NCBI GenBank assembly: GCA_000495735.1
Contig: AYMD01000001.1
Coordinates: forward strand, 1 to 64,000
Length of the DNA stretch: 64,000 nt
Direction: 5' to 3'
From: an uncultured Acidilobus sp. JCHS
GTDB taxonomy: Archaea > Thermoproteota > Thermoprotei_A > Sulfolobales > Acidilobaceae
Below the pieces are notes generated by a model that saw only the letters and a list, made by a program, of their open reading frames with translations, was not told where the DNA came from and made no database searches. This document shows, piece by piece, positions 1 to 64,000 of this stretch. Made by a program: the position numbers and the translations under genes. The first letter of the stretch is position 1, and each line of letters opens with the position of its first letter.

Positions 1-192
<192 letters not shown>

Positions 193-222
193 GGCCCCTC
201 GCCCTATAAGCTGTCCCCTTCT

Positions 223-615
223 ATGGTTTCGCCAGGGCCTGGCTTGGCCTACGAGGAGCTGGGCGCGCTCGTTGATATACTGCTCAGGCACGTTGAGAAC
301 CTGGACAGGAGCGAGAGGAGGATCTCGAACGTCAGCTCGCCGGCGGCGGCCGCCAGCGTGGCGCTCTACAAGTCGTGGAAGGCCTCCCTTCTGAGGCTGG
401 CCCGCAAGGCCAGGGAGGTCTACGAGGAGGCCTCAGGCGGCAACAGGCTGGCCGCCTCCATCGACGCCTGTGAGCTCTTCGACATGGTTAACAGGGTCAT
501 ACTGGGCTCCTCGCCTGAGGACCCCGTCTTCCTTGAGCTAAGGCCAACACTGAGCTACCTGCGGAGCACAGCTATGGCGATCTGCTCAGTGCCTCAGCCC
601 ACTATCCAGCCCTGA
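223..615 (+). CDS. Hypothetical small helical protein
   Basis: 130 residues, not recognised. It is predicted mostly alpha-helical and cytosolic, with no signal peptide, membrane segment or metal motif. It starts 30 bp after argF and its last 22 bp overlap the 3' end of the convergent pilin-like gene, a common arrangement in this compact genome. The sequence gccctataag at 201-210 resembles a TATA box but lies too close to the ATG at 223, so a later TTG at 244 is possible. Codon use resembles the neighbours. Function unknown. Confidence 0.55.
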   Translation: MVSPGPGLAYEELGALVDILLRHVENLDRSERRISNVSSPAAAASVALYKSWKASLLRLARKAREVYEEASGGNRLAASIDACELFDMVNRVILGSSPEDPVFLELRPTLSYLRSTAMAICSVPQPTIQP

Positions 616-2630
616 ACGGGCGCCGGGGGTCCTAGCAGCAGCCCTGGGGCAAGGGGGGCAAACGCGTAGGGGTATGAGCCGCCTGGCGGGAAGACCGGGG
701 CGTACCACATCAAGTTAGCCGCCATGGAGGGGTTTGGCACAAAGACGGCTAAATATGTTTTACTGCCGATGTCCTGGAAGTACTCTATTACTACCCTGTA
801 GTCCCCGGCCTTATTTATGAGCGAGCTGAGAGGGGCCTCAAAGGTGACCGGACCGGTGTAGCTCGGGTCATTAGGGTAGTCCTCGATCCATATGGGTAGG
901 ATCGCTTTTGACCTCGTGTAAGCGCCGAGCCAGTTCGTGAAGTTGCCTCCCCCTGGCGAGGTGCCTAGGAGCACCATCGTCCCGTCGTCCGTGGTCACAA
1001 ATAAGTTCACGTTAGCGCTGCTGAGCTGAATCCATCCCAGGCCCTTCACGAGCCACGTCAGGTTGACCTGGGCCGAGGAGAGGCCGTAAGGCCACGGGTT
1101 GCCCCCTATGAAGCCCTGCCCATAGTTAAACAGCACGTCATAGCCGCTGACCAAGGAACTTGACTTATTACCTGTCGCTAAAACGGGCTCGTTAGCAGGG
1201 GTCGCCAGCTGCGGCTCGCCATATGGGAGGAAGAGGCCACCATAGGTTCCTTTACAGGTATGGGTATTATTAAAGCTTAGAGTCGGATTAGTAGGCGAGT
1301 AATAGTAGTAAAGCTTTGAGCCACTCGCTGTAGCATTTTTATACACGAGGACGCAGATAATAGTGTTGTTTGTGAAAGCTCCGCTGACGCCGTACAAGGG
1401 AAGGTTGTATAGGAATCTGTCTAGGCCGTTGTATGCGAGACCTACTAGTTCGTACTTATTACTATTCCACAGAGCATTGCAAGAGCTCGGAAGGGCCTTC
1501 CCAACAACGCCTCCGCCGGAGTTGTAAAGTGAGCCGTTGGCGTCTATGTACACCTGGTAGAGGACGCCGCCCTGCATGACGTAGCCTATGTTGTCCAGGC
1601 TCAGGTTCTGCGTGTAGTAGCTGTTAACCCCCCAGCTGGTGGTGCCTAACGTGGTCCCGTTAACGAACAGCATGTATATAGTTAAGTTGTTGTAGGGTAG
1701 TATCTGCCTGTCAAGCCTCACCCAGACAGTCGCAGCCGAGGAGTTGAACGACTCTATCCAGCCGTTGAGCGGGTCCCACTGAGTGCCCGTCCAGTAGGCG
1801 AAGAGGACGTTGGCCAGCGGCACGTTGACGCCGTTAACGCTATATGTTGTGGAGTACTTCTTGACCATGGCGTTATTTAGGTTAATTGTAAGGTTAACGG
1901 TCAAGCCGGCAGGCGTTGGCAGGTTAGTAGGGTTATAGAGAATTATGGGCGTCAGGTTCAGGATCTTGTAAACTGTTGGCACAGCTATCTTCCGGCTTGC
2001 CCCCACGACAGCGATCTTATCAGCGCCTATGAGGGTCCCTATCAGCGGCAACAGGGAGGACTGGTTATAGGGGTTGACGTTAATGCCCCCGCTCGCTGAG
2101 GAGCCTCCTTGCTGCTGGGCTAACAGGTAACTGTAGGGCGAGGCCGCGACCGCCGCGACCGCATCGCCGCTCTGCAGAACTAATGACACGGCCTGAACCT
2201 GGACGGGCTGCCTGAAGCTCAGGGTTATGGTGACGCTTCCGCCGGCAGGAGAGCTGGCAGGCAGCCAGTACTGTGACCCGCTGGCCGTAACGACGCTAAG
2301 GAATCCAGGGTAGGCGCCCGGCCCGTAGCTCAGCAGGGCGCCGTTAGAGAGCCTCAGCACGATACCGGTGACCTCATATGCGTAGGGGTAGCCCGACGAG
2401 AGCGTTATGGTCACGTTCGTCCCATTGGGCGTAGGCGAGCTGTACCAGTAGACGTTAGCGGTCCTCTGAAGCTCCGCCGCCTCAGAGAGCACCTGGGACC
2501 TCTCGCTTGAGAGCCTGGAGTAAACGCTGTACTGGTTCATCAGGTAAAGCGCTGTGGCCAGGGAGGCGAACATCACAATCGCTATTATCAGGGCCCCCAC
2601 TATCGCTGACTGTGACCTCCTAAGGCCCAC
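594..2630 (-). CDS. Large pilin-like surface protein with DUF2341-like and PA14-like regions
   Basis: 678 residues. The N-terminus (RRSQSAIVGALIIAIVMF) looks like an archaeal type IV pilin (class III) signal: a short basic stretch, then one hydrophobic helix. The exported part is rich in Asn/Ser/Thr/Tyr with many N-glycosylation sequons. Residues about 225-330 (from LTPIILYNPTNL onward) resemble DUF2341. Residues about 490-640, with VTTDDGTMVLL and YRVVIEYFQ, resemble a PA14-like carbohydrate-binding beta-barrel. There is no C-terminal anchor. It overlaps the preceding small pilin gene by 11 bp, so the two are probably translationally coupled. Likely role is a filament-associated adhesin; the domain calls are by eye. 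Confidence 0.75.
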   Translation of the reverse strand: MGLRRSQSAIVGALIIAIVMFASLATALYLMNQYSVYSRLSSERSQVLSEAAELQRTANVYWYSSPTPNGTNVTITLSSGYPYAYEVTGIVLRLSNGALLSYGPGAYPGFLSVVTASGSQYWLPASSPAGGSVTITLSFRQPVQVQAVSLVLQSGDAVAAVAASPYSYLLAQQQGGSSASGGINVNPYNQSSLLPLIGTLIGADKIAVVGASRKIAVPTVYKILNLTPIILYNPTNLPTPAGLTVNLTINLNNAMVKKYSTTYSVNGVNVPLANVLFAYWTGTQWDPLNGWIESFNSSAATVWVRLDRQILPYNNLTIYMLFVNGTTLGTTSWGVNSYYTQNLSLDNIGYVMQGGVLYQVYIDANGSLYNSGGGVVGKALPSSCNALWNSNKYELVGLAYNGLDRFLYNLPLYGVSGAFTNNTIICVLVYKNATASGSKLYYYYSPTNPTLSFNNTHTCKGTYGGLFLPYGEPQLATPANEPVLATGNKSSSLVSGYDVLFNYGQGFIGGNPWPYGLSSAQVNLTWLVKGLGWIQLSSANVNLFVTTDDGTMVLLGTSPGGGNFTNWLGAYTRSKAILPIWIEDYPNDPSYTGPVTFEAPLSSLINKAGDYRVVIEYFQDIGSKTYLAVFVPNPSMAANLMWYAPVFPPGGSYPYAFAPLAPGLLLGPPAPVQGWIVG

Positions 2631-3039
2631 CGACCATCACCTCGTACTCCCCTGAGTTCGTGACAAGGGTCACCTCTACCGGCGCCCCTGACGATGCATT
2701 GTATGGACAGTAAACCTTAGCCATCTGGTAGGCCGGCAGGGTGACCGGGGTCGTGTAGTTCCTATTGCCAAGTTCCACGGTGCAGCTGGCAGGCGTTGAG
2801 TTGACCAGCACCTGGTACAGGCTTATGCCGTAGGGTCCCGTGTGGAAGGCCACCACCAGGTAATTGCCCTGCCTGCTTGACATGACTGGCACCAGGTAGG
2901 CTAGCTGGTTGAAGGCGTTTACAGAGTAGCTGTTGTAGTAGCTCAGGTAGTAGAGGTAGTAGGCCAGGAAGCCGGCGCCCACCCCTAGAACTACGAGGAT
3001 CAACAGGATCTCGGCAACTACGTCGCTTATTGACCTCAA
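2620..3039 (-). CDS. Small type IV pilin-like protein
   Basis: 139 residues from a TTG start. A near-N-terminal hydrophobic helix (ISDVVAEILLILVVLGVG) follows a very short N-terminus, as in archaeal pilins processed by a class III prepilin peptidase. The rest is a short Tyr-rich extracytoplasmic domain with two cysteines (CTVELG and KVYCPY) that could form a disulfide. A TATA-like AAAAATATAG about 20-25 bp upstream of the TTG suggests a leaderless transcript. The gene overlaps the large pilin-like gene by 11 bp and lies downstream of the secretion genes, which supports a filament role. Confidence 0.75.
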   Translation of the reverse strand: MRSISDVVAEILLILVVLGVGAGFLAYYLYYLSYYNSYSVNAFNQLAYLVPVMSSRQGNYLVVAFHTGPYGISLYQVLVNSTPASCTVELGNRNYTTPVTLPAYQMAKVYCPYNASSGAPVEVTLVTNSGEYEVMVGGP

Positions 3040-3053
3040 GTCTCGCTGAACCC

Positions 3054-3066
3054 ACTATATTTTTAG
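3054..3066 (-). promoter_or_regulatory. TATA box for the pilin-like gene pair
   Basis: AAAAATATAG on the minus strand at 3055-3064 is centred about 21 bp upstream of the TTG start at 3039, so transcription would begin at or near the start codon (leaderless). A second AT-rich stretch (TAAATATTTAAAG) lies just upstream. This gives the two pilin-like genes their own promoter, separate from the secretion genes. Confidence 0.5.
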
Positions 3067-3126
3067 AAACAGTCTTTAAATATTTATGTTTGGCTTACGG
3101 CGAAGATATGTAACTGCAGAGCCTAT

Positions 3127-4026
3127 TCAGAGCCCTGGCCCATGCATAGCTGCCACCGATATCACCATGAGCGTTGAACCGAGGGCTGACAGGAAGGCGA
3201 AGTACTCCAGCGACCTTGGGGCGTAGTCATCTATTATCTTAGCAAGCACGTAAGCTGACGCCGCGGAGAGGACCAGCAACGCGTAGTACATGAAGCCCAG
3301 CAGCTGAACTAGGGTTAAAGGGCTGAGGCCCTGCGAGCCCGGCAGGGCGAAGCCCGTGAACGTGCTGGCCACGGACACGCCAACGCCTGCCACGACGCCA
3401 TATACTGCCACGCCCATGTAGACCACCATGGCATATGACCTGAGCCTGTTGAACAGCGTGAACTCCATCCTGTCGAGCTCGGCCGCGTACCTACTTATCA
3501 CCTCCAGGACCTCCTTGGCCCTGCCGCCGCTCCTCCCAGCTACCGGTATAGCTGACAGGAGTATCCTGACGTCGCGCGGGGCGTCCCCGAAGACCCTCCT
3601 GAAGGACCCCTCGAGGTCGCCCGTGAGCTTATAAGAGCTCGCCAGCGCCCTTATGAGGTCCCTTAGGGGTCTCTCAACCAGTGACGCTGAGGCCGAGAGG
3701 GCTTCTACCGTAGACTGGGCAGAGGCCGCGATGCTCGGGTAGACCTGCAGGAAAATCCTTGACTGGTACTTGAGATCCGTAATCACTTCGTGGCCTCTCC
3801 TGAAGGCTATGGCGGGAGGTATGACCGCCAGCACTATTATTGCCTCCAGTGACAGTATTGAGACCACGCCGTAGGGCACTGGGAGCATGTTATCGTAGAG
3901 TGTGAACCTCAGGGCCCCTGGGACCATCTGCAATAGCAGGAGGCCGTCAAGGACCAGGGCTATTCCAAGCGCTGCGTAAAAGGCCTTCGCTAAGTTGCGC
4001 CCTTTCCAGTAGCTCAAGGCCATCAC
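3127..4026 (-). CDS. Type II secretion F-like (TadC/ArlJ-like) membrane protein, second half-platform
   Basis: 299 residues with about five membrane segments: two near the N-terminus, a cytoplasmic T2SSF-like helical domain at about 90-190, then three C-terminal segments. It would form the membrane platform that the secretion ATPase drives during pilus assembly. The start is GTG ATG immediately after the upstream stop, in TAGGTGATG, where GGTG doubles as a ribosome site, so translation is coupled. Archaeal ArlJ/PilC proteins usually carry two T2SSF domains in about 550 residues. Here two half-length genes sit in tandem, as in Tad systems (TadB/TadC). Confidence 0.75.
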   Translation of the reverse strand: MMALSYWKGRNLAKAFYAALGIALVLDGLLLLQMVPGALRFTLYDNMLPVPYGVVSILSLEAIIVLAVIPPAIAFRRGHEVITDLKYQSRIFLQVYPSIAASAQSTVEALSASASLVERPLRDLIRALASSYKLTGDLEGSFRRVFGDAPRDVRILLSAIPVAGRSGGRAKEVLEVISRYAAELDRMEFTLFNRLRSYAMVVYMGVAVYGVVAGVGVSVASTFTGFALPGSQGLSPLTLVQLLGFMYYALLVLSAASAYVLAKIIDDYAPRSLEYFAFLSALGSTLMVISVAAMHGPGL

Positions 4027-4833
4027 CTACAGCTTAAGCTTTGACATCTGGTTGTCAACGAGCACCACCGTCATCACTGACACTATGGGCAGTATTATGA
4101 AGACAGCCAGCGTCACAAGCGACATGGGCGAGAGCCCCTTCACCGCGTAGGCCGCGAAGAGCAGGGCCGCTATGGTAACTAGTATGGGCAGTATAAGGCC
4201 CACAGTCAAGAACATCTCCAGCAGCGACCCCACCGTCGCCGAGACCCTGTCCACGAGCGAGTAGTAGTAGTTGATGTAGGTCTCCAGCTGGTACCTGACC
4301 ACTGAGAGCGGGTCGGAGCCCGTCTCAACGGCCTTGGCCAGGGACTCCGCCAACACCTTTACGCTCCTTGAGGGCGTTATCTCGGAGAGCCTCCTCAGGA
4401 CCTTAGAGGGGTCCCCGCCAAGCGACAGGGACCTATGAAGGTAGTCTATCTCCACGGAGAACTCCTTGAGCTCATCCCTGTAGTCATAGAGGCCCAGAAG
4501 GGCCTCGTGCACTTCACGCCCTCCGGCGAGCAGGAGGGCCAGGGTTGAGGCGAAGGCGTGGAACTTGGCCTCCATTGCGTCGCTCCTCGAGGAGAACCTG
4601 AATGCCGGGATGACCCCCGAAAGTGCTAGCGACAGCAGGAACCCCATGATGGCCAGGAGGGCCGCCACCAGGACAGCCATGTAAAGGCCGTGCGGAAGGG
4701 CCAGAGCAAAGCCTGCCACGACGAGCGCTGCTGGGACTATGACCAAGAGGGGCATCACAACGGAGTCGCAGTACCTGTCTAGGCTCTGCGAAACCCCAGA
4801 GCCCAGGACCAGGTTATCTAGGTCAGGCCTCAT
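4027..4833 (-). CDS. Type II secretion F-like (TadB-like) membrane protein, first half-platform
   Basis: 268 residues. Two N-terminal membrane helices (from about residue 27 and from about residue 49) are followed by a T2SSF-type cytoplasmic domain (about 85-195) and two C-terminal helices. It is the partner of the adjacent 299-residue protein and lies 64 bp downstream of the ATPase gene. With its neighbour it makes up the equivalent of one two-domain ArlJ/PilC protein. A hydrophobic membrane fold and gene context carry the call; no catalytic motif is expected. Confidence 0.75.
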   Translation of the reverse strand: MRPDLDNLVLGSGVSQSLDRYCDSVVMPLLVIVPAALVVAGFALALPHGLYMAVLVAALLAIMGFLLSLALSGVIPAFRFSSRSDAMEAKFHAFASTLALLLAGGREVHEALLGLYDYRDELKEFSVEIDYLHRSLSLGGDPSKVLRRLSEITPSRSVKVLAESLAKAVETGSDPLSVVRYQLETYINYYYSLVDRVSATVGSLLEMFLTVGLILPILVTIAALLFAAYAVKGLSPMSLVTLAVFIILPIVSVMTVVLVDNQMSKLKL

Positions 4834-4897
4834 CCTTATGACAAGCCTGCACGGCAGGGTCTGCCGTGGCAGCCTGCGCTCCCTGGCCCTCTTAGGG

Positions 4898-6415
4898 CTA
4901 GCGGTACCTGAGCTCGTACTCCTTCACCTCCGTGAGCGCCCTCTGGTAAACCTCCTCTGGGTCCCTGCGGTAGAGCCTCACAGCTGAGTGCAGTAAGGTC
5001 ACGTCAGCGTCCTTGGACGTGAGCCAGCTGAGCACAGTGGCCCTACGCCTTAGGTCCTCGAGGGCCTCATCGTAGCTTACCAGTCTGAGGCTGGCTATAG
5101 TCCTTAAGGTTACAAGGTCCCTGGTCAACAGGGGCCAGGAGTCGTCCTCAGGCCTCCACGTGATTATCTCCTGAAGCTCTACGTCGTCCAGCTCAGGGTT
5201 GTACCTTACGCTTTCGTGGACCCTGACGACCCTCCTCACGACCTTGTCCCCTCTTTCAACCCTAAGTATGTTCACGAAGAGCCTGACCGCCGCTATGAGG
5301 CTGGCCGGGACGCTCATGGGTGGGGACTTAAGCCTCCTGACCAACACGTCCGCAGACTCGGCGTGAACCGTCGTGAGGCCGCCATGGCCTGTAGCCAGGG
5401 CCTGGAAGAAGCTGTAGGCCTCCCTAGACCTTATCTCGCCTATAATTATCACGTCAGGCCTCTGCCTGAGCGCCGCCTCCACCTGGGCCTGAAGGGTGAC
5501 GCTCTGGACCTTCTCGTCCGTGGAGAGCCTCGTTACCATGGCCCCCCAGTTCTCGTGGAACGGCAGGTGAAGCTCTGGCGTGTCCTCCGCCGTGACTATC
5601 TTGAACTCAGTAGGGATGAACATAGTTATAGCGTTAAGCAGCGTGGTCTTCCCGCTTCCCGTAGGCCCATATATTATGATGCCCTGCTTCATTTCAACGG
5701 CCATCCATAGCAACGCCGCCACCAGAGGGTCAAGGACCCTCGCCTTCAGCAGCTCTATGATTGTGAAGGGCTCGGACCTGAACTTCCTTATGGTGAACTG
5801 GGGCCCGTGCCTTGAAGCCGTGTCAAGGACTATGTTAACCCTGTACCCCTCGGGCTTCAGCACGCCCTCAACGATCGGAGTCGCGACCGATGGCTCCTTG
5901 CCCCCCTTGACGCCAAGCTTGGAGACCAGCGACTTGAGGTATTCTAGGTCGCCTATGACGATATTTGTGGTGAGCCATTCGTACCTGGTGTGATATATGA
6001 AGACGGGTATGCCTATGCCGTTACAGGATATGTCCTCTATATAGGGGTCCCTGATAAGCGGGTCTATAGCGCCATACCCCACGAGCTCCTTGGCTGCGTG
6101 ATAGGCCACCGCCGAGGCCGCCTCATTGACCTTGGCCTCAAGGTCAGGAGAGGCCTTCCTGAAGAGCCCTCCCTTCACCTTAGACCTCACTATTGTTCGG
6201 GCTATAGGGAACAGAAGCTCGTAAGCCTTCTCCACGGTCGCAGCCGCGTTGACCTTTTCCAGCAGGAGCGCGTCCTTCGACACAAGGCTCAGGATCTCCG
6301 TAAGGGAGTCCTGCCTGACCCTCGTGTCGAGCTTAGGCTCTATAACGTTATAGTACCGTCTTCCATCGGGGTCCTCTACGATCATCGCCTCAACCAACGG
6401 CCTGCCAAGCAGCAT
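4898..6415 (-). CDS. Type II/IV secretion system ATPase (pilus assembly, GspE/ArlI-like)
   Basis: 505 residues; hexameric cytoplasmic ATPase powering pilus assembly. Walker A GPTGSGKTTLLNAI lies near residue 255, followed by TAEDTPELHL (Asp box), DVIIIGEIRSREA (Walker B) and TGHGGLTTVHAE (His box). The N-terminal domain includes VIEPKL and RDPYIEDISCNG. The annotated ATG is at 6415. In-frame coding-like codons run upstream to about 6478, ending in EIQQGVKVLERY, which matches the usual family N-terminus. That stretch has no ATG/GTG/TTG before a TAG, so the true start is unsettled. It heads the minus-strand pilus cluster. Confidence 0.9.
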   Translation of the reverse strand: MLLGRPLVEAMIVEDPDGRRYYNVIEPKLDTRVRQDSLTEILSLVSKDALLLEKVNAAATVEKAYELLFPIARTIVRSKVKGGLFRKASPDLEAKVNEAASAVAYHAAKELVGYGAIDPLIRDPYIEDISCNGIGIPVFIYHTRYEWLTTNIVIGDLEYLKSLVSKLGVKGGKEPSVATPIVEGVLKPEGYRVNIVLDTASRHGPQFTIRKFRSEPFTIIELLKARVLDPLVAALLWMAVEMKQGIIIYGPTGSGKTTLLNAITMFIPTEFKIVTAEDTPELHLPFHENWGAMVTRLSTDEKVQSVTLQAQVEAALRQRPDVIIIGEIRSREAYSFFQALATGHGGLTTVHAESADVLVRRLKSPPMSVPASLIAAVRLFVNILRVERGDKVVRRVVRVHESVRYNPELDDVELQEIITWRPEDDSWPLLTRDLVTLRTIASLRLVSYDEALEDLRRRATVLSWLTSKDADVTLLHSAVRLYRRDPEEVYQRALTEVKEYELRYR

Positions 6416-6590
6416 ATATCTCTCAAGGACCTTGACGCCTTGTTGTATCTCAGCCTGGGCCTCCGTACCTCTTCCCCTCTACCGAAACACCTAAGTACAG
6501 TTAACCGTTAAAGGCCTAATATCAACTTGCCTTCCTGATGGACCTCGAAGGCCTTGTTCGCGTTAACGCTTACTTGGCTTAGTTTAAGTC

Positions 6591-7070
6591 CTAGGTATTA
6601 CTACTACTCTGCTGCCCACTGAGAACCACGAGCCCGTAGAGTACAAGGGCGCCCTCAGCGACTGCGCCAGCCCTTGACATGAGCCCCCTTATGTAGACGG
6701 GCTTCCCTAGCGAGAGCTCCTGAGGCGAGAAGGGGGCGTCCGAGCCGTTGAGCACCACCATGACCCTGCCCTTGAGCCTCCCCAGGTCGTCAAGGCTCAG
6801 CTGCTCTGAGGCGTTCTCCCTGTCTATGAGCAACACGCTGTCAGGCGCGTAGGCCTCTACGGCGTCCTTAAGCTCAGGCAGCACCACGAAACCCCTCCTC
6901 TCCTTAAGGAGCAGCCTGAAGACCTCAGGGACCCCCGACTGGGCCGCCGCCCCGTAGACCTTGGTGGCTATCAGCGTGGGCAGGCCTAGGCTGACTACTA
7001 CCCTCGCCGTGTCCACAAGCCTCTGGACGCTTGAGACGTTATGTATGACGGGCAGTACGTCGTTCCTCAA
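6591..7070 (-). CDS. SPOUT-fold RNA methyltransferase-like protein (COG4080 type)
   Basis: 159 residues from a TTG at 7070 preceded by GGGGGAGG, giving MRNDVLPVIHNVSSVQRLVD. An upstream ATG at 7130 would overlap thrS and lacks such a site. The body (TKVYGAAAQSGVPEVFRLL, FVVLPELKDAVE, PDSVLLIDRE) resembles the archaeal family once labelled RecB-family nuclease and later assigned to a SPOUT methyltransferase fold. It starts 10 bp after the ThrRS stop and is probably co-transcribed with it. The substrate is unknown, probably RNA. The family call is from memory of motifs. Confidence 0.6.
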   Translation of the reverse strand: MRNDVLPVIHNVSSVQRLVDTARVVVSLGLPTLIATKVYGAAAQSGVPEVFRLLLKERRGFVVLPELKDAVEAYAPDSVLLIDRENASEQLSLDDLGRLKGRVMVVLNGSDAPFSPQELSLGKPVYIRGLMSRAGAVAEGALVLYGLVVLSGQQSSSNT

Positions 7071-7080
7071 GCGCCTCCCC

Positions 7081-8493
7081 CTAAAGCTCGTAACTGAGGT
7101 CGCCTGGGATCCTCGGCGCCGACCCAGCAATATCGGCTATAGGCATCTCAAGGTCCTCTGCCAAGGTCTCGAGCGCGCTGAGAGCCTCCTCAACCCCCTT
7201 GGCCTGAAGTGAGGCCTGTCTCCTTGAGCCCTTATCATATACTGCCACGGTGACCGCTGACCTCTCTATCTCCCGTGCCCCTATGTAAACTATGACGGCT
7301 GGCTTAGGCCCTGTCTCAAGCAGCCTGACGTCACCTGACAGGGAGGTCCTGGTGGTCTCCATGTAGCCTGACCTGAAGCCCCTTGATATGAGCCCTACGT
7401 GGAGGGCCCTGGCGAACTCCACAACCTTCTGGTCGAGCTCCTCGCCGGCCCTTATGCCGAGGACCGCGAACTGGAGGGGAGCTAGGGCGAAGGGCAGCCT
7501 CCCCCTGTAGTTCTCAAGGTATGCGCCCAGAAACCTCTCAATGGAGCCCAGGAGGGCCCTGTGTATCATGAACACGTTGATGTCGCCGTAGAGCTCCCTG
7601 ACTACGTCATATACCTTGAACCTCCTCGGTAGGTTAAAGTCGAACTGTATGGTGCCCAGCTGCCAGTCCTTTGCGGCCGGCCCTGAGCCAAGCCTAACTA
7701 TTACGTCTATCTTGGGGCCGTAGAAGGCGGCCTCGCCCTCCGCCGCCTGGTACTCGAAGCCGTACCTCTTCGCTATGCCCTCGGCGGCGCTCCTGAGGAA
7801 CTCCTCAGCGCTCTCCCACTCATCCCTGGTACCCATGAAGTCAGTGCCTATCTTGCCCTTGTCTGAGAGGCTTAGCCTGAGCCTTATGGTCTCAGGCGTA
7901 AGGTCTATGTTAAAGACCTTTGAGTAGATGGTCATCATGTCGTCGAAGACAGAGGATATCACCTGTAAGGCGTCCTTCTCCGGCGTAACTATGTGAGCGT
8001 CGTCCTGCGTGAAGGCCCTGGCCCTCAGAAGGCCGTAGACGCTCCCGCTGGGCTCAAGCCTGTGAACCCTGCCCACCTCGAATATCTTGAATGGGAGCTT
8101 CACCTTGTTCCTGTGCCTGCCCAGCTCGCTCAGGAATATCACTACGTGGAAGGGGCAGTTCATGGGCTTTATCGCGTACTCCCTGTCCTCAAGCTTGAAG
8201 ACGTACATGTTCTGCCTGTAATATCCCATGTGTCCTGAGACCTCGAAGAGATCGCCCCCGCTGATCAGGGGGGTCTCAGCTATGTAGTACCCCCTCCGCG
8301 CGTGGAAGTTTATGAGCACCTGGGACAGGGCCGCCCTGAAGTAGCCTCCCCCTATGCTGAACAGCGGTATGCCCTGACCTAGGAGGGAGCCCACCTCCTT
8401 GTTGAGCCCTGGCAACGTTGACTCAGGCTTTACGACCAGGTCAAGCTCCTGGGCGAAGTCCATGTGGTCTTTCTCTTGGCTCAAGGTGCCCAT
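7081..8493 (-). CDS. thrS: Threonyl-tRNA synthetase, catalytic form without editing domain
   Basis: 470 residues; charges tRNA-Thr in the cytosol. Class II core: motif 1 region near GYYIAETPLISG, zinc-site MNCPFH with later histidines, motif 2 FEVGRVHRLEPSGSVYGLLRARAFTQDDAH, motif 3 MIHRALLGSIERFLGAYLE, then the anticodon-binding domain (PFALAPLQFAVLG onward). A full archaeal ThrRS has an extra N-terminal editing domain of about 140-200 residues. This protein starts directly with a short lead into the catalytic domain, so it matches the crenarchaeal ThrS-cat type, which relies on a separate editing protein elsewhere. Second possible start: ATG at 8463. Confidence 0.93.
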   Translation of the reverse strand: MGTLSQEKDHMDFAQELDLVVKPESTLPGLNKEVGSLLGQGIPLFSIGGGYFRAALSQVLINFHARRGYYIAETPLISGGDLFEVSGHMGYYRQNMYVFKLEDREYAIKPMNCPFHVVIFLSELGRHRNKVKLPFKIFEVGRVHRLEPSGSVYGLLRARAFTQDDAHIVTPEKDALQVISSVFDDMMTIYSKVFNIDLTPETIRLRLSLSDKGKIGTDFMGTRDEWESAEEFLRSAAEGIAKRYGFEYQAAEGEAAFYGPKIDVIVRLGSGPAAKDWQLGTIQFDFNLPRRFKVYDVVRELYGDINVFMIHRALLGSIERFLGAYLENYRGRLPFALAPLQFAVLGIRAGEELDQKVVEFARALHVGLISRGFRSGYMETTRTSLSGDVRLLETGPKPAVIVYIGAREIERSAVTVAVYDKGSRRQASLQAKGVEEALSALETLAEDLEMPIADIAGSAPRIPGDLSYEL

Positions 8494-8533
8494 CGGGTCT
8501 GTGACCCTTGTGAAGAGTTAATAAGCTAACTAA

Positions 8534-9208
8534 TCATGACCTCTCGGCCTTAGCTATAGTCAGGAGTAACACAAAGCCCAGCGGGCCTAGGAGCGCAGCG
8601 GAGCCCCGCAGAAGCCCGTCCAGGTACCCCCTCGCCGTCAGCGAGGCTATCACGGCCGCCCCGAGCGAGAGCGCCGCGTAAGTCCACTGACCCACGTAAG
8701 TTGGAGAGACGAGGGGGAGCCTGACAAGCCATGCCATGTAAGTCGTAAGCGAGGCTGAGGCCAAGGCTGCCGCGTTGGGGGCGCTCAAGGTTAAGTTGAC
8801 GTTAACGCGAGGGCTCGCGAGAACTCGTGACCTGAGGCCCGCTAGAAGATATGTAAATATTGCGGCTAAGGAGGCCGTGAGGGCCGAGGCGTAAGCCAGG
8901 ACCTCTGCGGGCCCAGGGCCCATTAATGAGAGAGGGCTAAGAGCCATTGCAAGGCCTATGGAAAGGGATCCCGAGATCGCTACTGAGGCGGCCGCCAGGA
9001 GCGCTAAGAACGTCAGAACTACCAGGTAAAACATCAGGGAGCTCAGGGTCATTGAGAGCTCGCCAGGCCTATAGGCCTTCATGCCCAGGGCCTCGGCGAC
9101 CACAGCCAAGGCTATAACAGCCGCCGCCTTCGCCCACGTCCCGGGCCGTCGAACCTGCAACCCCTTTTCCGTAAAGCCAATAATCCAGCCGACCTTTTTT
9201 GCTGGCAA
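8534..9208 (-). CDS. Hypothetical polytopic membrane protein
   Basis: 224 residues, not recognised. About six or seven hydrophobic helices run from residue 25 to the C-terminus, with few charged loops and no conserved catalytic motif visible. The annotated TTG start at 9208 lies inside the first codons of the divergent ValRS gene. A TTG at 9160 (giving MQVRRPGTWAKAAAV) would leave room for a promoter and is at least as likely. The gene stands between thrS and valS on its own, and nothing in the context suggests a role. Confidence 0.55.
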   Translation of the reverse strand: MPAKKVGWIIGFTEKGLQVRRPGTWAKAAAVIALAVVAEALGMKAYRPGELSMTLSSLMFYLVVLTFLALLAAASVAISGSLSIGLAMALSPLSLMGPGPAEVLAYASALTASLAAIFTYLLAGLRSRVLASPRVNVNLTLSAPNAAALASASLTTYMAWLVRLPLVSPTYVGQWTYAALSLGAAVIASLTARGYLDGLLRGSAALLGPLGFVLLLTIAKAERS

Positions 9209-11658
9209 GGGCCCTGGCCGCTTTGGAGCTCAAGCCGAGGATTGAGGAGACTAGGTGGGACCCCAGCAAGGAGCTCGAGCTGCTGAAGCTGTGGGACGAG
9301 GAGAAGAGCTCCGCTAAGCCTGATGAGTGGAGAGGTAAGGAGGTTTTCGTTATTGACACGCCGCCCCCCTACGCCAGCGGCAAGTGGCACGTGGGAGGTG
9401 CCGCCCACTACGCCCAGATAGACATGATAGCCAGGTACTTCAGGCTCAAGGGCTACTACGTGCTAGCTCCCTTCTATGCGGACAGGAACGGCTTACCTGT
9501 TGAGGTGCAGGTCGAGAAGACCTATGGGATTAACGCCAAGGAGATCGCCTCGACTCCTGAGGGCCGCAGGAAGTTCCTGCAGCTCTGCCGCGACTTCCTT
9601 GACAGGGCTGAGGCGGACCTCGTCAGGATATGGAGGAGGATGGGCTGCGACTTCGAGTACTGGAAGGACGGCACCGACAGCCCCAGGTACAGGACCATTA
9701 CCCAGGCCACGTTCATTCGCCTCTTCAGGGAGGGCCTGATATATGAGGCTGAGAGACCCGTCAGGTGGTGCCCTCGCTGTGGCACCACGTTAGCAGAGGC
9801 TGAGATAGAGTACGATGAGAGGGACGACTACCTATATTACGTAAAGTACAAGCTCGCTGACTCCGACGATTACCTTGTAGTGGCCACCACGAGGCCTGAG
9901 CTTATCCCTGCCTGCGCCGCGATAGTCTATAACCCCAAGGACTCCAGATACAAGGGTCTCGCTGGCCGTAAGGCGATAGCTCCCCTCTTCGGCCACGAAG
10001 TGGTCATACTTGAACACCCTAGCGTCGACATGAACTTTGGCACCGGCCTTGAGATGGTCTGCAGCTATGGTGATGAAGACGACGTGAGGCTCTTCAGGGA
10101 GCTAGGGCTCAAGCCTAAGGTAATAGTAGACGAGAGGGGGGTCATGACCTCCGAGGCCGGCCTTCTGGCGGGTCTTCCTGTAGAGGAGGCCAGGAAGAGG
10201 GTGGCCGAGGAGCTTGAGAAGAACGGCCTGCTGGTCAAGAAGGAGAGGATAAGGCACACGGTGCCTGTGTGCTGGAGGTGTAAGACACCTCTTCAGATAA
10301 TAAACAGGAGGGAACTCTTCCTCAGGCAGCTCGACTACAAGGACCGCCTAAAGGAGCTCATCTCTACTATCAAGTTCGCGCCTGAGTTCCACAGGAGGAA
10401 GCTCATAGACTGGATCGACTCAATATCCATGGACTGGCCCATATCAAGGGACAGGTACTACGGCACTGAGATACCTCTGTGGAGGTGCACCAAGTGCGGA
10501 GCCCTGCTGGTTCCTGAGCCGGGAAGGTACTACAGGCCCTGGGAGGAGGAGCCTCCCTGGAGCTCCTGCCCGGTGTGCGGGGCGCCTAAGGAATACCTCA
10601 TAGGCGAGAGGAGGGTCTTCGACACCTGGTTCGACTCAAGCGTATCAATGCTGTACGCAACCAGGTGGGCTGAGGACCCCGAGTTCTACCAGAAGGCCTC
10701 AGGCAACGTCCTGAGGCCCCAGGGGGAGGACATAATAAGGACGTGGCTCTACTACACCCTCCTGAGGGTCTACCAGCTCACCGGCAGGCCCGCCTTCAGG
10801 TGGGTAAGGATAACTGGGATGGGCCTCGACCCGAAGGGCAGGCCAATGCACAAGAGCCTGGGCAACGTGATAGACCCTGAGCCCATTATTGAGAAGTACG
10901 GCGCTGACGCCTTCAGGTTCTGGGCCGCCGCGTCATCAAGGCTGGGGTACGACTACAAGTATGACGAGAAGAAGATTGTAACGGGCAGGAACTTCGCCAC
11001 AAAGCTGTGGAACTTAGCCAGGTTCATATCATCTTTCCCTGAGCCTGCCTCAGCTAACCTAACGCCTCTAGACAAAGCCTTCCTAGCGCTGTCCCAGAGG
11101 TACCTGGACGCCGCCGTACGGGGCTATGAGGTGCTTGACGTTTACGAACCCGCTGTCCAGCTTTACGAGCTTGCCTGGAACGTCTTCGCCTCCCACTACG
11201 TCGAGCTTGTAAAGGACAGGGCTTACTCGGACGAGTGGCCTCAGGAGGAGAGAGAGTCAGCATGGTACACGCTCCACAGGACGTTTAAGGCAATCTTAGT
11301 TCTCCTCTCGCCCTTAATGCCATTCGTAACCGACTATATTTTCAGAAAGCTTTACGGGACAAGAGTCCACAGCCAGGGGCTGCCAGGCCCACTCATAGAA
11401 GGCGTCGAGGCTGATAAGCTGGCCGGGGACGCCGAGCTGGTAATGAAGGTCAACAACGCCATCTGGTCCTTCAAGAAACAGAGAGGGATCAGGCTCTCGG
11501 AGCCGCTAAAGGGCAGGGTCTACATAACCATCGGCAGGCTGTCACCTTACCTTAAGGACCTTGGCTCGCTGCACAAGGTAGAGTTCGTCGTTACTGATAG
11601 AATGCCCGAGGGCGCCCAGGTCATTGAGGACGGGCTATACCTGGTCTCAGAGGCATAG
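9199..11658 (+). CDS. valS: Valyl-tRNA synthetase
   Basis: 819 residues; class I enzyme charging tRNA-Val. It begins with LKPRIEETRWDPSKE, and the HIGH-type motif is PPPYASGKWHVG. Zinc-binding pairs are CPRCG and CTKCG...CPVCG. The CP1 editing domain spans about 185-350 (VVATTRPELIPACAAIVYN). The KMSKS loop appears as PMHKSLGNVIDPEPIIEKYGADAFRFW, with His replacing Ser. The anticodon-binding domain follows from about residue 610. The MHKS form and DWPISRDRYYGTEIPLW fit the shorter crenarchaeal ValRS. The start is TTG at 9199 or, more plausibly, TTG at 9223, because 9199 overlaps the start of the divergent gene. Confidence 0.93.
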   Translation: MLARALAALELKPRIEETRWDPSKELELLKLWDEEKSSAKPDEWRGKEVFVIDTPPPYASGKWHVGGAAHYAQIDMIARYFRLKGYYVLAPFYADRNGLPVEVQVEKTYGINAKEIASTPEGRRKFLQLCRDFLDRAEADLVRIWRRMGCDFEYWKDGTDSPRYRTITQATFIRLFREGLIYEAERPVRWCPRCGTTLAEAEIEYDERDDYLYYVKYKLADSDDYLVVATTRPELIPACAAIVYNPKDSRYKGLAGRKAIAPLFGHEVVILEHPSVDMNFGTGLEMVCSYGDEDDVRLFRELGLKPKVIVDERGVMTSEAGLLAGLPVEEARKRVAEELEKNGLLVKKERIRHTVPVCWRCKTPLQIINRRELFLRQLDYKDRLKELISTIKFAPEFHRRKLIDWIDSISMDWPISRDRYYGTEIPLWRCTKCGALLVPEPGRYYRPWEEEPPWSSCPVCGAPKEYLIGERRVFDTWFDSSVSMLYATRWAEDPEFYQKASGNVLRPQGEDIIRTWLYYTLLRVYQLTGRPAFRWVRITGMGLDPKGRPMHKSLGNVIDPEPIIEKYGADAFRFWAAASSRLGYDYKYDEKKIVTGRNFATKLWNLARFISSFPEPASANLTPLDKAFLALSQRYLDAAVRGYEVLDVYEPAVQLYELAWNVFASHYVELVKDRAYSDEWPQEERESAWYTLHRTFKAILVLLSPLMPFVTDYIFRKLYGTRVHSQGLPGPLIEGVEADKLAGDAELVMKVNNAIWSFKKQRGIRLSEPLKGRVYITIGRLSPYLKDLGSLHKVEFVVTDRMPEGAQVIEDGLYLVSEA

Positions 11659-11734
11659 TCAATGGAGCGTATTGGTCGCGGCCTTCATAAGGGGTTTTAG
11701 CTAACATGCCAGCCTTTTCGTAACGTGTGAGAGC

Positions 11735-12670
11735 ATGATCACGATAGTGGGCGGCGCGGGCAGGGTGGGAGTTACTACGGCCGCCATGGTTCTGATACGT
11801 GAGCTTGATGACGTAATGCTAATAGATATCAAGGAGAAGGAGAACGCCGTCAAGGGTGAAGCCCTCGACCTGAACCACATGGCTTCCGCGCTGGGGGTCT
11901 CGGTAAAGGCCTACGGCTCGGCCGACTACAAGGACATGGAGGGCTCTGACCTAGTCATAGTGACGGCGGGCTTTCCCAGGAAGCCCGGTCAGACCCGTGA
12001 GGACCTGCTCAGAGTCAACGCTGACGTGATCAAGGCTGTCGCTGAGAACATAAGCAAGTACGCCCCCGAGGCGCCTGTCATCTTGACGACTAACCCGTTG
12101 GACGCCATGACCTACGTCATGTATAAGAAGCTCAAGGCGCCTAGGGAGAGGGTTATAGGCTTCAGCGGCATGCTTGACGCGCCCAGGCTAGCCTACTACG
12201 CCTCCCTTAAGCTCGGCATCAGCCCTGCCTCTATATATCCAGTAGTCCTAGGCATGCACGGCGAGAACATGTTCCCAGCGCCAAGGCTATCCACGATAGG
12301 GGGCGCCCCGCTGACCAGCTTCCTGTCGCCCAGCGACATAGATGAGATAGTTAAGCAGACGGTACAGGCAGGGGGCGAGATAACCAAGCTGCGCGGTTAC
12401 AGCAGCAACTGGGGCCCCGCTGCCGGCGTGGCCCTGATGGCCGAGTCCATAAAGAAGAACCAGCACAGGGTCTTCATAGCGAGCGTCTACCTCAACGGCG
12501 AGTACGGCTATAGGGACGTCATAGCGGAGGTCCCGGTGGTCCTGGGCCGCAAAGGCGTTGAGAAGATCATTGAGCTGCCGCTCACGGAGGAGGAGAAGAA
12601 GGGGCTCGACAAGAGCATACAGGCCGTCCGCGACCTGATAAACGCCCTGCCGCCTGAGTACAAGGAGTAA
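11735..12670 (+). CDS. mdh: Malate dehydrogenase (LDH/MDH family)
   Basis: 311 residues; NAD(P)-dependent interconversion of malate and oxaloacetate. The Rossmann loop is IVGGAGRVG at the N-terminus, followed by LIDIKEKE, where the acidic residue suggests NAD preference. Substrate loop: TAGFPRKPGQTREDLL, with the Arg positions expected for malate. Then TTNPLDAMTYVMYK, and the catalytic His in VVLGMHGENMF. Length is normal. It is a single gene with its own upstream region after valS and a T-run downstream. TCA or malate metabolism is inferred from the family. Confidence 0.92.
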   Translation: MITIVGGAGRVGVTTAAMVLIRELDDVMLIDIKEKENAVKGEALDLNHMASALGVSVKAYGSADYKDMEGSDLVIVTAGFPRKPGQTREDLLRVNADVIKAVAENISKYAPEAPVILTTNPLDAMTYVMYKKLKAPRERVIGFSGMLDAPRLAYYASLKLGISPASIYPVVLGMHGENMFPAPRLSTIGGAPLTSFLSPSDIDEIVKQTVQAGGEITKLRGYSSNWGPAAGVALMAESIKKNQHRVFIASVYLNGEYGYRDVIAEVPVVLGRKGVEKIIELPLTEEEKKGLDKSIQAVRDLINALPPEYKE

Positions 12671-12690
12671 TCATAGCTTAAAGTACTAGG

Positions 12691-12700
12691 CGCCTTTTTT
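12691..12700 (+). terminator. Poly-T terminator after mdh
   Basis: A run of six T residues (12695-12700) follows GC-rich sequence 25 bp after the mdh stop, the usual form of an archaeal intrinsic terminator. It would end the mdh transcript before the small Cys gene. Confidence 0.4.
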
Positions 12701-12723
12701 CCCTCGGCGGAACCACCTTAACT

Positions 12724-12987
12724 TTGGGTAAGGGCTTGGCTAGCTCTGAGCAGCTCCCAAAGAGGATCTACTTCCTTGACATATATCAGCTCAACTACAG
12801 GCCTTCCTCGGGCTGCGAGTTCTTCGAGACCTATGATGTGGGGGGCTCGTATGTAGCCTACTGTAAGGTCACAGAGAACTACATAGCTAGGTCAAAGGTC
12901 GTTAAGTGCGAGAAGAGCTACGCGACCTGTCCTTATAGGAAGCTTGGCCTCAGCATGCTGAGGCAGAAGGGCAAGGAGTCCTCATGA
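12724..12987 (+). CDS. Small four-cysteine protein, function unknown
   Basis: 87 residues from a TTG start. Cysteines lie at SSGCEFF, VAYCKV, VVKCEK and YATCPYRKLG, spaced widely enough to bind one zinc or a small Fe-S cluster. Aromatic-rich N-terminal half (YFLDIYQLNYRPSSGCEFFE). No membrane segment. It sits 36 bp upstream of the MBF1 region but that gene appears to have its own promoter. Resembles other short archaeal Cys proteins, and the gene at 20439-20735 has a similar cysteine count and a CPYY/CPYR element. No family is recognised. Confidence 0.6.
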   Translation: MGKGLASSEQLPKRIYFLDIYQLNYRPSSGCEFFETYDVGGSYVAYCKVTENYIARSKVVKCEKSYATCPYRKLGLSMLRQKGKESS

Positions 12988-12991
12988 AAAG

Positions 12992-13004
12992 CCGTTATTA
13001 ATCG
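12992..13004 (+). promoter_or_regulatory. TATA box for the MBF1-HflX-Trm56-TFE-methyltransferase run
   Basis: cgttattaatcg at 12993-13004 is about 35 bp upstream of the MBF1 TTG start, placing the transcription start near 13025. Genes downstream are within a few bases of each other or overlap, so this may be the main promoter for five genes. Confidence 0.45.
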
Positions 13005-13032
13005 CGGGGACTTACCAACAATAGGGCCTGAG

Positions 13033-13518
13033 TTGACCCTGTACTGCGAGGTCTGTGGCCGCCCAATTGAGGGGGCCGGGCACAGGGTCCTGCTGGAGGG
13101 AGCTGAAGTCATAGTATGTGACGACTGCTTCGCCAAGCTTACTAAGAGCGGGAGGGCCGTGCCGGTTCCCCAGAAGCCCCAGAAGGTGACCTCTGCACCT
13201 AAGGTCAGGAGGCAGAGGGCTGAGATGTTAGAGGTTGTTGACGATTACCCTGACCTGATAAGGAGGGCCAGGGAGGAGAGGGGTTGGACCACTGCAGTGC
13301 TGGCCCAGAAGCTGAGGGTCAGCGAGGACCTGGTGAGGAGGATTGAGGGAGGCAAGGTTAAGCCTACCATAGACCTTGCCAAGAGGATCGAGGAGCTGCT
13401 TAAGATAAAGCTCCTTCAGCCCGTTGAGTATGAGGAGGAAGAGGCTGAGGGGACTAAGGGAGGGCCTGACGTGCTGACCTTTGGCGACGTCGCGGTTGTA
13501 AGGAGGGATGAGGGTTAG
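13033..13518 (+). CDS. MBF1-like transcription factor (zinc ribbon plus HTH)
   Basis: 161 residues. An N-terminal zinc ribbon (CEVCGRPIEGAG, then CDDC) is followed by a basic linker and a cro/C1-type HTH (about 75-135: YPDLIRRAREERGWTTAVLAQKL, then VSEDLVRRIEGGKVKPTIDLAKRIEELL). This is the standard archaeal multiprotein bridging factor layout. Archaeal MBF1 has been linked to the ribosome and translation as well as transcription. An acidic tail follows. First gene of a tight run, with two bases between its stop and the next start. Confidence 0.9.
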   Translation: MTLYCEVCGRPIEGAGHRVLLEGAEVIVCDDCFAKLTKSGRAVPVPQKPQKVTSAPKVRRQRAEMLEVVDDYPDLIRRAREERGWTTAVLAQKLRVSEDLVRRIEGGKVKPTIDLAKRIEELLKIKLLQPVEYEEEEAEGTKGGPDVLTFGDVAVVRRDEG

Positions 13519-13520
13519 TC

Positions 13521-14672
13521 TTGGAGGTTCAGGGGAGCAGGAAGGCCCTGCTCGTGTTAGCAAAGGAGTACTTGGCTCATGAGCGGGAGGCCCTGGCCAT
13601 AGCCGAGAGCGCGGGCTACGCTGTGGCTAAGGTGATAAGGAGGGCTAAGGCTGGGAGAAGGCTAAGCGATGAGTACGTGAGAAGGCTAGCTGAGGAGGCC
13701 GAGGCCGTAGGGGCTGACACAATTATCTACTATGGCTACCTGGAGCCCTCGTCAATATACAGGCTTGAGAAGGCCTCCCACAAGAGGGTTATAGACAGGG
13801 TTATGGTCATCCTTGAAATCTTCGCCCTGCACGCGGGCTCCAAGGAGGCCAAGCTGCAGATAGAGATGGCGAGGCTCAGGCACGAGCTGCCCCTGATACG
13901 GGAGTATATAAGGAGGGCCAAGATGGGCGAGCAGGTCGACTTCCTGGGGCCTGGAAGGTACGCCTTCGAGGCCTACGAGAGGCACGTAACGTCGAGGATT
14001 GCCCGAATAAGGAGGGAGCTTGAGGAGCTCAAGGACAGGGTTGCGATGCAGGAGGCGCAGAGGAAGGAGATGGGCGTCGTGGTGGTTGGCATAGTTGGCT
14101 ACGCCTCTGCGGGCAAGACCTCGCTTTTCAACGCGTTAACCGGGGAGTCGCAGAGGGTTGGGCCCGAGTACTTCACCACGCTCTTCGCGAAGCATAAGGT
14201 CGTCGAGGTTAACGGCGCCAGGCTGATGTTTGTTGACACGGTAGGCTTTGTGAGGGACGTGCCACCTGAGATCGTGGAGTCGTTTTACTCAACGCTTCAG
14301 GAGGCCGCGTTGTCAGACGTGCTGATTTTCGTCGTAGATTCCTCAGACCCGCTTGACGTAGTAAAGGAGAAGGTGCTTTCAGGCCTTGAGCTCCTGGTCA
14401 GGCTCAACGCCATAGGTAAGCCGCTTATATTTGCCCTCAACAAGATAGACCTGGTAAGCCCTGACGTCACTAGCTCCGTGAGCACAGCTGTGAAGGAGCT
14501 GGCCTCAAAGTTCACCGACTCCTTCTCGATAGTGCCGGTGTCAGCGAAGCAGGCAATAAACCTTGAGGCCCTGGTATCAGAGGTGCTCAGGAATGCAAGG
14601 CCTAGAGTCGCTGGCAAGGGTTTACGGGAAGGTATATGTGCTGAGGCTAGGCCACAGGCCAGCAAGGGATAA
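13521..14672 (+). CDS. hflX: HflX-type GTPase
   Basis: 383 residues; ribosome-associated GTPase. The N-terminal HflX domain (about 1-170) includes [53 protein letters not shown] and a coiled helix. G domain: [14 protein letters not shown] (G1), FTTLFAKH (G2), DTVGF (G3), NKID (G4), and a G5 region near PVSAKQA. In bacteria HflX splits stalled ribosomes; the archaeal role is presumed similar. The last 80 bp overlap the Trm56 reading frame that starts at 14593. TTG start. Confidence 0.92.
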
Positions 14673-15168
14673 GAGGATCACTACTCACGCCGCCCTGGTC
14701 GCCAGGGCGTTCGGCGCTAACGGCTTCGTCCTCGAGGGTGTCTGTGACGAGGCCGTGAGGAAGTCCTTGGCCAAAGCCTCAGACCTCTGGGGCGGCAGGA
14801 TGAACTTCGAGTGCGGCGTTAACGGCCACGACTACGTTGAGGCCTGGAAGTCCTCGGGAGGGGAAGTCGTACACCTCACTATGTATGGGCTCGCCGTGGA
14901 CGAGGTAATAGGCGAGATAGCATCCTCCCCTTCGCCCAAGCTCATAGTTATAGGCGCTGAGAAGGTAGAGCCCTTTTACTATAAGGCGGCGGACTACAAC
15001 GTTGCCATCGGGTGGCAACCCCACAGCGAGATAGCGGCGCTAGCGATTTTCTTGGATAGGCTATTTAAGGGCAGGGAGACGCTATTAACCTATACGGACG
15101 CTAAGGCCCTAATAGTGCCGTCCGAGAGGGGGAAGAGGGTTGAGCGAAGAGGACCAGAAAAGGGTTAA
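14593..15168 (+). CDS. trm56: tRNA ribose 2'-O-methyltransferase Trm56
   Basis: 191 residues with the ATG at 14593; an earlier in-frame ATG at 14563 is less likely. Methylates C56 ribose in the T-loop of tRNAs. SPOUT family hallmarks: [67 protein letters not shown]. The enzyme is archaea-specific. It overlaps hflX by 80 bp and the TFE gene by 29 bp, so this is one of the tightest junctions in the window. A shorter Trm56 starting closer to VLRLGH would reduce the first overlap. Confidence 0.9.
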
Positions 15169-15706
15169 CGAGCTGAGGCAGCTGATAAGGCTCTTGGCAG
15201 TGAAGTCTGGCATAGACGAGACTATGGCTGACGACCTCTTTGACCTCCTGCTCACCGTCGACCCTGAGAAGGGGGTAAGCGACGAGGAGGTGGAGTCGAT
15301 GAAGGGTTACAAGCAGGCTGACGTGAGGAAGGTCTTCAGGATATTCTATGACCTTCACATAGCTAGTTATCGCAGAGGCAAGCACCCCGAGACCGGCGCC
15401 ACGAGATATTACTGGTACCTTGACTCCAAGGACCTCGACCTGGCCCTGCTGAGGAGGAAGAAGCTGGTCCTCGAGAAGCTCAAGGCCAGGCTGAACTATG
15501 AGCTCTCCAACGAGTTCTATGTATGTCCTAAGGACCACACCAGGTACACCTTTGACTACGCGTTCGAGTACGAGTTCACCTGTCCTAAGTGCGGCTCCCT
15601 GCTGGTCCCTGACAACAACAGCGAGTACGTGAAGGCCCTTGAGGCGAGGATAAAGAGGCTTGAGGAGGAGATAAAGAAGGATGAGGCAACGCTATTTGGT
15701 CGCTGA
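15140..15706 (+). CDS. tfe: Transcription initiation factor E, alpha subunit
   Basis: 188 residues. Assists TBP/TFB by stabilising the open promoter complex with RNA polymerase. Winged helix at about 1-95 ([17 protein letters not shown], then [30 protein letters not shown]). C-terminal zinc ribbon: [12 protein letters not shown], then [11 protein letters not shown], and finally an acidic helical tail. TTG start preceded by GGGGAAGAGGG. It overlaps trm56 by 29 bp and the downstream methyltransferase by 26 bp, suggesting obligate co-expression. Confidence 0.93.
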
Positions 15707-16652
15707 CCTGTTCTCAGGCGCAGGAGGGTTCTCAAGGGGCTTTGAGCTCGCGGGCTTTAACGTCGTTGTAGCTGTTGAGAACGACCCGCCGGTCGCCAAG
15801 ACCTATAAGGCCAACTTCCCCCACGCCTACCTCATAGCTGATGACGTAAAGGACGTGAGCGCGAGAACGATAAGGGAGATCTCCGGCCTTGGCAGAGGGG
15901 ACTTTGACGTAATTATAGCGAGCCCGCCCTGCGAGCCCTTCACGCCGACTAACAGGAACCGCATGCCAAACCCCCTTGACAGAATACTGACGGACCCCAT
16001 AGGGCAGCTCTACCTTCACGCCATAAGGCTCATAGCAGAGCTCAAGCCCAGGTTTTTCGTCATAGAGAACGTCAGCGGCGTCGCCGAGGGCCCCATAAGG
16101 AAGGTCATAGAGGATGAGCTCAGGAAGGGCGGCTATGACGAGGTCTACTTCAACATAATTAGGTCGGAGGAGTACGGGGTGGCAAGCGAGAGGGTGAGGG
16201 CCTTCGTTTCTAACGTGAAGCTGGGCCTCGCCAAGAGGAGGCCTCTGACCGTAATGGAGGCCCTTGAGGGGCTCCCTGAGCCAGGGGCGCCTTGGCCTCC
16301 AAACCACGACGCGCCCGCGACCCTTCCAAGGAAGCTGATGAGGAAGGTGCCAAAGCTGAGGTGGGGCAGGTCGCTTGTGACCTTTGAGGGAGCAGGTTCC
16401 AGGAGGTTCAGGAACTACATTAGGCTGGCCCCTGACCGCCCCGCTCCAACAGTCATGGGCTCCTCCAGGTTCATACACCCCTTCGAGGACAGGCTCCTGA
16501 CAGTCAGGGAGCAGGCCAGGCTTATGGGCTTCCCCGACTACCACGTCTTCCTGGGAGGCAAGGACTCCCAGTACAACATGGTCGGTGAGGCCGTGCCAGT
16601 ACCCCTGGCTCAGGCCATAGCTGAGGACCTCCTGTCAAGGCTGAAGAAGTAA
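15681..16652 (+). CDS. C5-cytosine methyltransferase (Dcm/Dnmt family), orphan
   Basis: 323 residues. Motif [19 protein letters not shown]; motif IV SPPCEPFTPTN (catalytic Cys); motif VI FFVIENVSG; motif VIII region SERVRAFV; motif IX LTVREQARLMGFPDY; motif X QYNMVGEAVPVPLAQAIA. The target-recognition region is short. Instead of the common PPCQxFS, motif IV reads PPCEPFT, closer to the PPCQPFT style of Dnmt2 tRNA methyltransferases. The substrate (DNA or tRNA) is therefore open. No restriction endonuclease gene is nearby. Overlaps tfe by 26 bp, an unusual partnership. Confidence 0.88.
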   Translation: MRQRYLVADLFSGAGGFSRGFELAGFNVVVAVENDPPVAKTYKANFPHAYLIADDVKDVSARTIREISGLGRGDFDVIIASPPCEPFTPTNRNRMPNPLDRILTDPIGQLYLHAIRLIAELKPRFFVIENVSGVAEGPIRKVIEDELRKGGYDEVYFNIIRSEEYGVASERVRAFVSNVKLGLAKRRPLTVMEALEGLPEPGAPWPPNHDAPATLPRKLMRKVPKLRWGRSLVTFEGAGSRRFRNYIRLAPDRPAPTVMGSSRFIHPFEDRLLTVREQARLMGFPDYHVFLGGKDSQYNMVGEAVPVPLAQAIAEDLLSRLKK

Positions 16653-16704
16653 AGCCTACAAAGGGGGAACGGAAAGCCTCGCCCTTTAGAGGAATGGACG
16701 GCCA

Positions 16705-17871
16705 TCAGATGTGTGTGCCGAAGAGCTGCCTCCTCTTCTCTATCCTGTTCCTTACCTTGTCGATGGCCCTTATGAAGTGCTCCTGCGTCACATACTTCAT
16801 GCCCTCCCTTATGGCGAAGAAGCCGGCCTCCGTGACTACTGCCTTTAGCTCAGCCCCCGAGAACCCCTCAGTGAGTGCGGCCACCTCCTCTAGGTCGACG
16901 TCCTTAAGCTTCATGCTCCTCGTGTGTATCCTCAGTATCTCGACCCTTCCCCTCTTGTCGGGCAGGGGTACCTCTATGAGCCTGTCGAACCTGCCCGGCC
17001 TGAGGAGGGCCGGGTCCAGGAGGTCTATCCTGTTGGTGGCGGCCACCACCTTAACCCCCTCGAGTGGGTCAAAGCCGTCCAGCTCGGCCAGCAGCTGAAG
17101 CATGGTCCTCTGCACCTCCCTGTCGCCGCTGGTGCCTATGTCAACTCTCCTGGCCCCTATGGCGTCTATCTCATCGATGAATATTATCGAGGGCCTCCTC
17201 TCCCTCGCGAGCCTGAAGACCTCCCTGACTATCCTGGCCCCTTCGCCGATGAACTTGTTCACGAACTGGCTTGCGACGACCCTTATGAACGTCGCCTTGA
17301 CCTCACCTGCGAGCGCCCTGGCGAGCAGCGTCTTGCCGGTCCCAGGGGGCCCGTAGAGGAGGACCCCCTTTGGCGGCTCCACGCCTATATCGGCGAACAG
17401 CTCCGGCTTTATCAGGGGCAGGCCCACGACCTCGTAGAGCTCCCTGACCTGGCTCTCCAGGCCCCCGACGTCAGAGAACGTGACGGTGGGCCTCTCCTCT
17501 ATCTCCATGGCCTCTACCAGCGGGTCATGGATGGAGGGCAGCACCTCAACTATCGTGGACCCCTTGTTGTTGAGGGCCACTGAGGCGCCTGGACGAAGCT
17601 TGCTCACGTCAACGTTAGCCGAGATCCTTACCACCAGGTTGGGCCCTGTGGAGCTCTTAACCACGGCGCGGCCGTCAGGGAGAACTTCGAGGACCATGGC
17701 CTCTATGTAAGGCGGTTCCAGCAGCTTGTTGAGCTCCTGTTTGTAGAACTCTAGGTCCCTCTCAAGGGTCGCGTTAAGCTGTGTAAGGTACCTAATTCTC
17801 TCCCTGAGAACGGCAAGGTCGTCCTCCTCAGGCCTATCCTTAGCTGCCTTCCCAGGCTCGCTTAGAGACAC
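16705..17871 (-). CDS. pan: Proteasome-activating nucleotidase (PAN)
   Basis: 388 residues; AAA+ unfoldase that feeds the 20S proteasome. N-terminal coiled coil (about 20-60), OB domain ([20 protein letters not shown]), AAA domain with [15 protein letters not shown] (Walker A), [11 protein letters not shown] (Walker B), the arginine-finger region [17 protein letters not shown] and a C-terminal helical lid. GTG start. The C-terminus is RRQLFGTHI and lacks the usual HbYX (for example LYR) docking tail. A TATA-like CTTAAAAGTT lies about 35 bp upstream. Convergent with the methyltransferase gene. Confidence 0.92.
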
Positions 17872-17959
17872 GAGCTCCCCTAACTTTGATCGTTGGCCAA
17901 ACTTTTAAGAAGTGAGGCCCGCAGTGACATTACGTTAACTCCCCAGTATAAACTGTAAC

Positions 17960-18120
17960 GAGCGCTACTACTACCTCCTGAGGGCTCCCTAGGCCAGTTC
18001 TGGGGTGCCGGAAGGGCGTAATACCCTGACCATTATACAAACAGTATTACTAATAAGTGTATAACAGTTCTCTGAGGGCTCCCTAGACGGGCAATAATTC
18101 GGGCTCGTAGTAATAGTAGC
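17960..18120. other. Candidate replication origin next to the WhiP-like gene
   Basis: The 257-bp gap between the PAN start and the end of the WhiP-like gene holds two identical 15-bp elements, CTGAGGGCTCCCTAG, at 17978-17992 and 18072-18086 (94 bp apart, about nine helical turns). Each contains the small dyad AGGG-CT-CCCT. Between them is an AT-rich tract (about 18031-18064) bordered by the inverted pair TTATACA (18033-18039) and TGTATAA (18058-18064). Outside them are GCTACTACTAC (17964-17974) and the loosely complementary GTAGTAATAGTAGC (18108-18121). Paired elements flanking an AT-rich core beside whiP is the layout reported for Sulfolobus oriC-3. No clear Orc1-type ORB element is seen. 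Confidence 0.45.
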
Positions 18121-18128
18121 ATTGCTGC

Positions 18129-18875
18129 TCAGCGACCATGACCACAGGTAGCCAGCACTTCCTTAGCGACCTTAGAAAAGCCGACCCTTATGCCAAGCCT
18201 TGGGTCCGTATAGATATAAACTATGCCCTTGCTCTGCAGATCCCTGACCCTTCTAATGAGCCACTCGTAGTCGGCCTTGAGCCTCTCCGCGAGCTGGTCC
18301 AGGTACATGTAAGTAACGCCGTACATAGTGTAATGCGACAACATCTCCATAACGACCTCCGTCTCCTCGTCCGTGAGCCTGTCCTTAAGAGACTGCAGCA
18401 CGCAGGCGGCCACAGAGGCCCTGTTTCCTTGTTGTTTCTTGTCTGGCCTTTCTGTAAGCTCTGCAATGAACGACTGGGATTCGTCCGCAACGTCTGCGCG
18501 CGGGGCCCTCGCCTTGTTGTTTCTTGTCTGGCTTAACCGTGAAGCTATCCTCTGGGCCAGCGTCACGAACTCGTTAAACCTCTCATCCGTCTCCCTCTCA
18601 GCGATCTGCCTTGCGTACTCCTCACCCTTGGGGGTCAGGTACCATAGGCCCAGGTCGTAGTCGACGTACCCCCTGTCCTTCCAGTACGAGAGGTAGCTCG
18701 ATATGTACTTGGCCTCCTTGCCCAGGACCTCCCCTATCTCCGAGGACCTCATAGGCCTTGAGAGAAGGAGCACAAGTATCGCGTCGACAAGCCTGCTCCT
18801 GGGACCACCTCTGCCCCTGAGCGCGTTCTCTATGACCCTGTCGACCTCACTCTGGCCCTTGCTAGCCTTGCTCAA
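18129..18875 (-). CDS. WhiP-like double winged-helix protein (candidate replication initiator)
   Basis: 248 residues. N-terminal winged helix at about 24-88 (SRLVDAILVLLLSRPMRSSEIGE, then YISSYLSYWKDRGYVDYDLGLWYLTPKGEEYAR). A low-complexity, charged linker spans about 95-155. A second winged helix spans about 160-240 (MYGVTYMYLDQLAERLKADYEWLIRRVRDLQ, then SKGIVYIYTDPRLGIRVGFSKVAKEVL). Two winged helices and a linker match the crenarchaeal WhiP initiator, a Cdt1-like origin protein, but assignment is by architecture and location. The linker-coding DNA contains a 21-bp direct repeat read in two different frames. TTG start. The adjacent origin-like region supports the call. Confidence 0.6.
   Translation of the reverse strand: MSKASKGQSEVDRVIENALRGRGGPRSRLVDAILVLLLSRPMRSSEIGEVLGKEAKYISSYLSYWKDRGYVDYDLGLWYLTPKGEEYARQIAERETDERFNEFVTLAQRIASRLSQTRNNKARAPRADVADESQSFIAELTERPDKKQQGNRASVAACVLQSLKDRLTDEETEVVMEMLSHYTMYGVTYMYLDQLAERLKADYEWLIRRVRDLQSKGIVYIYTDPRLGIRVGFSKVAKEVLATCGHGR
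18427..18532. repeat. 21-bp direct repeat pair inside the WhiP-like gene
   Basis: The 21 bases from 18427 to 18447 (CCTTGTTG...TGTCTGGC) recur without change at 18512-18532, 85 bp apart. Since 85 is not a multiple of three, the same DNA encodes QTRNNKA in one copy and PDKKQQGN in the other. Identity is therefore at DNA level and not from protein constraint. Confidence 0.85.
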
Positions 18876-19030
18876 ACCGGCCCCGCGCTGTCATTGTCCT
18901 GGAGGCGAATTCCTAGAGGAGGGTCCGTAATACTGACCTTTCCGACCCAGTTGACGAGGAGCCCCAAGTCACAACCCCCTTAGGTAATGAAGGCCAGCGT
19001 TAGGCCGACGGACCTCCTCAAGCGACCTTG

Positions 19031-19675
19031 TTAAACCGGGGAGTTAACAGAGCTGCAGTCCCTATAGGCGAGCTGAATCACAGCGCCCATGAGCTCACGT
19101 GAGCAGCCCTCGGGCACTATTATCAAGGCGCCTTCGTCGTAAGGGCTATCAACAGTTATCGAGCTTACTATGGTTGACCTCAACTCGCACGGCATGCCAG
19201 GAAAGTCGATGACTCCCTCTTCCAGGTAGCCGATAAGGGAGAGCCTACACCCCCTTGCGACCAGTTCATCCCTGATGGCATAGACCTCCGTGAGCTCCCT
19301 AGGCGGCCTGACCGGTAGGACCGTAAGGAAGCACCTCTCGAACCCCTTAACCTGCGGAAGCGAGCAGGGCCTCAGGGTTGTAATGGAGGTCAAGGCCTTC
19401 AGGACGGCAGCGCCTTTCTCCGTCAACGACCTGCCCCTTTTGGTCCTGACCACCAGGCCCTCTCTCTCAAGCCTATCAAGCAGCGTCCTCGCCGAGGCCT
19501 CCCCTATTCCAAGGTCAGAGCTCAGCGAGAGGCGCCCCGCCTCCCCACGGGATATCCTCCTCAGGGCCTCGAGCGCGTGCCACTCGGTGAAGGCCGGGGC
19601 GCCTCCCCTCTCAGTTGCTATCACTCTCCTCAGGCTCCCTAGGGCCTCGCAGGCCTCTCGCGACAGGTACGACAT
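19031..19675 (-). CDS. Winged-helix regulator with DUF4443-like domain
   Basis: 214 residues. The N-terminal half is a MarR/PadR-style winged helix (TEWHALEALRRI, LGIGEASARTLLDRLEREGLVVRTKRGRSLTEKG). The C-terminal half (about 100-205: LPVRPPRELTEVYAIRDELVARGCRLSLIGYLEEGVIDFPG) resembles the archaeal DUF4443 ligand-like domain. It probably binds DNA in response to a small molecule, not identified. Its first 65 bp overlap the upstream 99-residue ORF; alternatively it starts a little later. Likely co-transcribed with that ORF. Confidence 0.7.
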   Translation of the reverse strand: MSYLSREACEALGSLRRVIATERGGAPAFTEWHALEALRRISRGEAGRLSLSSDLGIGEASARTLLDRLEREGLVVRTKRGRSLTEKGAAVLKALTSITTLRPCSLPQVKGFERCFLTVLPVRPPRELTEVYAIRDELVARGCRLSLIGYLEEGVIDFPGMPCELRSTIVSSITVDSPYDEGALIIVPEGCSRELMGAVIQLAYRDCSSVNSPV

Positions 19676-19910
19676 CCCAGGCCCCCTCGTCAGGCTCCAC
19701 CCCCATGCTTATCATGAAGGCCGCCAGGTCCTGCGGGAGGACCTCGTCGGAGTCCACCACGGCCTTAATTACGTCGTCCCACGACCTTCTGACCCTTATG
19801 CCAAAGTCCTCCCAGAGCCACTCAACGAACTCCTCTAGGTCTATGCGTCCCTTCGCCTGGCTCATAAGTGAGGCCTTCGTGGCCCTTTCCCTCGCCTTGT
19901 TCCATTTCAA
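19611..19910 (-). CDS. Small acidic hypothetical protein
   Basis: 99 residues, not recognised. A helical central part (DLEEFVEWLWEDFGI, then WDDVIKAVVDSDEVLPQDLAAFMISMG) suggests a small folded domain. No signal peptide or metal site. A TATA-like CCTAAATAGGC about 35-40 bp upstream supports expression. It overlaps the following regulator gene by 65 bp, so one of the two starts may be mis-set. Could be a partner of that regulator. Confidence 0.45.
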   Translation of the reverse strand: MKWNKARERATKASLMSQAKGRIDLEEFVEWLWEDFGIRVRRSWDDVIKAVVDSDEVLPQDLAAFMISMGVEPDEGAWDVVPVARGLRGPREPEESDSN

Positions 19911-20077
19911 GTCTACGTCCCTTTAGTTTCAGTAGGCAAAGCCTATTTAGGCGCGCGTCGGCCTACCCAAATTTGTCATAATAATTTATGAAAACACTGT
20001 GTAACTAATAACCCCCTGAATCTCTCCCTGTTCAACTTTTAGGTTTTGGTAATCCTGGCTCAATAAGGTGAAATTAT

Positions 20078-20437
20078 ATGAGCGAGGCCGGTGGCAATGG
20101 CGACCCCGTGAGGGAGTCCCTCTCGAGGATATATGAGGACAATGATGTAATTGTTTATACGGCCCCCAATGAGGATGAGCTCAAGGAGATCCTCCTGAAC
20201 CTGTTACGCCGCAACGGACGTATGTCAGTTAAGGACTTCCATCGTTACCTTTCGGGCCTCGCAAGCGAGGACAAGATACGTTACGCCCTTGGCGACCTTC
20301 TGAGGAGGGAGCTAGTCACCATGGACAGGCAGGGATACTTCTACCTGACGGAGCTTCTGGAGGAGGAAGGCCTAGAGCAGCCGGAGGAGTATTGGGAGGG
20401 GGAGGAGATAGGGTCGGACGACCTGGAGAACTTCTGA
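20078..20437 (+). CDS. Small winged-helix protein
   Basis: 119 residues. A central winged helix (about 32-95: DELKEILLNLLRRNGRMSVKDFHRYLSGLASEDKIRYALGDLLRRELVTMDRQGYFYLT) sits between a short N-terminal arm and a strongly acidic tail. ATG start with GGTGA six bases upstream, after a 167-bp AT-rich intergenic region that probably holds its promoter. Likely a small DNA-binding or transcription-related protein. The target is unknown. Confidence 0.75.
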   Translation: MSEAGGNGDPVRESLSRIYEDNDVIVYTAPNEDELKEILLNLLRRNGRMSVKDFHRYLSGLASEDKIRYALGDLLRRELVTMDRQGYFYLTELLEEEGLEQPEEYWEGEEIGSDDLENF

Positions 20438-20438
20438 C

Positions 20439-20735
20439 TCAGAGCGAGGTTATGCTCCAAACGATGTCCTGAAAGCTGTTTGGGAGCGCTTTCCTCTTTG
20501 AAGTGTAGTCATCATATATCTTCTCAAGGAACTGTGTGAAAAGCGGACAGCCGTCGAACTTGCCCTCCCTGTCGCACTTGCCCTGCTGGCTGAACATAGT
20601 GACCTTAAGGAAGCAGACCTGGGTCTTCTTGTCATAGTAAGGGCACAGCTTGTGCTGGCTTTTGGCGCTCTTCATTATCTTGGCTATCCACCTCCTCTTA
20701 CCGTCGCCTTCAACAGGGGCCTCGTTAAGGGCCAT
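20439..20735 (-). CDS. Conserved-looking four-cysteine protein
   Basis: 98 residues. A basic N-terminus (KRRWIAKIMKSAKSQHK) is followed by four cysteines, in LCPYYDKKTQVCFLKVTM and GKCDREGKFDGCPLF, and a helical end. The C-x10-C / C-x8-C arrangement suggests a zinc or Fe-S site. ATG preceded by GGTGATGG. Function unknown; resembles short crenarchaeal proteins of unknown role. Convergent with the winged-helix gene, one base between stops. Confidence 0.65.
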   Translation of the reverse strand: MALNEAPVEGDGKRRWIAKIMKSAKSQHKLCPYYDKKTQVCFLKVTMFSQQGKCDREGKFDGCPLFTQFLEKIYDDYTSKRKALPNSFQDIVWSITSL

Positions 20736-20794
20736 AATCCATCACCAGCCCTTTAGTGAGCAGGCCAAGCTAAAAACCTCTTATTCAGTCGCCC

Positions 20795-21415
20795 TCAGAG
20801 CAGCCAAGCTATCACGAGGAGCGCTATCGATACTACGAACAGAACGGCCCAGAGGACTACGCTGAGCCTGAACACCTTTGAGCCATCCAGGGGCGGCAAG
20901 GGCAACAGGTTGAAGAAGGCCAGATAGGCGTTAACCCAGGCGAACTGGACAAGCCATAGAAAGGCCTCGTAGGCTCCCCCTACCCTAGCTATGACGCCAG
21001 CTACCAGGGCCAGGAACGAGAGGAGCATGTTGATCGAGGGACCTGCGACCACCGACTCGAGGAGCCCCCTCCTCTTCCTTGGGCCTGGGGGGCCAAAGAC
21101 GTAAACGCTCGTGTAGCCTGGCGCTATAATTTTGAAGGGCAGGGGCAGCGTTAACAAGCTAACTATGACTCCCAGGACGTTCACAACATACCTCGACAGC
21201 AACCCATACCTCCTCGCGACATTCCTGTGCATGAGCTCATGTAAGACCATCCCTACAATGACGCCAACTAGGACGGGGCTGGGAATGGGCACATATGTAG
21301 TCGGGCTGAAGGCCTGTAGCCCCTCAAGGGTCACGGCGGTTACTAGGACCCCGACTACCCACGACAGAGGCTCACCGAGCTCCTTAGCGTACCATGGCCT
21401 GCTCAAGGCCTTCAC
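20795..21415 (-). CDS. Site-2-type membrane metalloprotease (peptidase M50)
   Basis: 206 residues. Zinc motif VLHELMHRN (HExxH) in a membrane helix and the second M50 motif FFNLLPLPPLDGSKV near the C-terminus, where the Asp is the third ligand. About six membrane segments. S2P proteases cut membrane-bound anti-sigma or regulatory proteins; the archaeal substrate is unknown. I prefer GTG at 21415, because a TATA-like GGCTATTATTTG sits about 26 bp upstream. A TTG at 21442 lies inside that box. Divergent from nadM. Confidence 0.85.
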   Translation of the reverse strand: MKALSRPWYAKELGEPLSWVVGVLVTAVTLEGLQAFSPTTYVPIPSPVLVGVIVGMVLHELMHRNVARRYGLLSRYVVNVLGVIVSLLTLPLPFKIIAPGYTSVYVFGPPGPRKRRGLLESVVAGPSINMLLSFLALVAGVIARVGGAYEAFLWLVQFAWVNAYLAFFNLLPLPPLDGSKVFRLSVVLWAVLFVVSIALLVIAWLL

Positions 21416-21477
21416 TTTCGCTCGCGTACAGTCTAAACGCAAATAATAGCCTTTCCCAAGGAGCTAAAGAGGGGGCC

Positions 21478-22002
21478 TTGACCGACAGAGCGCTGATATA
21501 CGGCAGGTTTCAGCCCTTCCACAGAGGGCACGTCAGCCTGGTCAAGTGGGCCTTCGAGCAGGGCTTTGACGAGGTAGTTCTCCTGATAGGCATGGCCTCA
21601 GAGAACTACACTGCGAGGAACCCGTTCACGGCTGGCGAGAGGATTGAGATGGCGAGGCTGTCGGCCAGGGACGAGGGAATCCCCTTAGAGAAGATAATTA
21701 CTGCAACTATCGAGACCTTAGAGGTAAGCATAGGCTGCGCCTACTACGTGCTTTCCTACATACCCAAGGTCAAGGCTATACTGACGAGGAACCCCGTCAT
21801 AGGCAAGGCCTTCAGCGACGCAGGCGTTAAGGTCATCACCCCGCCGACCTTTAACAGGGAGGAGTGGAGGGGCGAGAGGATAAGGGCCATGATAGCTGAG
21901 GGCGACCCAAGGTGGAAGGAGGCGGTAACCCCTTCTGTGGCCAGGTTCATTGAGGAGATAGGCGGCGCGGAGAGGATCAGGAGGATAACCTCAGAGGACT
22001 AG
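21478..22002 (+). CDS. nadM: Nicotinamide-nucleotide adenylyltransferase
   Basis: 174 residues from TTG at 21478; the frame is open upstream to 21394 but that stretch overlaps the M50 gene start. Transfers AMP from ATP to NMN, making NAD. Nucleotidyltransferase motif YGRFQPFHRGH and the second motif NREEWRGERIRAMI (ISxTxIR-like site). AGAGGGGGCC precedes the start. Length normal for archaeal NMNAT. Its TAG lies at the edge of a duplicated 3' end of the convergent aRF1 gene. Confidence 0.93.
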   Translation: MTDRALIYGRFQPFHRGHVSLVKWAFEQGFDEVVLLIGMASENYTARNPFTAGERIEMARLSARDEGIPLEKIITATIETLEVSIGCAYYVLSYIPKVKAILTRNPVIGKAFSDAGVKVITPPTFNREEWRGERIRAMIAEGDPRWKEAVTPSVARFIEEIGGAERIRRITSED

Positions 22003-22084
22003 AGCTGACATATTATAGTCAACCTTATCCTTAGCAGCTTGGCGTGAGCTGACATAGGTCAACCTTATACCTTAGCAGCCCGGC
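22002..22084. repeat. Imperfect tandem duplication across the aRF1 stop
   Basis: Two adjacent copies, 22002-22043 and 22046-22084, share GAGCTGACAT...TCAACCTTAT...CTTAGCAGC. On the minus strand both can encode CTG CTA AGG... through ...TGT CAG CTC. The copy nearer nadM keeps an in-phase TAG (22001-21999). The upstream copy is the one now translated and continues into the second copy to a TAA at 22033-22031. Confidence 0.75.
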
Positions 22085-23167
22085 AAGCCCGTCGAAAGTC
22101 TTTAGGAACCACTCGGACTCCGGCAGGGACTCGGGTATTATGTATACCTTCGCGCCGGAGGCTCCCGCCCTCTCCTTCCAGGCCTCCACGTCAGGTCTGC
22201 TTTCATGGATCAAAAGTGCCGAGAGAGCCCCCATCTCTATGGCCTTAGCTACGTCATCAGGTCCATAGATTACAAGCCCTGTGCCCTTGGCCAGGTGCAT
22301 TTTGAACGTCTCGAAGGCGTTCATGACGTCCCTGTAGAGCGAGAGCTGGACCACGTCCTGGGCCTTAGATATGACCTCTCTAACCCCCTCCTCACCTTGA
22401 TAGGATACGTCTATGAGGTGCGGGTCGACGAGCTTTTGAAGCCTATAGTCTAGGTAACCTGACTTGACGAAGTCGGCCTTAGCATAGCCTGGCCCGGCTA
22501 CGACCACGGCCTTAAGCTTGCCAGACTCAAGTATTGGCAAGAAGAGCTCATTGGCCCTTTGAGCGACCTTCTTCAGGAAATCGTCAACCATCTGTTCTAT
22601 TATCCTGTCGTATCTCCTCTGGCTCTGGCCCCCCATCATGTGCTTGCCAGGTATGTAGTCCTCTAGCTCGTCCAGGACCTCAACCCTTGACCCCTTGACG
22701 AGGCCTATGGTGGCCTGGTCCCTCTCAACTATTATTATGCCGACGGAGTCCTCAGCCTCGAGCATGTTCTCAAGGATCTCCGTTATGAACCTCTTGTCGG
22801 TCCTGTAGTAAAAGACGGGCACCTTATCTGGCGGGCTGAACATGTAACACTTGAAGTCGCCCGTGTCGAGGTTCTCCCCGCAGAAGATGACGAGGCCATT
22901 CTGGGGGACCTTCGATATCATGGAGAGCCTGTCCAGGGCTGCTGATATGGCCCTCTTCACGGCGTTCCTGGTCCTCTTGAGCTTTATGTTGTCGGCTAGG
23001 GAGAGCTCCTCCCTGAGCATCTGGGTCACATCACTTACGGGCCTTCCAGGCGGTATGTAGAGGCTAAGGAGCACGGTAGCTGGGGCTGACCACTGCTTGA
23101 GCTCTGAGAGTACGTCCTTCAGCGTCCTCTTATCGACCAGCAGCTTCTTCTCAAGCTCCTCGCTCAC
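22031..23167 (-). CDS. prf1: Peptide chain release factor aRF1
   Basis: 378 residues from GTG at 23167, which is preceded by GGAAGGG; a longer frame to 23323 adds 52 unfamilial residues. It recognises all three stop codons and releases the peptide. Catalytic GGQ is in GKHMMGGQSQRRYDRIIE. The codon-recognition NIKS loop reads DNIKLKRTR, with Leu in place of Ser. The C-terminal eRF1_3 domain ends GLAGLLRYKV plus a short unusual tail (DLCQLTPSC) generated by a tandem duplication of the gene's end. TATA-like TTCTTATAGC at 23199-23208. Confidence 0.92.
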   Translation of the reverse strand: MSEELEKKLLVDKRTLKDVLSELKQWSAPATVLLSLYIPPGRPVSDVTQMLREELSLADNIKLKRTRNAVKRAISAALDRLSMISKVPQNGLVIFCGENLDTGDFKCYMFSPPDKVPVFYYRTDKRFITEILENMLEAEDSVGIIIVERDQATIGLVKGSRVEVLDELEDYIPGKHMMGGQSQRRYDRIIEQMVDDFLKKVAQRANELFLPILESGKLKAVVVAGPGYAKADFVKSGYLDYRLQKLVDPHLIDVSYQGEEGVREVISKAQDVVQLSLYRDVMNAFETFKMHLAKGTGLVIYGPDDVAKAIEMGALSALLIHESRPDVEAWKERAGASGAKVYIIPESLPESEWFLKTFDGLAGLLRYKVDLCQLTPSC

Positions 23168-23435
23168 GGCCCTTCCGATACCGGGTTCGCCGCACAAGCT
23201 ATAAGAACTTCTAAGGACCCGTGAACCAGCACCTGCATCATGACCTTGGCGCAGTGAAGGCCACCCAGTCACGTGCAGCGCTCTCTGTAGCCCTGCGGAA
23301 GCGACCCTTGAGGTCTGTAACATTTTTACGTAACTACTCGTTATTTTTAATCACTTCTAATCCCCTTAATGCAATTAAGTAGGCTGAGGCTGTATGCCTA
23401 ACCAATTTCTATAAGCCTTTATGTTAACATTAAAT
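23168..23435. other. AT-rich intergenic region with two promoters
   Basis: No gene seen. The left part holds the aRF1 promoter (TATA-like at about 23199-23208, minus strand). 23320-23435 is AT-rich, with TTTTTACG and TTATTTTTAATC stretches. It ends in a plus-strand TATA box, ttctataagc, at about 23408-23417, placed to start an RNA near 23436. An open frame reaching 23323 on the minus strand lacks family resemblance and is discounted. Confidence 0.5.
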
Positions 23436-23692
23436 CGGAGGGCGCCCAGTGAAGCTCCCCGCGTCGTGGCTGGGAGCCCACACTCACTAACCTAGGCGTG
23501 GGGAGGGGAGGAGTGATGAGGCCGAGCGACCAATGGTCACGAAAGGTTACCATTAGTCGTGATGAAGGCCGAACTCTCAGCGGGCTAGATAAGTATTTGA
23601 CTTCGTTGACCTGCGGCCGTGCCCTGGCCTTGACGACGAACCCTTCTATAGTTGGCACAGAGCTGCTGGCTGAAGGGCGCTAGCCTCTCCTT
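23436..23692 (+). ncRNA. Candidate structured RNA with a double kink-turn
   Basis: About 257 nt, 25 bp downstream of a TATA box. Ends can pair: GGAG-GGC (23437-23443) with GCC-U-CUCC (23683-23690). Hairpins: GCTCCC/GGGAGC (about 23454-23477) and CCCAC/GTGGG (about 23478-23503). The core is 23509-23578. An outer stem leads to UGAUGA (23514-23519) opposite GA (23571-23572). It then continues through GGCC/GGCC (23520-23523 with 23567-23570). A second UGAUGA (23560-23565) lies opposite GA (23524-23525), followed by CGAC/GTCG and AATGGT/ACCATT closing a GAAAG loop. Both UGAUGA/GA pairs fit the L7Ae-binding kink-turn consensus. No RNase P or SRP core motif was found. Confidence 0.4.
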
Positions 23693-23740
23693 AAAGTCCC
23701 CTGGCTAAGGGCTAAAGGGGCTCCCAAGGGCTTAGAACAG

Positions 23741-24262
23741 GTGTTCAGGTTGCCCAGGAAGAAACAGGACCTAAACCCTCGCGAGCTAAGGTCTCAGCTG
23801 CTTGAGCTGTTGAGGCTCGTCAGCGTTGCCAAGGGTAAGGTCGAGCGGGAGGAGTGGAGGCTGAGGAGCCTAGCGCGCGGCAGGGAGGAGGTGCTGGGTC
23901 AGCTATTGTTACAGCTTTACGCCGTAGAGCGGCTTCTCGAGATGATAAGCCTCAGGCTCAACACGTTAATAGTGGTTGGCTACGTGGACTGGAGATCGAT
24001 AGCCCTGACAATGGACCTGGTAAGGCAGGCCTTAGCCCGTTACAGGGGCCTTCCGCCTGAGCTGACGAGCCAGCTTGCGACCATGCAGACCTACCTAACG
24101 AATATATGGGCTGGCATCGAGGGCTCCCTGGGAGATGAGGTAAGTCCCACGGCCCTTAGCGAGGTAAGGGGCGAGGCCTCGAAGGTTATAGAGGAGGCGG
24201 AGGAGGAGGCCAGGAGGAGGTCAGGGTCCACGTCATCTGGGACGTCTATTCCTCTGGGATAG
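23741..24262 (+). CDS. ESCRT-III/CdvB-like (Snf7-type) helical protein
   Basis: 173 residues, entirely helical. A basic N-terminus (FRLPRKKQDLNPRELRSQLLELLRLV) is followed by a long charged helix and the segment QLYAVERLLEMISLRLNTLIVVGYVDWRSIALTMDLVRQAL. That segment resembles the core helices of archaeal CdvB paralogues (VVTQIALEQVILRLETI-type). An acidic C-terminal helix follows (EASKVIEEAEEEARRR). Crenarchaeal ESCRT-III proteins polymerise on membranes in division and vesicle release. Shorter than most CdvB; no MIM2 tail is evident. GTG start. Its last 17 bp overlap the convergent acetyltransferase. Confidence 0.55.
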   Translation: MFRLPRKKQDLNPRELRSQLLELLRLVSVAKGKVEREEWRLRSLARGREEVLGQLLLQLYAVERLLEMISLRLNTLIVVGYVDWRSIALTMDLVRQALARYRGLPPELTSQLATMQTYLTNIWAGIEGSLGDEVSPTALSEVRGEASKVIEEAEEEARRRSGSTSSGTSIPLG

Positions 24263-24827
24263 GCTTAAGCCTTTTAACCATGACGTAGGCGTCCTCGCCG
24301 TCCCTGTAATAACCCCTTATTATCCTAGCCTTCACGAAGCCGAACTTCTCATACATGTTTATGGCAGGCTGATTTGAAACCCTCACCTCAAGGTACACAG
24401 AGTCAACGTCGTACTTCTCCTCAAATGTCTTGAGCGCCTCGCTCATGAGGGCGGAGCCTATTCCGCGTCTTCTGTACTCCTGCAGCACCGCTATCGAGAT
24501 CACGTGGCCTACCCTGGCCGAGCCCGAGAAGACTCTCTTAAACACGTCTAGAGGGCCTAAGTGCTTGTGAGCTAGCTCGAGCTCGTTCTCAAGCCCCGTT
24601 AACACCCTGTCATGGGTCTCCTCAACCCTGTTCATCATGTAGCCTACTATTTTGCCGCCTATCTCAGCTACAAGGAATAGGTCACCCCATTCAGACAAGA
24701 CGTGCTGATAAAAGCCATACCAATAGTTCTCGGGGAGGCTTCGTAAGTTCACCTCGATTACTTGGTCTATGTCAGCCTCTGTGGCCCTTCTTATTATGTA
24801 TCTTAGCTCGCTTCTGACCTCGGTCAA
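24246..24827 (-). CDS. N-terminal acetyltransferase, Ard1/RimI type (GNAT)
   Basis: 193 residues. Acetylates protein N-termini using acetyl-CoA. GNAT motifs: GHVISIAVLQEYRRRGIGSALM (acetyl-CoA loop RRGIGS), YLEVRVSNQPAINMYEKFGFVK, and the characteristic GYYRDGEDAYVM close, as in Sulfolobus Ard1 (YYADGEDAYLM). N-terminal IRRATEADIDQVIEVN and LPENYWYGFYQ match the substrate-binding part. An insert of about 15 residues (ETHDRVLTGLENELE) lies in the middle. Likely substrates include chromatin protein Alba, as known for Sulfolobus. Confidence 0.88.
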   Translation of the reverse strand: MTEVRSELRYIIRRATEADIDQVIEVNLRSLPENYWYGFYQHVLSEWGDLFLVAEIGGKIVGYMMNRVEETHDRVLTGLENELELAHKHLGPLDVFKRVFSGSARVGHVISIAVLQEYRRRGIGSALMSEALKTFEEKYDVDSVYLEVRVSNQPAINMYEKFGFVKARIIRGYYRDGEDAYVMVKRLKPIPEE

Positions 24828-24913
24828 GTCTTGCGCCTCTACTGGCGACCTAGAGGCCTGTTAGCGCTATTAAACTTAAAGCGAGGCCCGTATAACCCTG
24901 GGCTGAGCGTAAG

Positions 24914-26167
24914 TTGGACCAGGACTTACGACATCCATCACTTGACATAACAGGCACCCTGTCAACGGAGCTTAAGGGCCACTGCGTGGCGCTAGGGGTT
25001 ACCGCTAGCGCCTCGATATACAGGGCCCTCGACACGGCCAGAGGGCTCATGAGAAGGGGAGCTGACGTAAGGGTCTTGTTAACTAAGGAGGCCTCTCGCC
25101 TTATCTCACCAACGCTGTTCGAGTGGGCTACAGGTCACAGGGCTATCGTGGAGGTAGGCGGCGAGATAGAGCACGTGAGCCTAGCGAGAGAATGCTCAGG
25201 CCTTCTCGTAGCGCCCGCCACTTACTCTACTTTAGCTAAGATAGCCTATGGGATAGTAGACAACCCCGTCGCGCTGACGGTCATCACGATGCTAGGTTAT
25301 GGCAAGCGCGTCTCGGTAGTGCCGGCGATGCACGAGGGCATGGAGAGGAGCCCACAGTACGGGGAAATCGAGGCCAGGCTCAGGTCGCAGGGAGTCCTAA
25401 TAATACCGCCTAGGATCGCTGAGGGCGCGGCCAAGTACCCTGACCCATACCTAGTGGCCAGGGTCTTCACGGGCTTCGTGCTGAGGGGCCTTGACCTCAA
25501 GGGGCTAAGGGTACTAGTTACAGCTGGGGCCACAAGGAGCTGGATCGACAGGGTTAGGTTCGTGACGAACCCAAGCTCAGGTAGGATGGGGGTAGAGACC
25601 GCTATAGAGGCATTTGCAAGAGGGGCCTCTGTAGACCTAGTCCATGGCCACGTCAATGTTGAGATCCCTCACTTCATAAGGTCTTACCCTGTTGAGACCA
25701 CAGAGGAGATGGCGGACAAGATCAAGGAGCTAACGTCAGGCCAGACCTACGATATAGTGGTGGGCGCTGCAGCCCCTCTTGACTTCAGGGTTCGGGAGCC
25801 ATCACAGGGGAAGCTCAAGAGCGACGAGAGCTACACCATAGCGCTGGAGCCCTCCCCTAAGACGCTTCATAGCATAGTAAAAAGGCCCAAGGTCCTGATC
25901 TCCTTCGCGGCCGACGTGGTTAAAGGGGATGAGGAGCTCTTAGCGTCAGCCCTTGAGAAGGCCTCAAAGTACGGCGCCGACCTAGTGGTCGCCAACCCAG
26001 TTAACGTGGGCTCCTATGGCTTCGCCAGCGTCTACGATTACACGGTCATAGTGAGGGCATCATCAGGAAGCTATGTCAAGCTGGGCCTTCAGAGGAAGGA
26101 GGTTATAGCGAGGCGTCTCTTAGACGAAGCCCTAGCATTACTTAGGCCTCGTTCTCCTTCAACATAA
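24914..26167 (+). CDS. coaBC: Bifunctional phosphopantothenoylcysteine decarboxylase / synthetase
   Basis: 417 residues. The N-terminal flavoprotein (CoaC, about 20-185) has GVTASASIYRALDTARGL, LVAPATYSTLAKIAYGIVDN and PAMHEGM. The C-terminal synthetase (CoaB, about 190-410) has VLVTAGATRSWIDRVRFVTN then PSSGRMG, then GAAAPLDFRV and ADLVVANPV. It condenses 4'-phosphopantothenate with cysteine, then decarboxylates, to give phosphopantetheine. TTG start. First gene of a cofactor cluster whose other members supply 4'-phosphopantothenate and NAD. Confidence 0.93.
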   Translation: MDQDLRHPSLDITGTLSTELKGHCVALGVTASASIYRALDTARGLMRRGADVRVLLTKEASRLISPTLFEWATGHRAIVEVGGEIEHVSLARECSGLLVAPATYSTLAKIAYGIVDNPVALTVITMLGYGKRVSVVPAMHEGMERSPQYGEIEARLRSQGVLIIPPRIAEGAAKYPDPYLVARVFTGFVLRGLDLKGLRVLVTAGATRSWIDRVRFVTNPSSGRMGVETAIEAFARGASVDLVHGHVNVEIPHFIRSYPVETTEEMADKIKELTSGQTYDIVVGAAAPLDFRVREPSQGKLKSDESYTIALEPSPKTLHSIVKRPKVLISFAADVVKGDEELLASALEKASKYGADLVVANPVNVGSYGFASVYDYTVIVRASSGSYVKLGLQRKEVIARRLLDEALALLRPRSPST

Positions 26168-26179
26168 GTTTATATAGTC
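26168..26179 (+). promoter_or_regulatory. TATA box for nadE
   Basis: gtttatatagtc at 26168-26179 directly follows the coaBC stop and is about 36 bp upstream of the nadE ATG, giving a transcript start near 26199. nadE and the pantoate kinase gene, which overlaps it, would share it. Confidence 0.55.
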
Positions 26180-26208
26180 TTAATCAAGTACTTTGAAACG
26201 TAGGGCTC

Positions 26209-27036
26209 ATGGCAAAGAGGGTAACAATTGATGACGTTATCAGGATAGACTATGATAAGGCCCACCATGCTATAACCGACTTCATAAGGTGGTTCCTTGA
26301 GGACACAGGGCTTAAGGGCTTTGTAATAGGTGTGAGTGGGGGCGTAGACTCAGCCACCACCTACTACCTAGCGGTTAAGGCGGTCGGGGTTGACAAGGTC
26401 CAGGCGCTTATACTTCACGACTCCACTGTGACCCCAAAGGAGGACGTGGAGGACGCCAAGTCCTTGGTTAAGGCCGTTGGAGGCGCCCTGCACATAATAG
26501 ACATAGCTCCCATAGTTGAAGCCTTCAAGTCAGCCATACCCATCTACGAGCAGAGCGACGTAGTGCCTGTAGGCAACGTAAGGGCCAGGGTAAGGATGAC
26601 AATCCTTTACTACTACGCAAACAAGATGGGGAGGGCTGTCCTAGGGACCGGCGATAGGAGTGAGGCCTTCCTGGGCTACTTCACGAAGTACGGCGACGGA
26701 GGGGTCGACCTGCTGCCAATAGCCCCGTTGCTCAAGAGCCAGGTCAGGAGGCTGGCCGTCAGGCTGGGTGTGCCTGAGAGGGTGGCCTTCAAGCCGAGCA
26801 GCCCAAGGCTCTGGGCAGGGCAGACGGCCGAGGGGGAGCTAGGCGTAAGCTATGATCAGGTGGATGTAGTGATTCACGCGCTAGAAGACCTGAAGATGGG
26901 CGTTGAGGAGGCCGCAGAGGCGACAGGGGTCCCGATAGATGTCATAAACAAGATGCTGCATATGAATAAGACCTCTAGGCATAAGAGGCAGATGCCCCCA
27001 TCGCCATCCATCTCAGAGGTCGTAAGGTATCTATGA
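26209..27036 (+). CDS. nadE: NH3-dependent NAD+ synthetase
   Basis: 275 residues. Amidates nicotinic acid adenine dinucleotide using ATP and ammonia. PP-loop GVSGGVDSATTYYL; LGTGDRSEAFLGYFTKYGDGGVDLLPIAPLLKSQVR is diagnostic (cut here only for naming); SSPRLWAGQTAEGELGVSYDQVD follows. There is no glutaminase domain, so free ammonia is the donor. The last 4 bp overlap the pantoate kinase start (ATGA). With nadM at 21.5 kb, two steps of NAD synthesis are in the window. Confidence 0.95.
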   Translation: MAKRVTIDDVIRIDYDKAHHAITDFIRWFLEDTGLKGFVIGVSGGVDSATTYYLAVKAVGVDKVQALILHDSTVTPKEDVEDAKSLVKAVGGALHIIDIAPIVEAFKSAIPIYEQSDVVPVGNVRARVRMTILYYYANKMGRAVLGTGDRSEAFLGYFTKYGDGGVDLLPIAPLLKSQVRRLAVRLGVPERVAFKPSSPRLWAGQTAEGELGVSYDQVDVVIHALEDLKMGVEEAAEATGVPIDVINKMLHMNKTSRHKRQMPPSPSISEVVRYL

Positions 27037-27902
27037 AAGAGGCCTTGAGCAAGGACGTACCTCTCTGCGCCTCGGCGCCGCATCACATAACCGCGGCCTT
27101 CTCGCCTCGGTGGACCGAGGATCGCTTGACCACAGGTTCTGTAGGGGTAGGTCTTGCAGTAGAGCCGAGGCTTACGATCTGCACAGGGACGAGCTTAGGA
27201 GGGCCAGTTACGGGCACGGCTAGCAAGGTGCTTAAGCTCCTGGGCGTTGAGGGCGTCACGGTGTCAGCCTCCCGCGCCCTTCCCTGGGGGGCGGGCTACG
27301 CGTCAAGCGGCGCCAGCGCTGTGGCCGCAGCCCTTCTGGCCTCAGCCCTAAGGGGCGTTAGCATTGGTAGATCTCTACAGGCGGCCCACGCGGTTGAGGT
27401 TGAGGACAGGACAGGGCTAGGCGATGTGCTTGCCATATCCTGCGGCATAGGCGTGGTGCTGAGGAGGAGGCCTGGGGCCCCTGGCCTTGGCGAGGTTGAC
27501 TGTGCACCAGCCCCTCCGTCAGTGTCAGTCATAGCGCTTGAGACAGGCTTCATGAGCACAGAGGAGCTGCTCTCAAGCCTTGGACAAAACTACTACTTGG
27601 CGTCAGAGGACCTTGTAAAGGCCCTTGACAAGGACCTCAGCTTTGACAGATTCACGTCACTGGTGACGCAGTTCACGGAGTCGCTCGGGCTGGCTAGGTG
27701 GCTGCTTGGTGAGGACGCCGATGAAGTGATTAGGAGGACGCCTGGCCTCATAGGTTATTACGTTAAGAAAAGGCTCTTGGTATTGCTGGTCGAAAAGGAC
27801 GAGGCCTATGACGCTGTGAGACACGTGACCTCAAACTACAGGTTTAAGGCCCGTTTACTGGAGCCTTCCCGCGAAGGGCCCTCGCTGACGCTCGTCACCT
27901 GA
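27033..27902 (+). CDS. Pantoate kinase (archaeal GHMP kinase)
   Basis: 289 residues. Phosphorylates pantoate at the expense of ATP, the first step of the archaeal branch to 4'-phosphopantothenate. GHMP features: CASAPHHITAAFSP at the N-terminus, the glycine-rich loop PWGAGYASSGASAVAAALL, and AVEVEDRTGLGDVLAISCGIGVVLRRRPGAPG. The pattern matches the COG1829 pantoate kinase family. ATGA overlap with nadE implies translational coupling. Its partner enzyme, phosphopantothenate synthetase, is the next gene. Confidence 0.88.
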   Translation: MKEALSKDVPLCASAPHHITAAFSPRWTEDRLTTGSVGVGLAVEPRLTICTGTSLGGPVTGTASKVLKLLGVEGVTVSASRALPWGAGYASSGASAVAAALLASALRGVSIGRSLQAAHAVEVEDRTGLGDVLAISCGIGVVLRRRPGAPGLGEVDCAPAPPSVSVIALETGFMSTEELLSSLGQNYYLASEDLVKALDKDLSFDRFTSLVTQFTESLGLARWLLGEDADEVIRRTPGLIGYYVKKRLLVLLVEKDEAYDAVRHVTSNYRFKARLLEPSREGPSLTLVT

Positions 27903-28016
27903 GCCTAAGGCAGTCGTAGGGGAAGGTGAACTTTGGAGCTCGCTAAGAGGACAGTAAGTGCTTAGCCAAACCAATTATAAGCCCTCATATCATCAATAGG
28001 GACGGGCCCTAAACAG

Positions 28017-28826
28017 GTGAGCCAAGTGGAGGAGATACCTCCAACGCACCCGAGGTATTGGTCACTGGTTACTAGGCAGAAGCTCGTGGAAGCCTTAAGG
28101 GAGGGCATAGTAGTTCCCCACGGGCTTATATCACATGGGCGCGGCGAGGCGTTTGACTACCTGCTGGGCGAGCGCAGCCATGACTTTGCCGTTGAGGCGG
28201 AGAGGGCCGCCGTGGCGGCAATGATGGTGGCCAGGAAACCCATAATATCAGTTAACGGCAACTATGCCGCCCTAGCTGCTGACGAAATAGTCCAGCTCTC
28301 AGAGGTCCTAGGGGTCCCCATTGAGGTTAACCTCTTCCACAGAACTGAGGAGAGGATCAAGAGGATAGAGGACTTCCTGAAGGCCCATGGCGCTAAGCTC
28401 ATCTATGGAGTCGACTGTCAGAAGACTCACCTGCCTAACCTTCAGAGTCCCAGGGGAGTGGTGTGCGTTAATGGGATTTACTCCGCGGACTTCATCTTAG
28501 TTGCCATTGAGGACGGGGACCGCACGGAGGCCTTGAGGAGGCTCGATAAGGTCGTGGCCGCAATAGACCTTAACCCCTTCAGTAGGACTGCCCAGGCGGC
28601 CTCAATAACTATCGTTGACGAGGCTGTAAGGGCTACGAGGAACATGATCAGGCTCGCAGAGGAGCTGAAGGGAAGGCCTAAGGACGACCTGAGGCTCATC
28701 CTGGCAAGCTACAGGAACTCCGAGATACTTAGCAGGGCCTTCAAGGCGCTGCTAGAGAGGCTCTCTATCGCCGCCACCAAGGGCATTGTCCTGGACCTCG
28801 GCTTCCGTGATGAGATAAGCCTTTGA
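28017..28826 (+). CDS. 4-phosphopantoate--beta-alanine ligase (phosphopantothenate synthetase)
   Basis: 269 residues from GTG. Joins 4-phosphopantoate to beta-alanine, completing the archaeal replacement for PanC/PanK. Family features: THPRYWSLVTRQKLVEALREGIVVPHGLISHGRGEAFDYLLGE type opening, ISVNGNYAALAADEIVQL, EVNLFHRTEERI, and AIDLNPFSRTAQAASITIVDEAVRA near the C-terminus. TATA-like aattataagc at about 27972-27981. The last 75 bp overlap the convergent gene at 28752. Together with pantoate kinase and CoaBC this gives pantoate to phosphopantetheine in one cluster. Confidence 0.9.
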   Translation: MSQVEEIPPTHPRYWSLVTRQKLVEALREGIVVPHGLISHGRGEAFDYLLGERSHDFAVEAERAAVAAMMVARKPIISVNGNYAALAADEIVQLSEVLGVPIEVNLFHRTEERIKRIEDFLKAHGAKLIYGVDCQKTHLPNLQSPRGVVCVNGIYSADFILVAIEDGDRTEALRRLDKVVAAIDLNPFSRTAQAASITIVDEAVRATRNMIRLAEELKGRPKDDLRLILASYRNSEILSRAFKALLERLSIAATKGIVLDLGFRDEISL

Positions 28827-29393
28827 ATTCAGGGCGCCCCTCGTTATGGCCCTCTCTGCGAGCTCCAGTATCTGCTCCGCCAGGTCTATCTCCTTGGCGA
28901 GCTCCTCAGGGTAGAGCTCTTTCGCCTTCTTGAGAAACTCCACTATCATGGGCAGCGTGGTGAAGGCCATCCTCGCTACTAACTGCCTTGGCCTTCTGCT
29001 TGAGCGGAGCTGAGCCAGTACCCTGTCGGGGTCCAGGCTGTAGAACTGGAGCCTCAGTAACCTCAACTCGTAGTCCTCGGTCTCCCGCGACCCCTCGAAC
29101 TCGGAGAGGATCTCCTGGAGCTTGCGCCTGTCAGTTATCTCCCACCAGTGCTGGGTCGTGCTTCTGTAGGTGGTCCTTATGACGCCATAGGTCCTCTCAA
29201 GCGCGTAGAGCAGGGGGACAGGGTTATAATCGAGTCCCATGGACTTCAGCCTCTCCTTAACGCCTTTAAGGTCAAAGTCGCCCAGCTTGGCCTTGCCCCC
29301 TGCCAGAGAAGCGTCAAGTACGGCCTTGATCATATAGTAGCCTCTCTCGCCGTATTTGGCTATGAACTCCCTGAGGTCAGGCATCTCGTCCAT
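28752..29393 (-). CDS. Hypothetical helical protein, winged-helix-like
   Basis: 213 residues, not assigned. Residues about 15-95 (GYYMIKAVLDASLAG, GVKERLKSMGLDYNPVPLLYALERTYGVI, TTQHWWEITDRRKLQEIL) look like a winged-helix fold. The rest is helical and charged (LRLLRLQFYSLDPDRVLAQLR, EELAKEIDLAEQILELAERAI). No metal or enzymatic motif. Overlaps the phosphopantothenate synthetase 3' end by 75 bp on the opposite strand, and starts 64 bp before the divergent ABC operon. Could be its regulator; this is inference from position. Confidence 0.65.
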   Translation of the reverse strand: MDEMPDLREFIAKYGERGYYMIKAVLDASLAGGKAKLGDFDLKGVKERLKSMGLDYNPVPLLYALERTYGVIRTTYRSTTQHWWEITDRRKLQEILSEFEGSRETEDYELRLLRLQFYSLDPDRVLAQLRSSRRPRQLVARMAFTTLPMIVEFLKKAKELYPEELAKEIDLAEQILELAERAITRGALNSKAYLITEAEVQDNALGGGDREPL

Positions 29394-29457
29394 TTAGTAT
29401 CGCCTTTTAACTGTCAGAGGCCCTCGTCCTGTTAGCAGAGGGAGCCGGTGGTTATCT

Positions 29458-30255
29458 GTGAATAGCAGGGTGCAGCCTAACCCTGAGGTTCCTCTGAACA
29501 AAACAGCGAAGGCGCCAGCGGTCATGGCCAGGGGTTTAACTAAGAGGTTCGGCAGGACGGTGGCCCTCAGGGGCGTCGACCTTGAGGTTGTTGAGGGTGA
29601 GGTGCACGTGCTGGCAGGACATAACGGAGCCGGTAAGACCACCCTGTTCAGGCTCATACTGGGGTTGCTGAGGAGGGACGGAGGCGATCTCAAGGTTCTC
29701 GGCGTTGATCCACAGGACCCCATGTGGCCCTCTGTGCTGAGGTACGTTGGCTACGTGCCTGAGGACGCGCAGCCTTACGAGAGGCTGACAGGCTATGAAT
29801 ACCTTAGGTTCTTCGCCAAGGTTCATACGTCAGACGCTGAGGAAGCCGACAAGATGATGTCGTGGGCCTTCCAGATCGCGGGCCTGTCAGACGCCGACCT
29901 GAGAAGGAAGGCAGGCGAGTACAGCAACGGCATGAAGAAGAGGCTCATGATAGCGAGGGCGCTGATGCACAGGCCAAGGCTCGTCCTGCTCGATGAGCCA
30001 ACGAACGGACTTGACGTATTTGCAGCCCATGAGGTCAAGGAGCTGATAAAGGGCCTCTCCAGGATAGGCACAACGTTCCTGATAGCGACCCACAACATGG
30101 CTGAGGCCCAATACCTCGCTGATAGGGTCACGTTCCTAGCTTACGGCAAGGTCGTAGCGACAGGGACTGTGAAGGAGCTGCTGGAGGTCTACGGGGCCTC
30201 TGACCTAGAGGAGGCCTTCGTGAGGGCGGTGAGGTCCAGTGGCGGCCAGCCGTAG
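29458..30255 (+). CDS. ABC transporter ATP-binding protein
   Basis: 265 residues. Walker A GHNGAGKTTLFRLIL, Q-loop near YVPEDAQPYERL, signature YSNGMKKRLMIARAL, Walker B LVLLDEPTNGLD, H-loop IATHNMAEAQYLADRV. This is the DRA/NatA-type ATPase of ABC-2 exporters. GTG at 29458; an ATG at 29524 (MARGLTKRFGRTVALRGVDL) would also give a full ATPase and drop an unusual 22-residue lead. Overlaps the permease gene by 17 bp. Confidence 0.92.
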   Translation: MNSRVQPNPEVPLNKTAKAPAVMARGLTKRFGRTVALRGVDLEVVEGEVHVLAGHNGAGKTTLFRLILGLLRRDGGDLKVLGVDPQDPMWPSVLRYVGYVPEDAQPYERLTGYEYLRFFAKVHTSDAEEADKMMSWAFQIAGLSDADLRRKAGEYSNGMKKRLMIARALMHRPRLVLLDEPTNGLDVFAAHEVKELIKGLSRIGTTFLIATHNMAEAQYLADRVTFLAYGKVVATGTVKELLEVYGASDLEEAFVRAVRSSGGQP

Positions 30256-31462
30256 CTCAGCGCTAAGGACCGTCATATGGAAGGAGCTGATAGACATCGG
30301 CAGGGACAGGAGAGCCCTCGCACTTATGATCTTGATACCGCTCGTCGGGCTGCCGCTCATGGCGTTAATCGCCAGCGGCCTCTCATCAGCTCAGGTAGTT
30401 ACCGTCTACTTCGCGATCCTCGACAATAAGTCGTACCCTATAGTGAACTGGCTCTCCTCTCAGCTGAGGCAGGACGCGCTGCAGCAGGGGCTCAACCTGA
30501 ACATAACTATATCGTCAGCTCCTCCCTCAGGGGTCTATGACGTAGAGGTCATAGTACCTTACGGGTTCTATGAGAACTTGTCGAAGCTGGACGGCGTTGC
30601 CGTCATGATTGTGAGAAGCATGGTCGGCAACTACGCGTCCCAGGAGGCGATGAGCCTCATATCATCAATAGTCTCACAGCTCAGCGGCCAGATAGTTGTT
30701 GAGAGGGTTGAGGAGCTAGCTAAGCTAGCTAACGTCAGCATTGTCCCGTCCCAGCTGCTCAACCCCATCCAGCTCTCGAGCGGCTACTACCTCCCGAGCG
30801 GGGCTGCTGCCACGCAGCAACAGGTGCAGCTCTCGTTCTCTGTGAGGCTGCTCGAGTTCTCCCTCTTCTTTGTCGTGAACCCAGCTATAGTGCTCGTCAC
30901 TGACTCGTTCCTCGGTGAGAAGGAGAGGAAGACCCTCGAGGTCCTGTTGTCGTCACCGATACCGAAGGGAATCCTTGTCCTCGGGAAGCTCACATCAGCA
31001 GCTGTCATGGGCTTCGTAATAGCGCTGGCTGACAGCGGTGGCGTCATAATTTACTTCCTGATGTTGGCAGGCTACGGCCTAAGGCTCACGCCTACCCTCC
31101 TCTTGCTGAACCTAGTCGACGCGGCGGTGCTGGTGTTCATGACGTCAGCGCTTGTGACCCCAATTATACTGAGGAGCCCCTCAATAAGGGCCGCCCAGGC
31201 CTCCTCCTACGCGGTTATGATGGTGGCTCTAGGCATTTACTTCAGCGCGCTCTTCGTAAACGTGCAATCCCTTCCAGCTTTCCTGAAGGTGTTACTTTTG
31301 GCAATACCGTTCACGGAGGCCTCAACAGCGCTCACAAGCTTTGTCCTGGGGCAGGCGGCGCTGACGGCGGTATACATCGCGATTATGCTAGGCTTCTCAG
31401 CAGCGTTCACGATCGCGGCCTTTAAGGCCCTGGACGTTGAGAAGCTGGTAACGTCTAGGTGA
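30239..31462 (+). CDS. ABC-2 type transporter permease
   Basis: 407 residues from GTG. One N-terminal membrane helix (ALALMILIPLVGLPLMALIA) is followed by a large extracytoplasmic domain (about 50-200), then about five helices from residue 205 (FSLFFVVNPAIVLVTDSFLGEKERKTLEVLL...). The GEKERKTLEVLLSSPI element is typical of NatB/ABC-2 permeases. Pairs with the ATPase just upstream, overlapping by 17 bp. Likely an exporter of ions, drugs or lipids; the substrate cannot be read from sequence. Confidence 0.9.
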   Translation: MAASRSSALRTVIWKELIDIGRDRRALALMILIPLVGLPLMALIASGLSSAQVVTVYFAILDNKSYPIVNWLSSQLRQDALQQGLNLNITISSAPPSGVYDVEVIVPYGFYENLSKLDGVAVMIVRSMVGNYASQEAMSLISSIVSQLSGQIVVERVEELAKLANVSIVPSQLLNPIQLSSGYYLPSGAAATQQQVQLSFSVRLLEFSLFFVVNPAIVLVTDSFLGEKERKTLEVLLSSPIPKGILVLGKLTSAAVMGFVIALADSGGVIIYFLMLAGYGLRLTPTLLLLNLVDAAVLVFMTSALVTPIILRSPSIRAAQASSYAVMMVALGIYFSALFVNVQSLPAFLKVLLLAIPFTEASTALTSFVLGQAALTAVYIAIMLGFSAAFTIAAFKALDVEKLVTSR

Positions 31463-31464
31463 TG

Positions 31465-32844
31465 TCATGCTGACCTCTTGGGCTTTGGCTTTATGTAGTC
31501 CTTTGGAGCCCTCTCAAAAGGCTCCAGGTACCTTCTCAGCACCTTAGGTATCACGACGGTTCCATCAGGATCCTGGTAGTTCTCCAGGACGGCCGTTATA
31601 GTTCTCGTTGAGGCTATCCCAGTGCTGTTGAGAGTATGTACGTACTCGCCTCTCTCCATGCCTTTCCTTCTCACGAGCCTTATGTTGAGCCTGTAGGCCT
31701 GCCAGTCCGTGCAGTTACTGGCGCTGACCATCTCCCTGTACTTGCCCTGAGCTGGCATCCAGACCTCAAGGTCGTACTTCTTGACCGCGCAAGCGCCTAG
31801 GTCGCCTGAGGCTATGTTGACAACCCTGTAGGGCAGCCCGAGGCCCTGGAAGAGCTCCTCAGCGTTTGAGATTATCTCCTCGTGTAGCTGTCTGCTCTCC
31901 TCAGGCTTTGAGAATATGAACTGCTCCACCTTATGGAACTGGTGCACCCTGAAGATCCCCTTAAGGTCCTTATTGGCGGCCCCTGCCTCCTTCCTGAAGG
32001 CGGGGCTTATTCCAACGAGCTTCTTAGGCAGTTCATCATCGTATATCTCCTCGTTATAGTAAAGCGCTGCCAGGGAGTGTTCAGCAGTCGCTATGAGGTA
32101 AAGGTCCTCCCCCTCTATCTTGTAGATAGCGTCCTGGAACGTGGCGAGGTCTATGACGCCATTTATCACGTTATACCTCAACATGTAGGGGGGCAACACT
32201 AGCTGATAGCCCTTTGCCGTGAGCCTGTCTATCGCGTAAAGGAGCAGGGCGAAGTCCAGCCAGACCAGGTCCTCGAACAGGTAATAGAACCTTGAACCGG
32301 CGACTTCGGAGGCCTTCAGCGTGTCGCCTAGCCTTAGGACCTGCTCAAGCATGTCAGCGTGCCCTACAGGCTTCCACTCTATTACATCGTGCTCCACCTT
32401 GAACCCGTATCTCTCGGTTTGGGCCCTGAAGTCATCAAGGTGCTCCTTGTAGACCCTTGGCCTGCCCCAGAACCTGATGGGGGTCGTCGCCTCCTCACCG
32501 CCGACCGGCACGTCCTCGAGTACTATGTTAGGCAGGCGCCATAACGCCTGCTCACGCCTCGCCTCAACCTCCTTAAGCTCGACCTCGGCCTCCTCTAGTC
32601 TCTTCCTGAGCTCCTTGGCCTGGGCTAGGAGCTTAGGGCGCTCCTCCTCTGTGGCCTTAGCTATGGCTGAGCTGATCACGTTGTGCTGGTGTCTAAGCTC
32701 GTTTATTTCCGCCTGTAACTTCCTCCAGTAGAGGTCAAGCTCTAAGGCTTCATCAACTATCTTTACGTCCATCTGCCTTCTGCGGATGGCCTCCCTTAGA
32801 GCGTCAGGGTTAGTTCTCAGCAGCGTCAGTATGCTCCAGGGCAA
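31465..32844 (-). CDS. serS: Seryl-tRNA synthetase
   Basis: 459 residues; class II. N-terminal long coiled-coil arm (about 30-105: [25 protein letters not shown] onward) that grips the tRNA-Ser variable arm. Motif 2 is [42 protein letters not shown] and motif 3 [24 protein letters not shown] follow. This is the common SerRS form, not the rare methanogen type. TTG start. Convergent with the ABC permease, 2 bp between stops. Confidence 0.95.
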
Positions 32845-32913
32845 CTCCTACGCCCTGATCGGCCTTAGGCCTGAACTTTTAAAGTGAAGCGGTTACAGCG
32901 GAAGACTTCCAGG

Positions 32914-32989
32914 TGGTGGACCGGCCGGGACTTGAACCCGGGACCTCTCGGGTGCAAGCCGAGCGCTCTTCCAGCTGAGCTACCGGCCC
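32914..32989 (-). tRNA. tRNA-Ala (UGC)
   Basis: Acceptor GGGCCGG (32989 downward) pairs with CCGGTCC, discriminator A at 32917, and CCA is encoded (32916-32914). The D arm is GTAGCTCAGCTGGAAGAGC; anticodon stem CTCGG/CCGAG with loop CTTGCAC gives UGC; the T loop is GGTTCAAGTCC. No intron. A minus-strand TATA box lies upstream. Confidence 0.96.
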
Positions 32990-33014
32990 ACCAGCGGGTA
33001 GGGTGCTCATAAGG

Positions 33015-33026
33015 GCTTTAAACCCT
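33015..33026 (-). promoter_or_regulatory. TATA box for tRNA-Ala
   Basis: GGTTTAAAGCCC on the minus strand is centred about 30 bp upstream of the tRNA 5' end, the standard archaeal distance. Confidence 0.6.
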
Positions 33027-33092
33027 TAGCAGAGGGCTGACAACCTTGGCGACCTTTATTAAGGCCTGCGGTCACCCGGCCTTAGGAGGAGC

Positions 33093-33527
33093 ATGAGCGA
33101 CGACGAGGCTATCAAGCTGAAGGACTACGAGTGGCTGCTCAAGAGGGTCTATGAGAAGATACCGCCCCGTAGCGGCCCTGGGGTGCTTGAGCTCCCTGAG
33201 CCACAGATCATAAGGGTCGGGACGCAGACCATAGTCAAGAACTTCAGGGAGATCTCTCAGAGGCTTAAGAGGGACCCTGACCTCGTTGCGAGGTACCTAA
33301 TGAAGGAGTTAGCCTCTGCCGGAAGCTACGAGGAGGGGTCTGGGCAGCTGGTCCTCAACGTTAAGGTCTCAAGCAAAGTGCTCAGGCAACTTCTTGACAT
33401 ATTCGTTAAGAACTACGTCAGGTGCCCCACCTGTGGCAGCATAGACACCCATATAGATAAGAGAGGCAAGGTGTGGGTGCTAGTGTGCGAGGCCTGCGGT
33501 GCTGAGCAGCCGCTTAAGCCCTTCTAA
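33093..33527 (+). CDS. Translation initiation factor aIF2 subunit beta
   Basis: 144 residues. Part of the aIF2 heterotrimer delivering initiator tRNA. N-terminal helix (YEWLLKRVYEKIPPRSG), core LPEPQIIRVGTQTIVKNFREISQRLKRDPDLVARYLMKEL, then the C-terminal zinc ribbon YVRCPTCGSIDTHIDKRGKVWVLVCEACGAEQPLK (fold recognised from CxxC pairs). ATG preceded by AGGAGGAGC. Length is typical. The alpha and gamma subunits are not in the window. Confidence 0.95.
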   Translation: MSDDEAIKLKDYEWLLKRVYEKIPPRSGPGVLELPEPQIIRVGTQTIVKNFREISQRLKRDPDLVARYLMKELASAGSYEEGSGQLVLNVKVSSKVLRQLLDIFVKNYVRCPTCGSIDTHIDKRGKVWVLVCEACGAEQPLKPF

Positions 33528-33569
33528 CCCCCTAGATTTGGCACGCCTATACTTAAGCTCCTTCATCAG

Positions 33570-33578
33570 CTTTAAATG
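33570..33578 (+). promoter_or_regulatory. TATA box of the fixCX-etfBA operon
   Basis: tttaaatgg at 33571-33579 places transcription start about 25 bp on, at the GTG at 33599. This supports leaderless initiation of the first gene at 33599 over the TTG at 33587. Confidence 0.5.
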
Positions 33579-33598
33579 GAACCCCTTTGCTTACCCTG

Positions 33599-34912
33599 GT
33601 GCAGCTCTTGGCGCAGATCCCGACGAAGTTCGACGTAGTAGTGGTGGGGGCGGGCCCCGCAGGCTCAGCGGCAGCCTACCTCCTAGCTAAGAAGGGCTTC
33701 AGGACGCTTCTTGTGGACAGGGGCAGGGGTCTCGGCGACAAGGAGCTCTTCGGGGGGAGGGTATATGCCCAGCCTCTAAGGGACGTGTGGCCAGAGCTTG
33801 ACAAGGAGGCGCCTATACAGAGGTGGGTTACAAGGGAGAGGATAAGCGTGGTCTCAGGCGACAACGTGATTACTGTGGAGTATAAGGCTGGCTCTAAGAA
33901 GAGCTTCACCGCCCTCCTGCCTCAGCTGGCCTCCTGGATGTCAAGGAAGGCTGAGCAGGCAGGTGCCGTCTTCGTTAACGAGGTAACAGTTGACGAGCTT
34001 GTGGTTAAGGACGGTAAGTTCGTGGGCGTCAGAAGCGGCTCAGACTTCATAGAGGCCGACGTTGTCATAGACGCTGAGGGCGTTAACAGGCTCCTCCTGG
34101 AGAGGGCAGGCATCGTAGAGAGGCTGAGGCCGGACCATATAGCCCTGGGCGTGAAGGAGGTCCTCAGGACCGGGGCGCCCCAGCTCGAGGCGGCCTTTGG
34201 AATAGAAAGCGATGAGGGCGTCGCCTGGGTAGTGGTAGGTGATGTGACAAGGGGAGTGCCAGGCGGCGGCTTCATATATACCAATAAGGACACCGTTAGC
34301 ATAGGAGTAGTTCTTCACCTTAGACATGCTATAGAGGCTGTGGAAAAGGGCATCCTCGAAGACCACGTGTCTGAGCTTGTGGAGGGCTTCAGGCTTCACC
34401 CGTTCTTCAGGAAGCTCTGGAAGGACGCCACGATATCGGAGTACGGCGCGCACCTGACGATAGAGGGAGGGCTCAAGTTCTCGCCGCCTAGACTTGTCTA
34501 CCCAGGGCTCCTCATAGTCGGTGACGCCGCTGGCTTCCTGCTTTCAACCGGCGTGAACTATAGGGGCGTCGACTACGCGGTCTACAGCGGCAAGCTCGCG
34601 GCCGAGGCCGTAGAGTACGCGAGGGACCACGGCGGCCTAACTTATGAGAACCTGAAGGCGTATGAGGAGAAGGTTAAAGGTAGCTTCATGTATAGGGACC
34701 TCCTAAGGCACACTGCGGCAGAGGCCCTGATGAACAACCCTGAGCTGTTCTCAAAGCTTCCGGGCCTGATGACAAAGGTCCTCGCAGGCATCTACGAGCA
34801 GGACTATAGCGTCAAGACGCCCTTTGAAGCGATAACCGAGGCACTTACAAGTGAGGGCGTAGACCTATTTAGCCTCATTTCGTTGGCCTGGCTGGCGGTG
34901 AGGGGGCTGTGA
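33599..34912 (+). CDS. fixC: FixC-like flavoprotein, ETF:quinone oxidoreductase type
   Basis: 437 residues from GTG at 33599 (TATA spacing); TTG 33587 is an alternative. FAD-binding GAGPAGSAAAYLLAKKGF; VIDAEGVNRLLLERAGI; LLIVGDAAGFLLSTGVNYRGVDYA, where the second FAD motif GD lies. The family passes electrons from ETF to quinone or ferredoxin. Followed by fixX (4-bp overlap), etfB and etfA, the fixABCX set in the order C-X-A-B. In other organisms this set performs flavin-based electron bifurcation or beta-oxidation electron transfer. Confidence 0.9.
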   Translation: MQLLAQIPTKFDVVVVGAGPAGSAAAYLLAKKGFRTLLVDRGRGLGDKELFGGRVYAQPLRDVWPELDKEAPIQRWVTRERISVVSGDNVITVEYKAGSKKSFTALLPQLASWMSRKAEQAGAVFVNEVTVDELVVKDGKFVGVRSGSDFIEADVVIDAEGVNRLLLERAGIVERLRPDHIALGVKEVLRTGAPQLEAAFGIESDEGVAWVVVGDVTRGVPGGGFIYTNKDTVSIGVVLHLRHAIEAVEKGILEDHVSELVEGFRLHPFFRKLWKDATISEYGAHLTIEGGLKFSPPRLVYPGLLIVGDAAGFLLSTGVNYRGVDYAVYSGKLAAEAVEYARDHGGLTYENLKAYEEKVKGSFMYRDLLRHTAAEALMNNPELFSKLPGLMTKVLAGIYEQDYSVKTPFEAITEALTSEGVDLFSLISLAWLAVRGL

Positions 34913-35226
34913 GCGCAGCACAGGCAGCCCAGGTCAAGAGGGAAGAGCCTAAGCAAATGAAGCTTGAGGACATACTTCAGAGCGACGTCTGGAACGTTGA
35001 CGAGGAGCCCCACATAGTGATTGATTACACGAAGTGCGAGAAGTGTGAGGCCAAGCCCTGCGTTTACCTCTGCCCAGCGGGCTGTTATACACTAGTTGGC
35101 GACAAGGTGGTCTTCAGCTACGAGTGGTGCGTGGAGTGCGGGACCTGCAGGGTCATCTGTCCTATGGACGCGATAAAGTGGGACTACCCCAAGAGCGGCC
35201 ACGGCATAATTTACAGGTTCACGTGA
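34909..35226 (+). CDS. fixX: FixX-like ferredoxin
   Basis: 105 residues from GTG. Cysteines in KCEKCEAKPCVYLCPAGC and EWCVECGTCRVICPMDAIKWDYP; the second set is a classic CxxCxxCxxxCP [4Fe-4S] motif, while the first is degenerate. Ends in GHGIIYRFT, as FixX proteins do. Stop of fixC overlaps its start (GTGA). Electron carrier between ETF and the FixC quinone oxidoreductase. Confidence 0.92.
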   Translation: MSAAQAAQVKREEPKQMKLEDILQSDVWNVDEEPHIVIDYTKCEKCEAKPCVYLCPAGCYTLVGDKVVFSYEWCVECGTCRVICPMDAIKWDYPKSGHGIIYRFT

Positions 35227-35237
35227 GGTGATGCTAA

Positions 35238-36080
35238 GTGAGGATCGTAGTAGGGATGAAGTGGGTGCCTGGCACTCAGTCAGTCAGGATAGACCCAAAG
35301 ACTGGCACCCTCATAAGGGAGGGCGTGCCGAGCATCGTGAACCCTCATGACCTGCCGGCCGTGGAGCTTGCCCTCAGGCTGAGGGACCGCTACGGCGGCG
35401 AGGTAATAGCGGTGTCAATGTCGCCTCCTCCGGCCGTGAAGGGGCTTGAGTACCTGGTCGGCATGGGCGTCGACAGGGCGATACTCCTGACGGACAGGGT
35501 CTACGCCGGCGCTGACACGCTGGCCACGAGTTACGTCCTGGCTAACGCCATAAGGAAGATAGACAGGGAGATCGGCAAGGTGGACCTGGCAATCTTTGGA
35601 CAGGAGACCACGGACTCCAGCACGGCTCACATAGGCGCCCAGACGGCCAGCTGGCTTGAGTGGCCATACATTTACTATGTCCGTGACGCTTGGCTTGCAG
35701 ACGACGGCAAGCTGCACGTTGAGAGAATACTTGAGGACGCCATTGAGGAGTGGGAGCTCGAGCTCCCAGCAATCATAAGCGTCGCTATGAAGTCAATTAA
35801 GCCGAGACCCGTGAGCCTGTATAATAAGGTAAGGTTCAAGACGAGGCCCGAGGCACTAATAACGTGGACTAACAAGGAGCTTGGCCTTGACACGAGGTGC
35901 ACAGGGCTTAAGGGCTCACCTACAATAGTGGCTAAGACCGTAGACGTACCTGAGGTACCGCGCAAGAAGGTCGTGTACACGCCAAAGGACGGTGATGACG
36001 CTGCTAGGTGGATCATAGAGGCCCTCCTTAAGGACGAGAAGGCATCAAAGGCCCTTATCAAGGCCTTGAAGGAGGGTTGA
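35238..36080 (+). CDS. etfB: Electron transfer flavoprotein beta subunit (FixA)
   Basis: 280 residues. KWVPGTQSVRIDPKTGTLIREGVPSIVNPHDLPAVELALRL is the family opening; GADTLATSYVLANAI and IFGQETTDSSTAHIGAQTASWLEWPYI form the AMP/FAD-binding part. GTG start behind GAGGTGA. Forms the heterodimer with EtfA encoded 6 bp downstream. FAD at the subunit interface carries electrons to FixC/X. Confidence 0.94.
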   Translation: MRIVVGMKWVPGTQSVRIDPKTGTLIREGVPSIVNPHDLPAVELALRLRDRYGGEVIAVSMSPPPAVKGLEYLVGMGVDRAILLTDRVYAGADTLATSYVLANAIRKIDREIGKVDLAIFGQETTDSSTAHIGAQTASWLEWPYIYYVRDAWLADDGKLHVERILEDAIEEWELELPAIISVAMKSIKPRPVSLYNKVRFKTRPEALITWTNKELGLDTRCTGLKGSPTIVAKTVDVPEVPRKKVVYTPKDGDDAARWIIEALLKDEKASKALIKALKEG

Positions 36081-36086
36081 TGTAAA

Positions 36087-37196
36087 GTGAGCTGGGGCGG
36101 GACTGAGACTTCGACAACTCAACAGGTCCCCTGCAAGGACCTTTGTCCCGAGTGGGAGTGCAGGAACCCTGACGACTATAGGGGCGTCTGGGTGATAGGT
36201 GAGACAGGGCCAGAGGGGGTCCTAGAGCCAAGCCTCCAGCTCCTGACGCCTGCCAGGAAGATAGCTGACAAGCTGAAGGTTAAGGTAACAGGGGTCCTGA
36301 TAGGCTATGGCGTGAGGGATCTCGCGAAGCAGTTCATAGAGTACGGCGCTGACGAGGTCATAGTAGTTGACGACGAGAGGCTTAAGGAATATTCGCCGCA
36401 GGTGTACGGCGAGGTAGCGGTCCATCTAGTCAAGAAGTACAGGCCTGAAATGGTGTTCGTGGCAGGGACCATGAGGGGCAGGGAGCTGGCCCCCTACATA
36501 GCTAACCACCTGCGGGCCGGCATAACTGCCGACTGCACGGACTTCGACGCAGATGAGAAGACCAGGGACGTGTTCCAGATAAGGCCTCCCTTCGGGGCTG
36601 TTCTCCTGGCCTACATTAGGACGCCTAACAGGAGGCCCCAGATGGCGACGGCCAGGCCTAACGTCTTCCCTCTGCCGCCAAGGGACCCCGGCAGGACGGG
36701 CGAGGTCATTGAGGAAAAGATCGATCACGTGCCCAAGGCGAGGGCTAGGCTGGTGTCAAGGAAGGTCATACCTAGGACGGAGGCCCCGATAGAGAAGGCG
36801 GAAATAGTGGTAGGAGGCGGCAAGGGGCTCGGGACGCCTGAGGGCTTCAAGCAGCTTGAGGAGCTGGCGAAGGTCCTAGGTGCTGTCGTTGGTGGCAGCC
36901 GGAGGGCCGTGGACCTGGGCTGGATACCTCATGAAAGGCAGATAGGTCAGACAGGCAAGTCAATAAAGGCCGTCATATACATAGCGGTAGGCATAAGCGG
37001 CGCGGCCCAGCACATGTTTGGAGTGAGGGAGGCTGGCGTGGTCGTCGCTATCAACAAGGACCCAGCGGCGCCGATATTCTCGCAGGCCGATTATGGCGTG
37101 GTGGCTGACTACAGGGACGTAATACCTAACCTAGTAAAGAGGCTCGTCCAGCTCAAGGAGGAGCTTAAGAAGGGCTCCCCTGAACCTAAGGGCTGA
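36087..37196 (+). CDS. etfA: Electron transfer flavoprotein alpha subunit (FixB)
   Basis: 369 residues. N-terminal extension with CKDLCPEWECR, then the ETF domain (VWVIGETGPEG, VFVAGTMRGRELAPYIANHL, GITADCTDFD). The C-terminal FAD domain has GGGKGLGTPEGFKQLEELA and VVGGSRRAVDLGWIPHERQIGQTG, then GISGAAQHMFGV and INKDPAAPIFSQADYGVV. The three-cysteine N-terminal insert is uncommon in EtfA and could bind a metal. GTG start. Complexes with EtfB. Confidence 0.94.
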   Translation: MSWGGTETSTTQQVPCKDLCPEWECRNPDDYRGVWVIGETGPEGVLEPSLQLLTPARKIADKLKVKVTGVLIGYGVRDLAKQFIEYGADEVIVVDDERLKEYSPQVYGEVAVHLVKKYRPEMVFVAGTMRGRELAPYIANHLRAGITADCTDFDADEKTRDVFQIRPPFGAVLLAYIRTPNRRPQMATARPNVFPLPPRDPGRTGEVIEEKIDHVPKARARLVSRKVIPRTEAPIEKAEIVVGGGKGLGTPEGFKQLEELAKVLGAVVGGSRRAVDLGWIPHERQIGQTGKSIKAVIYIAVGISGAAQHMFGVREAGVVVAINKDPAAPIFSQADYGVVADYRDVIPNLVKRLVQLKEELKKGSPEPKG

Positions 37197-37202
37197 GCCT
37201 TA

Positions 37203-38015
37203 ATGAGCGATGAGGCAGAGGAGCTGAAGGCCTTCGAGCAAGCCTTAAGGAGGTACTCAACACTTCTGGGCCTGAGGATCAACGTAGAGCTGGCTAAGAG
37301 CGTGGAGGCCGTCCAGGCTAAGATCATGAAGGACGTTGAGGCCTTCCTGAGCTCTGTGGACCTGGGGTCGCTGGACCTTTCAAACCTGTTGGCGAGGCTC
37401 TCCGACTCAGGCCGACTTTCTAATTACATAGTTGAGGTAGGCAGAGCGCTAAAAGACGAGGTGAGCCCAGATAAGGCTGAGGAGAGCCTAACTAAGGCCC
37501 TCGAAGGCGATGTGAACAGCAGGGGCTCGCGGAGCGCCCTCTTGGTCTTTCAAGCGGTAGCTAGGGCGTATGCCTCTCACTATGAACGTAAGAACGGAAC
37601 TGTTGAGGAGGTGACAGCGTACTGCCCTCTCTGCGGTAGCGAAAGCAGGACCATGGTCAGGGTAGGGGAGGAGTACCTCCTGGTCTGTCACCTCTGCGGT
37701 TATGCTTGGAGGGTCTCAAGGAAGACCTTGGTCTGTCCGTTCTGCGGCAACTCGAACCCGTTCAGCATCGGCATTTTCATGGACAAGGACGGAAGGCTCG
37801 GCCTGGCCTACTGTCAGGAGTGCGGGTCCTCGTGGAGGGTCGTACTAGACGAGAGGGTCGCGTCAGCTCCTAGGATCCTGCTGCCCCTGCTGGCCCTCGC
37901 TGCCGAGAGGCTGAGGGGCGCCTTGCTCGGAGGCGCCAGCGGCGAGGAGCTCCACGAGGGCAGTAGCGAGGGCCAGCTGGGAGGCGGAAATGATGAGGCC
38001 CAGGGTCAGCAGTGA
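37203..38015 (+). CDS. FdhE-like multi-zinc-ribbon protein
   Basis: 270 residues. A helical N-terminal half is followed by four CxxC pairs at about 140-220: YCPLCGS, CHLCGY, VCPFCGN, YCQECGS, which is the rubredoxin-like arrangement of FdhE, the formate dehydrogenase assembly factor. The tail is Gly/Glu/Gln-rich. No formate dehydrogenase is in the window, so it may serve another metalloenzyme or bind nucleic acid. Starts 6 bp after etfA and probably belongs to the fix operon. Its last 153 bp overlap a minus-strand membrane gene. Confidence 0.72.
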   Translation: MSDEAEELKAFEQALRRYSTLLGLRINVELAKSVEAVQAKIMKDVEAFLSSVDLGSLDLSNLLARLSDSGRLSNYIVEVGRALKDEVSPDKAEESLTKALEGDVNSRGSRSALLVFQAVARAYASHYERKNGTVEEVTAYCPLCGSESRTMVRVGEEYLLVCHLCGYAWRVSRKTLVCPFCGNSNPFSIGIFMDKDGRLGLAYCQECGSSWRVVLDERVASAPRILLPLLALAAERLRGALLGGASGEELHEGSSEGQLGGGNDEAQGQQ

Positions 38016-38444
38016 GTAAAGGGGCAGGAGCCCGCTCAATAGTTGTCCTCTCTTAACTCCGGCTCGGGCGGCAATCCTCAGGACGTATAGCCCGACGAGC
38101 GGCATACCCACGACAACCATGTAGAGGCCTATTAGGGCAGCAACGCCGAGGACCCTGAGCAGGCCTGTCGTGCCCTTAGTCCCGCTGACTATGTCTGCGG
38201 TCCTTGACGCCGCCAAGAGAAAGGAGATCTCCGAGGCGCCTCCGACCATAGCGACCGTGAGGCCAACCATGCTGATCGCCGTGGGGAGGGGCTGAGGCAT
38301 CCCTGAGAGGTACGCAGCGACAGCGATGAGCAGGCCACCGGTCATCAGGGTAGGGCCCATGGCCACCTCTATACGGCTTGATAGCAGCGAGATCAACTTT
38401 TCCTCGTCAGCCTTTGTCGCTTGGGCTCTCTGGTCTAACTCCAA
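37863..38444 (-). CDS. Hypothetical membrane protein
   Basis: 193 residues. About four or five hydrophobic helices (GPTLMTGGLLIAVAAYLSG; AISMVGLTVAMVGGA; VLGVAALIGLYMVVVG; LLPLYSLLTLGLIISASQLALAT) with a polar N-terminus and a Gln/Gly-rich tail. The tail overlaps 153 bp of the FdhE-like gene. The helices between 38016 and 38400 are the only coding signal in that stretch, so the gene is probably real; the overlapped end may be dispensable. 5' end overlaps the MBL gene's 3' end by 38 bp. No function inferred. Confidence 0.5.
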   Translation of the reverse strand: MELDQRAQATKADEEKLISLLSSRIEVAMGPTLMTGGLLIAVAAYLSGMPQPLPTAISMVGLTVAMVGGASEISFLLAASRTADIVSGTKGTTGLLRVLGVAALIGLYMVVVGMPLVGLYVLRIAARAGVKRGQLLSGLLPLYSLLTLGLIISASQLALATALVELLAAGASEQGAPQPLGSEGQQGQQDPRS

Positions 38445-39420
38445 GGGGCTCCACCCTGGCCGGGATCCCTAAGACCTTGTTTAAGTACTTCGCAGTGAAG
38501 GAGGGGTCGAAGCCCCGGGAGCCGTCAACTATTACTTCCTTGGGCCTGGCGTCCTTTACATATTCAACTATCTCCCAGAACGACGCATGGTCGCTGAACG
38601 CCACGTTGTAAACGTTTTCCCTGACCTGCACGGAGACCCCTCTTCTCTCAAGGCCTGTAAGCACTATGTGAACCCCTGGCATCCTCTTAAGGGAAACCCC
38701 CTTAGCGCTATGGACAAATATAACGGTGCCTGGCGTTGCCTCCTCCCTCGTATATATGCCCACGTCCCCGAGCTCAACGCCGTAGAACTTTGACGCTATC
38801 TGGGCCAGCTTTAGCGTCGTTGCATCAGCTAGGAACCTTTCCTTAACCCCTCTGATCCTTAGCTCCACCATGACCTCCTGCAGCTTTCCGTTGAAGCCGT
38901 AAACCCATACCGCCTTGTCCTTTGAGTTCCTCTCGATTATTTCGATAAGCGCTGCGAACGCGTCCCACTCCGTGCCCTTGCGGGATAGGTGCGGGCTGCC
39001 GTAGGTCGCGTCGAGAACCAGTATGTCAAGTCCCTCTATTGGGACGGTCCCTGGCATCTTGAAGTCCCCTGTGTAGGCGGCGCTCCCTTCCTTGGTTTCA
39101 ACGAGAACCTGGGCGCTCCCCGCTATGTGCCTGGAAGGCTTCAGCAACACGACGTCGTCCTCGAACCGGAAGGGCTTATCATAGTCCAGGGCCAGCACCT
39201 TGGAGCTCGGTATATTGAAGCCTAAGACCTTAAGGAACTCATGCGTTATAGGCGTGGCTACTATGAAGAGGCTATAAGAGACGCTGCGCGCGAGGTAGCG
39301 TGTATGGTCCTCGTGAGCATGTGTTACTGCCCTGAGGGGGCGATTATCGTAGGAGTCAGCGACGACGCTCTTACCTAAGGTTATGGCGCCGTTCGGCAGC
39401 ACCGATGCTAGCTTCCTCAA
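38407..39420 (-). CDS. Metallo-beta-lactamase-fold exonuclease (RNA/DNA processing type)
   Basis: 337 residues. Metal site THAHEDHTRY (HxHxDH), GDFKMPG region (Asp ligand) and SDHASFWEIVEYV (final His). Beta-CASP-like middle (WVYGFNGKLQEVMVELRIRG). Resembles the COG1236 family of exonucleases related to CPSF/Ysh1, or DNA ligase-associated nucleases. Cytosolic. Followed by a membrane gene with a 38-bp overlap. The start may be ATG at 39420. Substrate RNA or DNA is not decided by sequence alone. Confidence 0.82.
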   Translation of the reverse strand: MRKLASVLPNGAITLGKSVVADSYDNRPLRAVTHAHEDHTRYLARSVSYSLFIVATPITHEFLKVLGFNIPSSKVLALDYDKPFRFEDDVVLLKPSRHIAGSAQVLVETKEGSAAYTGDFKMPGTVPIEGLDILVLDATYGSPHLSRKGTEWDAFAALIEIIERNSKDKAVWVYGFNGKLQEVMVELRIRGVKERFLADATTLKLAQIASKFYGVELGDVGIYTREEATPGTVIFVHSAKGVSLKRMPGVHIVLTGLERRGVSVQVRENVYNVAFSDHASFWEIVEYVKDARPKEVIVDGSRGFDPSFTAKYLNKVLGIPARVEPLGVRPESPSDKG

Positions 39421-39469
39421 TGGTCTCCCCTCAGCCGTGACCAGGTTAGGATTATGTAGGTTAAGGGGG

Positions 39470-39583
39470 TGGTCCCGCCGCGGGGAATCGAACCCCGGAC
39501 CACCCGGTATCGGCCGGAGGGGCTGGGCCTCCAGCCGCCCCGTCCCACTACAGCCGGGCGCTCTGCCGCTGAGCTACGGCGGG
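39470..39583 (-). tRNA. tRNA-Tyr (GUA) with 39-nt intron
   Basis: Acceptor CCCGCCG/CGGCGGG with discriminator A (39473) and encoded CCA (39472-39470); C1-G72 is typical of archaeal tRNA-Tyr. The anticodon stem CCCGG/CCGGG is interrupted after G37 by 39 nt (39509-39547). The bulge-helix-bulge has a 5' bulge AGU, a 3' bulge AUA, and an inner helix GGA-GGGGC with GCCCC-UCC. Splicing leaves loop CUGUAGA with anticodon GUA. A TATA-like box lies at about 39603-39624. Confidence 0.94.
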
Positions 39584-39626
39584 CCTACCCCCTGTCTGTA
39601 CTGACTTAAGCGTCGTTTAAAGTTTT

Positions 39627-40073
39627 TCATGATAATTTGGTCTCGCATATGTCCTTGGCTAGCTCCGTCAGCCTGCCAGTAATGTCACTTAGGGAAAGGG
39701 CCGTCCTAAGTAACTTGCTGCCTAGGACCTTGTATTGAGCGCCCTCTTCCAGCAGGTCCCTTCTAAAGCTCTCTGATAACGCCTTGAGCTCCCTGAGAGG
39801 GCCTTCGAGCCCCCTGCAGAGGTCGGGCCTCGCCACGAGCTCCGTCAGCAGGCTAGTGAGCTGAGAGCTCAAAGACGTCAGCAACGCTATTACGACGCAG
39901 GAGAACAGGGTGGCCACGTTATGCTCCGTCAGGCCTTCTGTTGATACGACCCGGTGACAGCCGGCCTCAAAGTCCTTGGACGTTGTGTTAAGTTGCCTGA
40001 GTATATAATCTATTTCGCCGAACCCCTTTCGCACGGCCCTCCAGGCAAGCTCGTAATACTCCTCGGACAGCAT
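39627..40073 (-). CDS. Hypothetical helical protein
   Basis: 148 residues from ATG at 40073. A longer frame to 40352 is antisense to the GntR gene and is discarded. All-helical (MLSEEYYELAWRAVRKGF, ATLFSCVVIALLTSLSSQLTSLLTELVARP, LRTALSLSDITGRLTELAKDI), with a PhoU-like feel but no diagnostic motif. One moderately hydrophobic helix at about residues 45-65. Divergent from the GntR regulator, from which it is separated by 57 bp, so the regulator may control it. Confidence 0.6.
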   Translation of the reverse strand: MLSEEYYELAWRAVRKGFGEIDYILRQLNTTSKDFEAGCHRVVSTEGLTEHNVATLFSCVVIALLTSLSSQLTSLLTELVARPDLCRGLEGPLRELKALSESFRRDLLEEGAQYKVLGSKLLRTALSLSDITGRLTELAKDICETKLS

Positions 40074-40130
40074 GTGGGTCCTCACTTTAAACTTATTTTC
40101 TCTGAGCAGAACTTTAGGCCCTGAAGGGCC

Positions 40131-40805
40131 GTGGACATGAGCGCCGAGTCCAGCGAGAGGTCCGCTAAATACTCTGACATAGTGTATGAGATGCTTAAGA
40201 GGGACATCCTGAGTAGGAAGTTTGAGCCCAAGGACAAGCTCAGCGAGACGGCGCTGGCCAAGATGTATAACGTCAGCAGAACGCCCGTCAGGGAAGCCCT
40301 GCACAAGCTTGAGAAGGAGGGCCTGGTGGTTAAGCTGAGCGACGGCTACCACGTATCGTTTCTGACAAAGGAGCAGATACTCAAGATCTTTGAGGTCAGG
40401 GCGGTCCTTGAGGCGTTAGCTGCCGAGAAAGCTGCTGAGAACAGGGACCCAGAGCTTTTGAGGAGGCTGAGGGAGGCCGCCGAGAAGTTCAAGGGCGCTG
40501 ACAAGGGCAACCCGTTGGCGCTGGCGCAGGCGAACAGTGAGTTCCATGACGTTATCGCAGAAATGTGTAGAAACGAATACCTTAGGGACATGTTGAAGGA
40601 CCTTAGGAACAAGCTGGCCATAGTGAGAGTTGACCTCTTCGCTTCAAGCAGCAGGGTAGAGCAGGAGATAGAGGAGCACTGGCGCATATATGAGGCCATA
40701 GAGAAGGGCGATCCGCAGGCAGCGCGGGAGGCCGCGCTGAGGCATCAGCTTAACTTGATGGAGTTCATAAAGTCAAAGAAGATGATAGGCGGCATCCTCA
40801 TATAG
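40131..40805 (+). CDS. GntR-family regulator with FCD ligand domain
   Basis: 224 residues. N-terminal GntR winged helix (YEMLKRDILSRKFEPKDKLSETALAKMYN, VSRTPVREALHKLEKEGLVV) and C-terminal FCD domain (RAVLEALAAEKAAE, NSEFHDVIAEMC, EEHWRIYEAIEKGDPQAAREAALRHQ, with metal-ligand-type Asp/His positions). FadR/FCD regulators sense organic acids or metals. This class is mostly bacterial and uncommon in Crenarchaeota, so gene transfer is possible. GTG 40131 or ATG 40137. Divergent from a helical ORF and 70 bp upstream of trxB. Confidence 0.88.
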   Translation: MDMSAESSERSAKYSDIVYEMLKRDILSRKFEPKDKLSETALAKMYNVSRTPVREALHKLEKEGLVVKLSDGYHVSFLTKEQILKIFEVRAVLEALAAEKAAENRDPELLRRLREAAEKFKGADKGNPLALAQANSEFHDVIAEMCRNEYLRDMLKDLRNKLAIVRVDLFASSSRVEQEIEEHWRIYEAIEKGDPQAAREAALRHQLNLMEFIKSKKMIGGILI

Positions 40806-40875
40806 CCCCTTAGAGCAGCAAACTTCAGACATAGGCTCTTAACCTCATTGACCTGGAGAAGAAGGGGGAGGCGCT

Positions 40876-41889
40876 ATGTCGCTAAGGCTCGGCACCATGC
40901 CGCAGCTCAGGGTTCCGCCTAAGGGGGAGCACTACGACGTCGTCATAGTGGGAGGAGGGCCTGCAGGCCTCTCGGCAGCCGTATATGCTGCCAGGTTCTT
41001 GCTGAAGTCGGTTGTGGTCACTGAGGACATAGGGGGTCAGCTGAACTTGACCAATGAAGTTGACGACTATCCGGCCATGTTAAAAATCAGCGCAACGGAA
41101 CTCATTTCGAGGTTCAGGACCCACGCTGAGAAGCTGTTCGGGGTTCCTGTCTACAGCGGTATAACGGTCCAGGGGTTCGAGAAGGCCAGCGATGTTGAGT
41201 ACAGGGTCACGGGGACCAAAGGCCTTGACGTGTTTACTAAGGCCATAATACTAGCAGTAGGAGCCAGGAGGAGAAAGCTGGGCGTCCCCGGAGAGAAGGA
41301 GTTCACGGGCCGCGGCGTGAGCTACTGCAGCATATGTGACGCGCCTCTTTACAAAGGCAAAGAGGCAGCCGTCGTTGTGGGAGGGGGCGACGCTGCCTTA
41401 GAGGGCGCGATACTCCTCTCTGGCTACGTAAAGAAGGTCTACCTAGTTCACAGGAGGAGGGAGTTCAGGGCCAAGCCCTTCTACGTTGAGGAGGCCCTCA
41501 AGAGGCCCAACATAGAGTTCATACTAGACTCCGTCGTAAAGGAGATACGTGGCGATAAGGTAGTCAGAAGCGTCATAGTCCAGGGCAAGGACGGCGCTAC
41601 CCGTGAGCTGGCAGTCGATGGCGTCTTCGTGGAGATAGGATTCGAGCCGCCTAAGGACTGGTACCAGTCCCTTGGCCTCGAGGTTGACGAGCTAGGGTAC
41701 GTAAAGACCGACATGTGGATGAGGACCAACCTGCCAGGGGTATTCGCTGCAGGGGACGCGATAAGCCTTTGGAGGGGCTTCAGGCAGATAGTCAACGCGG
41801 CTGCATCTGGGGCTATAGCCGCTTATAGCGCATATACTTACCTAACTGAGAAGGGTCTCGTAAGGAGGCCAGGGGCCCAGAAGGCCTAG
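40876..41889 (+). CDS. trxB: Thioredoxin reductase
   Basis: 337 residues. FAD motif IVGGGPAGLSAAVYAARF; redox pair CSIC in GVSYCSICDAPLY; NAD(P)H motif VVGGGDAALEGA followed by HRRREFRA, whose basic residues suggest NADPH; second FAD motif GVFAAGDA. Reduces thioredoxin or glutaredoxin-like partners. ATG with GGGGGAGGCG just upstream. Taw1 starts 11 bp downstream, so the two may be co-transcribed. Confidence 0.94.
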   Translation: MSLRLGTMPQLRVPPKGEHYDVVIVGGGPAGLSAAVYAARFLLKSVVVTEDIGGQLNLTNEVDDYPAMLKISATELISRFRTHAEKLFGVPVYSGITVQGFEKASDVEYRVTGTKGLDVFTKAIILAVGARRRKLGVPGEKEFTGRGVSYCSICDAPLYKGKEAAVVVGGGDAALEGAILLSGYVKKVYLVHRRREFRAKPFYVEEALKRPNIEFILDSVVKEIRGDKVVRSVIVQGKDGATRELAVDGVFVEIGFEPPKDWYQSLGLEVDELGYVKTDMWMRTNLPGVFAAGDAISLWRGFRQIVNAAASGAIAAYSAYTYLTEKGLVRRPGAQKA

Positions 41890-41900
41890 GTGGAAAGGGA

Positions 41901-42953
41901 ATGGAGGTAAGGGCAGAGGAGGACGTTTACAGGCTCCTTGATCAGAGGCTGATAAAGCAGGGCTACCACCTAGTAGGCAGGCACAGCTCAGTCAAGAAGT
42001 GCTACTGGAACCACGCGGCCCTGGTCGAAGGGAGGTTCTGCTACAAGGGCAAGTTCTATGGCATAGAGAGCCACAGGTGCATTCAGCTAAGCGTCACGAA
42101 CCACTGGTGCTGGAACGCCTGCCTGCACTGCTGGAGGCTGAGGCCCCAGGACGTAGGGATCCAGTGGAATGAGACCAGGATGCCCTTCGCTGACGACCCT
42201 CGCTCTATAGTCGAGGGTGCCATCAGGGAGTACAGGAGGATAGTAAGTGGCTACAAGGGCAGACCCGGCGTTGACCCGAAGATGTACCAGGAGGCCACGA
42301 ACCCTAAGCACGTAGCCATAAGTCTGACAGGTGAGGCCACGCTGTACCCTATGTTAGGCGAGCTCATAAAGGAGTTCCACAGGAGGGGCATAACCACGTT
42401 CCTTGTGACCAGGGGGGTGAGGCCCGACGTCCTGGCCAACCTGGAAGAGGAGCCCACGCAGATATACGTGAGCTTAGAGGCGTGGGATAAGGAGTCCTAC
42501 AACTACTTCAACAGGCCTCTAGTGCCTAGGGCATGGGAGCTAACCCTTGAAACCCTTCAGCTGCTCCCAAGCTTCTCGTCGACTACAGTATATAGGATAA
42601 CCATAGTGAAGGACTTCAACGACAACGATGCCGCGCTGAGGGGCTTCGCTGAGCTCGTTAAGCTTGGCATGCCTGATTACATAGAGGTCAAGGCCTACAT
42701 GTACGTCGGCGCTAGCAGGAACAGGCTGCGCCTTGAGAATATGCCAAGACATGAGGAGGTCAAAGCCATAGCCAGGAAGCTCAGCGAGCTCACAGGGTAC
42801 CCTGTGGTGAGCGAGAGCGCTCCCAGCAGGGTTGTGCTTTTATCAAGGCTTGAGAGGCCCATTAGGTACGGGAATGCGCCTGTCGACTGGAACTCTCCAG
42901 ATATACCTGCCCCTGGAGAGTACGAGGAGCCCAATGAGGCAGCGACCGCCTGA
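41901..42953 (+). CDS. taw1: Taw1, 4-demethylwyosine synthase (radical SAM)
   Basis: 350 residues. Second step of wyosine synthesis at G37 of tRNA-Phe, using pyruvate and a radical SAM cluster. The cluster motif CWNACLHCWR (Cx3Cx2C) is preceded by YGIESHRCIQLSVTNHWC, with the conserved ESHRC Cys of the second cluster. Lys candidates and the SAM-binding GEATLYP element follow, then FLVTRGVRPD. Typical of archaeal Taw1/Tyw1 without a flavodoxin domain. Likely in one unit with trxB. Confidence 0.94.
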   Translation: MEVRAEEDVYRLLDQRLIKQGYHLVGRHSSVKKCYWNHAALVEGRFCYKGKFYGIESHRCIQLSVTNHWCWNACLHCWRLRPQDVGIQWNETRMPFADDPRSIVEGAIREYRRIVSGYKGRPGVDPKMYQEATNPKHVAISLTGEATLYPMLGELIKEFHRRGITTFLVTRGVRPDVLANLEEEPTQIYVSLEAWDKESYNYFNRPLVPRAWELTLETLQLLPSFSSTTVYRITIVKDFNDNDAALRGFAELVKLGMPDYIEVKAYMYVGASRNRLRLENMPRHEEVKAIARKLSELTGYPVVSESAPSRVVLLSRLERPIRYGNAPVDWNSPDIPAPGEYEEPNEAATA

Positions 42954-42996
42954 GGGCCCCCATGATGAGGCCTCGCATCGCTGAGGCTAGAGGCTG

Positions 42997-43290
42997 ATGG
43001 GGATGGGCGCAAGCACTGAGGGGCCTGACGCCATTAACGAGATCTCAAGGATCGTAGAGAAGATCCTCGTAAACTACAGGGTCTACTTTGATAAGGGCGA
43101 AGTCCTCAACAGCGACGGCAGGAGGCTGTTGGCCACGGCCCTTCGTTACGCAAGGCGAGCCCCGCCGCCTGTCAGAAGAAGGCTCAGAGAGACCCTTAGG
43201 GACCCCTCTTTGCAGGCCATCAGGAAGCTGGCTGAAGCTCTCGGCCTCGATCCGTCGGTGGCTGAAAACGGATGGCCTTATACCCTTTAG
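42997..43290 (+). CDS. Small hypothetical protein
   Basis: 97 residues, not recognised. Helical and basic (INEISRIVEKILVNYRVYF, LLATALRYARRAPPPVRRRLRETLRD, LQAIRKLAEALGLDP). Starts 44 bp after taw1 with ATG 42997 or 43003, and ends 4 bp into the convergent gene. It may bind nucleic acid, given its charge, but there is no family evidence. Confidence 0.5.
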   Translation: MGMGASTEGPDAINEISRIVEKILVNYRVYFDKGEVLNSDGRRLLATALRYARRAPPPVRRRLRETLRDPSLQAIRKLAEALGLDPSVAENGWPYTL

Positions 43291-43619
43291 CTGGAGATAA
43301 TTGAGCTCAGGGCCCTCTCGCACAGCTCCTTTGCGTCCTCGGGCCTCAGGATGGCCTGCGCGCTAGATATTACTAAGCCCCCTATTGCCTCAACCCCTTT
43401 TGAGGTCTTAAGCAGTATTATCTCACAGCCTTCAGCCCTGACATTACAGAGCTCAACGTCGACCTCGGGGAGCTTCAGGCTGGCCTGGCACTGCCCTGGG
43501 GCCTTCGGAAGCCTAAAGTAAAGGTCCACGAAGACCACGTTGACGGGCTCGCCCTTTATCGTGTCACTGACCTTAACTATTTGGCCTGTCCCAGCCTTAG
43601 TTACCTCAACATAGCTCAT
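43287..43619 (-). CDS. Hypothetical protein, partner of zinc-ribbon gene
   Basis: 110 residues. Predominantly beta (YVEVTKAGTGQIVKVSDTIKG; VNVVFVDLYFRLPKAPG; VDVELCNVRAEGCEIILLKTS), with a C-terminal helix (PEDAKELCERALSSI). Cysteines are scattered, with no CxxC. Starts 7 bp after the upstream zinc-ribbon gene stop, so both form a small operon. Not recognised. Confidence 0.55.
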   Translation of the reverse strand: MSYVEVTKAGTGQIVKVSDTIKGEPVNVVFVDLYFRLPKAPGQCQASLKLPEVDVELCNVRAEGCEIILLKTSKGVEAIGGLVISSAQAILRPEDAKELCERALSSIISS

Positions 43620-43626
43620 GTAGGGG

Positions 43627-43887
43627 TCACTCGGTTATGACAGGGGTCACAGGCACTAGTTCCGAGCCGCAGAACGGACACCTGTACTTGAGGGACCTCG
43701 CGTCCGCTGAGCAGAAGTAAGCGCCTAACTTAGCGGCGCACTTAGGACATGCGTAAACGACTTCAAACTTCCTGCTCCCAGGCTTCTGGCCGCTTAAGTC
43801 TAGCAGCCTGCCGCAGACACGGCACCTAACGGTGATCCAGCCGAGGTGTCCCATGGCGTTAGTGCCGCGGATCTTGCCTATGGTCAT
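43627..43887 (-). CDS. Small double zinc-ribbon protein
   Basis: 86 residues from ATG 43887, chosen because GGAGGCG precedes it and because a TATA-like AGATTTTAAG lies upstream. The longer frame to 44034 overlaps the divergent gene. Cys pairs: RCRVCGR, YACPKCA, a lone YFC, and RCPFCGS, enough for two zinc sites. Possibly a nucleic-acid-binding or transcription-linked protein. Confidence 0.65.
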   Translation of the reverse strand: MTIGKIRGTNAMGHLGWITVRCRVCGRLLDLSGQKPGSRKFEVVYACPKCAAKLGAYFCSADARSLKYRCPFCGSELVPVTPVITE

Positions 43888-43920
43888 GTTTACGCCTCCT
43901 CGCCCTCTCGGCGCGTTCAG

Positions 43921-43932
43921 GCTTAAAATCTG
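43921..43932. promoter_or_regulatory. Shared TATA region of divergent genes
   Basis: gcttaaaatctg reads as a TATA box on the plus strand, about 25 bp before the ATG at 43949 (leaderless), and AGATTTTAAGC on the minus strand about 40 bp before the zinc-ribbon ATG. Confidence 0.45.
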
Positions 43933-43948
43933 TCGTTTCACAGCGTTC

Positions 43949-44743
43949 ATGGCTCTAAGGTGGGCTCTCTTGAGGGTAAGCAGACTAGCGCTGATCGTGA
44001 TAGCGCTGTTCGCGGCCACGGTAGCTGTCGGCATTGTTGGCCTAGGGTTCTACTACTCCTATAAGTCCGTCCTATCGCCGTTAGCCAAACCAATGCAGCT
44101 CGGCTCCCTACTTTACAGGACTCATTCCATTGAATACAAGGTCTACGTATCGCCATCAGGCGACACGTACTATGTGAGCGTGGCTGTCAACGTCAGCGAT
44201 AACACTACAAGAATAACTATGACTAGCCCCTCCGGCACAGTAGTAGGTTCCGTGCTACTTCACTTCAACGCGACCAACATAACCTGGGCGCTGATCAGCT
44301 TCGGCGGCCTTAATGAGAACCTGAGTGGGTCAAACCTGACAAACTACATACCCCTTATACTGACCGGGGTCAGCGTTAGTTACAACCCCTACACGGGAGC
44401 CATGAGCGTGGGCGCGTTCCCTGGCCTTGGCCCCCTCTACGGTCTATACTATTACAGCTCGTACTATGGTATTGATTGGAAGGGCCTGCTTCAGGGACAG
44501 CCAAGCTCGTCAACTGTCAGCGTGGGATATACGTTCGCGCCTGTAGACTTCAACGGCAAGAGCTTTAACGGCGTAATTATAACGATAACCCCCACAACGT
44601 CGCTGTTCGGCACGTACGGAGGGTACTCCATCAGCGCGTCGCTCATCAGCTTAAAGGGGATTCCCGTGGCTACTCAGCTCATAGTGGGCACGGGCGGAGC
44701 CAATTACGTCTCTATGAGCCTCCTTCAGGTATCCGTATCGTAA
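43949..44743 (+). CDS. Secreted or membrane-anchored glycoprotein-like protein
   Basis: 264 residues from ATG 43949. One N-terminal membrane helix (LALIVIALFAATVAVGIVGLGFYY) precedes an extracytoplasmic domain rich in Ser/Thr/Tyr/Asn with several N-glycosylation sequons (NVSDN, FNATN, NLSGSNLT). Beta-rich; no catalytic motif. Typical of crenarchaeal surface proteins of unknown role. TATA spacing indicates leaderless expression. Confidence 0.68.
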   Translation: MALRWALLRVSRLALIVIALFAATVAVGIVGLGFYYSYKSVLSPLAKPMQLGSLLYRTHSIEYKVYVSPSGDTYYVSVAVNVSDNTTRITMTSPSGTVVGSVLLHFNATNITWALISFGGLNENLSGSNLTNYIPLILTGVSVSYNPYTGAMSVGAFPGLGPLYGLYYYSSYYGIDWKGLLQGQPSSSTVSVGYTFAPVDFNGKSFNGVIITITPTTSLFGTYGGYSISASLISLKGIPVATQLIVGTGGANYVSMSLLQVSVS

Positions 44744-44759
44744 TGATCCCCCGAGGAGG

Positions 44760-44856
44760 CGGGCCCGGGGGGATTTGAACCCCCGACCACCGGCTCCCCT
44801 CGGCAAATGGAGGGCCTTAGAGGGCCGGCGCTCCGTCCTGGCTGAGCTACGGGCCC
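44760..44856 (-). tRNA. tRNA-Arg (UCU) with 22-nt intron and C33
   Basis: Acceptor GGGCCCG/CGGGCCC, discriminator G at 44760, CCA not encoded. Anticodon stem CCGGC/GCCGG. Between them is a perfect bulge-helix-bulge: helix CCTC/GAGG, 5' bulge TAA, 3' bulge GGA, inner helix GGC/GCC. The intron is 44796-44817 and the spliced loop is CCUCUAA. That reads anticodon UCU with C at position 33, where U is nearly universal. T loop GGTTCAAATCC. A TATA box lies about 26 bp upstream. Confidence 0.9.
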
Positions 44857-44877
44857 CCACGCCGTTACTGTCAGGGA

Positions 44878-44890
44878 GCTTATTAAGCTG
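44878..44890 (-). promoter_or_regulatory. TATA box for tRNA-Arg
   Basis: AGCTTAATAAGCT on the minus strand is centred about 27 bp upstream of the tRNA 5' end at 44856. The box is itself palindromic. Confidence 0.55.
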
Positions 44891-44967
44891 CTTCACGTGC
44901 CGTTAAATCCCCGGCCACAGAGTTTTTAGCCCCGAGACCTTCTGAGGAGCGTCAAGGAGGACCCGAC

Positions 44968-45612
44968 TTGCCGGCCAGCAGCGAGGCGCTGACGGAGGCC
45001 ATTAAGAGGGCCCTGGAGGCGTCAAAGAGGACAAGGTTTGACCAGAGCGTGGAGCTCGTGGTGACCCTTAGGGACTTTGACGTTAAGGGCTCTGAGGGCA
45101 GGTTCAGGGAGGTCGTGTTCTTGCCCCATAAACCGCCTAAGGAGCCTACGATCTGCGTTGTGGCCGCTGGAGACCTCCTTCTGGAGGCTAAGAAGCTTGG
45201 CGTTGTCACTATCTCAAGGGAGGACCTACAAGCGATGAGGGGCGATAAGAAGAAGGTCAAGTCGATCGGAAGGCAGTGCGACTGGGTACTAGTATCAGCA
45301 GACCTCATGGGGCAGGTAGGAAGCGTGCTAGGCCCTGCCCTAGGGCCTAGGGGTAAGGTGCCAGTGGCTATACCTCCCAGGGCCAGCCTAGCGGAGCTTG
45401 TAGAGAATTATAAGAGGGCTACGTGGGTCAGGGTGAGAGGCCAGCCTCAGATCATGACGAGGATAGGGACGGCCTCTATGAACATCAATGAAGTAGTTGA
45501 GAACGCCTTAGCGGTCCTTAACGTGATCGAGTCCAGGTTAGGCGCTTCCAAGGTGAACAGGGTTTACGTAAAGACGACGATGGGGGTTCCAATTATGGTT
45601 GGCCTGAGGTGA
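44968..45612 (+). CDS. rpl1: Ribosomal protein L1 (uL1)
   Basis: 214 residues. Forms the L1 stalk at the E site and, in archaea, often represses its own mRNA. Features: LVVTLRDFDVKG, GRQCDWVLVSADLMGQVGSVLGPALGPRGKVPVAIP, and the C-terminal ASKVNRVYVKTTMGVPIMVGL. TTG start. L10 follows 6 bp downstream. L11, commonly upstream of L1 in archaea, is instead at 52.5 kb. Confidence 0.96.
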   Translation: MPASSEALTEAIKRALEASKRTRFDQSVELVVTLRDFDVKGSEGRFREVVFLPHKPPKEPTICVVAAGDLLLEAKKLGVVTISREDLQAMRGDKKKVKSIGRQCDWVLVSADLMGQVGSVLGPALGPRGKVPVAIPPRASLAELVENYKRATWVRVRGQPQIMTRIGTASMNINEVVENALAVLNVIESRLGASKVNRVYVKTTMGVPIMVGLR

Positions 45613-45618
45613 TGGTCC

Positions 45619-46653
45619 GTGTCGGCAGCTGTTCAGAGGAAGCTTGGAAGACGTGAGCCGCCCGAGGATAAGAAAAGGACCGTAGAGGAGCTGACGAAAC
45701 TAGTAGAAGGCCATAGGTACGTCCTCTTCGCTGATCTAGAGGGCCTACCGGCTAAGCAGCTACAGTTGATAAGGAAGCAGCTCAGGGGAAGGGCTGCATT
45801 CAAGGTCGCTAAGAAGAACCTGGTTTACCTGGCGCTCGAGAGGAAAGGCCTCAGTCGCAAGGTCCTCGAGCCGTACTTAAAGCATGGAGTCCTCGTGATC
45901 TTCACTGACGAGAATCCCTTCTTGCTGGCGTTTGAGATAGACAAACTCAAGATGCCAGCGCCTGCTAAGCCAGGAGATAAGGCCACTAAGGACATAGTCA
46001 TCCCTGAGGGCGACACAGGCCTGAGGCCAGGTCCTATAGTCAGCGTCTTCGGTAAGCTCAAGATACCCTATGAGGTAAGGAAGGGCACCATTTACATAAA
46101 GAGCGACACTGTCGTAGCTAAGGCCGGGGACGTTATACAGCCTGAGCTGGCAAGCCTGTTGCAGCAGCTTGGAATACAGCCCATGGAGATAGGGCTTAAG
46201 CTGGTGGCCGCCTGGGACGGCAAGACCATAATACCAGGCGACATGTTGCACCTAGACATAGAGGGAACCAGGTCACAGCTACTTGATGCCGAGAGGGAAT
46301 CACTGTCCTTAGCCGTCGCTACAGGGTACTTCGAGGTGCCCGAGGTCGTCTCGCTGCTTCTCGGCGCTGCGGCCTCTGAGGCAACAGCTGTCATAAGGTC
46401 GGCAGGGCTTGTCATTGATGCTGACTCGGCCTCACTGTCAATAGCTCAGGCGATCGCTGAGGAGAACGCTATTGTAACAGCCCTCGGTGACAAGGCCAGG
46501 GAGCTAGGCCTTGAAGCGGCACCAACACTGACCTCAGGGACCTCCTCTTCAAGCTCTCCTAGCGCTGGAGCTGAGACCAAGAAGGAAGAGAAGAAGGAAG
46601 AGCAACAGGAAACGGACGTCAGCGCAGGCCTTGCAGGGCTCTTCGGCTCGTAG
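45619..46653 (+). CDS. rpl10: Ribosomal protein L10 / acidic P0 (uL10)
   Basis: 344 residues; stalk base that carries L12 dimers. An RNA-binding N-terminal domain (VEGHRYVLFADLEGLPAKQLQLIRKQLRGR) and an archaeal extended domain are followed by helical L12-binding segments (SLSIAQAIAEENAIVTALGDKA). The flexible tail ends in GLAGLFGS, shared with the L12 tail for factor binding. GTG start. L12 lies 268 bp away with its own TATA box. Confidence 0.96.
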   Translation: MSAAVQRKLGRREPPEDKKRTVEELTKLVEGHRYVLFADLEGLPAKQLQLIRKQLRGRAAFKVAKKNLVYLALERKGLSRKVLEPYLKHGVLVIFTDENPFLLAFEIDKLKMPAPAKPGDKATKDIVIPEGDTGLRPGPIVSVFGKLKIPYEVRKGTIYIKSDTVVAKAGDVIQPELASLLQQLGIQPMEIGLKLVAAWDGKTIIPGDMLHLDIEGTRSQLLDAERESLSLAVATGYFEVPEVVSLLLGAAASEATAVIRSAGLVIDADSASLSIAQAIAEENAIVTALGDKARELGLEAAPTLTSGTSSSSSPSAGAETKKEEKKEEQQETDVSAGLAGLFGS

Positions 46654-46880
46654 CAGCCCTTCTAGGCCGTCTGTGACGTTTCTAGGCTTTCGACTGGCTT
46701 TGCATAAAGTAAGGTCAAGGTCCTAATAGATAAAGACGCGATTTCAGGTCTTGCTGCCCTGTCGAAGCACGAGGTAAGCGGTTGGTGGTGGCCTTCAGGG
46801 CTAGCCTTAAAGATAAGGGCTGTGGGAGCTTATAGGGGTTAACGTTCTACTAACGAGGACTAGGGGCGAGAAGCAACACC

Positions 46881-46888
46881 TTTATAAC
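46881..46888 (+). promoter_or_regulatory. TATA box for L12
   Basis: TTTATAAC at 46881-46888 lies about 38 bp before the L12 ATG (46922), with AGGAGGG between. The 268-bp gap from L10 otherwise shows only a weak hairpin (AGCCTT/AAGGGCT at about 46802-46820) and no recognised gene. Confidence 0.6.
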
Positions 46889-46921
46889 TCCTAGTTCGCC
46901 CGTGGCCAGGAGGGAATCAGC

Positions 46922-47266
46922 ATGGTCCAGGAGGGCAAGGCTTACGTCCACGCGGCCCTGGCCCTCTACTACGCTGGGGCCCAGATAACTGAGGACAACC
47001 TAAAGAAGGTCGTAGAGGCCCTCGGTATACAGGTTGACGAAGCTAAGGTCAAGATGTTGGTAGCCTCTCTGTCCCAGCTGAACCTAGAGGAGGTGCTTAA
47101 GGGCGCCGCTTTAGTGGCGGCTGCGCCTGCTGCAGCCCCTGCCTCAGCGCCTTCTGCTCAGCCGGCTGCGCAGGCAGCCGAGGCCAAGGAGGAGAAGAAG
47201 GAGGAGAAGAAGGAGGCAAGCGAGGCTGAAATAAGCGAGGGCCTGGCAGGCCTCTTTGGCATGTGA
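46922..47266 (+). CDS. rpl12: Ribosomal protein L12 / P1 (archaeal)
   Basis: 114 residues. An N-terminal dimerisation domain (YVHAALALYYAGAQITEDNLKKVVEALGI) is followed by an Ala/Pro hinge, a charged Glu/Lys run and the factor-binding tail ISEGLAGLFGM. Multiple dimers bind L10 and recruit translation factors. ATG with a strong AGGAGGG site. Confidence 0.97.
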   Translation: MVQEGKAYVHAALALYYAGAQITEDNLKKVVEALGIQVDEAKVKMLVASLSQLNLEEVLKGAALVAAAPAAAPASAPSAQPAAQAAEAKEEKKEEKKEASEAEISEGLAGLFGM

Positions 47267-47325
47267 AGGTACCTTATAAAGTCGCTTTCGGGCGTTTCTT
47301 CCGTAGCTAACGGGGTCTGGCCACT

Positions 47326-50052
47326 ATGGCGAAGGTCGACCCTTCAGAGTATAGGCTGAGGTTCTTCAACGAGAAAGGTTACCAGAGGAGGCAGTGTAAG
47401 GTCGGGGGCGACTACTTCTGGACGGTCAACCCAAACTTTGACACTTGTCAGGACGTGCCGGACACGGCGTACTGGTTTGACAAGATACCGTCCTCTGAGC
47501 CCCTCACGGTCAGTCAGGCTAGGTCTAAGTTCATAGATTTCTTCAAGAAGAGAGGGCACGAGCCGGTCCCCCCAAGGCCTGTCGTGGCCAGGTGGAGGGA
47601 GGACCTGTACCTCACCATAGCGAGCATAGTGGTGTTTCAGCCGCACGTGACAAGTGGCCTGGTACCCCCTCCTGCCAACCCTCTTGTAATTAGCCAGCCC
47701 TGCATAAGGCTTGAGGACATAGACAACGTGGGCCTGACCATAGGCAGGCACCTGACCACGTTCGAGATGGCAGCGCATCACGCGTTCAACTACCCCGATA
47801 AGTTCGTCTACTGGAAGGACGAGACGGTAGCTTATGCCAGGGAGTTCTTCGCAAAGGAGATAGGCATACCGGAGGACCTGATAGTCTTCAAGGAGTCCTG
47901 GTGGGAGGGCGGGGGTAACGCAGGTCCCTCCTTTGAGGTAACTGTCGGCGGGCTCGAGCTAGCCACCCTCGTGTTCATGCAGTACAGATCCATTGACGGC
48001 TCTTATGAGGAGCTGCCGCTTAGAATCGTTGACACGGGCTATGGCGTAGAGAGGATAGCGTGGTTCACCCAGAAGGCGCCAACGGCCTTCCACGCGATCT
48101 ACGGCAGCCTCGTAGACGCCTTGAGGTCCGCGTTGGGGTTACCGAGACCTGACGACTCACTTCTCTGGGCGTCCTTCAGGAACGTCCACAACCTGAACCC
48201 TGACGACCTGAAGAGCGTGGAGAACTACTACAGGGCCGTGGCCAGCTGGTTAGGGTCAGACGTGGAGTCCATAAGGCCTGTCCTGGAGCGCGAGGCAAGG
48301 CTTTACAGCGTGCTCGATCACAGCAAGACGATAATGATGATGTTAGCTGACGGAGTCGTGCCCAGCAACTCTGGGGAAGGGTATTTGGCAAGGCTTGTGA
48401 TAAGGAGGGCGCTCAGGCAGCTCAGGCAGCTCAGTCCAAGCTACTCCTTAGTAGAGATAGTTAACAGGCAGATAGAGCTCTGGAAGGACGACTTCCCGCA
48501 GGTTCGTGAGAACAGGGACTACATATTAGAAGCGGTGACCCTTGAGGAACAGAAGTACAAGGACCTGCTGGCCAGAGGGGAGAAGCTCATAGCGAGGGAG
48601 CTCTCAAGGCCCCTCACCGTTGACGACCTCATAAAGCTCTATGACAGCATGGGGGTCCCTCCAGAGGTGGTGGCCGAGGCTGCCTCCAGGCGCGGCATAA
48701 GCGTAGTGGTGCCTCCCAACTTCTACTCGATAGTAGCGGCCAGGCACAGGGCCCCGGCCAAGGTCAGGGCTATAGGTGAGGGCGTCTCGTTGCCGCAGGA
48801 GGTCATTGAGTGGGCTAGGAAGTTCCAGCCAACGGAGCTGCTGTTCCATAAGGACCCGTACCTGAGGTCCTTTAGGGCGAGGCTGTTAGGCTCCTATGGA
48901 GACTACGTCGTGTTGGACGCCACGGCCTTTTACGCGACCGGCGGAGGGCAGCTTCACGACACAGGCGTCCTTAACATATGCGGTGAGGAGTACAGGGTTG
49001 TTGACGTGGAGAAGGTAGGAGGGGTCATAGTTCACAAGCTTGACAGGGCAGTTTCAACAAGGGACTGCGGCGAGGTAGAGGGCAGGATAGACTGGGATAG
49101 GCGTTATAGGTTGATGAGGCATCATACGGCCACGCACGTTATCCTAGGGGCGGCCCGCAGGGTCCTCGGAAGGCACGTCTGGCAGGCGGGCGCTGAGAAA
49201 ACCCCTGAGAAGGCTAGGCTTGATATAACGCATCACAGGCCGCTCACAGATGAAGAGGTGAAGGCCATCGAGAAGCTGGCCAACGCCGCGGTTGACGCAA
49301 GGCTGCCCGTGAGAAAGGTGTTCATGGATAGGAACGAGGCTGAGCGCAAGTACGGCTTCGCCATTTATGAAGGGGGCGTCCCAATGGAGAGACAGATAAG
49401 GCTTGTCGAGATAGAGGGCTGGGATGCTGAGGCCTGCTTCGGCACGCACCTTGACAACACTGGCGAGATAGGGGGGATCAAGATAGTCAACGTCGAGCGG
49501 ATACAGGACGGCGTGGTGAGGCTCGAGTTCGTCGCAGGCACTAGACTCTACGAGGAGATGGCTAAGGTAGAAGATGAGATGAGGACGTTGGCTAAGGAGC
49601 TTAGGGCAGGCCCCTCTGAGCTGCCTCAGGAAGTCAGGAAGCTGAAGGACGAGGCGGACGAGCTGAGGGAGGCCGTCAGGAGCTACAGGTCTATGTGGGT
49701 CTCTCAGGCCACAGAGCATGTTAAGGCTCAACAGCCTCTGAACGGGGTCAGGGTCGCGCTGCTCGTCTACCCAGAGAGGGACGTTAAGTCGGCGAGGGAG
49801 GCGCTCAGGGAGATAACGGATGAGGTCAGCGACTCCCTGGTGGTGCTCGCGATAAGGGACGTGAAGGGCTACAGATACGAGATAGGGGCAGGGAGAGGCG
49901 TAGGCTCGAGGGCGGACGTAGGCGAGCTCATCAAGAGGCTGAGCAACCTGCTGAGCCTTCAGGGTGGCGGCAAGGGCACCTATGGAAGCTTCAGCGCGGC
50001 CGAGCCGCCTGAGAAGGTCCTAGAGGCTATAAAGAGGGTGCTAGGCTCTTAG
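47326..50052 (+). CDS. alaS: Alanyl-tRNA synthetase
   Basis: 908 residues, archaeal type. Class II catalytic domain near the N-terminus (CIRLEDIDNVGLTIGRHLTTFEMAAHHAFNYPDK as motif-2-like region; SWWEGGGNAGPSFEVTVGGLELATLVFMQY). The editing domain has HHTATHVILGAARRVLGRHVWQAGAEKT and CFGTHLDNTGEIG (zinc HxxxH and CxxxH). C-terminal coiled and DHHA1-like domain (AGRGVGSRADVGELI). Length is normal for archaea. Convergent with GAPOR, 1 bp between stops. Confidence 0.95.
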   Translation: MAKVDPSEYRLRFFNEKGYQRRQCKVGGDYFWTVNPNFDTCQDVPDTAYWFDKIPSSEPLTVSQARSKFIDFFKKRGHEPVPPRPVVARWREDLYLTIASIVVFQPHVTSGLVPPPANPLVISQPCIRLEDIDNVGLTIGRHLTTFEMAAHHAFNYPDKFVYWKDETVAYAREFFAKEIGIPEDLIVFKESWWEGGGNAGPSFEVTVGGLELATLVFMQYRSIDGSYEELPLRIVDTGYGVERIAWFTQKAPTAFHAIYGSLVDALRSALGLPRPDDSLLWASFRNVHNLNPDDLKSVENYYRAVASWLGSDVESIRPVLEREARLYSVLDHSKTIMMMLADGVVPSNSGEGYLARLVIRRALRQLRQLSPSYSLVEIVNRQIELWKDDFPQVRENRDYILEAVTLEEQKYKDLLARGEKLIARELSRPLTVDDLIKLYDSMGVPPEVVAEAASRRGISVVVPPNFYSIVAARHRAPAKVRAIGEGVSLPQEVIEWARKFQPTELLFHKDPYLRSFRARLLGSYGDYVVLDATAFYATGGGQLHDTGVLNICGEEYRVVDVEKVGGVIVHKLDRAVSTRDCGEVEGRIDWDRRYRLMRHHTATHVILGAARRVLGRHVWQAGAEKTPEKARLDITHHRPLTDEEVKAIEKLANAAVDARLPVRKVFMDRNEAERKYGFAIYEGGVPMERQIRLVEIEGWDAEACFGTHLDNTGEIGGIKIVNVERIQDGVVRLEFVAGTRLYEEMAKVEDEMRTLAKELRAGPSELPQEVRKLKDEADELREAVRSYRSMWVSQATEHVKAQQPLNGVRVALLVYPERDVKSAREALREITDEVSDSLVVLAIRDVKGYRYEIGAGRGVGSRADVGELIKRLSNLLSLQGGGKGTYGSFSAAEPPEKVLEAIKRVLGS

Positions 50053-50053
50053 G

Positions 50054-52018
50054 TCACCAAAGGGGGCTGACCTTAAGTAGCTCTTGGTCAAGCCTCCTGT
50101 AGAACCTGTTCCACCACTCTATGATTTTCTCCTTGCGATACATGGCGTCATCCCAGCCCTGAAGGCCGCTCTCAGCCGCTAAGGACGCTATTGCGTCAAT
50201 GACCCTCTTAGATTCCCAAGGCGCTGGGGCTGCGTTGGCCTTCTTCTGGTACTCCGCGATGGTCTTGTAGACAGCCAGGCCATGAGTATACACGTCAAGC
50301 TTCACGTTAAGCAGCCGCTCGTACATATCGTCGAGCATCTCCTCGGCCCACCCCCTGTGGAACCTGCAGAAGCCGGCGTTCGCCACGGCATACTCGAAGA
50401 CGGCCCTCCTCAGAGCTGTTGTCGCGTAGTCGTCAGGGTCCCTGAAGGCCGGGCTGTAGTCCGTCCAGTACTTGCCAAGTACGTAAAGTGGCGCAAGGAC
50501 GCCAGGGCTCCAGTAATAGTTAGGCGTGAAGTAGCCGGTGTCGCCGAAGGCCGCGTATACAAGCAGGTCCTCGAATCTCAGGCCAACGTCCTTTACCCTG
50601 TCAGGGTATATTCTGTCGAGCTCCTTGGCGGCAGCTCTCAGCCCAAGGGAGGCTATCAGCCTGAGGACCTTAGGGGCTGAGTCGGACACTAAGAGCTCCA
50701 GCACTTTTCTTGCAGCCTCGGCGTTTCTCTTGCTGGTCTCAGGGCTCAGCGCCTCTGGGTCCATTACTGGAACGCTGTCGAGGCCTATCTCGTCGGGCCT
50801 CAGGAGACCCCTGTTAACGCTCTCGAACAGCCAGGCCAACATGTGGCCTGCCTCTATCGCGTCAAGGCCTAGGTTGTCAAGTAGGTCAACAAGCCTGGCA
50901 GTATCATCGACCGTTATTATACCAGAGATGGGCCCGACGGCATGGGCAGGCTCGTAGTCGAGCTTCACGCCCTTATAGACCTTCTTACAGACCACGGGAC
51001 ATGGCTCACCGCAGTTCTTAGAGGCCGGCGTCAGCTTGCCCCCATCAAACACCTCCTGTTGGAAGGGAGCCCAGAAGTTCTCCATGACCTTGTTGTGCAC
51101 CTCGAGCCTGAGCCCCTTGCTCATGTAGGCCTGACTATAGTTGAGGACGGGCACAAGGTCCTTATAGTGCGGGTAGTTGACGCCAAAGGTCCCTCCGGTC
51201 TTCATGGATGGGTCGAATCTGTACTTCACGGTCTTCTCGCTTAGCACCTGCGAGTAAGGCTTCTTGAAGGTCTGCTGGGATATAGCGTTCAAAGCCGTAA
51301 CGTCGCTTAGCTTTGGGTTAGGCCTCCTGTAGGTGCCGCCGAAGACTATCGCGGCGACATTGTGTGCCTGGGCCATTACTGATCCACCCCCTCCTCTTGA
51401 GGCCGAGTCGGATACTTCCGTTAGGTTAGCGGTCCTGTCGTCAAGGACGTAGCTGAATATGCCAGCGAACCTCGTCTTGAAGGCGCCGGGGCCCACGACC
51501 GCTACGCGGCCTTTGTTCTTAAGGACCTTGTCCCTCGAGAGGTCTACCAGGTACTTTGTAAGGGCCTTGGTGCCGCTCAGGCCCCCATAGCCGGCGTAGA
51601 CCTTGTTAAGCTCTGCCTCGCTAATAGTACTAAGGTTAACTGACGTAGAGCCGTCCTGGGAGCCGAAGAGCTCAATTACGAGGGGCTCGGGGCTCTTCCC
51701 AGTTATGACGAGGGCGTCAAGGCCAGTCCTGTAGAAGGAGTACGCGGCCCCTCCCATTTCACTTACGTGCAGCCCCATGCTGACAGGGCTCCTGAAGACC
51801 GCGACTATCCTGTGGCTTCCCACTACTGCACCTCCCGCCAAGGGGCCTATGCCTAGGACGAGGGGGTTCCCAGGCTCCAGCGGGTCATGCTCGTAAGACT
51901 CGAGGTCGATATGAACTTTTAGCCCAAGGTCTATGATACCATATATGTTGGGGTCGCTTATCTTTTCAAACCTGAAAGAACGCGTAGAAGCATCAATGTA
52001 AAGTACTTTGAACTCCAC
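50054..52018 (-). CDS. gor: Glyceraldehyde-3-phosphate:ferredoxin oxidoreductase (AOR family)
   Basis: 654 residues from GTG. Tungsten/molybdopterin enzyme oxidising glyceraldehyde-3-phosphate to 3-phosphoglycerate with ferredoxin. Cluster motif NCGEPCPVVCKK with the fourth Cys in NAGFCRFHRGW; GIGPLAGGAVVGSHRIVAVFRSP; TGGTFGVNYP; DNLGLDAIEAGHMLAW. CGEPCPVVCKK and the GTFG-NYP block match the GAPOR branch as I recall it from Pyrococcus more than general AOR. A TATA-like CTTTATTTGGG lies about 30 bp upstream. Likely part of glycolysis. Confidence 0.88.
   Translation of the reverse strand: MEFKVLYIDASTRSFRFEKISDPNIYGIIDLGLKVHIDLESYEHDPLEPGNPLVLGIGPLAGGAVVGSHRIVAVFRSPVSMGLHVSEMGGAAYSFYRTGLDALVITGKSPEPLVIELFGSQDGSTSVNLSTISEAELNKVYAGYGGLSGTKALTKYLVDLSRDKVLKNKGRVAVVGPGAFKTRFAGIFSYVLDDRTANLTEVSDSASRGGGGSVMAQAHNVAAIVFGGTYRRPNPKLSDVTALNAISQQTFKKPYSQVLSEKTVKYRFDPSMKTGGTFGVNYPHYKDLVPVLNYSQAYMSKGLRLEVHNKVMENFWAPFQQEVFDGGKLTPASKNCGEPCPVVCKKVYKGVKLDYEPAHAVGPISGIITVDDTARLVDLLDNLGLDAIEAGHMLAWLFESVNRGLLRPDEIGLDSVPVMDPEALSPETSKRNAEAARKVLELLVSDSAPKVLRLIASLGLRAAAKELDRIYPDRVKDVGLRFEDLLVYAAFGDTGYFTPNYYWSPGVLAPLYVLGKYWTDYSPAFRDPDDYATTALRRAVFEYAVANAGFCRFHRGWAEEMLDDMYERLLNVKLDVYTHGLAVYKTIAEYQKKANAAPAPWESKRVIDAIASLAAESGLQGWDDAMYRKEKIIEWWNRFYRRLDQELLKVSPLW
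51961..51980. promoter_or_regulatory. Palindrome-like element inside the gor 5' end
   Basis: CTTTTCAAACCTGAAAG at 51962-51978 closely resembles the perfect palindrome at 52089-52107, with one base less in the spacer. It is within the first 60 bases of the gor coding strand. Operator or chance is undecided. Confidence 0.3.
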
Positions 52019-52069
52019 TTTTTGGTACGCCTCCGGTCAAATACCCAAATAAAGTGAGCTAACCAGGAA

Positions 52070-52082
52070 TTAAAAATATAAG
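52070..52082 (+). promoter_or_regulatory. TATA box for the CBS gene
   Basis: ttaaaaatataag at 52070-52082 is about 37 bp before the ATG and 25 bp before position 52100, the centre of a palindrome. Confidence 0.5.
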
Positions 52083-52088
52083 CCTCTA

Positions 52089-52107
52089 CCTTTCAGAACC
52101 TGAAAGG
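52089..52107. promoter_or_regulatory. Perfect 8-bp palindrome at the CBS gene start (candidate operator)
   Basis: CCTTTCAG-AAC-CTGAAAGG covers the predicted transcription start of the CBS gene and part of its ribosome site. Protein binding or an RNA hairpin here would block expression. A similar element lies in the 5' end of divergent gor. Confidence 0.5.
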
Positions 52108-52113
52108 AGGGCC

Positions 52114-52500
52114 ATGAAGGCTTCCCAGCTCCTGGAGTACTCAGAGCCCATTTACGTACATCCCTCTACGACGATAGCTGACGTAGCAAGGCTCATGTTA
52201 GACATGAAGGCTGACGTAGTATTAGTGAAGTCCGGCTCTAAGGTGCTCGGCATAGTGACAGAACATGATATCGTGAGGGCGCTAGCGACGGGGCTTTCGC
52301 CAGAGTCAGAGGTGTCAAGGATAATGTCAACGAACCTCATAGTTGCCAAAAAGGACGAACCGCTAACCTCGGTAGTCAACAAGATGCTAGAGAGCAATAT
52401 CAGGCACATACCAATAGTAACGGACAAGGGCGACATCATTGGTGTGCTAAATATAAAGGACGTGGTAAGGGCCTTCGCCGCCTTCTCAGCATGGCCTTAA
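52114..52500 (+). CDS. CBS-domain pair protein
   Basis: 128 residues: two CBS domains (about 5-60 and 65-125) with ADVVLVKSGSKVLGIVTEHDIVRALATG and IRHIPIVTDKGDIIGVLNIKDVVRAF as the strand-helix signatures. CBS pairs bind adenine nucleotides and act as energy sensors or regulators. ATG 52114 directly behind AAGGAGG. Between gor and L11, divergent from gor; a shared palindrome suggests joint control. Confidence 0.88.
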   Translation: MKASQLLEYSEPIYVHPSTTIADVARLMLDMKADVVLVKSGSKVLGIVTEHDIVRALATGLSPESEVSRIMSTNLIVAKKDEPLTSVVNKMLESNIRHIPIVTDKGDIIGVLNIKDVVRAFAAFSAWP

Positions 52501-52510
52501 GGGATGCCCC

Positions 52511-52521
52511 AACTTTTTTAA
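52511..52521 (+). promoter_or_regulatory. TATA box for L11
   Basis: aactttttta at 52511-52520 is about 32 bp before ATG 52552, which supports that start over GTG 52540. Confidence 0.5.
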
Positions 52522-52551
52522 CTCAGTCCCTTTTCCTGCGTGTGGATAGCA

Positions 52552-53061
52552 ATGCCTCAGGAGAAGGTGATATCGCTTCAAATCGAGGGAGGGGAGGCTA
52601 AGCCGGGTCCGCCTCTAGGGCCCACCTTGTCGTCACTTGGCCTGAACGTTAAGGAGGTTGTTGACGAAATAAATGAGAGGACTAAGGACTTCAAGGGCAT
52701 GACAATACCTGTGAAGATCATAGTTGACATGACTACGAAGGAGTACAGGATCGAGGTCGGCATACCCACCGTGACGGCTCTGTTGCTCAGGGAGGCTGGG
52801 GCCTCTGAGCCCAGCGGCGACCCTCAGCACAAGAAGGTAGGCGATATAAGTCTTGAAAGCGTAGTTAAGGTCACCCTGATGGTCAAGCCGAAGTTAACTG
52901 CTAAGACCCTGAAATCAGCCATCAAGACGACGCTTGGCACCGCGAGGAGCATAGGGCTCACGGTCAATGGGAAGGACCCCAAGGACGTTATAAAGGAGGT
53001 GGACTCAGGCCAACACGATGACCTCATAGCCAAGTACGAGGCCGAATGGCAGAGATCTTGA
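52552..53061 (+). CDS. rpl11: Ribosomal protein L11 (uL11)
   Basis: 169 residues from ATG 52552. GTPase-associated centre protein. [33 protein letters not shown]-like central part and [21 protein letters not shown] are diagnostic. In many archaea L11 heads L11-L1-L10-L12; here it is about 7 kb downstream of them, behind a CBS gene. It overlaps the next membrane gene by 16 bp. Confidence 0.96.
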
Positions 53062-53624
53062 AATGGTCTCCGACCTTTCTTAAGGCCTTCTTAGTGCCTG
53101 TAATCATAGACGTAATCGTGGCCTTGACGTCTGTGTGGCTTGTACTGACTTACGTAAGCTACCGTGAGGCGTCCCTGCTGGCGGCCCTGGCCATAATGTC
53201 TGCTATGACCGCCTTCATAGCGCTTTCATTTCGTAGGGTAAGGTATCTCCTCAGAATTGAGAGGGTGCTGGCGTCGAGCTGTGGGGGCAGGCCAAGCTAC
53301 TCCTTCCTTAGGGACGTAATAACTTGCTTTGAGGTGGAGAAGGGGCATTTCAGGGGGCTCTGCTACTCAGGACAGGAGTCAAGGCTATACTGCGTCAGCG
53401 CTAAGCTTCTTGGGGAGTCAAAGGACCCTGGCGACTTCTACTGCGTCAGGTTTGAGGAGGGCGCCTTCGACCCTAGGAACGAGGGCCTCTTCAGGGGTCG
53501 CTTAATGTTCTTAGCGGGCCAACAGGTCTTGGTAGGGGAGGGCGCGGTCGCCGTCCTAAAGGTCGCTAAGGACAGGTGCAAAGAAGGTCTTGAGGACTGC
53601 ATATCGCTGCTTAAGAGCGCTTGA
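53046..53624 (+). CDS. Two-helix membrane protein with Cys-rich soluble domain
   Basis: 192 residues. Two N-terminal membrane helices ([40 protein letters not shown]) are followed by a soluble domain with six or more cysteines ([50 protein letters not shown]) but no CxxC. Cysteine abundance suggests disulfides or a metal site. Overlaps L11 by 16 bp, so it is presumably co-transcribed. No family recognised. Confidence 0.6.
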
Positions 53625-53681
53625 GCAGGGCCTCAGTAGGAGTAAAATAACGTTGCCCCACCTTAACGTGGGGGAGAGCGC

Positions 53682-55133
53682 TTGCAGATAACGGTCACAA
53701 ACACCCTTGGGCGGAGGAAGGAGGTCTTCAGGCCATGGTCTCCGCCCACCGTCGGCATGTACGTCTGTGGCCCCACAGTATATGACTATGTTCACATAGG
53801 CCACGCCAGGACCTTTGTGGCCTTTGACGGCATTAAGAGGTACCTGTGGCTCAGGGGCTTCTCTGTCACGCACGTCCAGAACATCACCGACATAGACGAT
53901 AAGATAATCAAAAGGGCCTCCGAGCTGGGCATTGACTGGAAGCAGGTCTCCGAGACCTATTCACGGGACTACCTTGAACTCCTGGAGAGGCTAAGGGTCA
54001 GGGTTGATGTGCACCCGAGGGTCACAGACCACATAGGGGACATCATAAAGTTCGTGCAGGGCCTCATAGACAAGGGCTACGCCTACGTGGCCCCTAGCGG
54101 CAGCGTCTACTTTGACGTTGACAGGTACCCCGACTACGGTCACCTCAGCGGCAACGCTTCCAAGTCGATGTGGGACCAGGGGGAGGAGATAACCTCTGAG
54201 AAGAGGCATCCCTACGACTTTGCGCTGTGGAAGGCCGCAAAGCCTGGGGAGCCCTGGTGGGAGAGCCCCTGGGGCAGGGGCAGGCCAGGCTGGCACATAG
54301 AGTGCAGCGTGATGAGCACGAGGTACCTGGGGCCTAAGATAGACATCCATGGCGGAGGGTCAGACCTGATATTCCCTCATCACGAGAACGAGAGGGCCCA
54401 GAGCGAGGGCCTACTTGGCGACAGGTGGGTCAAGTACTGGCTGCACACGGGCATGTTAACGATAAGGGGCGAGAAGATGAGCAAGAGCCTCGGCAATATC
54501 ATCAGTCTAAGGGACGCCCTGAAGGAGTGGGGTCCCGAGGCCATAAGGATGTGGGTCCTCTCAGCCCACTACAGGTCCGTCCTAGAGTACTCAGAGCAGA
54601 GCCTCTCCCAGGCCAGGAGGCTTGTTGAGAGGCTGCGCGACATAGCGGCTGACCTGGCAAGGAGGCTCTCAAAGGAGACCTACTCCCACTATGTAAAGGA
54701 GAGCGAGCTGGCGACGTTGTTCAGGGTCCGCGAGCTCTCGAGGAAGTGGCATGAGGCCATGTCTGACGACTTTAACATGGGCCAGGCGGTGAGCTACGTC
54801 TGGGAGTTCACGAACACCTATTACAAGGAGGTTGCATCAAGCGAGTCAGCCGCTGTGCTGGCCCTTTCTCAGAGGGTTCTGACGGAGTTCAACAGGGTTT
54901 ACGCCGTAGCTGATGACCTGCTTGAGGCGTCGCCTGTCGCGACCGAGACCGGCGTTGAGGACTCCTTGGTGGACCTGCTGGTTGAGGTTAGGTCTCAGCT
55001 GAGGAAGTCAAAGATGTATGACTTAGCTGACTACATAAGGCTCAGGCTGTCGTCCCTGGGCTTCCTGCTCATGGATAAGGGAGATAAAACGGAGTGGAAA
55101 AAGGTGACGAGACAGGGCTCAGGAAACGCCTAG
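53682..55133 (+). CDS. cysS: Cysteinyl-tRNA synthetase
   Basis: 483 residues. [20 protein letters not shown] carries the HIGH motif and the first zinc Cys; WHIECSVMS and [10 protein letters not shown] give the other zinc ligands; EKMSKSLGN is the KMSKS loop. A helical tRNA-binding domain ([16 protein letters not shown]) follows. TTG start. The last 15 bp overlap the convergent geranylgeranyl reductase. Confidence 0.95.
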
Positions 55134-56522
55134 CCTCCTCTTATAGTCTGAGTAAAGGCCTTCAACAAGCCTTACCCAATCAGCGAGCCCTGAAGGGGAG
55201 TCAGGGTAAGCGTCGTAGAGCTCCGCTACCCTCTTCATGTACTGGGCTACGAGGGCCAGCTTGGGCAGAAGGGACGGCCTGCCCAGCATTCTTAAAGCCA
55301 AGGAGACCTTGTCAAGCAGGGAGAGGTCGGCCTTCAGCTCACCTGAGACGCTAGTCTCATAGACCTGCTCCGAGTCCATTATCCCGTGCTTGAGGCCGTA
55401 CTCTATATCGTCATTAGAGAGCCTCTGAAGGAATATCCTGAATATGTCAAGGGACGCCTGCCTACGCCCTATGGACCTTATGTAGTCTAGGTTCAGCCGC
55501 CACAGGGACTTAGCGCTGAAGTCGTTCCTAGTGTAGGCGTCGACTATCACCTTGGACGCGAAGTAGGCCGCCACCATGGCGTAGCCCATGCCGCCTCCGT
55601 GTACAGGGTTGACCGTGTAGCCATTGTCACCTATGCCTATGAAGTTGTCCCACACGAGCGTGTTGGCAGGCCTTCTCGTCGGGACCCTTGAGCCCGAGGC
55701 ATTTATTACATATCTGTAGTTGTGTACCGCCTCGAGGCGTTCAAGCCTTTCCTTGAATATCACGTTAGGGGCCGGGTGCCCCATGCCGTCCTGAACTCCA
55801 AGCCCTATATTGGCGGCGTCCTTGCCTTCGGGGAAGAACCACCAGTACCCTCCAGGGGCCACCTCCTGGTTTACGTATATCTTGAGGTAGGAGGGCTCCT
55901 CTATCTCGTAGTTCAGGGCCCTTATCTCCCTGTAGGCCACGTTGGAGTCCTGCGGCTCCAGGGGCTCATTGACGGGCCACTCCTTAGGCAACATCTTCCT
56001 CAGCAGGCCGCTGTTCCCCGTGGCGTCAACTATCACCTTCCCCTTGAACACTATCTGCTCCCCCTTCTCGTCAATGGCCTTGACGCCCGTCAGCCTGCCC
56101 GACTCGAGCAATGGGGCCGTGACCCTTGTCCTGAGGTACACATCAACACCTGACCTCCTGGCCTCATCTATCAGCTCAAGGCCGTACTTGTTACGGTCTA
56201 TTATGAAGCCCTCTCCCTTGACCCTTAGGGTGACGCCGCCGTAGGGGCTTATGATGTCTATGCCGTCAACTACCTGCTTCAGCGCAGGACCGCTCGGAAG
56301 GGGAAGGCCCGTGAACTCAAAGTGGTGCTTACCTATGGCGTCACCGCACGGCTTTCCCCAGACCTTCTCAGGCCCCACCAAGTCAACTCCTGCGACCCTA
56401 AGCCCGGAGCCCCTGAGGAAGTAGGCCAGCGAAGAGCCGGCGGGGCCTAGGCCTACTATGACAACATCATAGTCAGCTGTTCGCGTCAAGCTGCATCGGG
56501 CATCAGCACGTTTTCGGGGCAT
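55119..56522 (-). CDS. Geranylgeranyl reductase family flavoprotein (archaeal lipid saturation)
   Basis: 467 residues. FAD motif VGLGPAGSSLAYFLRGSGL; KVWGKPCGDAIG (the PCGD motif of GGR); VDATGNSGLLRKML; GYWWFFPEG; GIGDNGYTVNPVHGGGMGYAM. Hydrogenates isoprenoid double bonds of membrane lipids. The annotated ATG at 56522 sits only about 15 bp downstream of a TATA-like GTTTATAAAG. A TTG at 56489 (MTRTADYDVVIVG) fits leaderless initiation better. AT-rich 115-bp region upstream. Confidence 0.9.
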   Translation of the reverse strand: MPRKRADARCSLTRTADYDVVIVGLGPAGSSLAYFLRGSGLRVAGVDLVGPEKVWGKPCGDAIGKHHFEFTGLPLPSGPALKQVVDGIDIISPYGGVTLRVKGEGFIIDRNKYGLELIDEARRSGVDVYLRTRVTAPLLESGRLTGVKAIDEKGEQIVFKGKVIVDATGNSGLLRKMLPKEWPVNEPLEPQDSNVAYREIRALNYEIEEPSYLKIYVNQEVAPGGYWWFFPEGKDAANIGLGVQDGMGHPAPNVIFKERLERLEAVHNYRYVINASGSRVPTRRPANTLVWDNFIGIGDNGYTVNPVHGGGMGYAMVAAYFASKVIVDAYTRNDFSAKSLWRLNLDYIRSIGRRQASLDIFRIFLQRLSNDDIEYGLKHGIMDSEQVYETSVSGELKADLSLLDKVSLALRMLGRPSLLPKLALVAQYMKRVAELYDAYPDSPSGLADWVRLVEGLYSDYKRRLGVS

Positions 56523-56637
56523 TTTAAGGTTTCTTTATAAACTTAGAGGTTTCGAGGAATGGTTCAGCTATTATTTAAATATATAAATAATTTTATAATA
56601 GCCGGCCGAAAAACGCTACAGGCTAGTGCTGCTAAGA

Positions 56638-57192
56638 TTACTCTACCTTAACTTCAACTCCCTGGGGCCGCTGGCCTTCCTTTTTCTTAATCCTTACCTC
56701 GAGTACGCCGTTACGGTAAGAGGCCTTAGCGGTCGAGGGATCCACCTCAACAGGTAGGTCGACCTCTTTATAGTACTTCCTCTTATCGCCCTCTGCCCTT
56801 ATGTAAAGCTTCTTCTCAGTAGCGTTGAGCTTTATCTTGTCCTTATCAACGCCTGGCAGGTCGGCCACGACCCAGACCTCGTCGCCATGGGTCATAACGT
56901 CAACTATGGGCTCTGTCTCCTCGCTAAGTATGACCTTCCCTCTCTCTGTCTTCTTTATGTTGCCGAACTGCTCAATGCGAGGGACGCCGTCAGGGCCCAC
57001 GTATATCCTTATCCCGTAGTAGTAGGGCTTCTCTGGGATCTTGCCCTCGCTCCTGATCAGTTCCTCGAACTCCTCCTCCATCTCCTCGAACTCGCTCTCG
57101 AACCTCCTCACGAGCTCGTCGAACTCTTCGAATATGTCGTCAAATACGCTCCTTCTCTTCTTCCTCCTTTCCTCTTCCGGCAACCGTACCAC
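56638..57192 (-). CDS. Small heat-shock protein (Hsp20/alpha-crystallin)
   Basis: 184 residues from GTG. A long charged N-terminal arm (FDDIFEEFDELVRRFESEFEEMEEEFEELI) precedes the alpha-crystallin domain (about 90-175: VDVMTHGDEVWVVADLPGVDKDKIKLNATEKKLYIRAE; YYKEVDLPVEVDPSTAKASYRNGVLEVRIKK). ATP-independent chaperone. The promoter contains a 9-bp inverted repeat flanking its TATA box. Confidence 0.93.
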   Translation of the reverse strand: MVRLPEEERRKKRRSVFDDIFEEFDELVRRFESEFEEMEEEFEELIRSEGKIPEKPYYYGIRIYVGPDGVPRIEQFGNIKKTERGKVILSEETEPIVDVMTHGDEVWVVADLPGVDKDKIKLNATEKKLYIRAEGDKRKYYKEVDLPVEVDPSTAKASYRNGVLEVRIKKKEGQRPQGVEVKVE

Positions 57193-57203
57193 CGTGCTTG
57201 GGG

Positions 57204-57240
57204 GTTCCAGTGGCCCTATTTTGCTTATTTACACTGGAAC
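57204..57240. promoter_or_regulatory. 9-bp inverted repeat around the hsp20/nucleotidyltransferase promoter
   Basis: GTTCCAGTG (57204-57212) and CACTGGAAC (57232-57240) are perfect inverted copies 19 bp apart. The minus-strand TATA box TAAATAAG (57224-57231) for hsp20 and a plus-strand CTTATTTA lie between them. The arrangement suits a dimeric repressor controlling both divergent genes. Confidence 0.6.
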
Positions 57241-57282
57241 TCTCGTCCTTTAGGGCGGGGAGGAGGTCAGGGGGCTGAGCAG

Positions 57283-58107
57283 GTGCCATTTGAGGGCTGG
57301 CTCCTAAGGGACGCCGTCAGCGGCTCGTACTGGGTCGTCAAGGGCTATGAGCACCCCTCCGACAGGCTAATCGTAGTCCCCTACAGGGCCTCAGCAGGGG
57401 GTCCAGCGGTCCCAGAGTACTTGCCCTGCATAGGCAGGACAGCGCTCACCGTCAGGCGTGACCTGGTTGAGGCAATAGACCCCGTCAGGGCGCTGCGGTC
57501 TGCCAGCCTGCCAGGCGAAGTTCATGAGCTCCTGGACAGGCTTGGGTCCCAGTGGGCTGGCCTCACGGGCAGCTACGCCATAAATGCGCAGGAGCCTACA
57601 AGTGACGTGGACCTCCTCGTCTACTCCGAAAGGGCTTCAGACCTCTACGGCGCGCTGAAGGACCTCAGGGCTGACGGCCTGATAGGTGAATGTAATCAGG
57701 AGATAAGGTACCTTAAGGAGAAGGACTCCTTCGCTCGTTCAGAGTTCCTGCTTCTTCACCCCCTGAAGCTGCTGGACTCCTGTTACAAAGGGGTCCCATA
57801 CACGCTGAGGATCCTGAGGGCTGCTGAGGAGAGGCCCTGCAGCTCGAGGTTTACGTCGCTGGGCTTCGTCACCTTGAGGGGCTCCCTCAAGGGCCTGGAG
57901 CCTTACATGACCCCCGCTAGGTACGTCCTCTCGTCCTCAGGCGTAGGGGAGGTGTACCTAGTGAGCTGGAGGACGAGGTACCAGGAGCTGCCTGACGGCG
58001 TCTACTTAGTCAGGGGCCTCCTGCAGCGCGACGAAAATATGGGCTCACTTTACCTAGTGCCTGACCTGGGAGGGTATGTCAGGCCTGTCACGGTACGGTC
58101 ACGGTAG
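57283..58107 (+). CDS. Predicted nucleotidyltransferase, first of a tandem pair
   Basis: 274 residues from GTG 57283; the frame is open farther upstream only as antisense to hsp20. An N-terminal beta-rich part (SGSYWVVKGYEHPSDRLIVVP) precedes a pol-beta-type nucleotidyltransferase core (GLTGSYAINAQEPTSDVDLLVY, with the GS and DxD metal Asp pair). The C-terminal beta-rich part includes VYLVSWRTRYQELPDGVYLVRGL. May be related to COG1665-like archaeal predicted nucleotidyltransferases, an uncertain assignment. The second gene overlaps it by 32 bp and has the same layout. Substrate unknown. Confidence 0.7.
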   Translation: MPFEGWLLRDAVSGSYWVVKGYEHPSDRLIVVPYRASAGGPAVPEYLPCIGRTALTVRRDLVEAIDPVRALRSASLPGEVHELLDRLGSQWAGLTGSYAINAQEPTSDVDLLVYSERASDLYGALKDLRADGLIGECNQEIRYLKEKDSFARSEFLLLHPLKLLDSCYKGVPYTLRILRAAEERPCSSRFTSLGFVTLRGSLKGLEPYMTPARYVLSSSGVGEVYLVSWRTRYQELPDGVYLVRGLLQRDENMGSLYLVPDLGGYVRPVTVRSR

Positions 58108-59020
58108 CGTGGTTGCGCTCAGGGGCGGCCTGCTCGGGGTCGAGATAGGTCTCCCGGCCCCCGCTGGGCTCATCCCGCTGATACCCAAGTACGTCATGTG
58201 CGAGCGCGGCCTATGGCTAAGGGGAATTATAGGCTTCTGTCGGGTCATCAGCCACTACGGCCCGGGAGGCCTTGAAGAGGCGCTGAACAGGGCTGGCCTA
58301 AGCCTGGCCTATGACGGGGCCTACGGGGCCTCCATGCCTTATGCGAGGGGCTTTGATGTAATTGAGTACGTGTCCCCACGGACGGCGTTGGAGATGAGGG
58401 TTCTCTCAGGAAGGGGCGAGCTTCAGCACGTCCTTATGAGGGCAGTTACTGCGCTGGCGGGCAAGGTGGGTTTGTTAAGCCTTGGCCTCACGGGCAGCTA
58501 CGCAATGGGGATAGAGAGGGAGTTCTCGGACGTAGACCTGGTGGTCTATGGCGGGGATGCGGCTCAGGTCGCTTATGACCTGTTCACCTCGGCGGCTGTC
58601 CCTGTGAGCTGCGAGACGGAGTTCGGAGGGTTCAAGCTCGAGGGGTGGCCTTGTGTTCCATGGAGGCGCGGCCTGCTTAGCGATGTTCCAACCCCGGTCA
58701 GCTGGGTCGGGGTGCCCCCTTCGCTAGCCTCCCACTGCAAGGCCTTCACTGAGAGGGGCCCCAGCCCATCTAGGCTAGCCCCATTTAGGGGGGTCCTCAC
58801 GGTGCCTGGCGGCCAGCCAGAGGGCCTTCTCTACCCTCCCTGCGTGAGGTCTGAGGAGGGCTATGTTATAGTCTCCTACGAATATAACGCAGGGGGACCG
58901 CTCTATCAGGGAGGGGTCCTCGAGGTCACCGGCCTCCTGGCGGCTACAGAGGACGTAATATTTTTGGGCTCAAGGGAGTTGCCGGGGTCCCTCAGGCTTC
59001 TGAAGCCTTATCGTTCTTAA
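58076..59020 (+). CDS. Predicted nucleotidyltransferase, second of a tandem pair
   Basis: 314 residues. N-terminal beta part (HGSVVALRGGLLGVEIGLPAPAG), core LGLTGSYAMGIEREFSDVDLVVYGG with the same GSY/SDVDL catalytic face, and a C-terminal beta part (YVIVSYEYNAGGPLYQGGVLEV, then TGLLAATEDVIFLG) parallel to the first protein. The two have probably diverged after duplication. ATG 58076 gives the N-terminus matching its paralogue; GTG 58109 would avoid the overlap. Divergent from hsp20 and upstream of metS. Confidence 0.7.
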   Translation: MSGLSRYGHGSVVALRGGLLGVEIGLPAPAGLIPLIPKYVMCERGLWLRGIIGFCRVISHYGPGGLEEALNRAGLSLAYDGAYGASMPYARGFDVIEYVSPRTALEMRVLSGRGELQHVLMRAVTALAGKVGLLSLGLTGSYAMGIEREFSDVDLVVYGGDAAQVAYDLFTSAAVPVSCETEFGGFKLEGWPCVPWRRGLLSDVPTPVSWVGVPPSLASHCKAFTERGPSPSRLAPFRGVLTVPGGQPEGLLYPPCVRSEEGYVIVSYEYNAGGPLYQGGVLEVTGLLAATEDVIFLGSRELPGSLRLLKPYRS

Positions 59021-59076
59021 TAAAACTAGATAAGCCTGAGCCCCTTCAGAGCCCCAGAGCACAGCGGGGTTAACCC

Positions 59077-60807
59077 ATGGCAAGGTACATAGTAACTGCC
59101 GCATGGCCCTACTCTAACTTCATACCTCACCTGGGGACGGTGCTGCACCTCTTAAGCGCTGACGTTTACGCCAGGTTCCTCAGGCTGATGGGCAATGACG
59201 TGATCTACGTGACTGGAAGCGACGAGCACGGGACGCCAATAGAGCTTGAGGCGAGGCTCCGCGGAGTGAGGCCTAAGGAGCTCACCGACCAGGTGCACAG
59301 TTACGACGTGGAGCTGTTCTCCCAGTTCCGGTTCTCCTTCAGCCTCTACTCCAGGACGGAGAGCGAGGTCCACAAGGAGTTCGTCAAGGACTTCTTCAGG
59401 AGGCTTAAGGACAGGGGCCTCATATATCCGGCGGAGGAAGAGATGCCGTTCTGCCCAAATGATAAGATATTCCTGCCGGACAGGTACGTAATAGGCACGT
59501 GTCCTTACTGTGGCTATGACCAGGCGCGCGGCGACCAGTGCGACAACTGCGGCCACCTCCTAACGCCAAAGGAGCTCATAAATCCCAGGTGCGTCCTCTG
59601 CGGGGCTACCCCGATATGGGTCAAGACGACCAACTACTTCATAGACCTGGGCAAGGTCCAGGAGCCCCTGAGGAAATGGCTCGAGGGCAGCGAGCTTGAC
59701 GAGAGGGTGAAGAACTACAGCCTGGACTGGGTGAAGCAGGGCCTGAGGCCCAGGGCCCTGACCAGGGACATAGCCTGGGGCGTCGAGGCCCCCTTCGAGG
59801 ACGCCAAGGGCAAGACGATATACGTGTGGTTTGACGCCCTCCTGGGCTACCTCAGCGCTACCAAGGAGTACCTCATGAGGAAGGGCCTCGGGCCTGACGC
59901 GTGGAAGGAGTGGTGGCAGGACAAGGACGTCAGGACGACCTACTTCATAGGAAAGGACAACATACCTTTCCACGCGATAATCCTGCCGGCCCTCCTCCTG
60001 GCCACGGGCGAGCCCTACGCGCTTCCGTGGAGGATCAGCACCACTGATTACCTGCTCTACGAGGGCAGGCACTTCAGCAAGAGCAGGAAGGTGGGCATAT
60101 GGATAGACGAAGCCCTTGAGATAGCGCCTGCCGACTATTGGCGCTGGGTCCTGATAAGGCTGAGGCCCGAGAACGGCGACGTTAGCTTCCAGTGGAGCGA
60201 GTTCTACAGGATAGTCAATAGCGAGCTAAATGATGACATAGGGAACCTGGCCTACAGGGTGCTGTCGTTCATATCGAGCAGGTTCTCCGGCGTTGTGCCA
60301 GGGCCTCACAGGCTTATGGCACAGGACGAGGAGGTGCTGAAGTCTATAGATTCCCTAACCGATGACTACGTAAGGCTCATGGAGTCCATAGAGCTCAAGA
60401 AGGCCACCGAGAAGGTCCTTGAGGTTGCCAGGCTCGGCAATAAGTACCTCAATGATAGGGCCCCGTGGGACCTAGTTAAGAGGGGCGCGGCAGAGGAAGC
60501 GGAGACGGTCATCTACGTGGCCGCCTCCGCAGTAAAGCGCCTGGCCCACCTAATGGCGCCTTTCATGCCGGGGGTTGCCGATGACCTATGGGGTCAGCTC
60601 GGCATGGAGGGTAGGGTCAGCGAGACTCCGTGGGGCGACGAGCTAAGGAAAGGCCCTAGGCCCGGCCAGCGCCTTGGCGAGGTTCACCCGTTGTTCAAGA
60701 AGCTGCCAAGGGACTTCCTGGACAAGGTCGATGAAGTTATAAAGGAAGCCAGGGCCCGCGCAAATGACAAGAGGCCCCCCCTTCTCAGGGAGCACGCTAT
60801 AGCTTAG
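59077..60807 (+). CDS. metS: Methionyl-tRNA synthetase
   Basis: 576 residues. ITAAWPY-like opening VTAAWPYSNFIPHLGT (HIGH motif HLGT), DVIYVTGSDEHGTPIE, zinc knuckles CPYCGYDQARGDQCDNCGHLL (and CVLCGAT), KMSKS loop as HFSKSRKVGIW, and the anticodon domain with NRAPW-like LNDRAPWDL. No C-terminal dimer (Trbp111-like) domain. ATG start. Confidence 0.95.
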   Translation: MARYIVTAAWPYSNFIPHLGTVLHLLSADVYARFLRLMGNDVIYVTGSDEHGTPIELEARLRGVRPKELTDQVHSYDVELFSQFRFSFSLYSRTESEVHKEFVKDFFRRLKDRGLIYPAEEEMPFCPNDKIFLPDRYVIGTCPYCGYDQARGDQCDNCGHLLTPKELINPRCVLCGATPIWVKTTNYFIDLGKVQEPLRKWLEGSELDERVKNYSLDWVKQGLRPRALTRDIAWGVEAPFEDAKGKTIYVWFDALLGYLSATKEYLMRKGLGPDAWKEWWQDKDVRTTYFIGKDNIPFHAIILPALLLATGEPYALPWRISTTDYLLYEGRHFSKSRKVGIWIDEALEIAPADYWRWVLIRLRPENGDVSFQWSEFYRIVNSELNDDIGNLAYRVLSFISSRFSGVVPGPHRLMAQDEEVLKSIDSLTDDYVRLMESIELKKATEKVLEVARLGNKYLNDRAPWDLVKRGAAEEAETVIYVAASAVKRLAHLMAPFMPGVADDLWGQLGMEGRVSETPWGDELRKGPRPGQRLGEVHPLFKKLPRDFLDKVDEVIKEARARANDKRPPLLREHAIA

Positions 60808-60849
60808 GGTACCGCTATGCGCTTATTTCCCTTAACCGGCTATAACACA

Positions 60850-60935
60850 TGGCCACGGGATGAAGACGTGGGCAGCCAACGAGCCCAATCGATGAGAGAC
60901 CTAGACTCACCCGGACCGTGGCCTGAAGAAATATC
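60850..60935 (+). ncRNA. Candidate small structured RNA
   Basis: In the 219-bp gap before the AbrB-ACT gene, GGCCACGG (60851-60858) and CCGTGGCC (60916-60923) form a perfect 8-bp stem. It encloses 57 nt with an inner TGGGC/GCCCA hairpin (60869-60873 with 60883-60887). GAUGA elements flank the inner hairpin and AGA follows the stem, so an H/ACA-like guide is possible. A TATA-like cttattt at 60821 would start RNA near 60850. No target assigned. Confidence 0.28.
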
Positions 60936-61026
60936 AAGCCAGAGCTTGTGATTGAACACAGAAATTTTTAATACTCTGAACTAAGGGTTATTATGCGGTG
61001 ACTTAAAAGAGGGGGTGTTCACTCAA

Positions 61027-61452
61027 GTGTCGACCAGGCTCACAGGGCTTGTCAAGGTGGACTCGAAGGGGAGAATTACGATACCTCAGACTATTAGGGA
61101 GTCGCTAGGCATAGAGGCTGGGATGCTTGTGGCCATGCTGGCTGACACTGAGAAGAAGGAGATCATAGTCAGCCCTATCATGGCAGAGAACGCCAAGGTC
61201 GTCCAGATCGAGGTCACTATGCAGGACAGACCGGGCGCCCTCGCTAAGGTCACTTCGAAGCTTAGCGACCTAAAGGTGGATATCATAGCTAACAGGTGCA
61301 CGTCAATAACCAGGAGAGAGGAGGGCGAGTGCACGTTCATAGTTGATATGAGTCAGTCGTCGACCGACGTGGAGGGCGTCCGTAAGGCCCTAGAGAGCCT
61401 TGATGTAGTGACTCAGGTTATGATAAGGCAGTTCGAGCCTCCAGTCTTCTGA
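61027..61452 (+). CDS. AbrB/SpoVT DNA-binding domain fused to an ACT domain
   Basis: 141 residues from GTG 61027, about 9 bp after GAGGGGGTG; GTG 61015 lies within that site. AbrB-type swapped-hairpin domain (LVKVDSKGRITIPQTIRESLGIEAG) at 5-50; ACT domain from about 62 (VQIEVTMQDRPGALAKVTSKLSDLKVDII, TFIVDMSQSSTDVEGVRKALESLD). ACT domains bind amino acids, so this is a likely amino-acid-responsive regulator. It sits directly before the ribosomal operon. Confidence 0.85.
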   Translation: MSTRLTGLVKVDSKGRITIPQTIRESLGIEAGMLVAMLADTEKKEIIVSPIMAENAKVVQIEVTMQDRPGALAKVTSKLSDLKVDIIANRCTSITRREEGECTFIVDMSQSSTDVEGVRKALESLDVVTQVMIRQFEPPVF

Positions 61453-61520
61453 AGCTGATGGTCTCACAACACTTAAAAAGGTATCCAAAGGCCTTTTGTC
61501 GGTGGCTGAGGGTCCGTTAG

Positions 61521-61946
61521 ATGTCGACAATAGAGCTGAGGCCTGAGTGGAAGCGATTCAGGTACAGAGGGAAGAGCTTAGAGGAGCTGCTATCTATGTC
61601 CCTTGACGAGTTTGTCCAGCTGCTTCCGGCCAGGGAGAGGAGGTCATTAATGAGGGGCCTTACGCCTGTGCAGAGGAAGCTCCTCAACAAGATAAGGGCC
61701 TTGAGGAAGGCCGGCAAGAGCGACGTCATGATAAAGACCCACGTTAGGGATATGATAATCCTTCCCGAGATGGTGGGCCTTACCATAGCGGTTTACAACG
61801 GCAAGGAGTACGTGCCCGTCAGGGTAACGCCTGAGATGATAGGTCATAGGCTTGGCGAGTTCAGCCACACAACCAAGCTAGTTCATCACGGTGAGCCAGG
61901 GCTCAAGGCCTCTAAGAGCAGCCTCCACATAGCCGCTAAAGGGTGA
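61521..61946 (+). CDS. rps19: Ribosomal protein S19 (uS19)
   Basis: 141 residues. [87 protein letters not shown]. Head protein of the 30S subunit; archaeal-length N-terminal extension. First gene of the S19-L22-S3-L29-Rpp29-S17 run. L2, L23, L4 and L3, its usual upstream neighbours, are not here. Confidence 0.97.
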
Positions 61947-61951
61947 TCAAG

Positions 61952-62425
61952 ATGCCGAACTGGGCGTACTCTTACAGGCCCGCTGATGAGGCTCGGGCCG
62001 CTAAGGCTATGGCGTGGGACATCCCCGTTCACCCTAAGGTGATGACGGAGGTGGCGAGGGCCATAAAGGGCATGAGACTGCTTGACGCTGAGAAGTACCT
62101 AAGGACCGTCATAGAGCTGAAGGAGCCGGTCCCGTTCAGGAGCGCCAGCAAGAAGGTGCCCCACAGGAGGGGACTCGCGGACAGGTGGGGGTGGCCTATC
62201 GGCAAGTACCCAGTCAAGGCCGCCAGTTACATGTTAAAGCTGCTCGAGAACGCCGCCAACAACGCTGAGACCAAGAACCTAGACGTTGAGAAGCTTTACA
62301 TAGTCCATGTGGGGGTTCACAAGGGCTTGACCCTTAAGAGGCTCTACCCAAGGGCCTTTGGGAGGGCTGACATAATTAGGAAGACCAGGTCGCACGTGGA
62401 GGTCGTGGTGGAGGAGAGGGGTTAG
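61952..62425 (+). CDS. rpl22: Ribosomal protein L22 (uL22)
   Basis: 157 residues from ATG 61952, preceded by GGTGATC; GTG 61943 overlaps the S19 stop. MLKLLENAANNAETKNLDVEKLYIVHVGV and the loop that reaches the exit tunnel (GLTLKRLYPRAFGRADIIRKTRSHVEVVVEER). Operon member between S19 and S3. Confidence 0.97.
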   Translation: MPNWAYSYRPADEARAAKAMAWDIPVHPKVMTEVARAIKGMRLLDAEKYLRTVIELKEPVPFRSASKKVPHRRGLADRWGWPIGKYPVKAASYMLKLLENAANNAETKNLDVEKLYIVHVGVHKGLTLKRLYPRAFGRADIIRKTRSHVEVVVEERG

Positions 62426-62427
62426 CC

Positions 62428-63126
62428 TTGTCGAGGATAAAGAATTACTTCCTCAGGCAGGGGCTCGTCAGGGTCAAGCTTGACGAGTATTTAGCGCAGA
62501 ACTTCTACACAGCTGGCTACGCGGGCCTCCAGATAGTCCAGAGCGGCCTAGGCACAAGGGTTCACATATTTGCTGAGAGGCCTGCCCTCATCATAGGCAG
62601 AAGGGGCGCCACGATAAGGAAGTTGCAGGCGGTGTTCCAGAAGGTCTTCGGGCTTGAGAACGTTCAGATAAGCGTCAGCCAGCCTGACAACATGGAGCTG
62701 AATGCGAGGGTCCAGGCCTTCAGGATAGCGAGAGCGCTGGAGATGGGCTACCATTTCAGGAGGGTCGCCATGGCTACTATGAGGAGGATTATGGAGGCGG
62801 GGGCCGCAGGGGTAGAGGTGGTTATAAGCGGTAAGCTGACGAGGGAGAGGGCCAGGTTTGAGAAGTATCACATGGGTAAGGTCATAAAGACCGGTCACAC
62901 GGTTGACCTTTACACGGATAGAGCTATAGCCCATGCCAGGCTGCCTCTCGGAATAATAGGTGTTGAGGTACTCATAGTAGAGCCCGAGGCCGCAGAGCCT
63001 CACATTAAGGTAAGGCCCAAGGAGGAGGCCGAAGCCGCTGTAAAGGAGCTCGAGGAGATCACCTCCAGCGCCCAGGTAGCGGGTGCCGTGGAGGAGCCAG
63101 TAGGAGGTGAGGCTAAGGGTGCCTAA
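62428..63126 (+). CDS. rps3: Ribosomal protein S3 (uS3)
   Basis: 232 residues. KH domain (THIFAERPALIIGRRGATIRKLQAVFQKVFGL-type), YHFRRVAMATMRRIMEAGAAGVEVVISGKLTRERARFEKYHMGKVIKTG and the archaeal acidic tail. Part of the mRNA entry site. TTG start 2 bp after L22; its last bases overlap the L29 start region. Confidence 0.97.
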   Translation: MSRIKNYFLRQGLVRVKLDEYLAQNFYTAGYAGLQIVQSGLGTRVHIFAERPALIIGRRGATIRKLQAVFQKVFGLENVQISVSQPDNMELNARVQAFRIARALEMGYHFRRVAMATMRRIMEAGAAGVEVVISGKLTRERARFEKYHMGKVIKTGHTVDLYTDRAIAHARLPLGIIGVEVLIVEPEAAEPHIKVRPKEEAEAAVKELEEITSSAQVAGAVEEPVGGEAKGA

Positions 63127-63355
63127 GCATAAGCTGCGCGCTGACGAGCTCAGGGGTAAGGAAGTAGCTGAGCTCAGGAAGTTATTAGAAGATCAGAGGG
63201 CGGAGCTGGTGACGCTGAGACAGAAGGCAGCGGCAGGAGCTCTTGAGTCGCCCGCGAGGGTAAGGGAGGTTAGAAAGAACATAGCGAGGATATTGACAAT
63301 AATGCGTGAGAAGACAGCTTCTTCTCAGCAGGCCGCTAAGAGTGAAGCCAGTTGA
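63119..63355 (+). CDS. rpl29: Ribosomal protein L29 (uL29)
   Basis: 78 residues from GTG 63119, chosen because GGAGGTGA lies about 9 bp upstream; GTG 63107 falls inside that site. Two-helix protein (DELRGKEVAELRKLLEDQRAELVTLRQ; RVREVRKNIARILTIMREK) at the tunnel exit. Overlaps the S3 stop by 8 bp and Rpp29 by 4 bp. The SUI1/eIF1 gene that often follows in archaea is absent here. Confidence 0.94.
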   Translation: MPKHKLRADELRGKEVAELRKLLEDQRAELVTLRQKAAAGALESPARVREVRKNIARILTIMREKTASSQQAAKSEAS

Positions 63356-63633
63356 AGATAGATGAAAGAAATATTGACAGAAGGGTTCTCATAGGGCTTA
63401 GGGCTAGAGTTGTAAGGCACCCTGACCCAACGGTAGAAGGCCTAGAAGGCGTAATCACCTGGGAGACCTCCCGCACAATAACGCTGAGAACGGTTAAGAA
63501 CGGAAGACCAAGGGAGGTCAAGGTCCTCAAGGAGGGCGCACTACTAGCCCTAGAGCTTGATAACGGAAGGAGAGTCTTGCTAGAGGGCTTCAGGGTAATC
63601 AATAGGCCTGAGAGCAGGGCCAGGCGCTCTTGA
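63352..63633 (+). CDS. Ribonuclease P protein Rpp29 (Pop4)
   Basis: 93 residues from TTG. Sm-like barrel of archaeal RNase P: DRRVLIGLRARVVRHPDPTVEGLEGVITWETSRTITLRT, then VLKEGALLALELDNGRRVLLEGFRVINRPE. The position between L29 and S17 is the conserved archaeal location. Binds RNase P RNA together with Rpp21. 4-bp ATGA-like overlap with L29. Confidence 0.93.
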   Translation: MKIDERNIDRRVLIGLRARVVRHPDPTVEGLEGVITWETSRTITLRTVKNGRPREVKVLKEGALLALELDNGRRVLLEGFRVINRPESRARRS

Positions 63634-63697
63634 ACCCTGTTCCGACAGCCTTATAACTCCTTTGGCTAACGAGGGCTGAGGACGCGAGGGGCACTAA

Positions 63698-64000
63698 ATG
63701 CCAGCGCCTAGTAAGGTTAAGGCGCTTCAGATACCTGGCGTGAAGCCGCCTACGACTACTTGTGATGATCCTAACTGTCCTTGGCACGGGAGCCTCAGGG
63801 TCAGGGGGGTTCTGCTGGAGGGAGTGGTTGAGAAGCTGAAGGCGAACAAGACCGCTGTTGTGAGGCATGACTACCTTCACTACGACAGTAAGTACAAGAG
63901 GTATGAGTGGAGGAGGACGCGTAAGCACGTTCACGTCCCGCCTTGCATAAGCGTAAAGGTAGGAGATAAGGTCGTAATCGGCGAGACCAGGCCGCTGTCA
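63698..64000 (+). CDS. rps17: Ribosomal protein S17 (uS17), 3' end beyond the window
   Basis: 101 residues visible from ATG 63698. VKPPTTTCDDPNCPWHGSLRVRGVLLEGVVEKLKANKTAVVRHDYLHYDSKYKRYEWRR is the archaeal/eukaryal S11/S17 pattern, with an early zinc-like CDDPNC. Then HVPPCISVKVGDKVVIGETRPLS runs into the window edge. Continues the ribosomal operon. Confidence 0.95.
   Translation, partial: MPAPSKVKALQIPGVKPPTTTCDDPNCPWHGSLRVRGVLLEGVVEKLKANKTAVVRHDYLHYDSKYKRYEWRRTRKHVHVPPCISVKVGDKVVIGETRPLS

Follow-up and report, generated by a model that had tools for sequence, protein, structure and literature searches.

The window analysed here is the first 64,000 nucleotides of contig 1 of Acidilobus sp. 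JCHS, an uncultured archaeon whose 1.48 Mb genome is assembled in 13 contigs. Within it, a 257-bp gap (17872-18128) lies downstream of a whiP orthologue (18129-18875, minus strand), which encodes a protein of 248 residues with the layout winged helix, disordered linker, winged helix, and upstream of the gene for a proteasome-activating nucleotidase (PAN; 16705-17871, minus strand). The gap between the 3' end of whiP and the PAN gene is the predicted core of a WhiP-type origin, and this core is kept beside whiP in relatives. A gene for another winged-helix protein (19031-19675, minus strand) is the neighbour of whiP in most relatives; it is overlapped by a small gene (19611-19910), and both adjoin whiP in most relatives, changes of orientation notwithstanding. 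The gap and whiP are together bracketed by a palindromic element, GTTAACTCCCCRGTTWAAC, in inverted orientation, with GTTAACTCCCCAGTATAAA on the left (17934-17952, plus strand) and GTTAACTCCCCGGTTTAAC on the right (19030-19048, minus strand), and in locus L005 the pair is perfect over 21 bp. This element occurs in about 20 copies genome-wide (21 sites at 3 or fewer mismatches, against 1 in a reversed control) and is also present near the ORB-flanked region described below.

The gap contains an A+T-rich tract (18030-18064) that is, by its composition, a probable duplex-unwinding element (DUE). The tract has 23% G+C in a window of 57% G+C, and only 0.12% of 35-bp stretches match its A+T-richness. 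An earlier note on this DNA had reported the tract, two identical 15-bp elements, CTGAGGGCTCCCTAG, at 17978-17992 and 18072-18086 (94 bp from start to start), and two outer elements, GCTACTACTAC at 17964-17974 and GTAGTAATAGTAGC at 18107-18120, all of which are present as described. It had also paired TTATACA at 18033 with TGTATAA at 18058-18064 as inverted arms. Both arms are there, but TGTATAA is not kept in relatives, and the pairing had split a conserved 10-mer, TTATACAAAC (18033-18042, plus strand), which we identify as the ucm. The extended conserved core around it, TTATACAAACRGTAWTA, reaches 18049. The ucm was recognised by its position and recurrence rather than by a letter match to the published 11-bp ucm.

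Alignment of relatives shows that Acidilobaceae gaps keep the arrangement GTAATAC-N8-TTATACAAACRGTAWTA, with TACTACTAC as the left flank and a sequence of the GTAGTA type as the right one. In the window, GTAATAC lies at 18018-18024 (plus strand), eight bases to the left of the ucm. The left flanking element, TACTACTAC (17966-17974, plus strand), is matched with at most one mismatch in 23 of 40 loci (mean 1.4 mismatches, against 3.1 in shuffles), and its inverted partner on the right, GTAGTAATAGTAGC (18107-18120, plus strand), in 25 of 40 (mean 1.2 against 3.1). Both are candidate initiator contacts. Inverted TACTACTAC/GTAGTA elements bracket the core from Acidilobaceae through Sulfolobales, where whiP orthologues likewise adjoin a ucm-bearing gap, although the orientation of the ucm relative to whiP is opposite to that seen here.

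The same alignment divides the repeats of the earlier note, because the outer TAC/GTA elements are conserved whereas the 15-mer is not. The note had named lack of conservation in close relatives as a refutation, and on that rule the outer elements stand and the 15-mer falls. The 15-mer had been put forward as the ucm, in copies flanking the A+T-rich core, but in published descriptions the ucm sits at the centre of the AT-rich DUE and is itself flanked by ORBs (PMC3718332, PMC12141716). CTGAGGGCTCCCTAG is absent from the gaps of three relatives of the same genus, which keep the ucm and the outer elements. As a ucm it fails conservation both between relatives and between origins, and the central conserved element is instead TTATACAAAC. 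The 15-mer pair, both copies on the plus strand, is not due to chance, since none of 3,000 shuffles of the gap contained any repeated 15-mer, but it is private to this genome and sets the locus apart from the Sulfolobus oriC3 and Aeropyrum pernix origins. That it is the true initiator site of Acidilobus sp. JCHS, having replaced ancestral sites, would fit its presence in exactly two copies in the 1.48 Mb genome, one on either side of the ucm; its absence from three congeneric gaps that retain the ucm and outer elements makes this very unlikely.

The location of the gap directly upstream of the PAN gene, and the conservation of a TATA-like TTTTTAA near the PAN start, could also mean that the gap is a promoter or regulatory region for PAN and that its repeats are transcription factor sites. 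This we consider very unlikely. In some genera of relatives PAN was not found next to the core within the fetched flank, and there the ucm core and its flanks nevertheless remain with whiP. The core is, moreover, some 95-250 bp away from the PAN start, and the ucm recurs between ORBs, in the setting described next.

The 10-mer TTATACAAAC is found between inverted ORBs upstream of Orc1-1 genes in Metallosphaera javensis and Aramenus, at the oriC1 of Sulfolobales. A scan of the whole chromosome of a closed sister genome (1,496,453 bp; G003) returned only two exact copies, one at 292347 in the whiP gap and the other at 1057604, between ORBs such as GCTCCAGAGGAAACGGAGGGGTGT. An exact short motif is thus common to the ORB-type and WhiP-type origins of the sister genome. 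Around its second copy (1057204-1057804) ORBs lie near 1057413, 1057472 (inverse) and 1057708 about a strongly A+T-rich tract. The genome under study (G000) has a similar region on contig 2 (C2:345140-345480), where four ORB-like elements surround an AT tract with TTATACAAAA, a one-mismatch copy of TTATACAAAC. This region, which does not adjoin an Orc1 gene, is probably an ORB-type second origin of the genome, to judge from its sequence; no ORBs were found beside the two Orc1 genes of this genome. The predicted origin in the whiP gap shares with the ORB-type oriC1 of Sulfolobales and Acidilobus the inverted flanks around an AT tract and the central ucm, and differs in that the flanks are TACTACTAC/GTAGTA elements rather than ORBs.

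The second exact TTATACAAAC of the genome under study, at C9:85109, is in the promoter region of two divergent genes, one sufC-like (the sufC/sufB-like side) and the other radical-SAM-like. It was rejected as an origin on the grounds of this promoter setting and the lack of ORBs, and is possibly a non-origin site for the ucm-binding protein, UBP. A protein of the sister genome matches PDB 9EFD (E 1.6e-10), which is UBP (PMC12141716), and the orthologue in the genome under study is 67% identical to it. Both genomes encode an orthologue of the protein partner in the ucm/UBP module of Sulfolobus origins, and the short element is central in the unwinding tract at both predicted origins here, as in that module. 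The exact 10-mer is rare in Acidilobus (two per genome) in comparison with the more than 300 UBP sites of Sulfolobus (PMC12141716).

The gene adjoining the gap, described earlier as WhiP-like, is a WhiP orthologue: identities run from 40 to 74% between Acidilobaceae and Sulfolobales, with a single strong match per genome. Searches of Pfam and NCBIfam gave no family for WhiP, and no credible relative was found among PDB sequences. In an AlphaFold model, residues 114-147 have pLDDT below 50 and connect two winged helices, whose relative arrangement is not reliable at a pTM of 0.41. Foldseek searches with this low-pTM model returned MarR-like winged helices only.

An A+T-rich tract with a central ucm thus adjoins a whiP orthologue, a combination characteristic of WhiP-type origins. 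The Sulfolobus oriC3 and the equivalent WhiP-dependent origin of A. pernix likewise combine whiP with an adjacent AT-rich region that has the ucm at its centre and no canonical ORBs, and no canonical ORB was found in the window at up to 5 mismatches. They also share a second, ORB-type origin elsewhere on the chromosome, which is predicted here, and differ in that the core here lies between whiP and PAN. In A. pernix, a member of the same family, marker frequency identified exactly two active origins, one of the Orc1-1 type and one of the WhiP type (PMC10769869), and its whiP-side region is homologous to the locus. The two strongest GC-skew switches of the sister genome at the 150-kb scale, at 274821 and 1060850, lie 17.5 kb from the TTATACAAAC site in the whiP gap and 3 kb from the ORB-side one. 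The whiP-side switch is modest, with 8-21% of genome positions, depending on scale, scoring as high as the exact site; at 17.5 kb from the gap, it would be indirect support for bidirectional initiation there. We therefore consider it very likely that the locus is a WhiP-type (oriC3-type) chromosomal replication origin, as the earlier note had proposed in calling it oriC-3-type, and that this Acidilobus-like archaeon also has one ORB/Orc1-type origin. As an origin, it would extend the WhiP type by a new member and refine the anatomy of that type.

A search for repeats revealed a 21-bp exact repeat within the whiP coding sequence itself, with its copies 85 bp apart. Because 85 is not divisible by three, translation reads the two in different frames (SQTRNNK and DKKQQG). 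They belong to an array of three elements, R1 (GACAAGAAACAACAA; 18514-18528, minus strand), R2 (inverted and degenerate here, TGCAATGAACGACTG; 18462-18476, plus strand) and R3 (GACAAGAAACAACAA; 18429-18443, minus strand, 85 bp from R1). The consensus of the array, GRCAAKAAACNRCAA, contains two CAA half-sites one helical turn apart. Counted along the whiP coding sequence, R1 lies forward at 0, R2 inverted at +52 and R3 forward at +85, a geometry kept in about 50 of 57 genomes. When 121 spacings were compared in 57 whiP genes from many genera, 85 bp was uniquely the best in 29, where 0.5 would be expected were all spacings equal; with the set thinned to 24 genes of less than 60% identity, it was still uniquely best in 9. 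Since 52, 33 and 85 bp correspond to nearly 5, 3 and 8 helical turns, respectively, the sites would lie on roughly the same face of the DNA. Within the genus Acidilobus R2 is weak, with 3-5 mismatches. In Ignisphaera-type lineages, and in a few others, the array as a whole becomes indistinct.

Several observations show that the array is constrained as DNA. Each element is in a different frame or on a different strand, and the near-invariant bases are nonetheless identical across R1-R3 despite the differing codon phases. R2 encodes an SFI(V/A) motif and sits at exactly +52 in about 50 of 57 genomes; its 2.6 mismatches compare with 5.2 after synonymous shuffling, which does not explain the array. 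Wobble usage is skewed, indicating constraint at the DNA level: all 35 Thr codons in R1 are ACA, compared with 184 of 516 (36%) elsewhere, and all 40 Ser codons in R2 are TCA or TCG, compared with 27% elsewhere. R1 and R3 agree within a genome at 13.18 of 15 positions, compared with 11.78 when re-dealt among genomes (maximum 12.39 in 2,000 trials), a statistic somewhat inflated by relatedness. In five genomes the exact element has only two copies genome-wide, both in whiP. Most of the array encodes residues 114-147, the predicted disordered linker between the two winged helices. On the structural model, the fixed DNA sites thus occupy a coding stretch in which the protein sequence is apparently free to change. 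The array lies about 390-500 bp from the ucm. The gap shows no significant occurrence of the full element overall, with 10 of 57 reaching p≤0.1, although Aeropyrum and some others have half-like sequences, TTTCTTGTC, to the left of the ucm.

Because R2 is an inverted copy, it could pair with R1 or R3 as alternative hairpins, and the array might then be an RNA element of the whiP mRNA. An R2:R3 hairpin does form in one Aeropyrum sequence. Folding energies in four species are, however, no better than those of shuffles (z -0.7, 1.4, 0.4 and -1.1), and covariation is stronger for R1-R3 (z 6.9) than for R1-R2 (4.2) or R2-R3 (1.9), the opposite of what a hairpin requires. In the window, R1 and R3 are identical and R2 is the degenerate member. 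The RNA hairpin is supported by neither folding energies nor covariation, and we consider it unlikely.

A stronger competitor is that the array controls the expression of whiP, rather than the origin, through the binding of another factor (an Orc1 protein, a nucleoid protein or a repressor). The position of the array inside the gene, at its distance from the ucm, is compatible with this, as is the binding of three Orc1/Cdc6 proteins of S. solfataricus to oriC3 (PMC5333045). In several genomes the element is found nowhere but in whiP, which speaks against a general regulator, and it does not resemble an ORB. On balance this reading is possible, at clearly less than even chances. WhiP itself is the simplest ligand on account of the position and exclusivity of the array, and its two winged helices could be matched to the two half-sites. 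We judge the prospects that WhiP is the ligand of R1-R3 to be evenly balanced. The array may serve as an origin contact, in autoregulation, or in both.

The iterons of phage lambda are repeats embedded in the gene of the initiator itself, in the stretch coding for the link between its domains. The lambda ori lies inside gene O (PMC6022878), and offers the nearest functional parallel to the array, as a likeness rather than shared membership of a class. The two have in common repeated DNA elements in the linker-coding part of an initiator coding sequence. They differ in that the unwinding tract lies outside whiP here (18030-18064) and within gene O in lambda, and in that the whiP repeats, known here from sequence alone, are two direct and one inverted at fixed distances, unlike those of lambda. 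WhiP and lambda O showed no sequence relationship in the comparisons made. We tentatively propose, with somewhat less than even confidence, that WhiP-type initiators carry candidate initiator-binding iterons within their own coding sequence, as lambda O does, and that the array belongs to the origin, as a remnant of the captured extrachromosomal replicon that gave rise to oriC3. No WhiP relatives were found in viral contigs, plasmids or phages, and extrachromosomal ancestry thus gains no direct support from that search. Nor did a search limited largely to openly accessible papers turn up a report of sites within whiP. If the proposal is true, the deletions of whiP made to establish WhiP dependence may have removed cis-acting origin DNA from those strains as well.

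These features suggest how the predicted WhiP-type origin might work. Within the A+T-rich unwinding tract, the ucm, TTATACAAAC, is probably where the UBP orthologue binds, and the inverted TACTACTAC/GTAGTA elements on either side are candidate initiator contacts. WhiP, with its two winged helices, probably recognises DNA at the gap, and may also or instead recognise the R1-R3 array; Sulfolobus is the only case in which WhiP binding has been seen at this type of locus, by ChIP (PMC5134839). WhiP, possibly together with Orc1 proteins, would engage the flanks and the intragenic array. UBP, whose role at the ucm was established in Sulfolobus (PMC12141716), would mark the ucm in the AT tract, where the strands would open and from where MCM would leave. 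The array could either help to assemble the initiator complex, through a DNA loop of about 400 bp, or adjust the expression of whiP. The sequence anatomy, its conservation, the fixed geometry of the array, its constraint as DNA and the recurrence of the ucm at both predicted origins are direct observations, whereas firing of the origin, binding of UBP and WhiP at this locus, and the role of the array are inferred.

The analysis predicts a second origin of the Acidilobus chromosome and narrows the anatomy of WhiP origins to a few blocks that are common to several orders. The array provides a concrete candidate recognition sequence for WhiP or a partner, and with it a test of the capture hypothesis for the multiple origins of archaeal chromosomes. 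It also carries the warning that deletions of whiP may remove origin DNA in cis.
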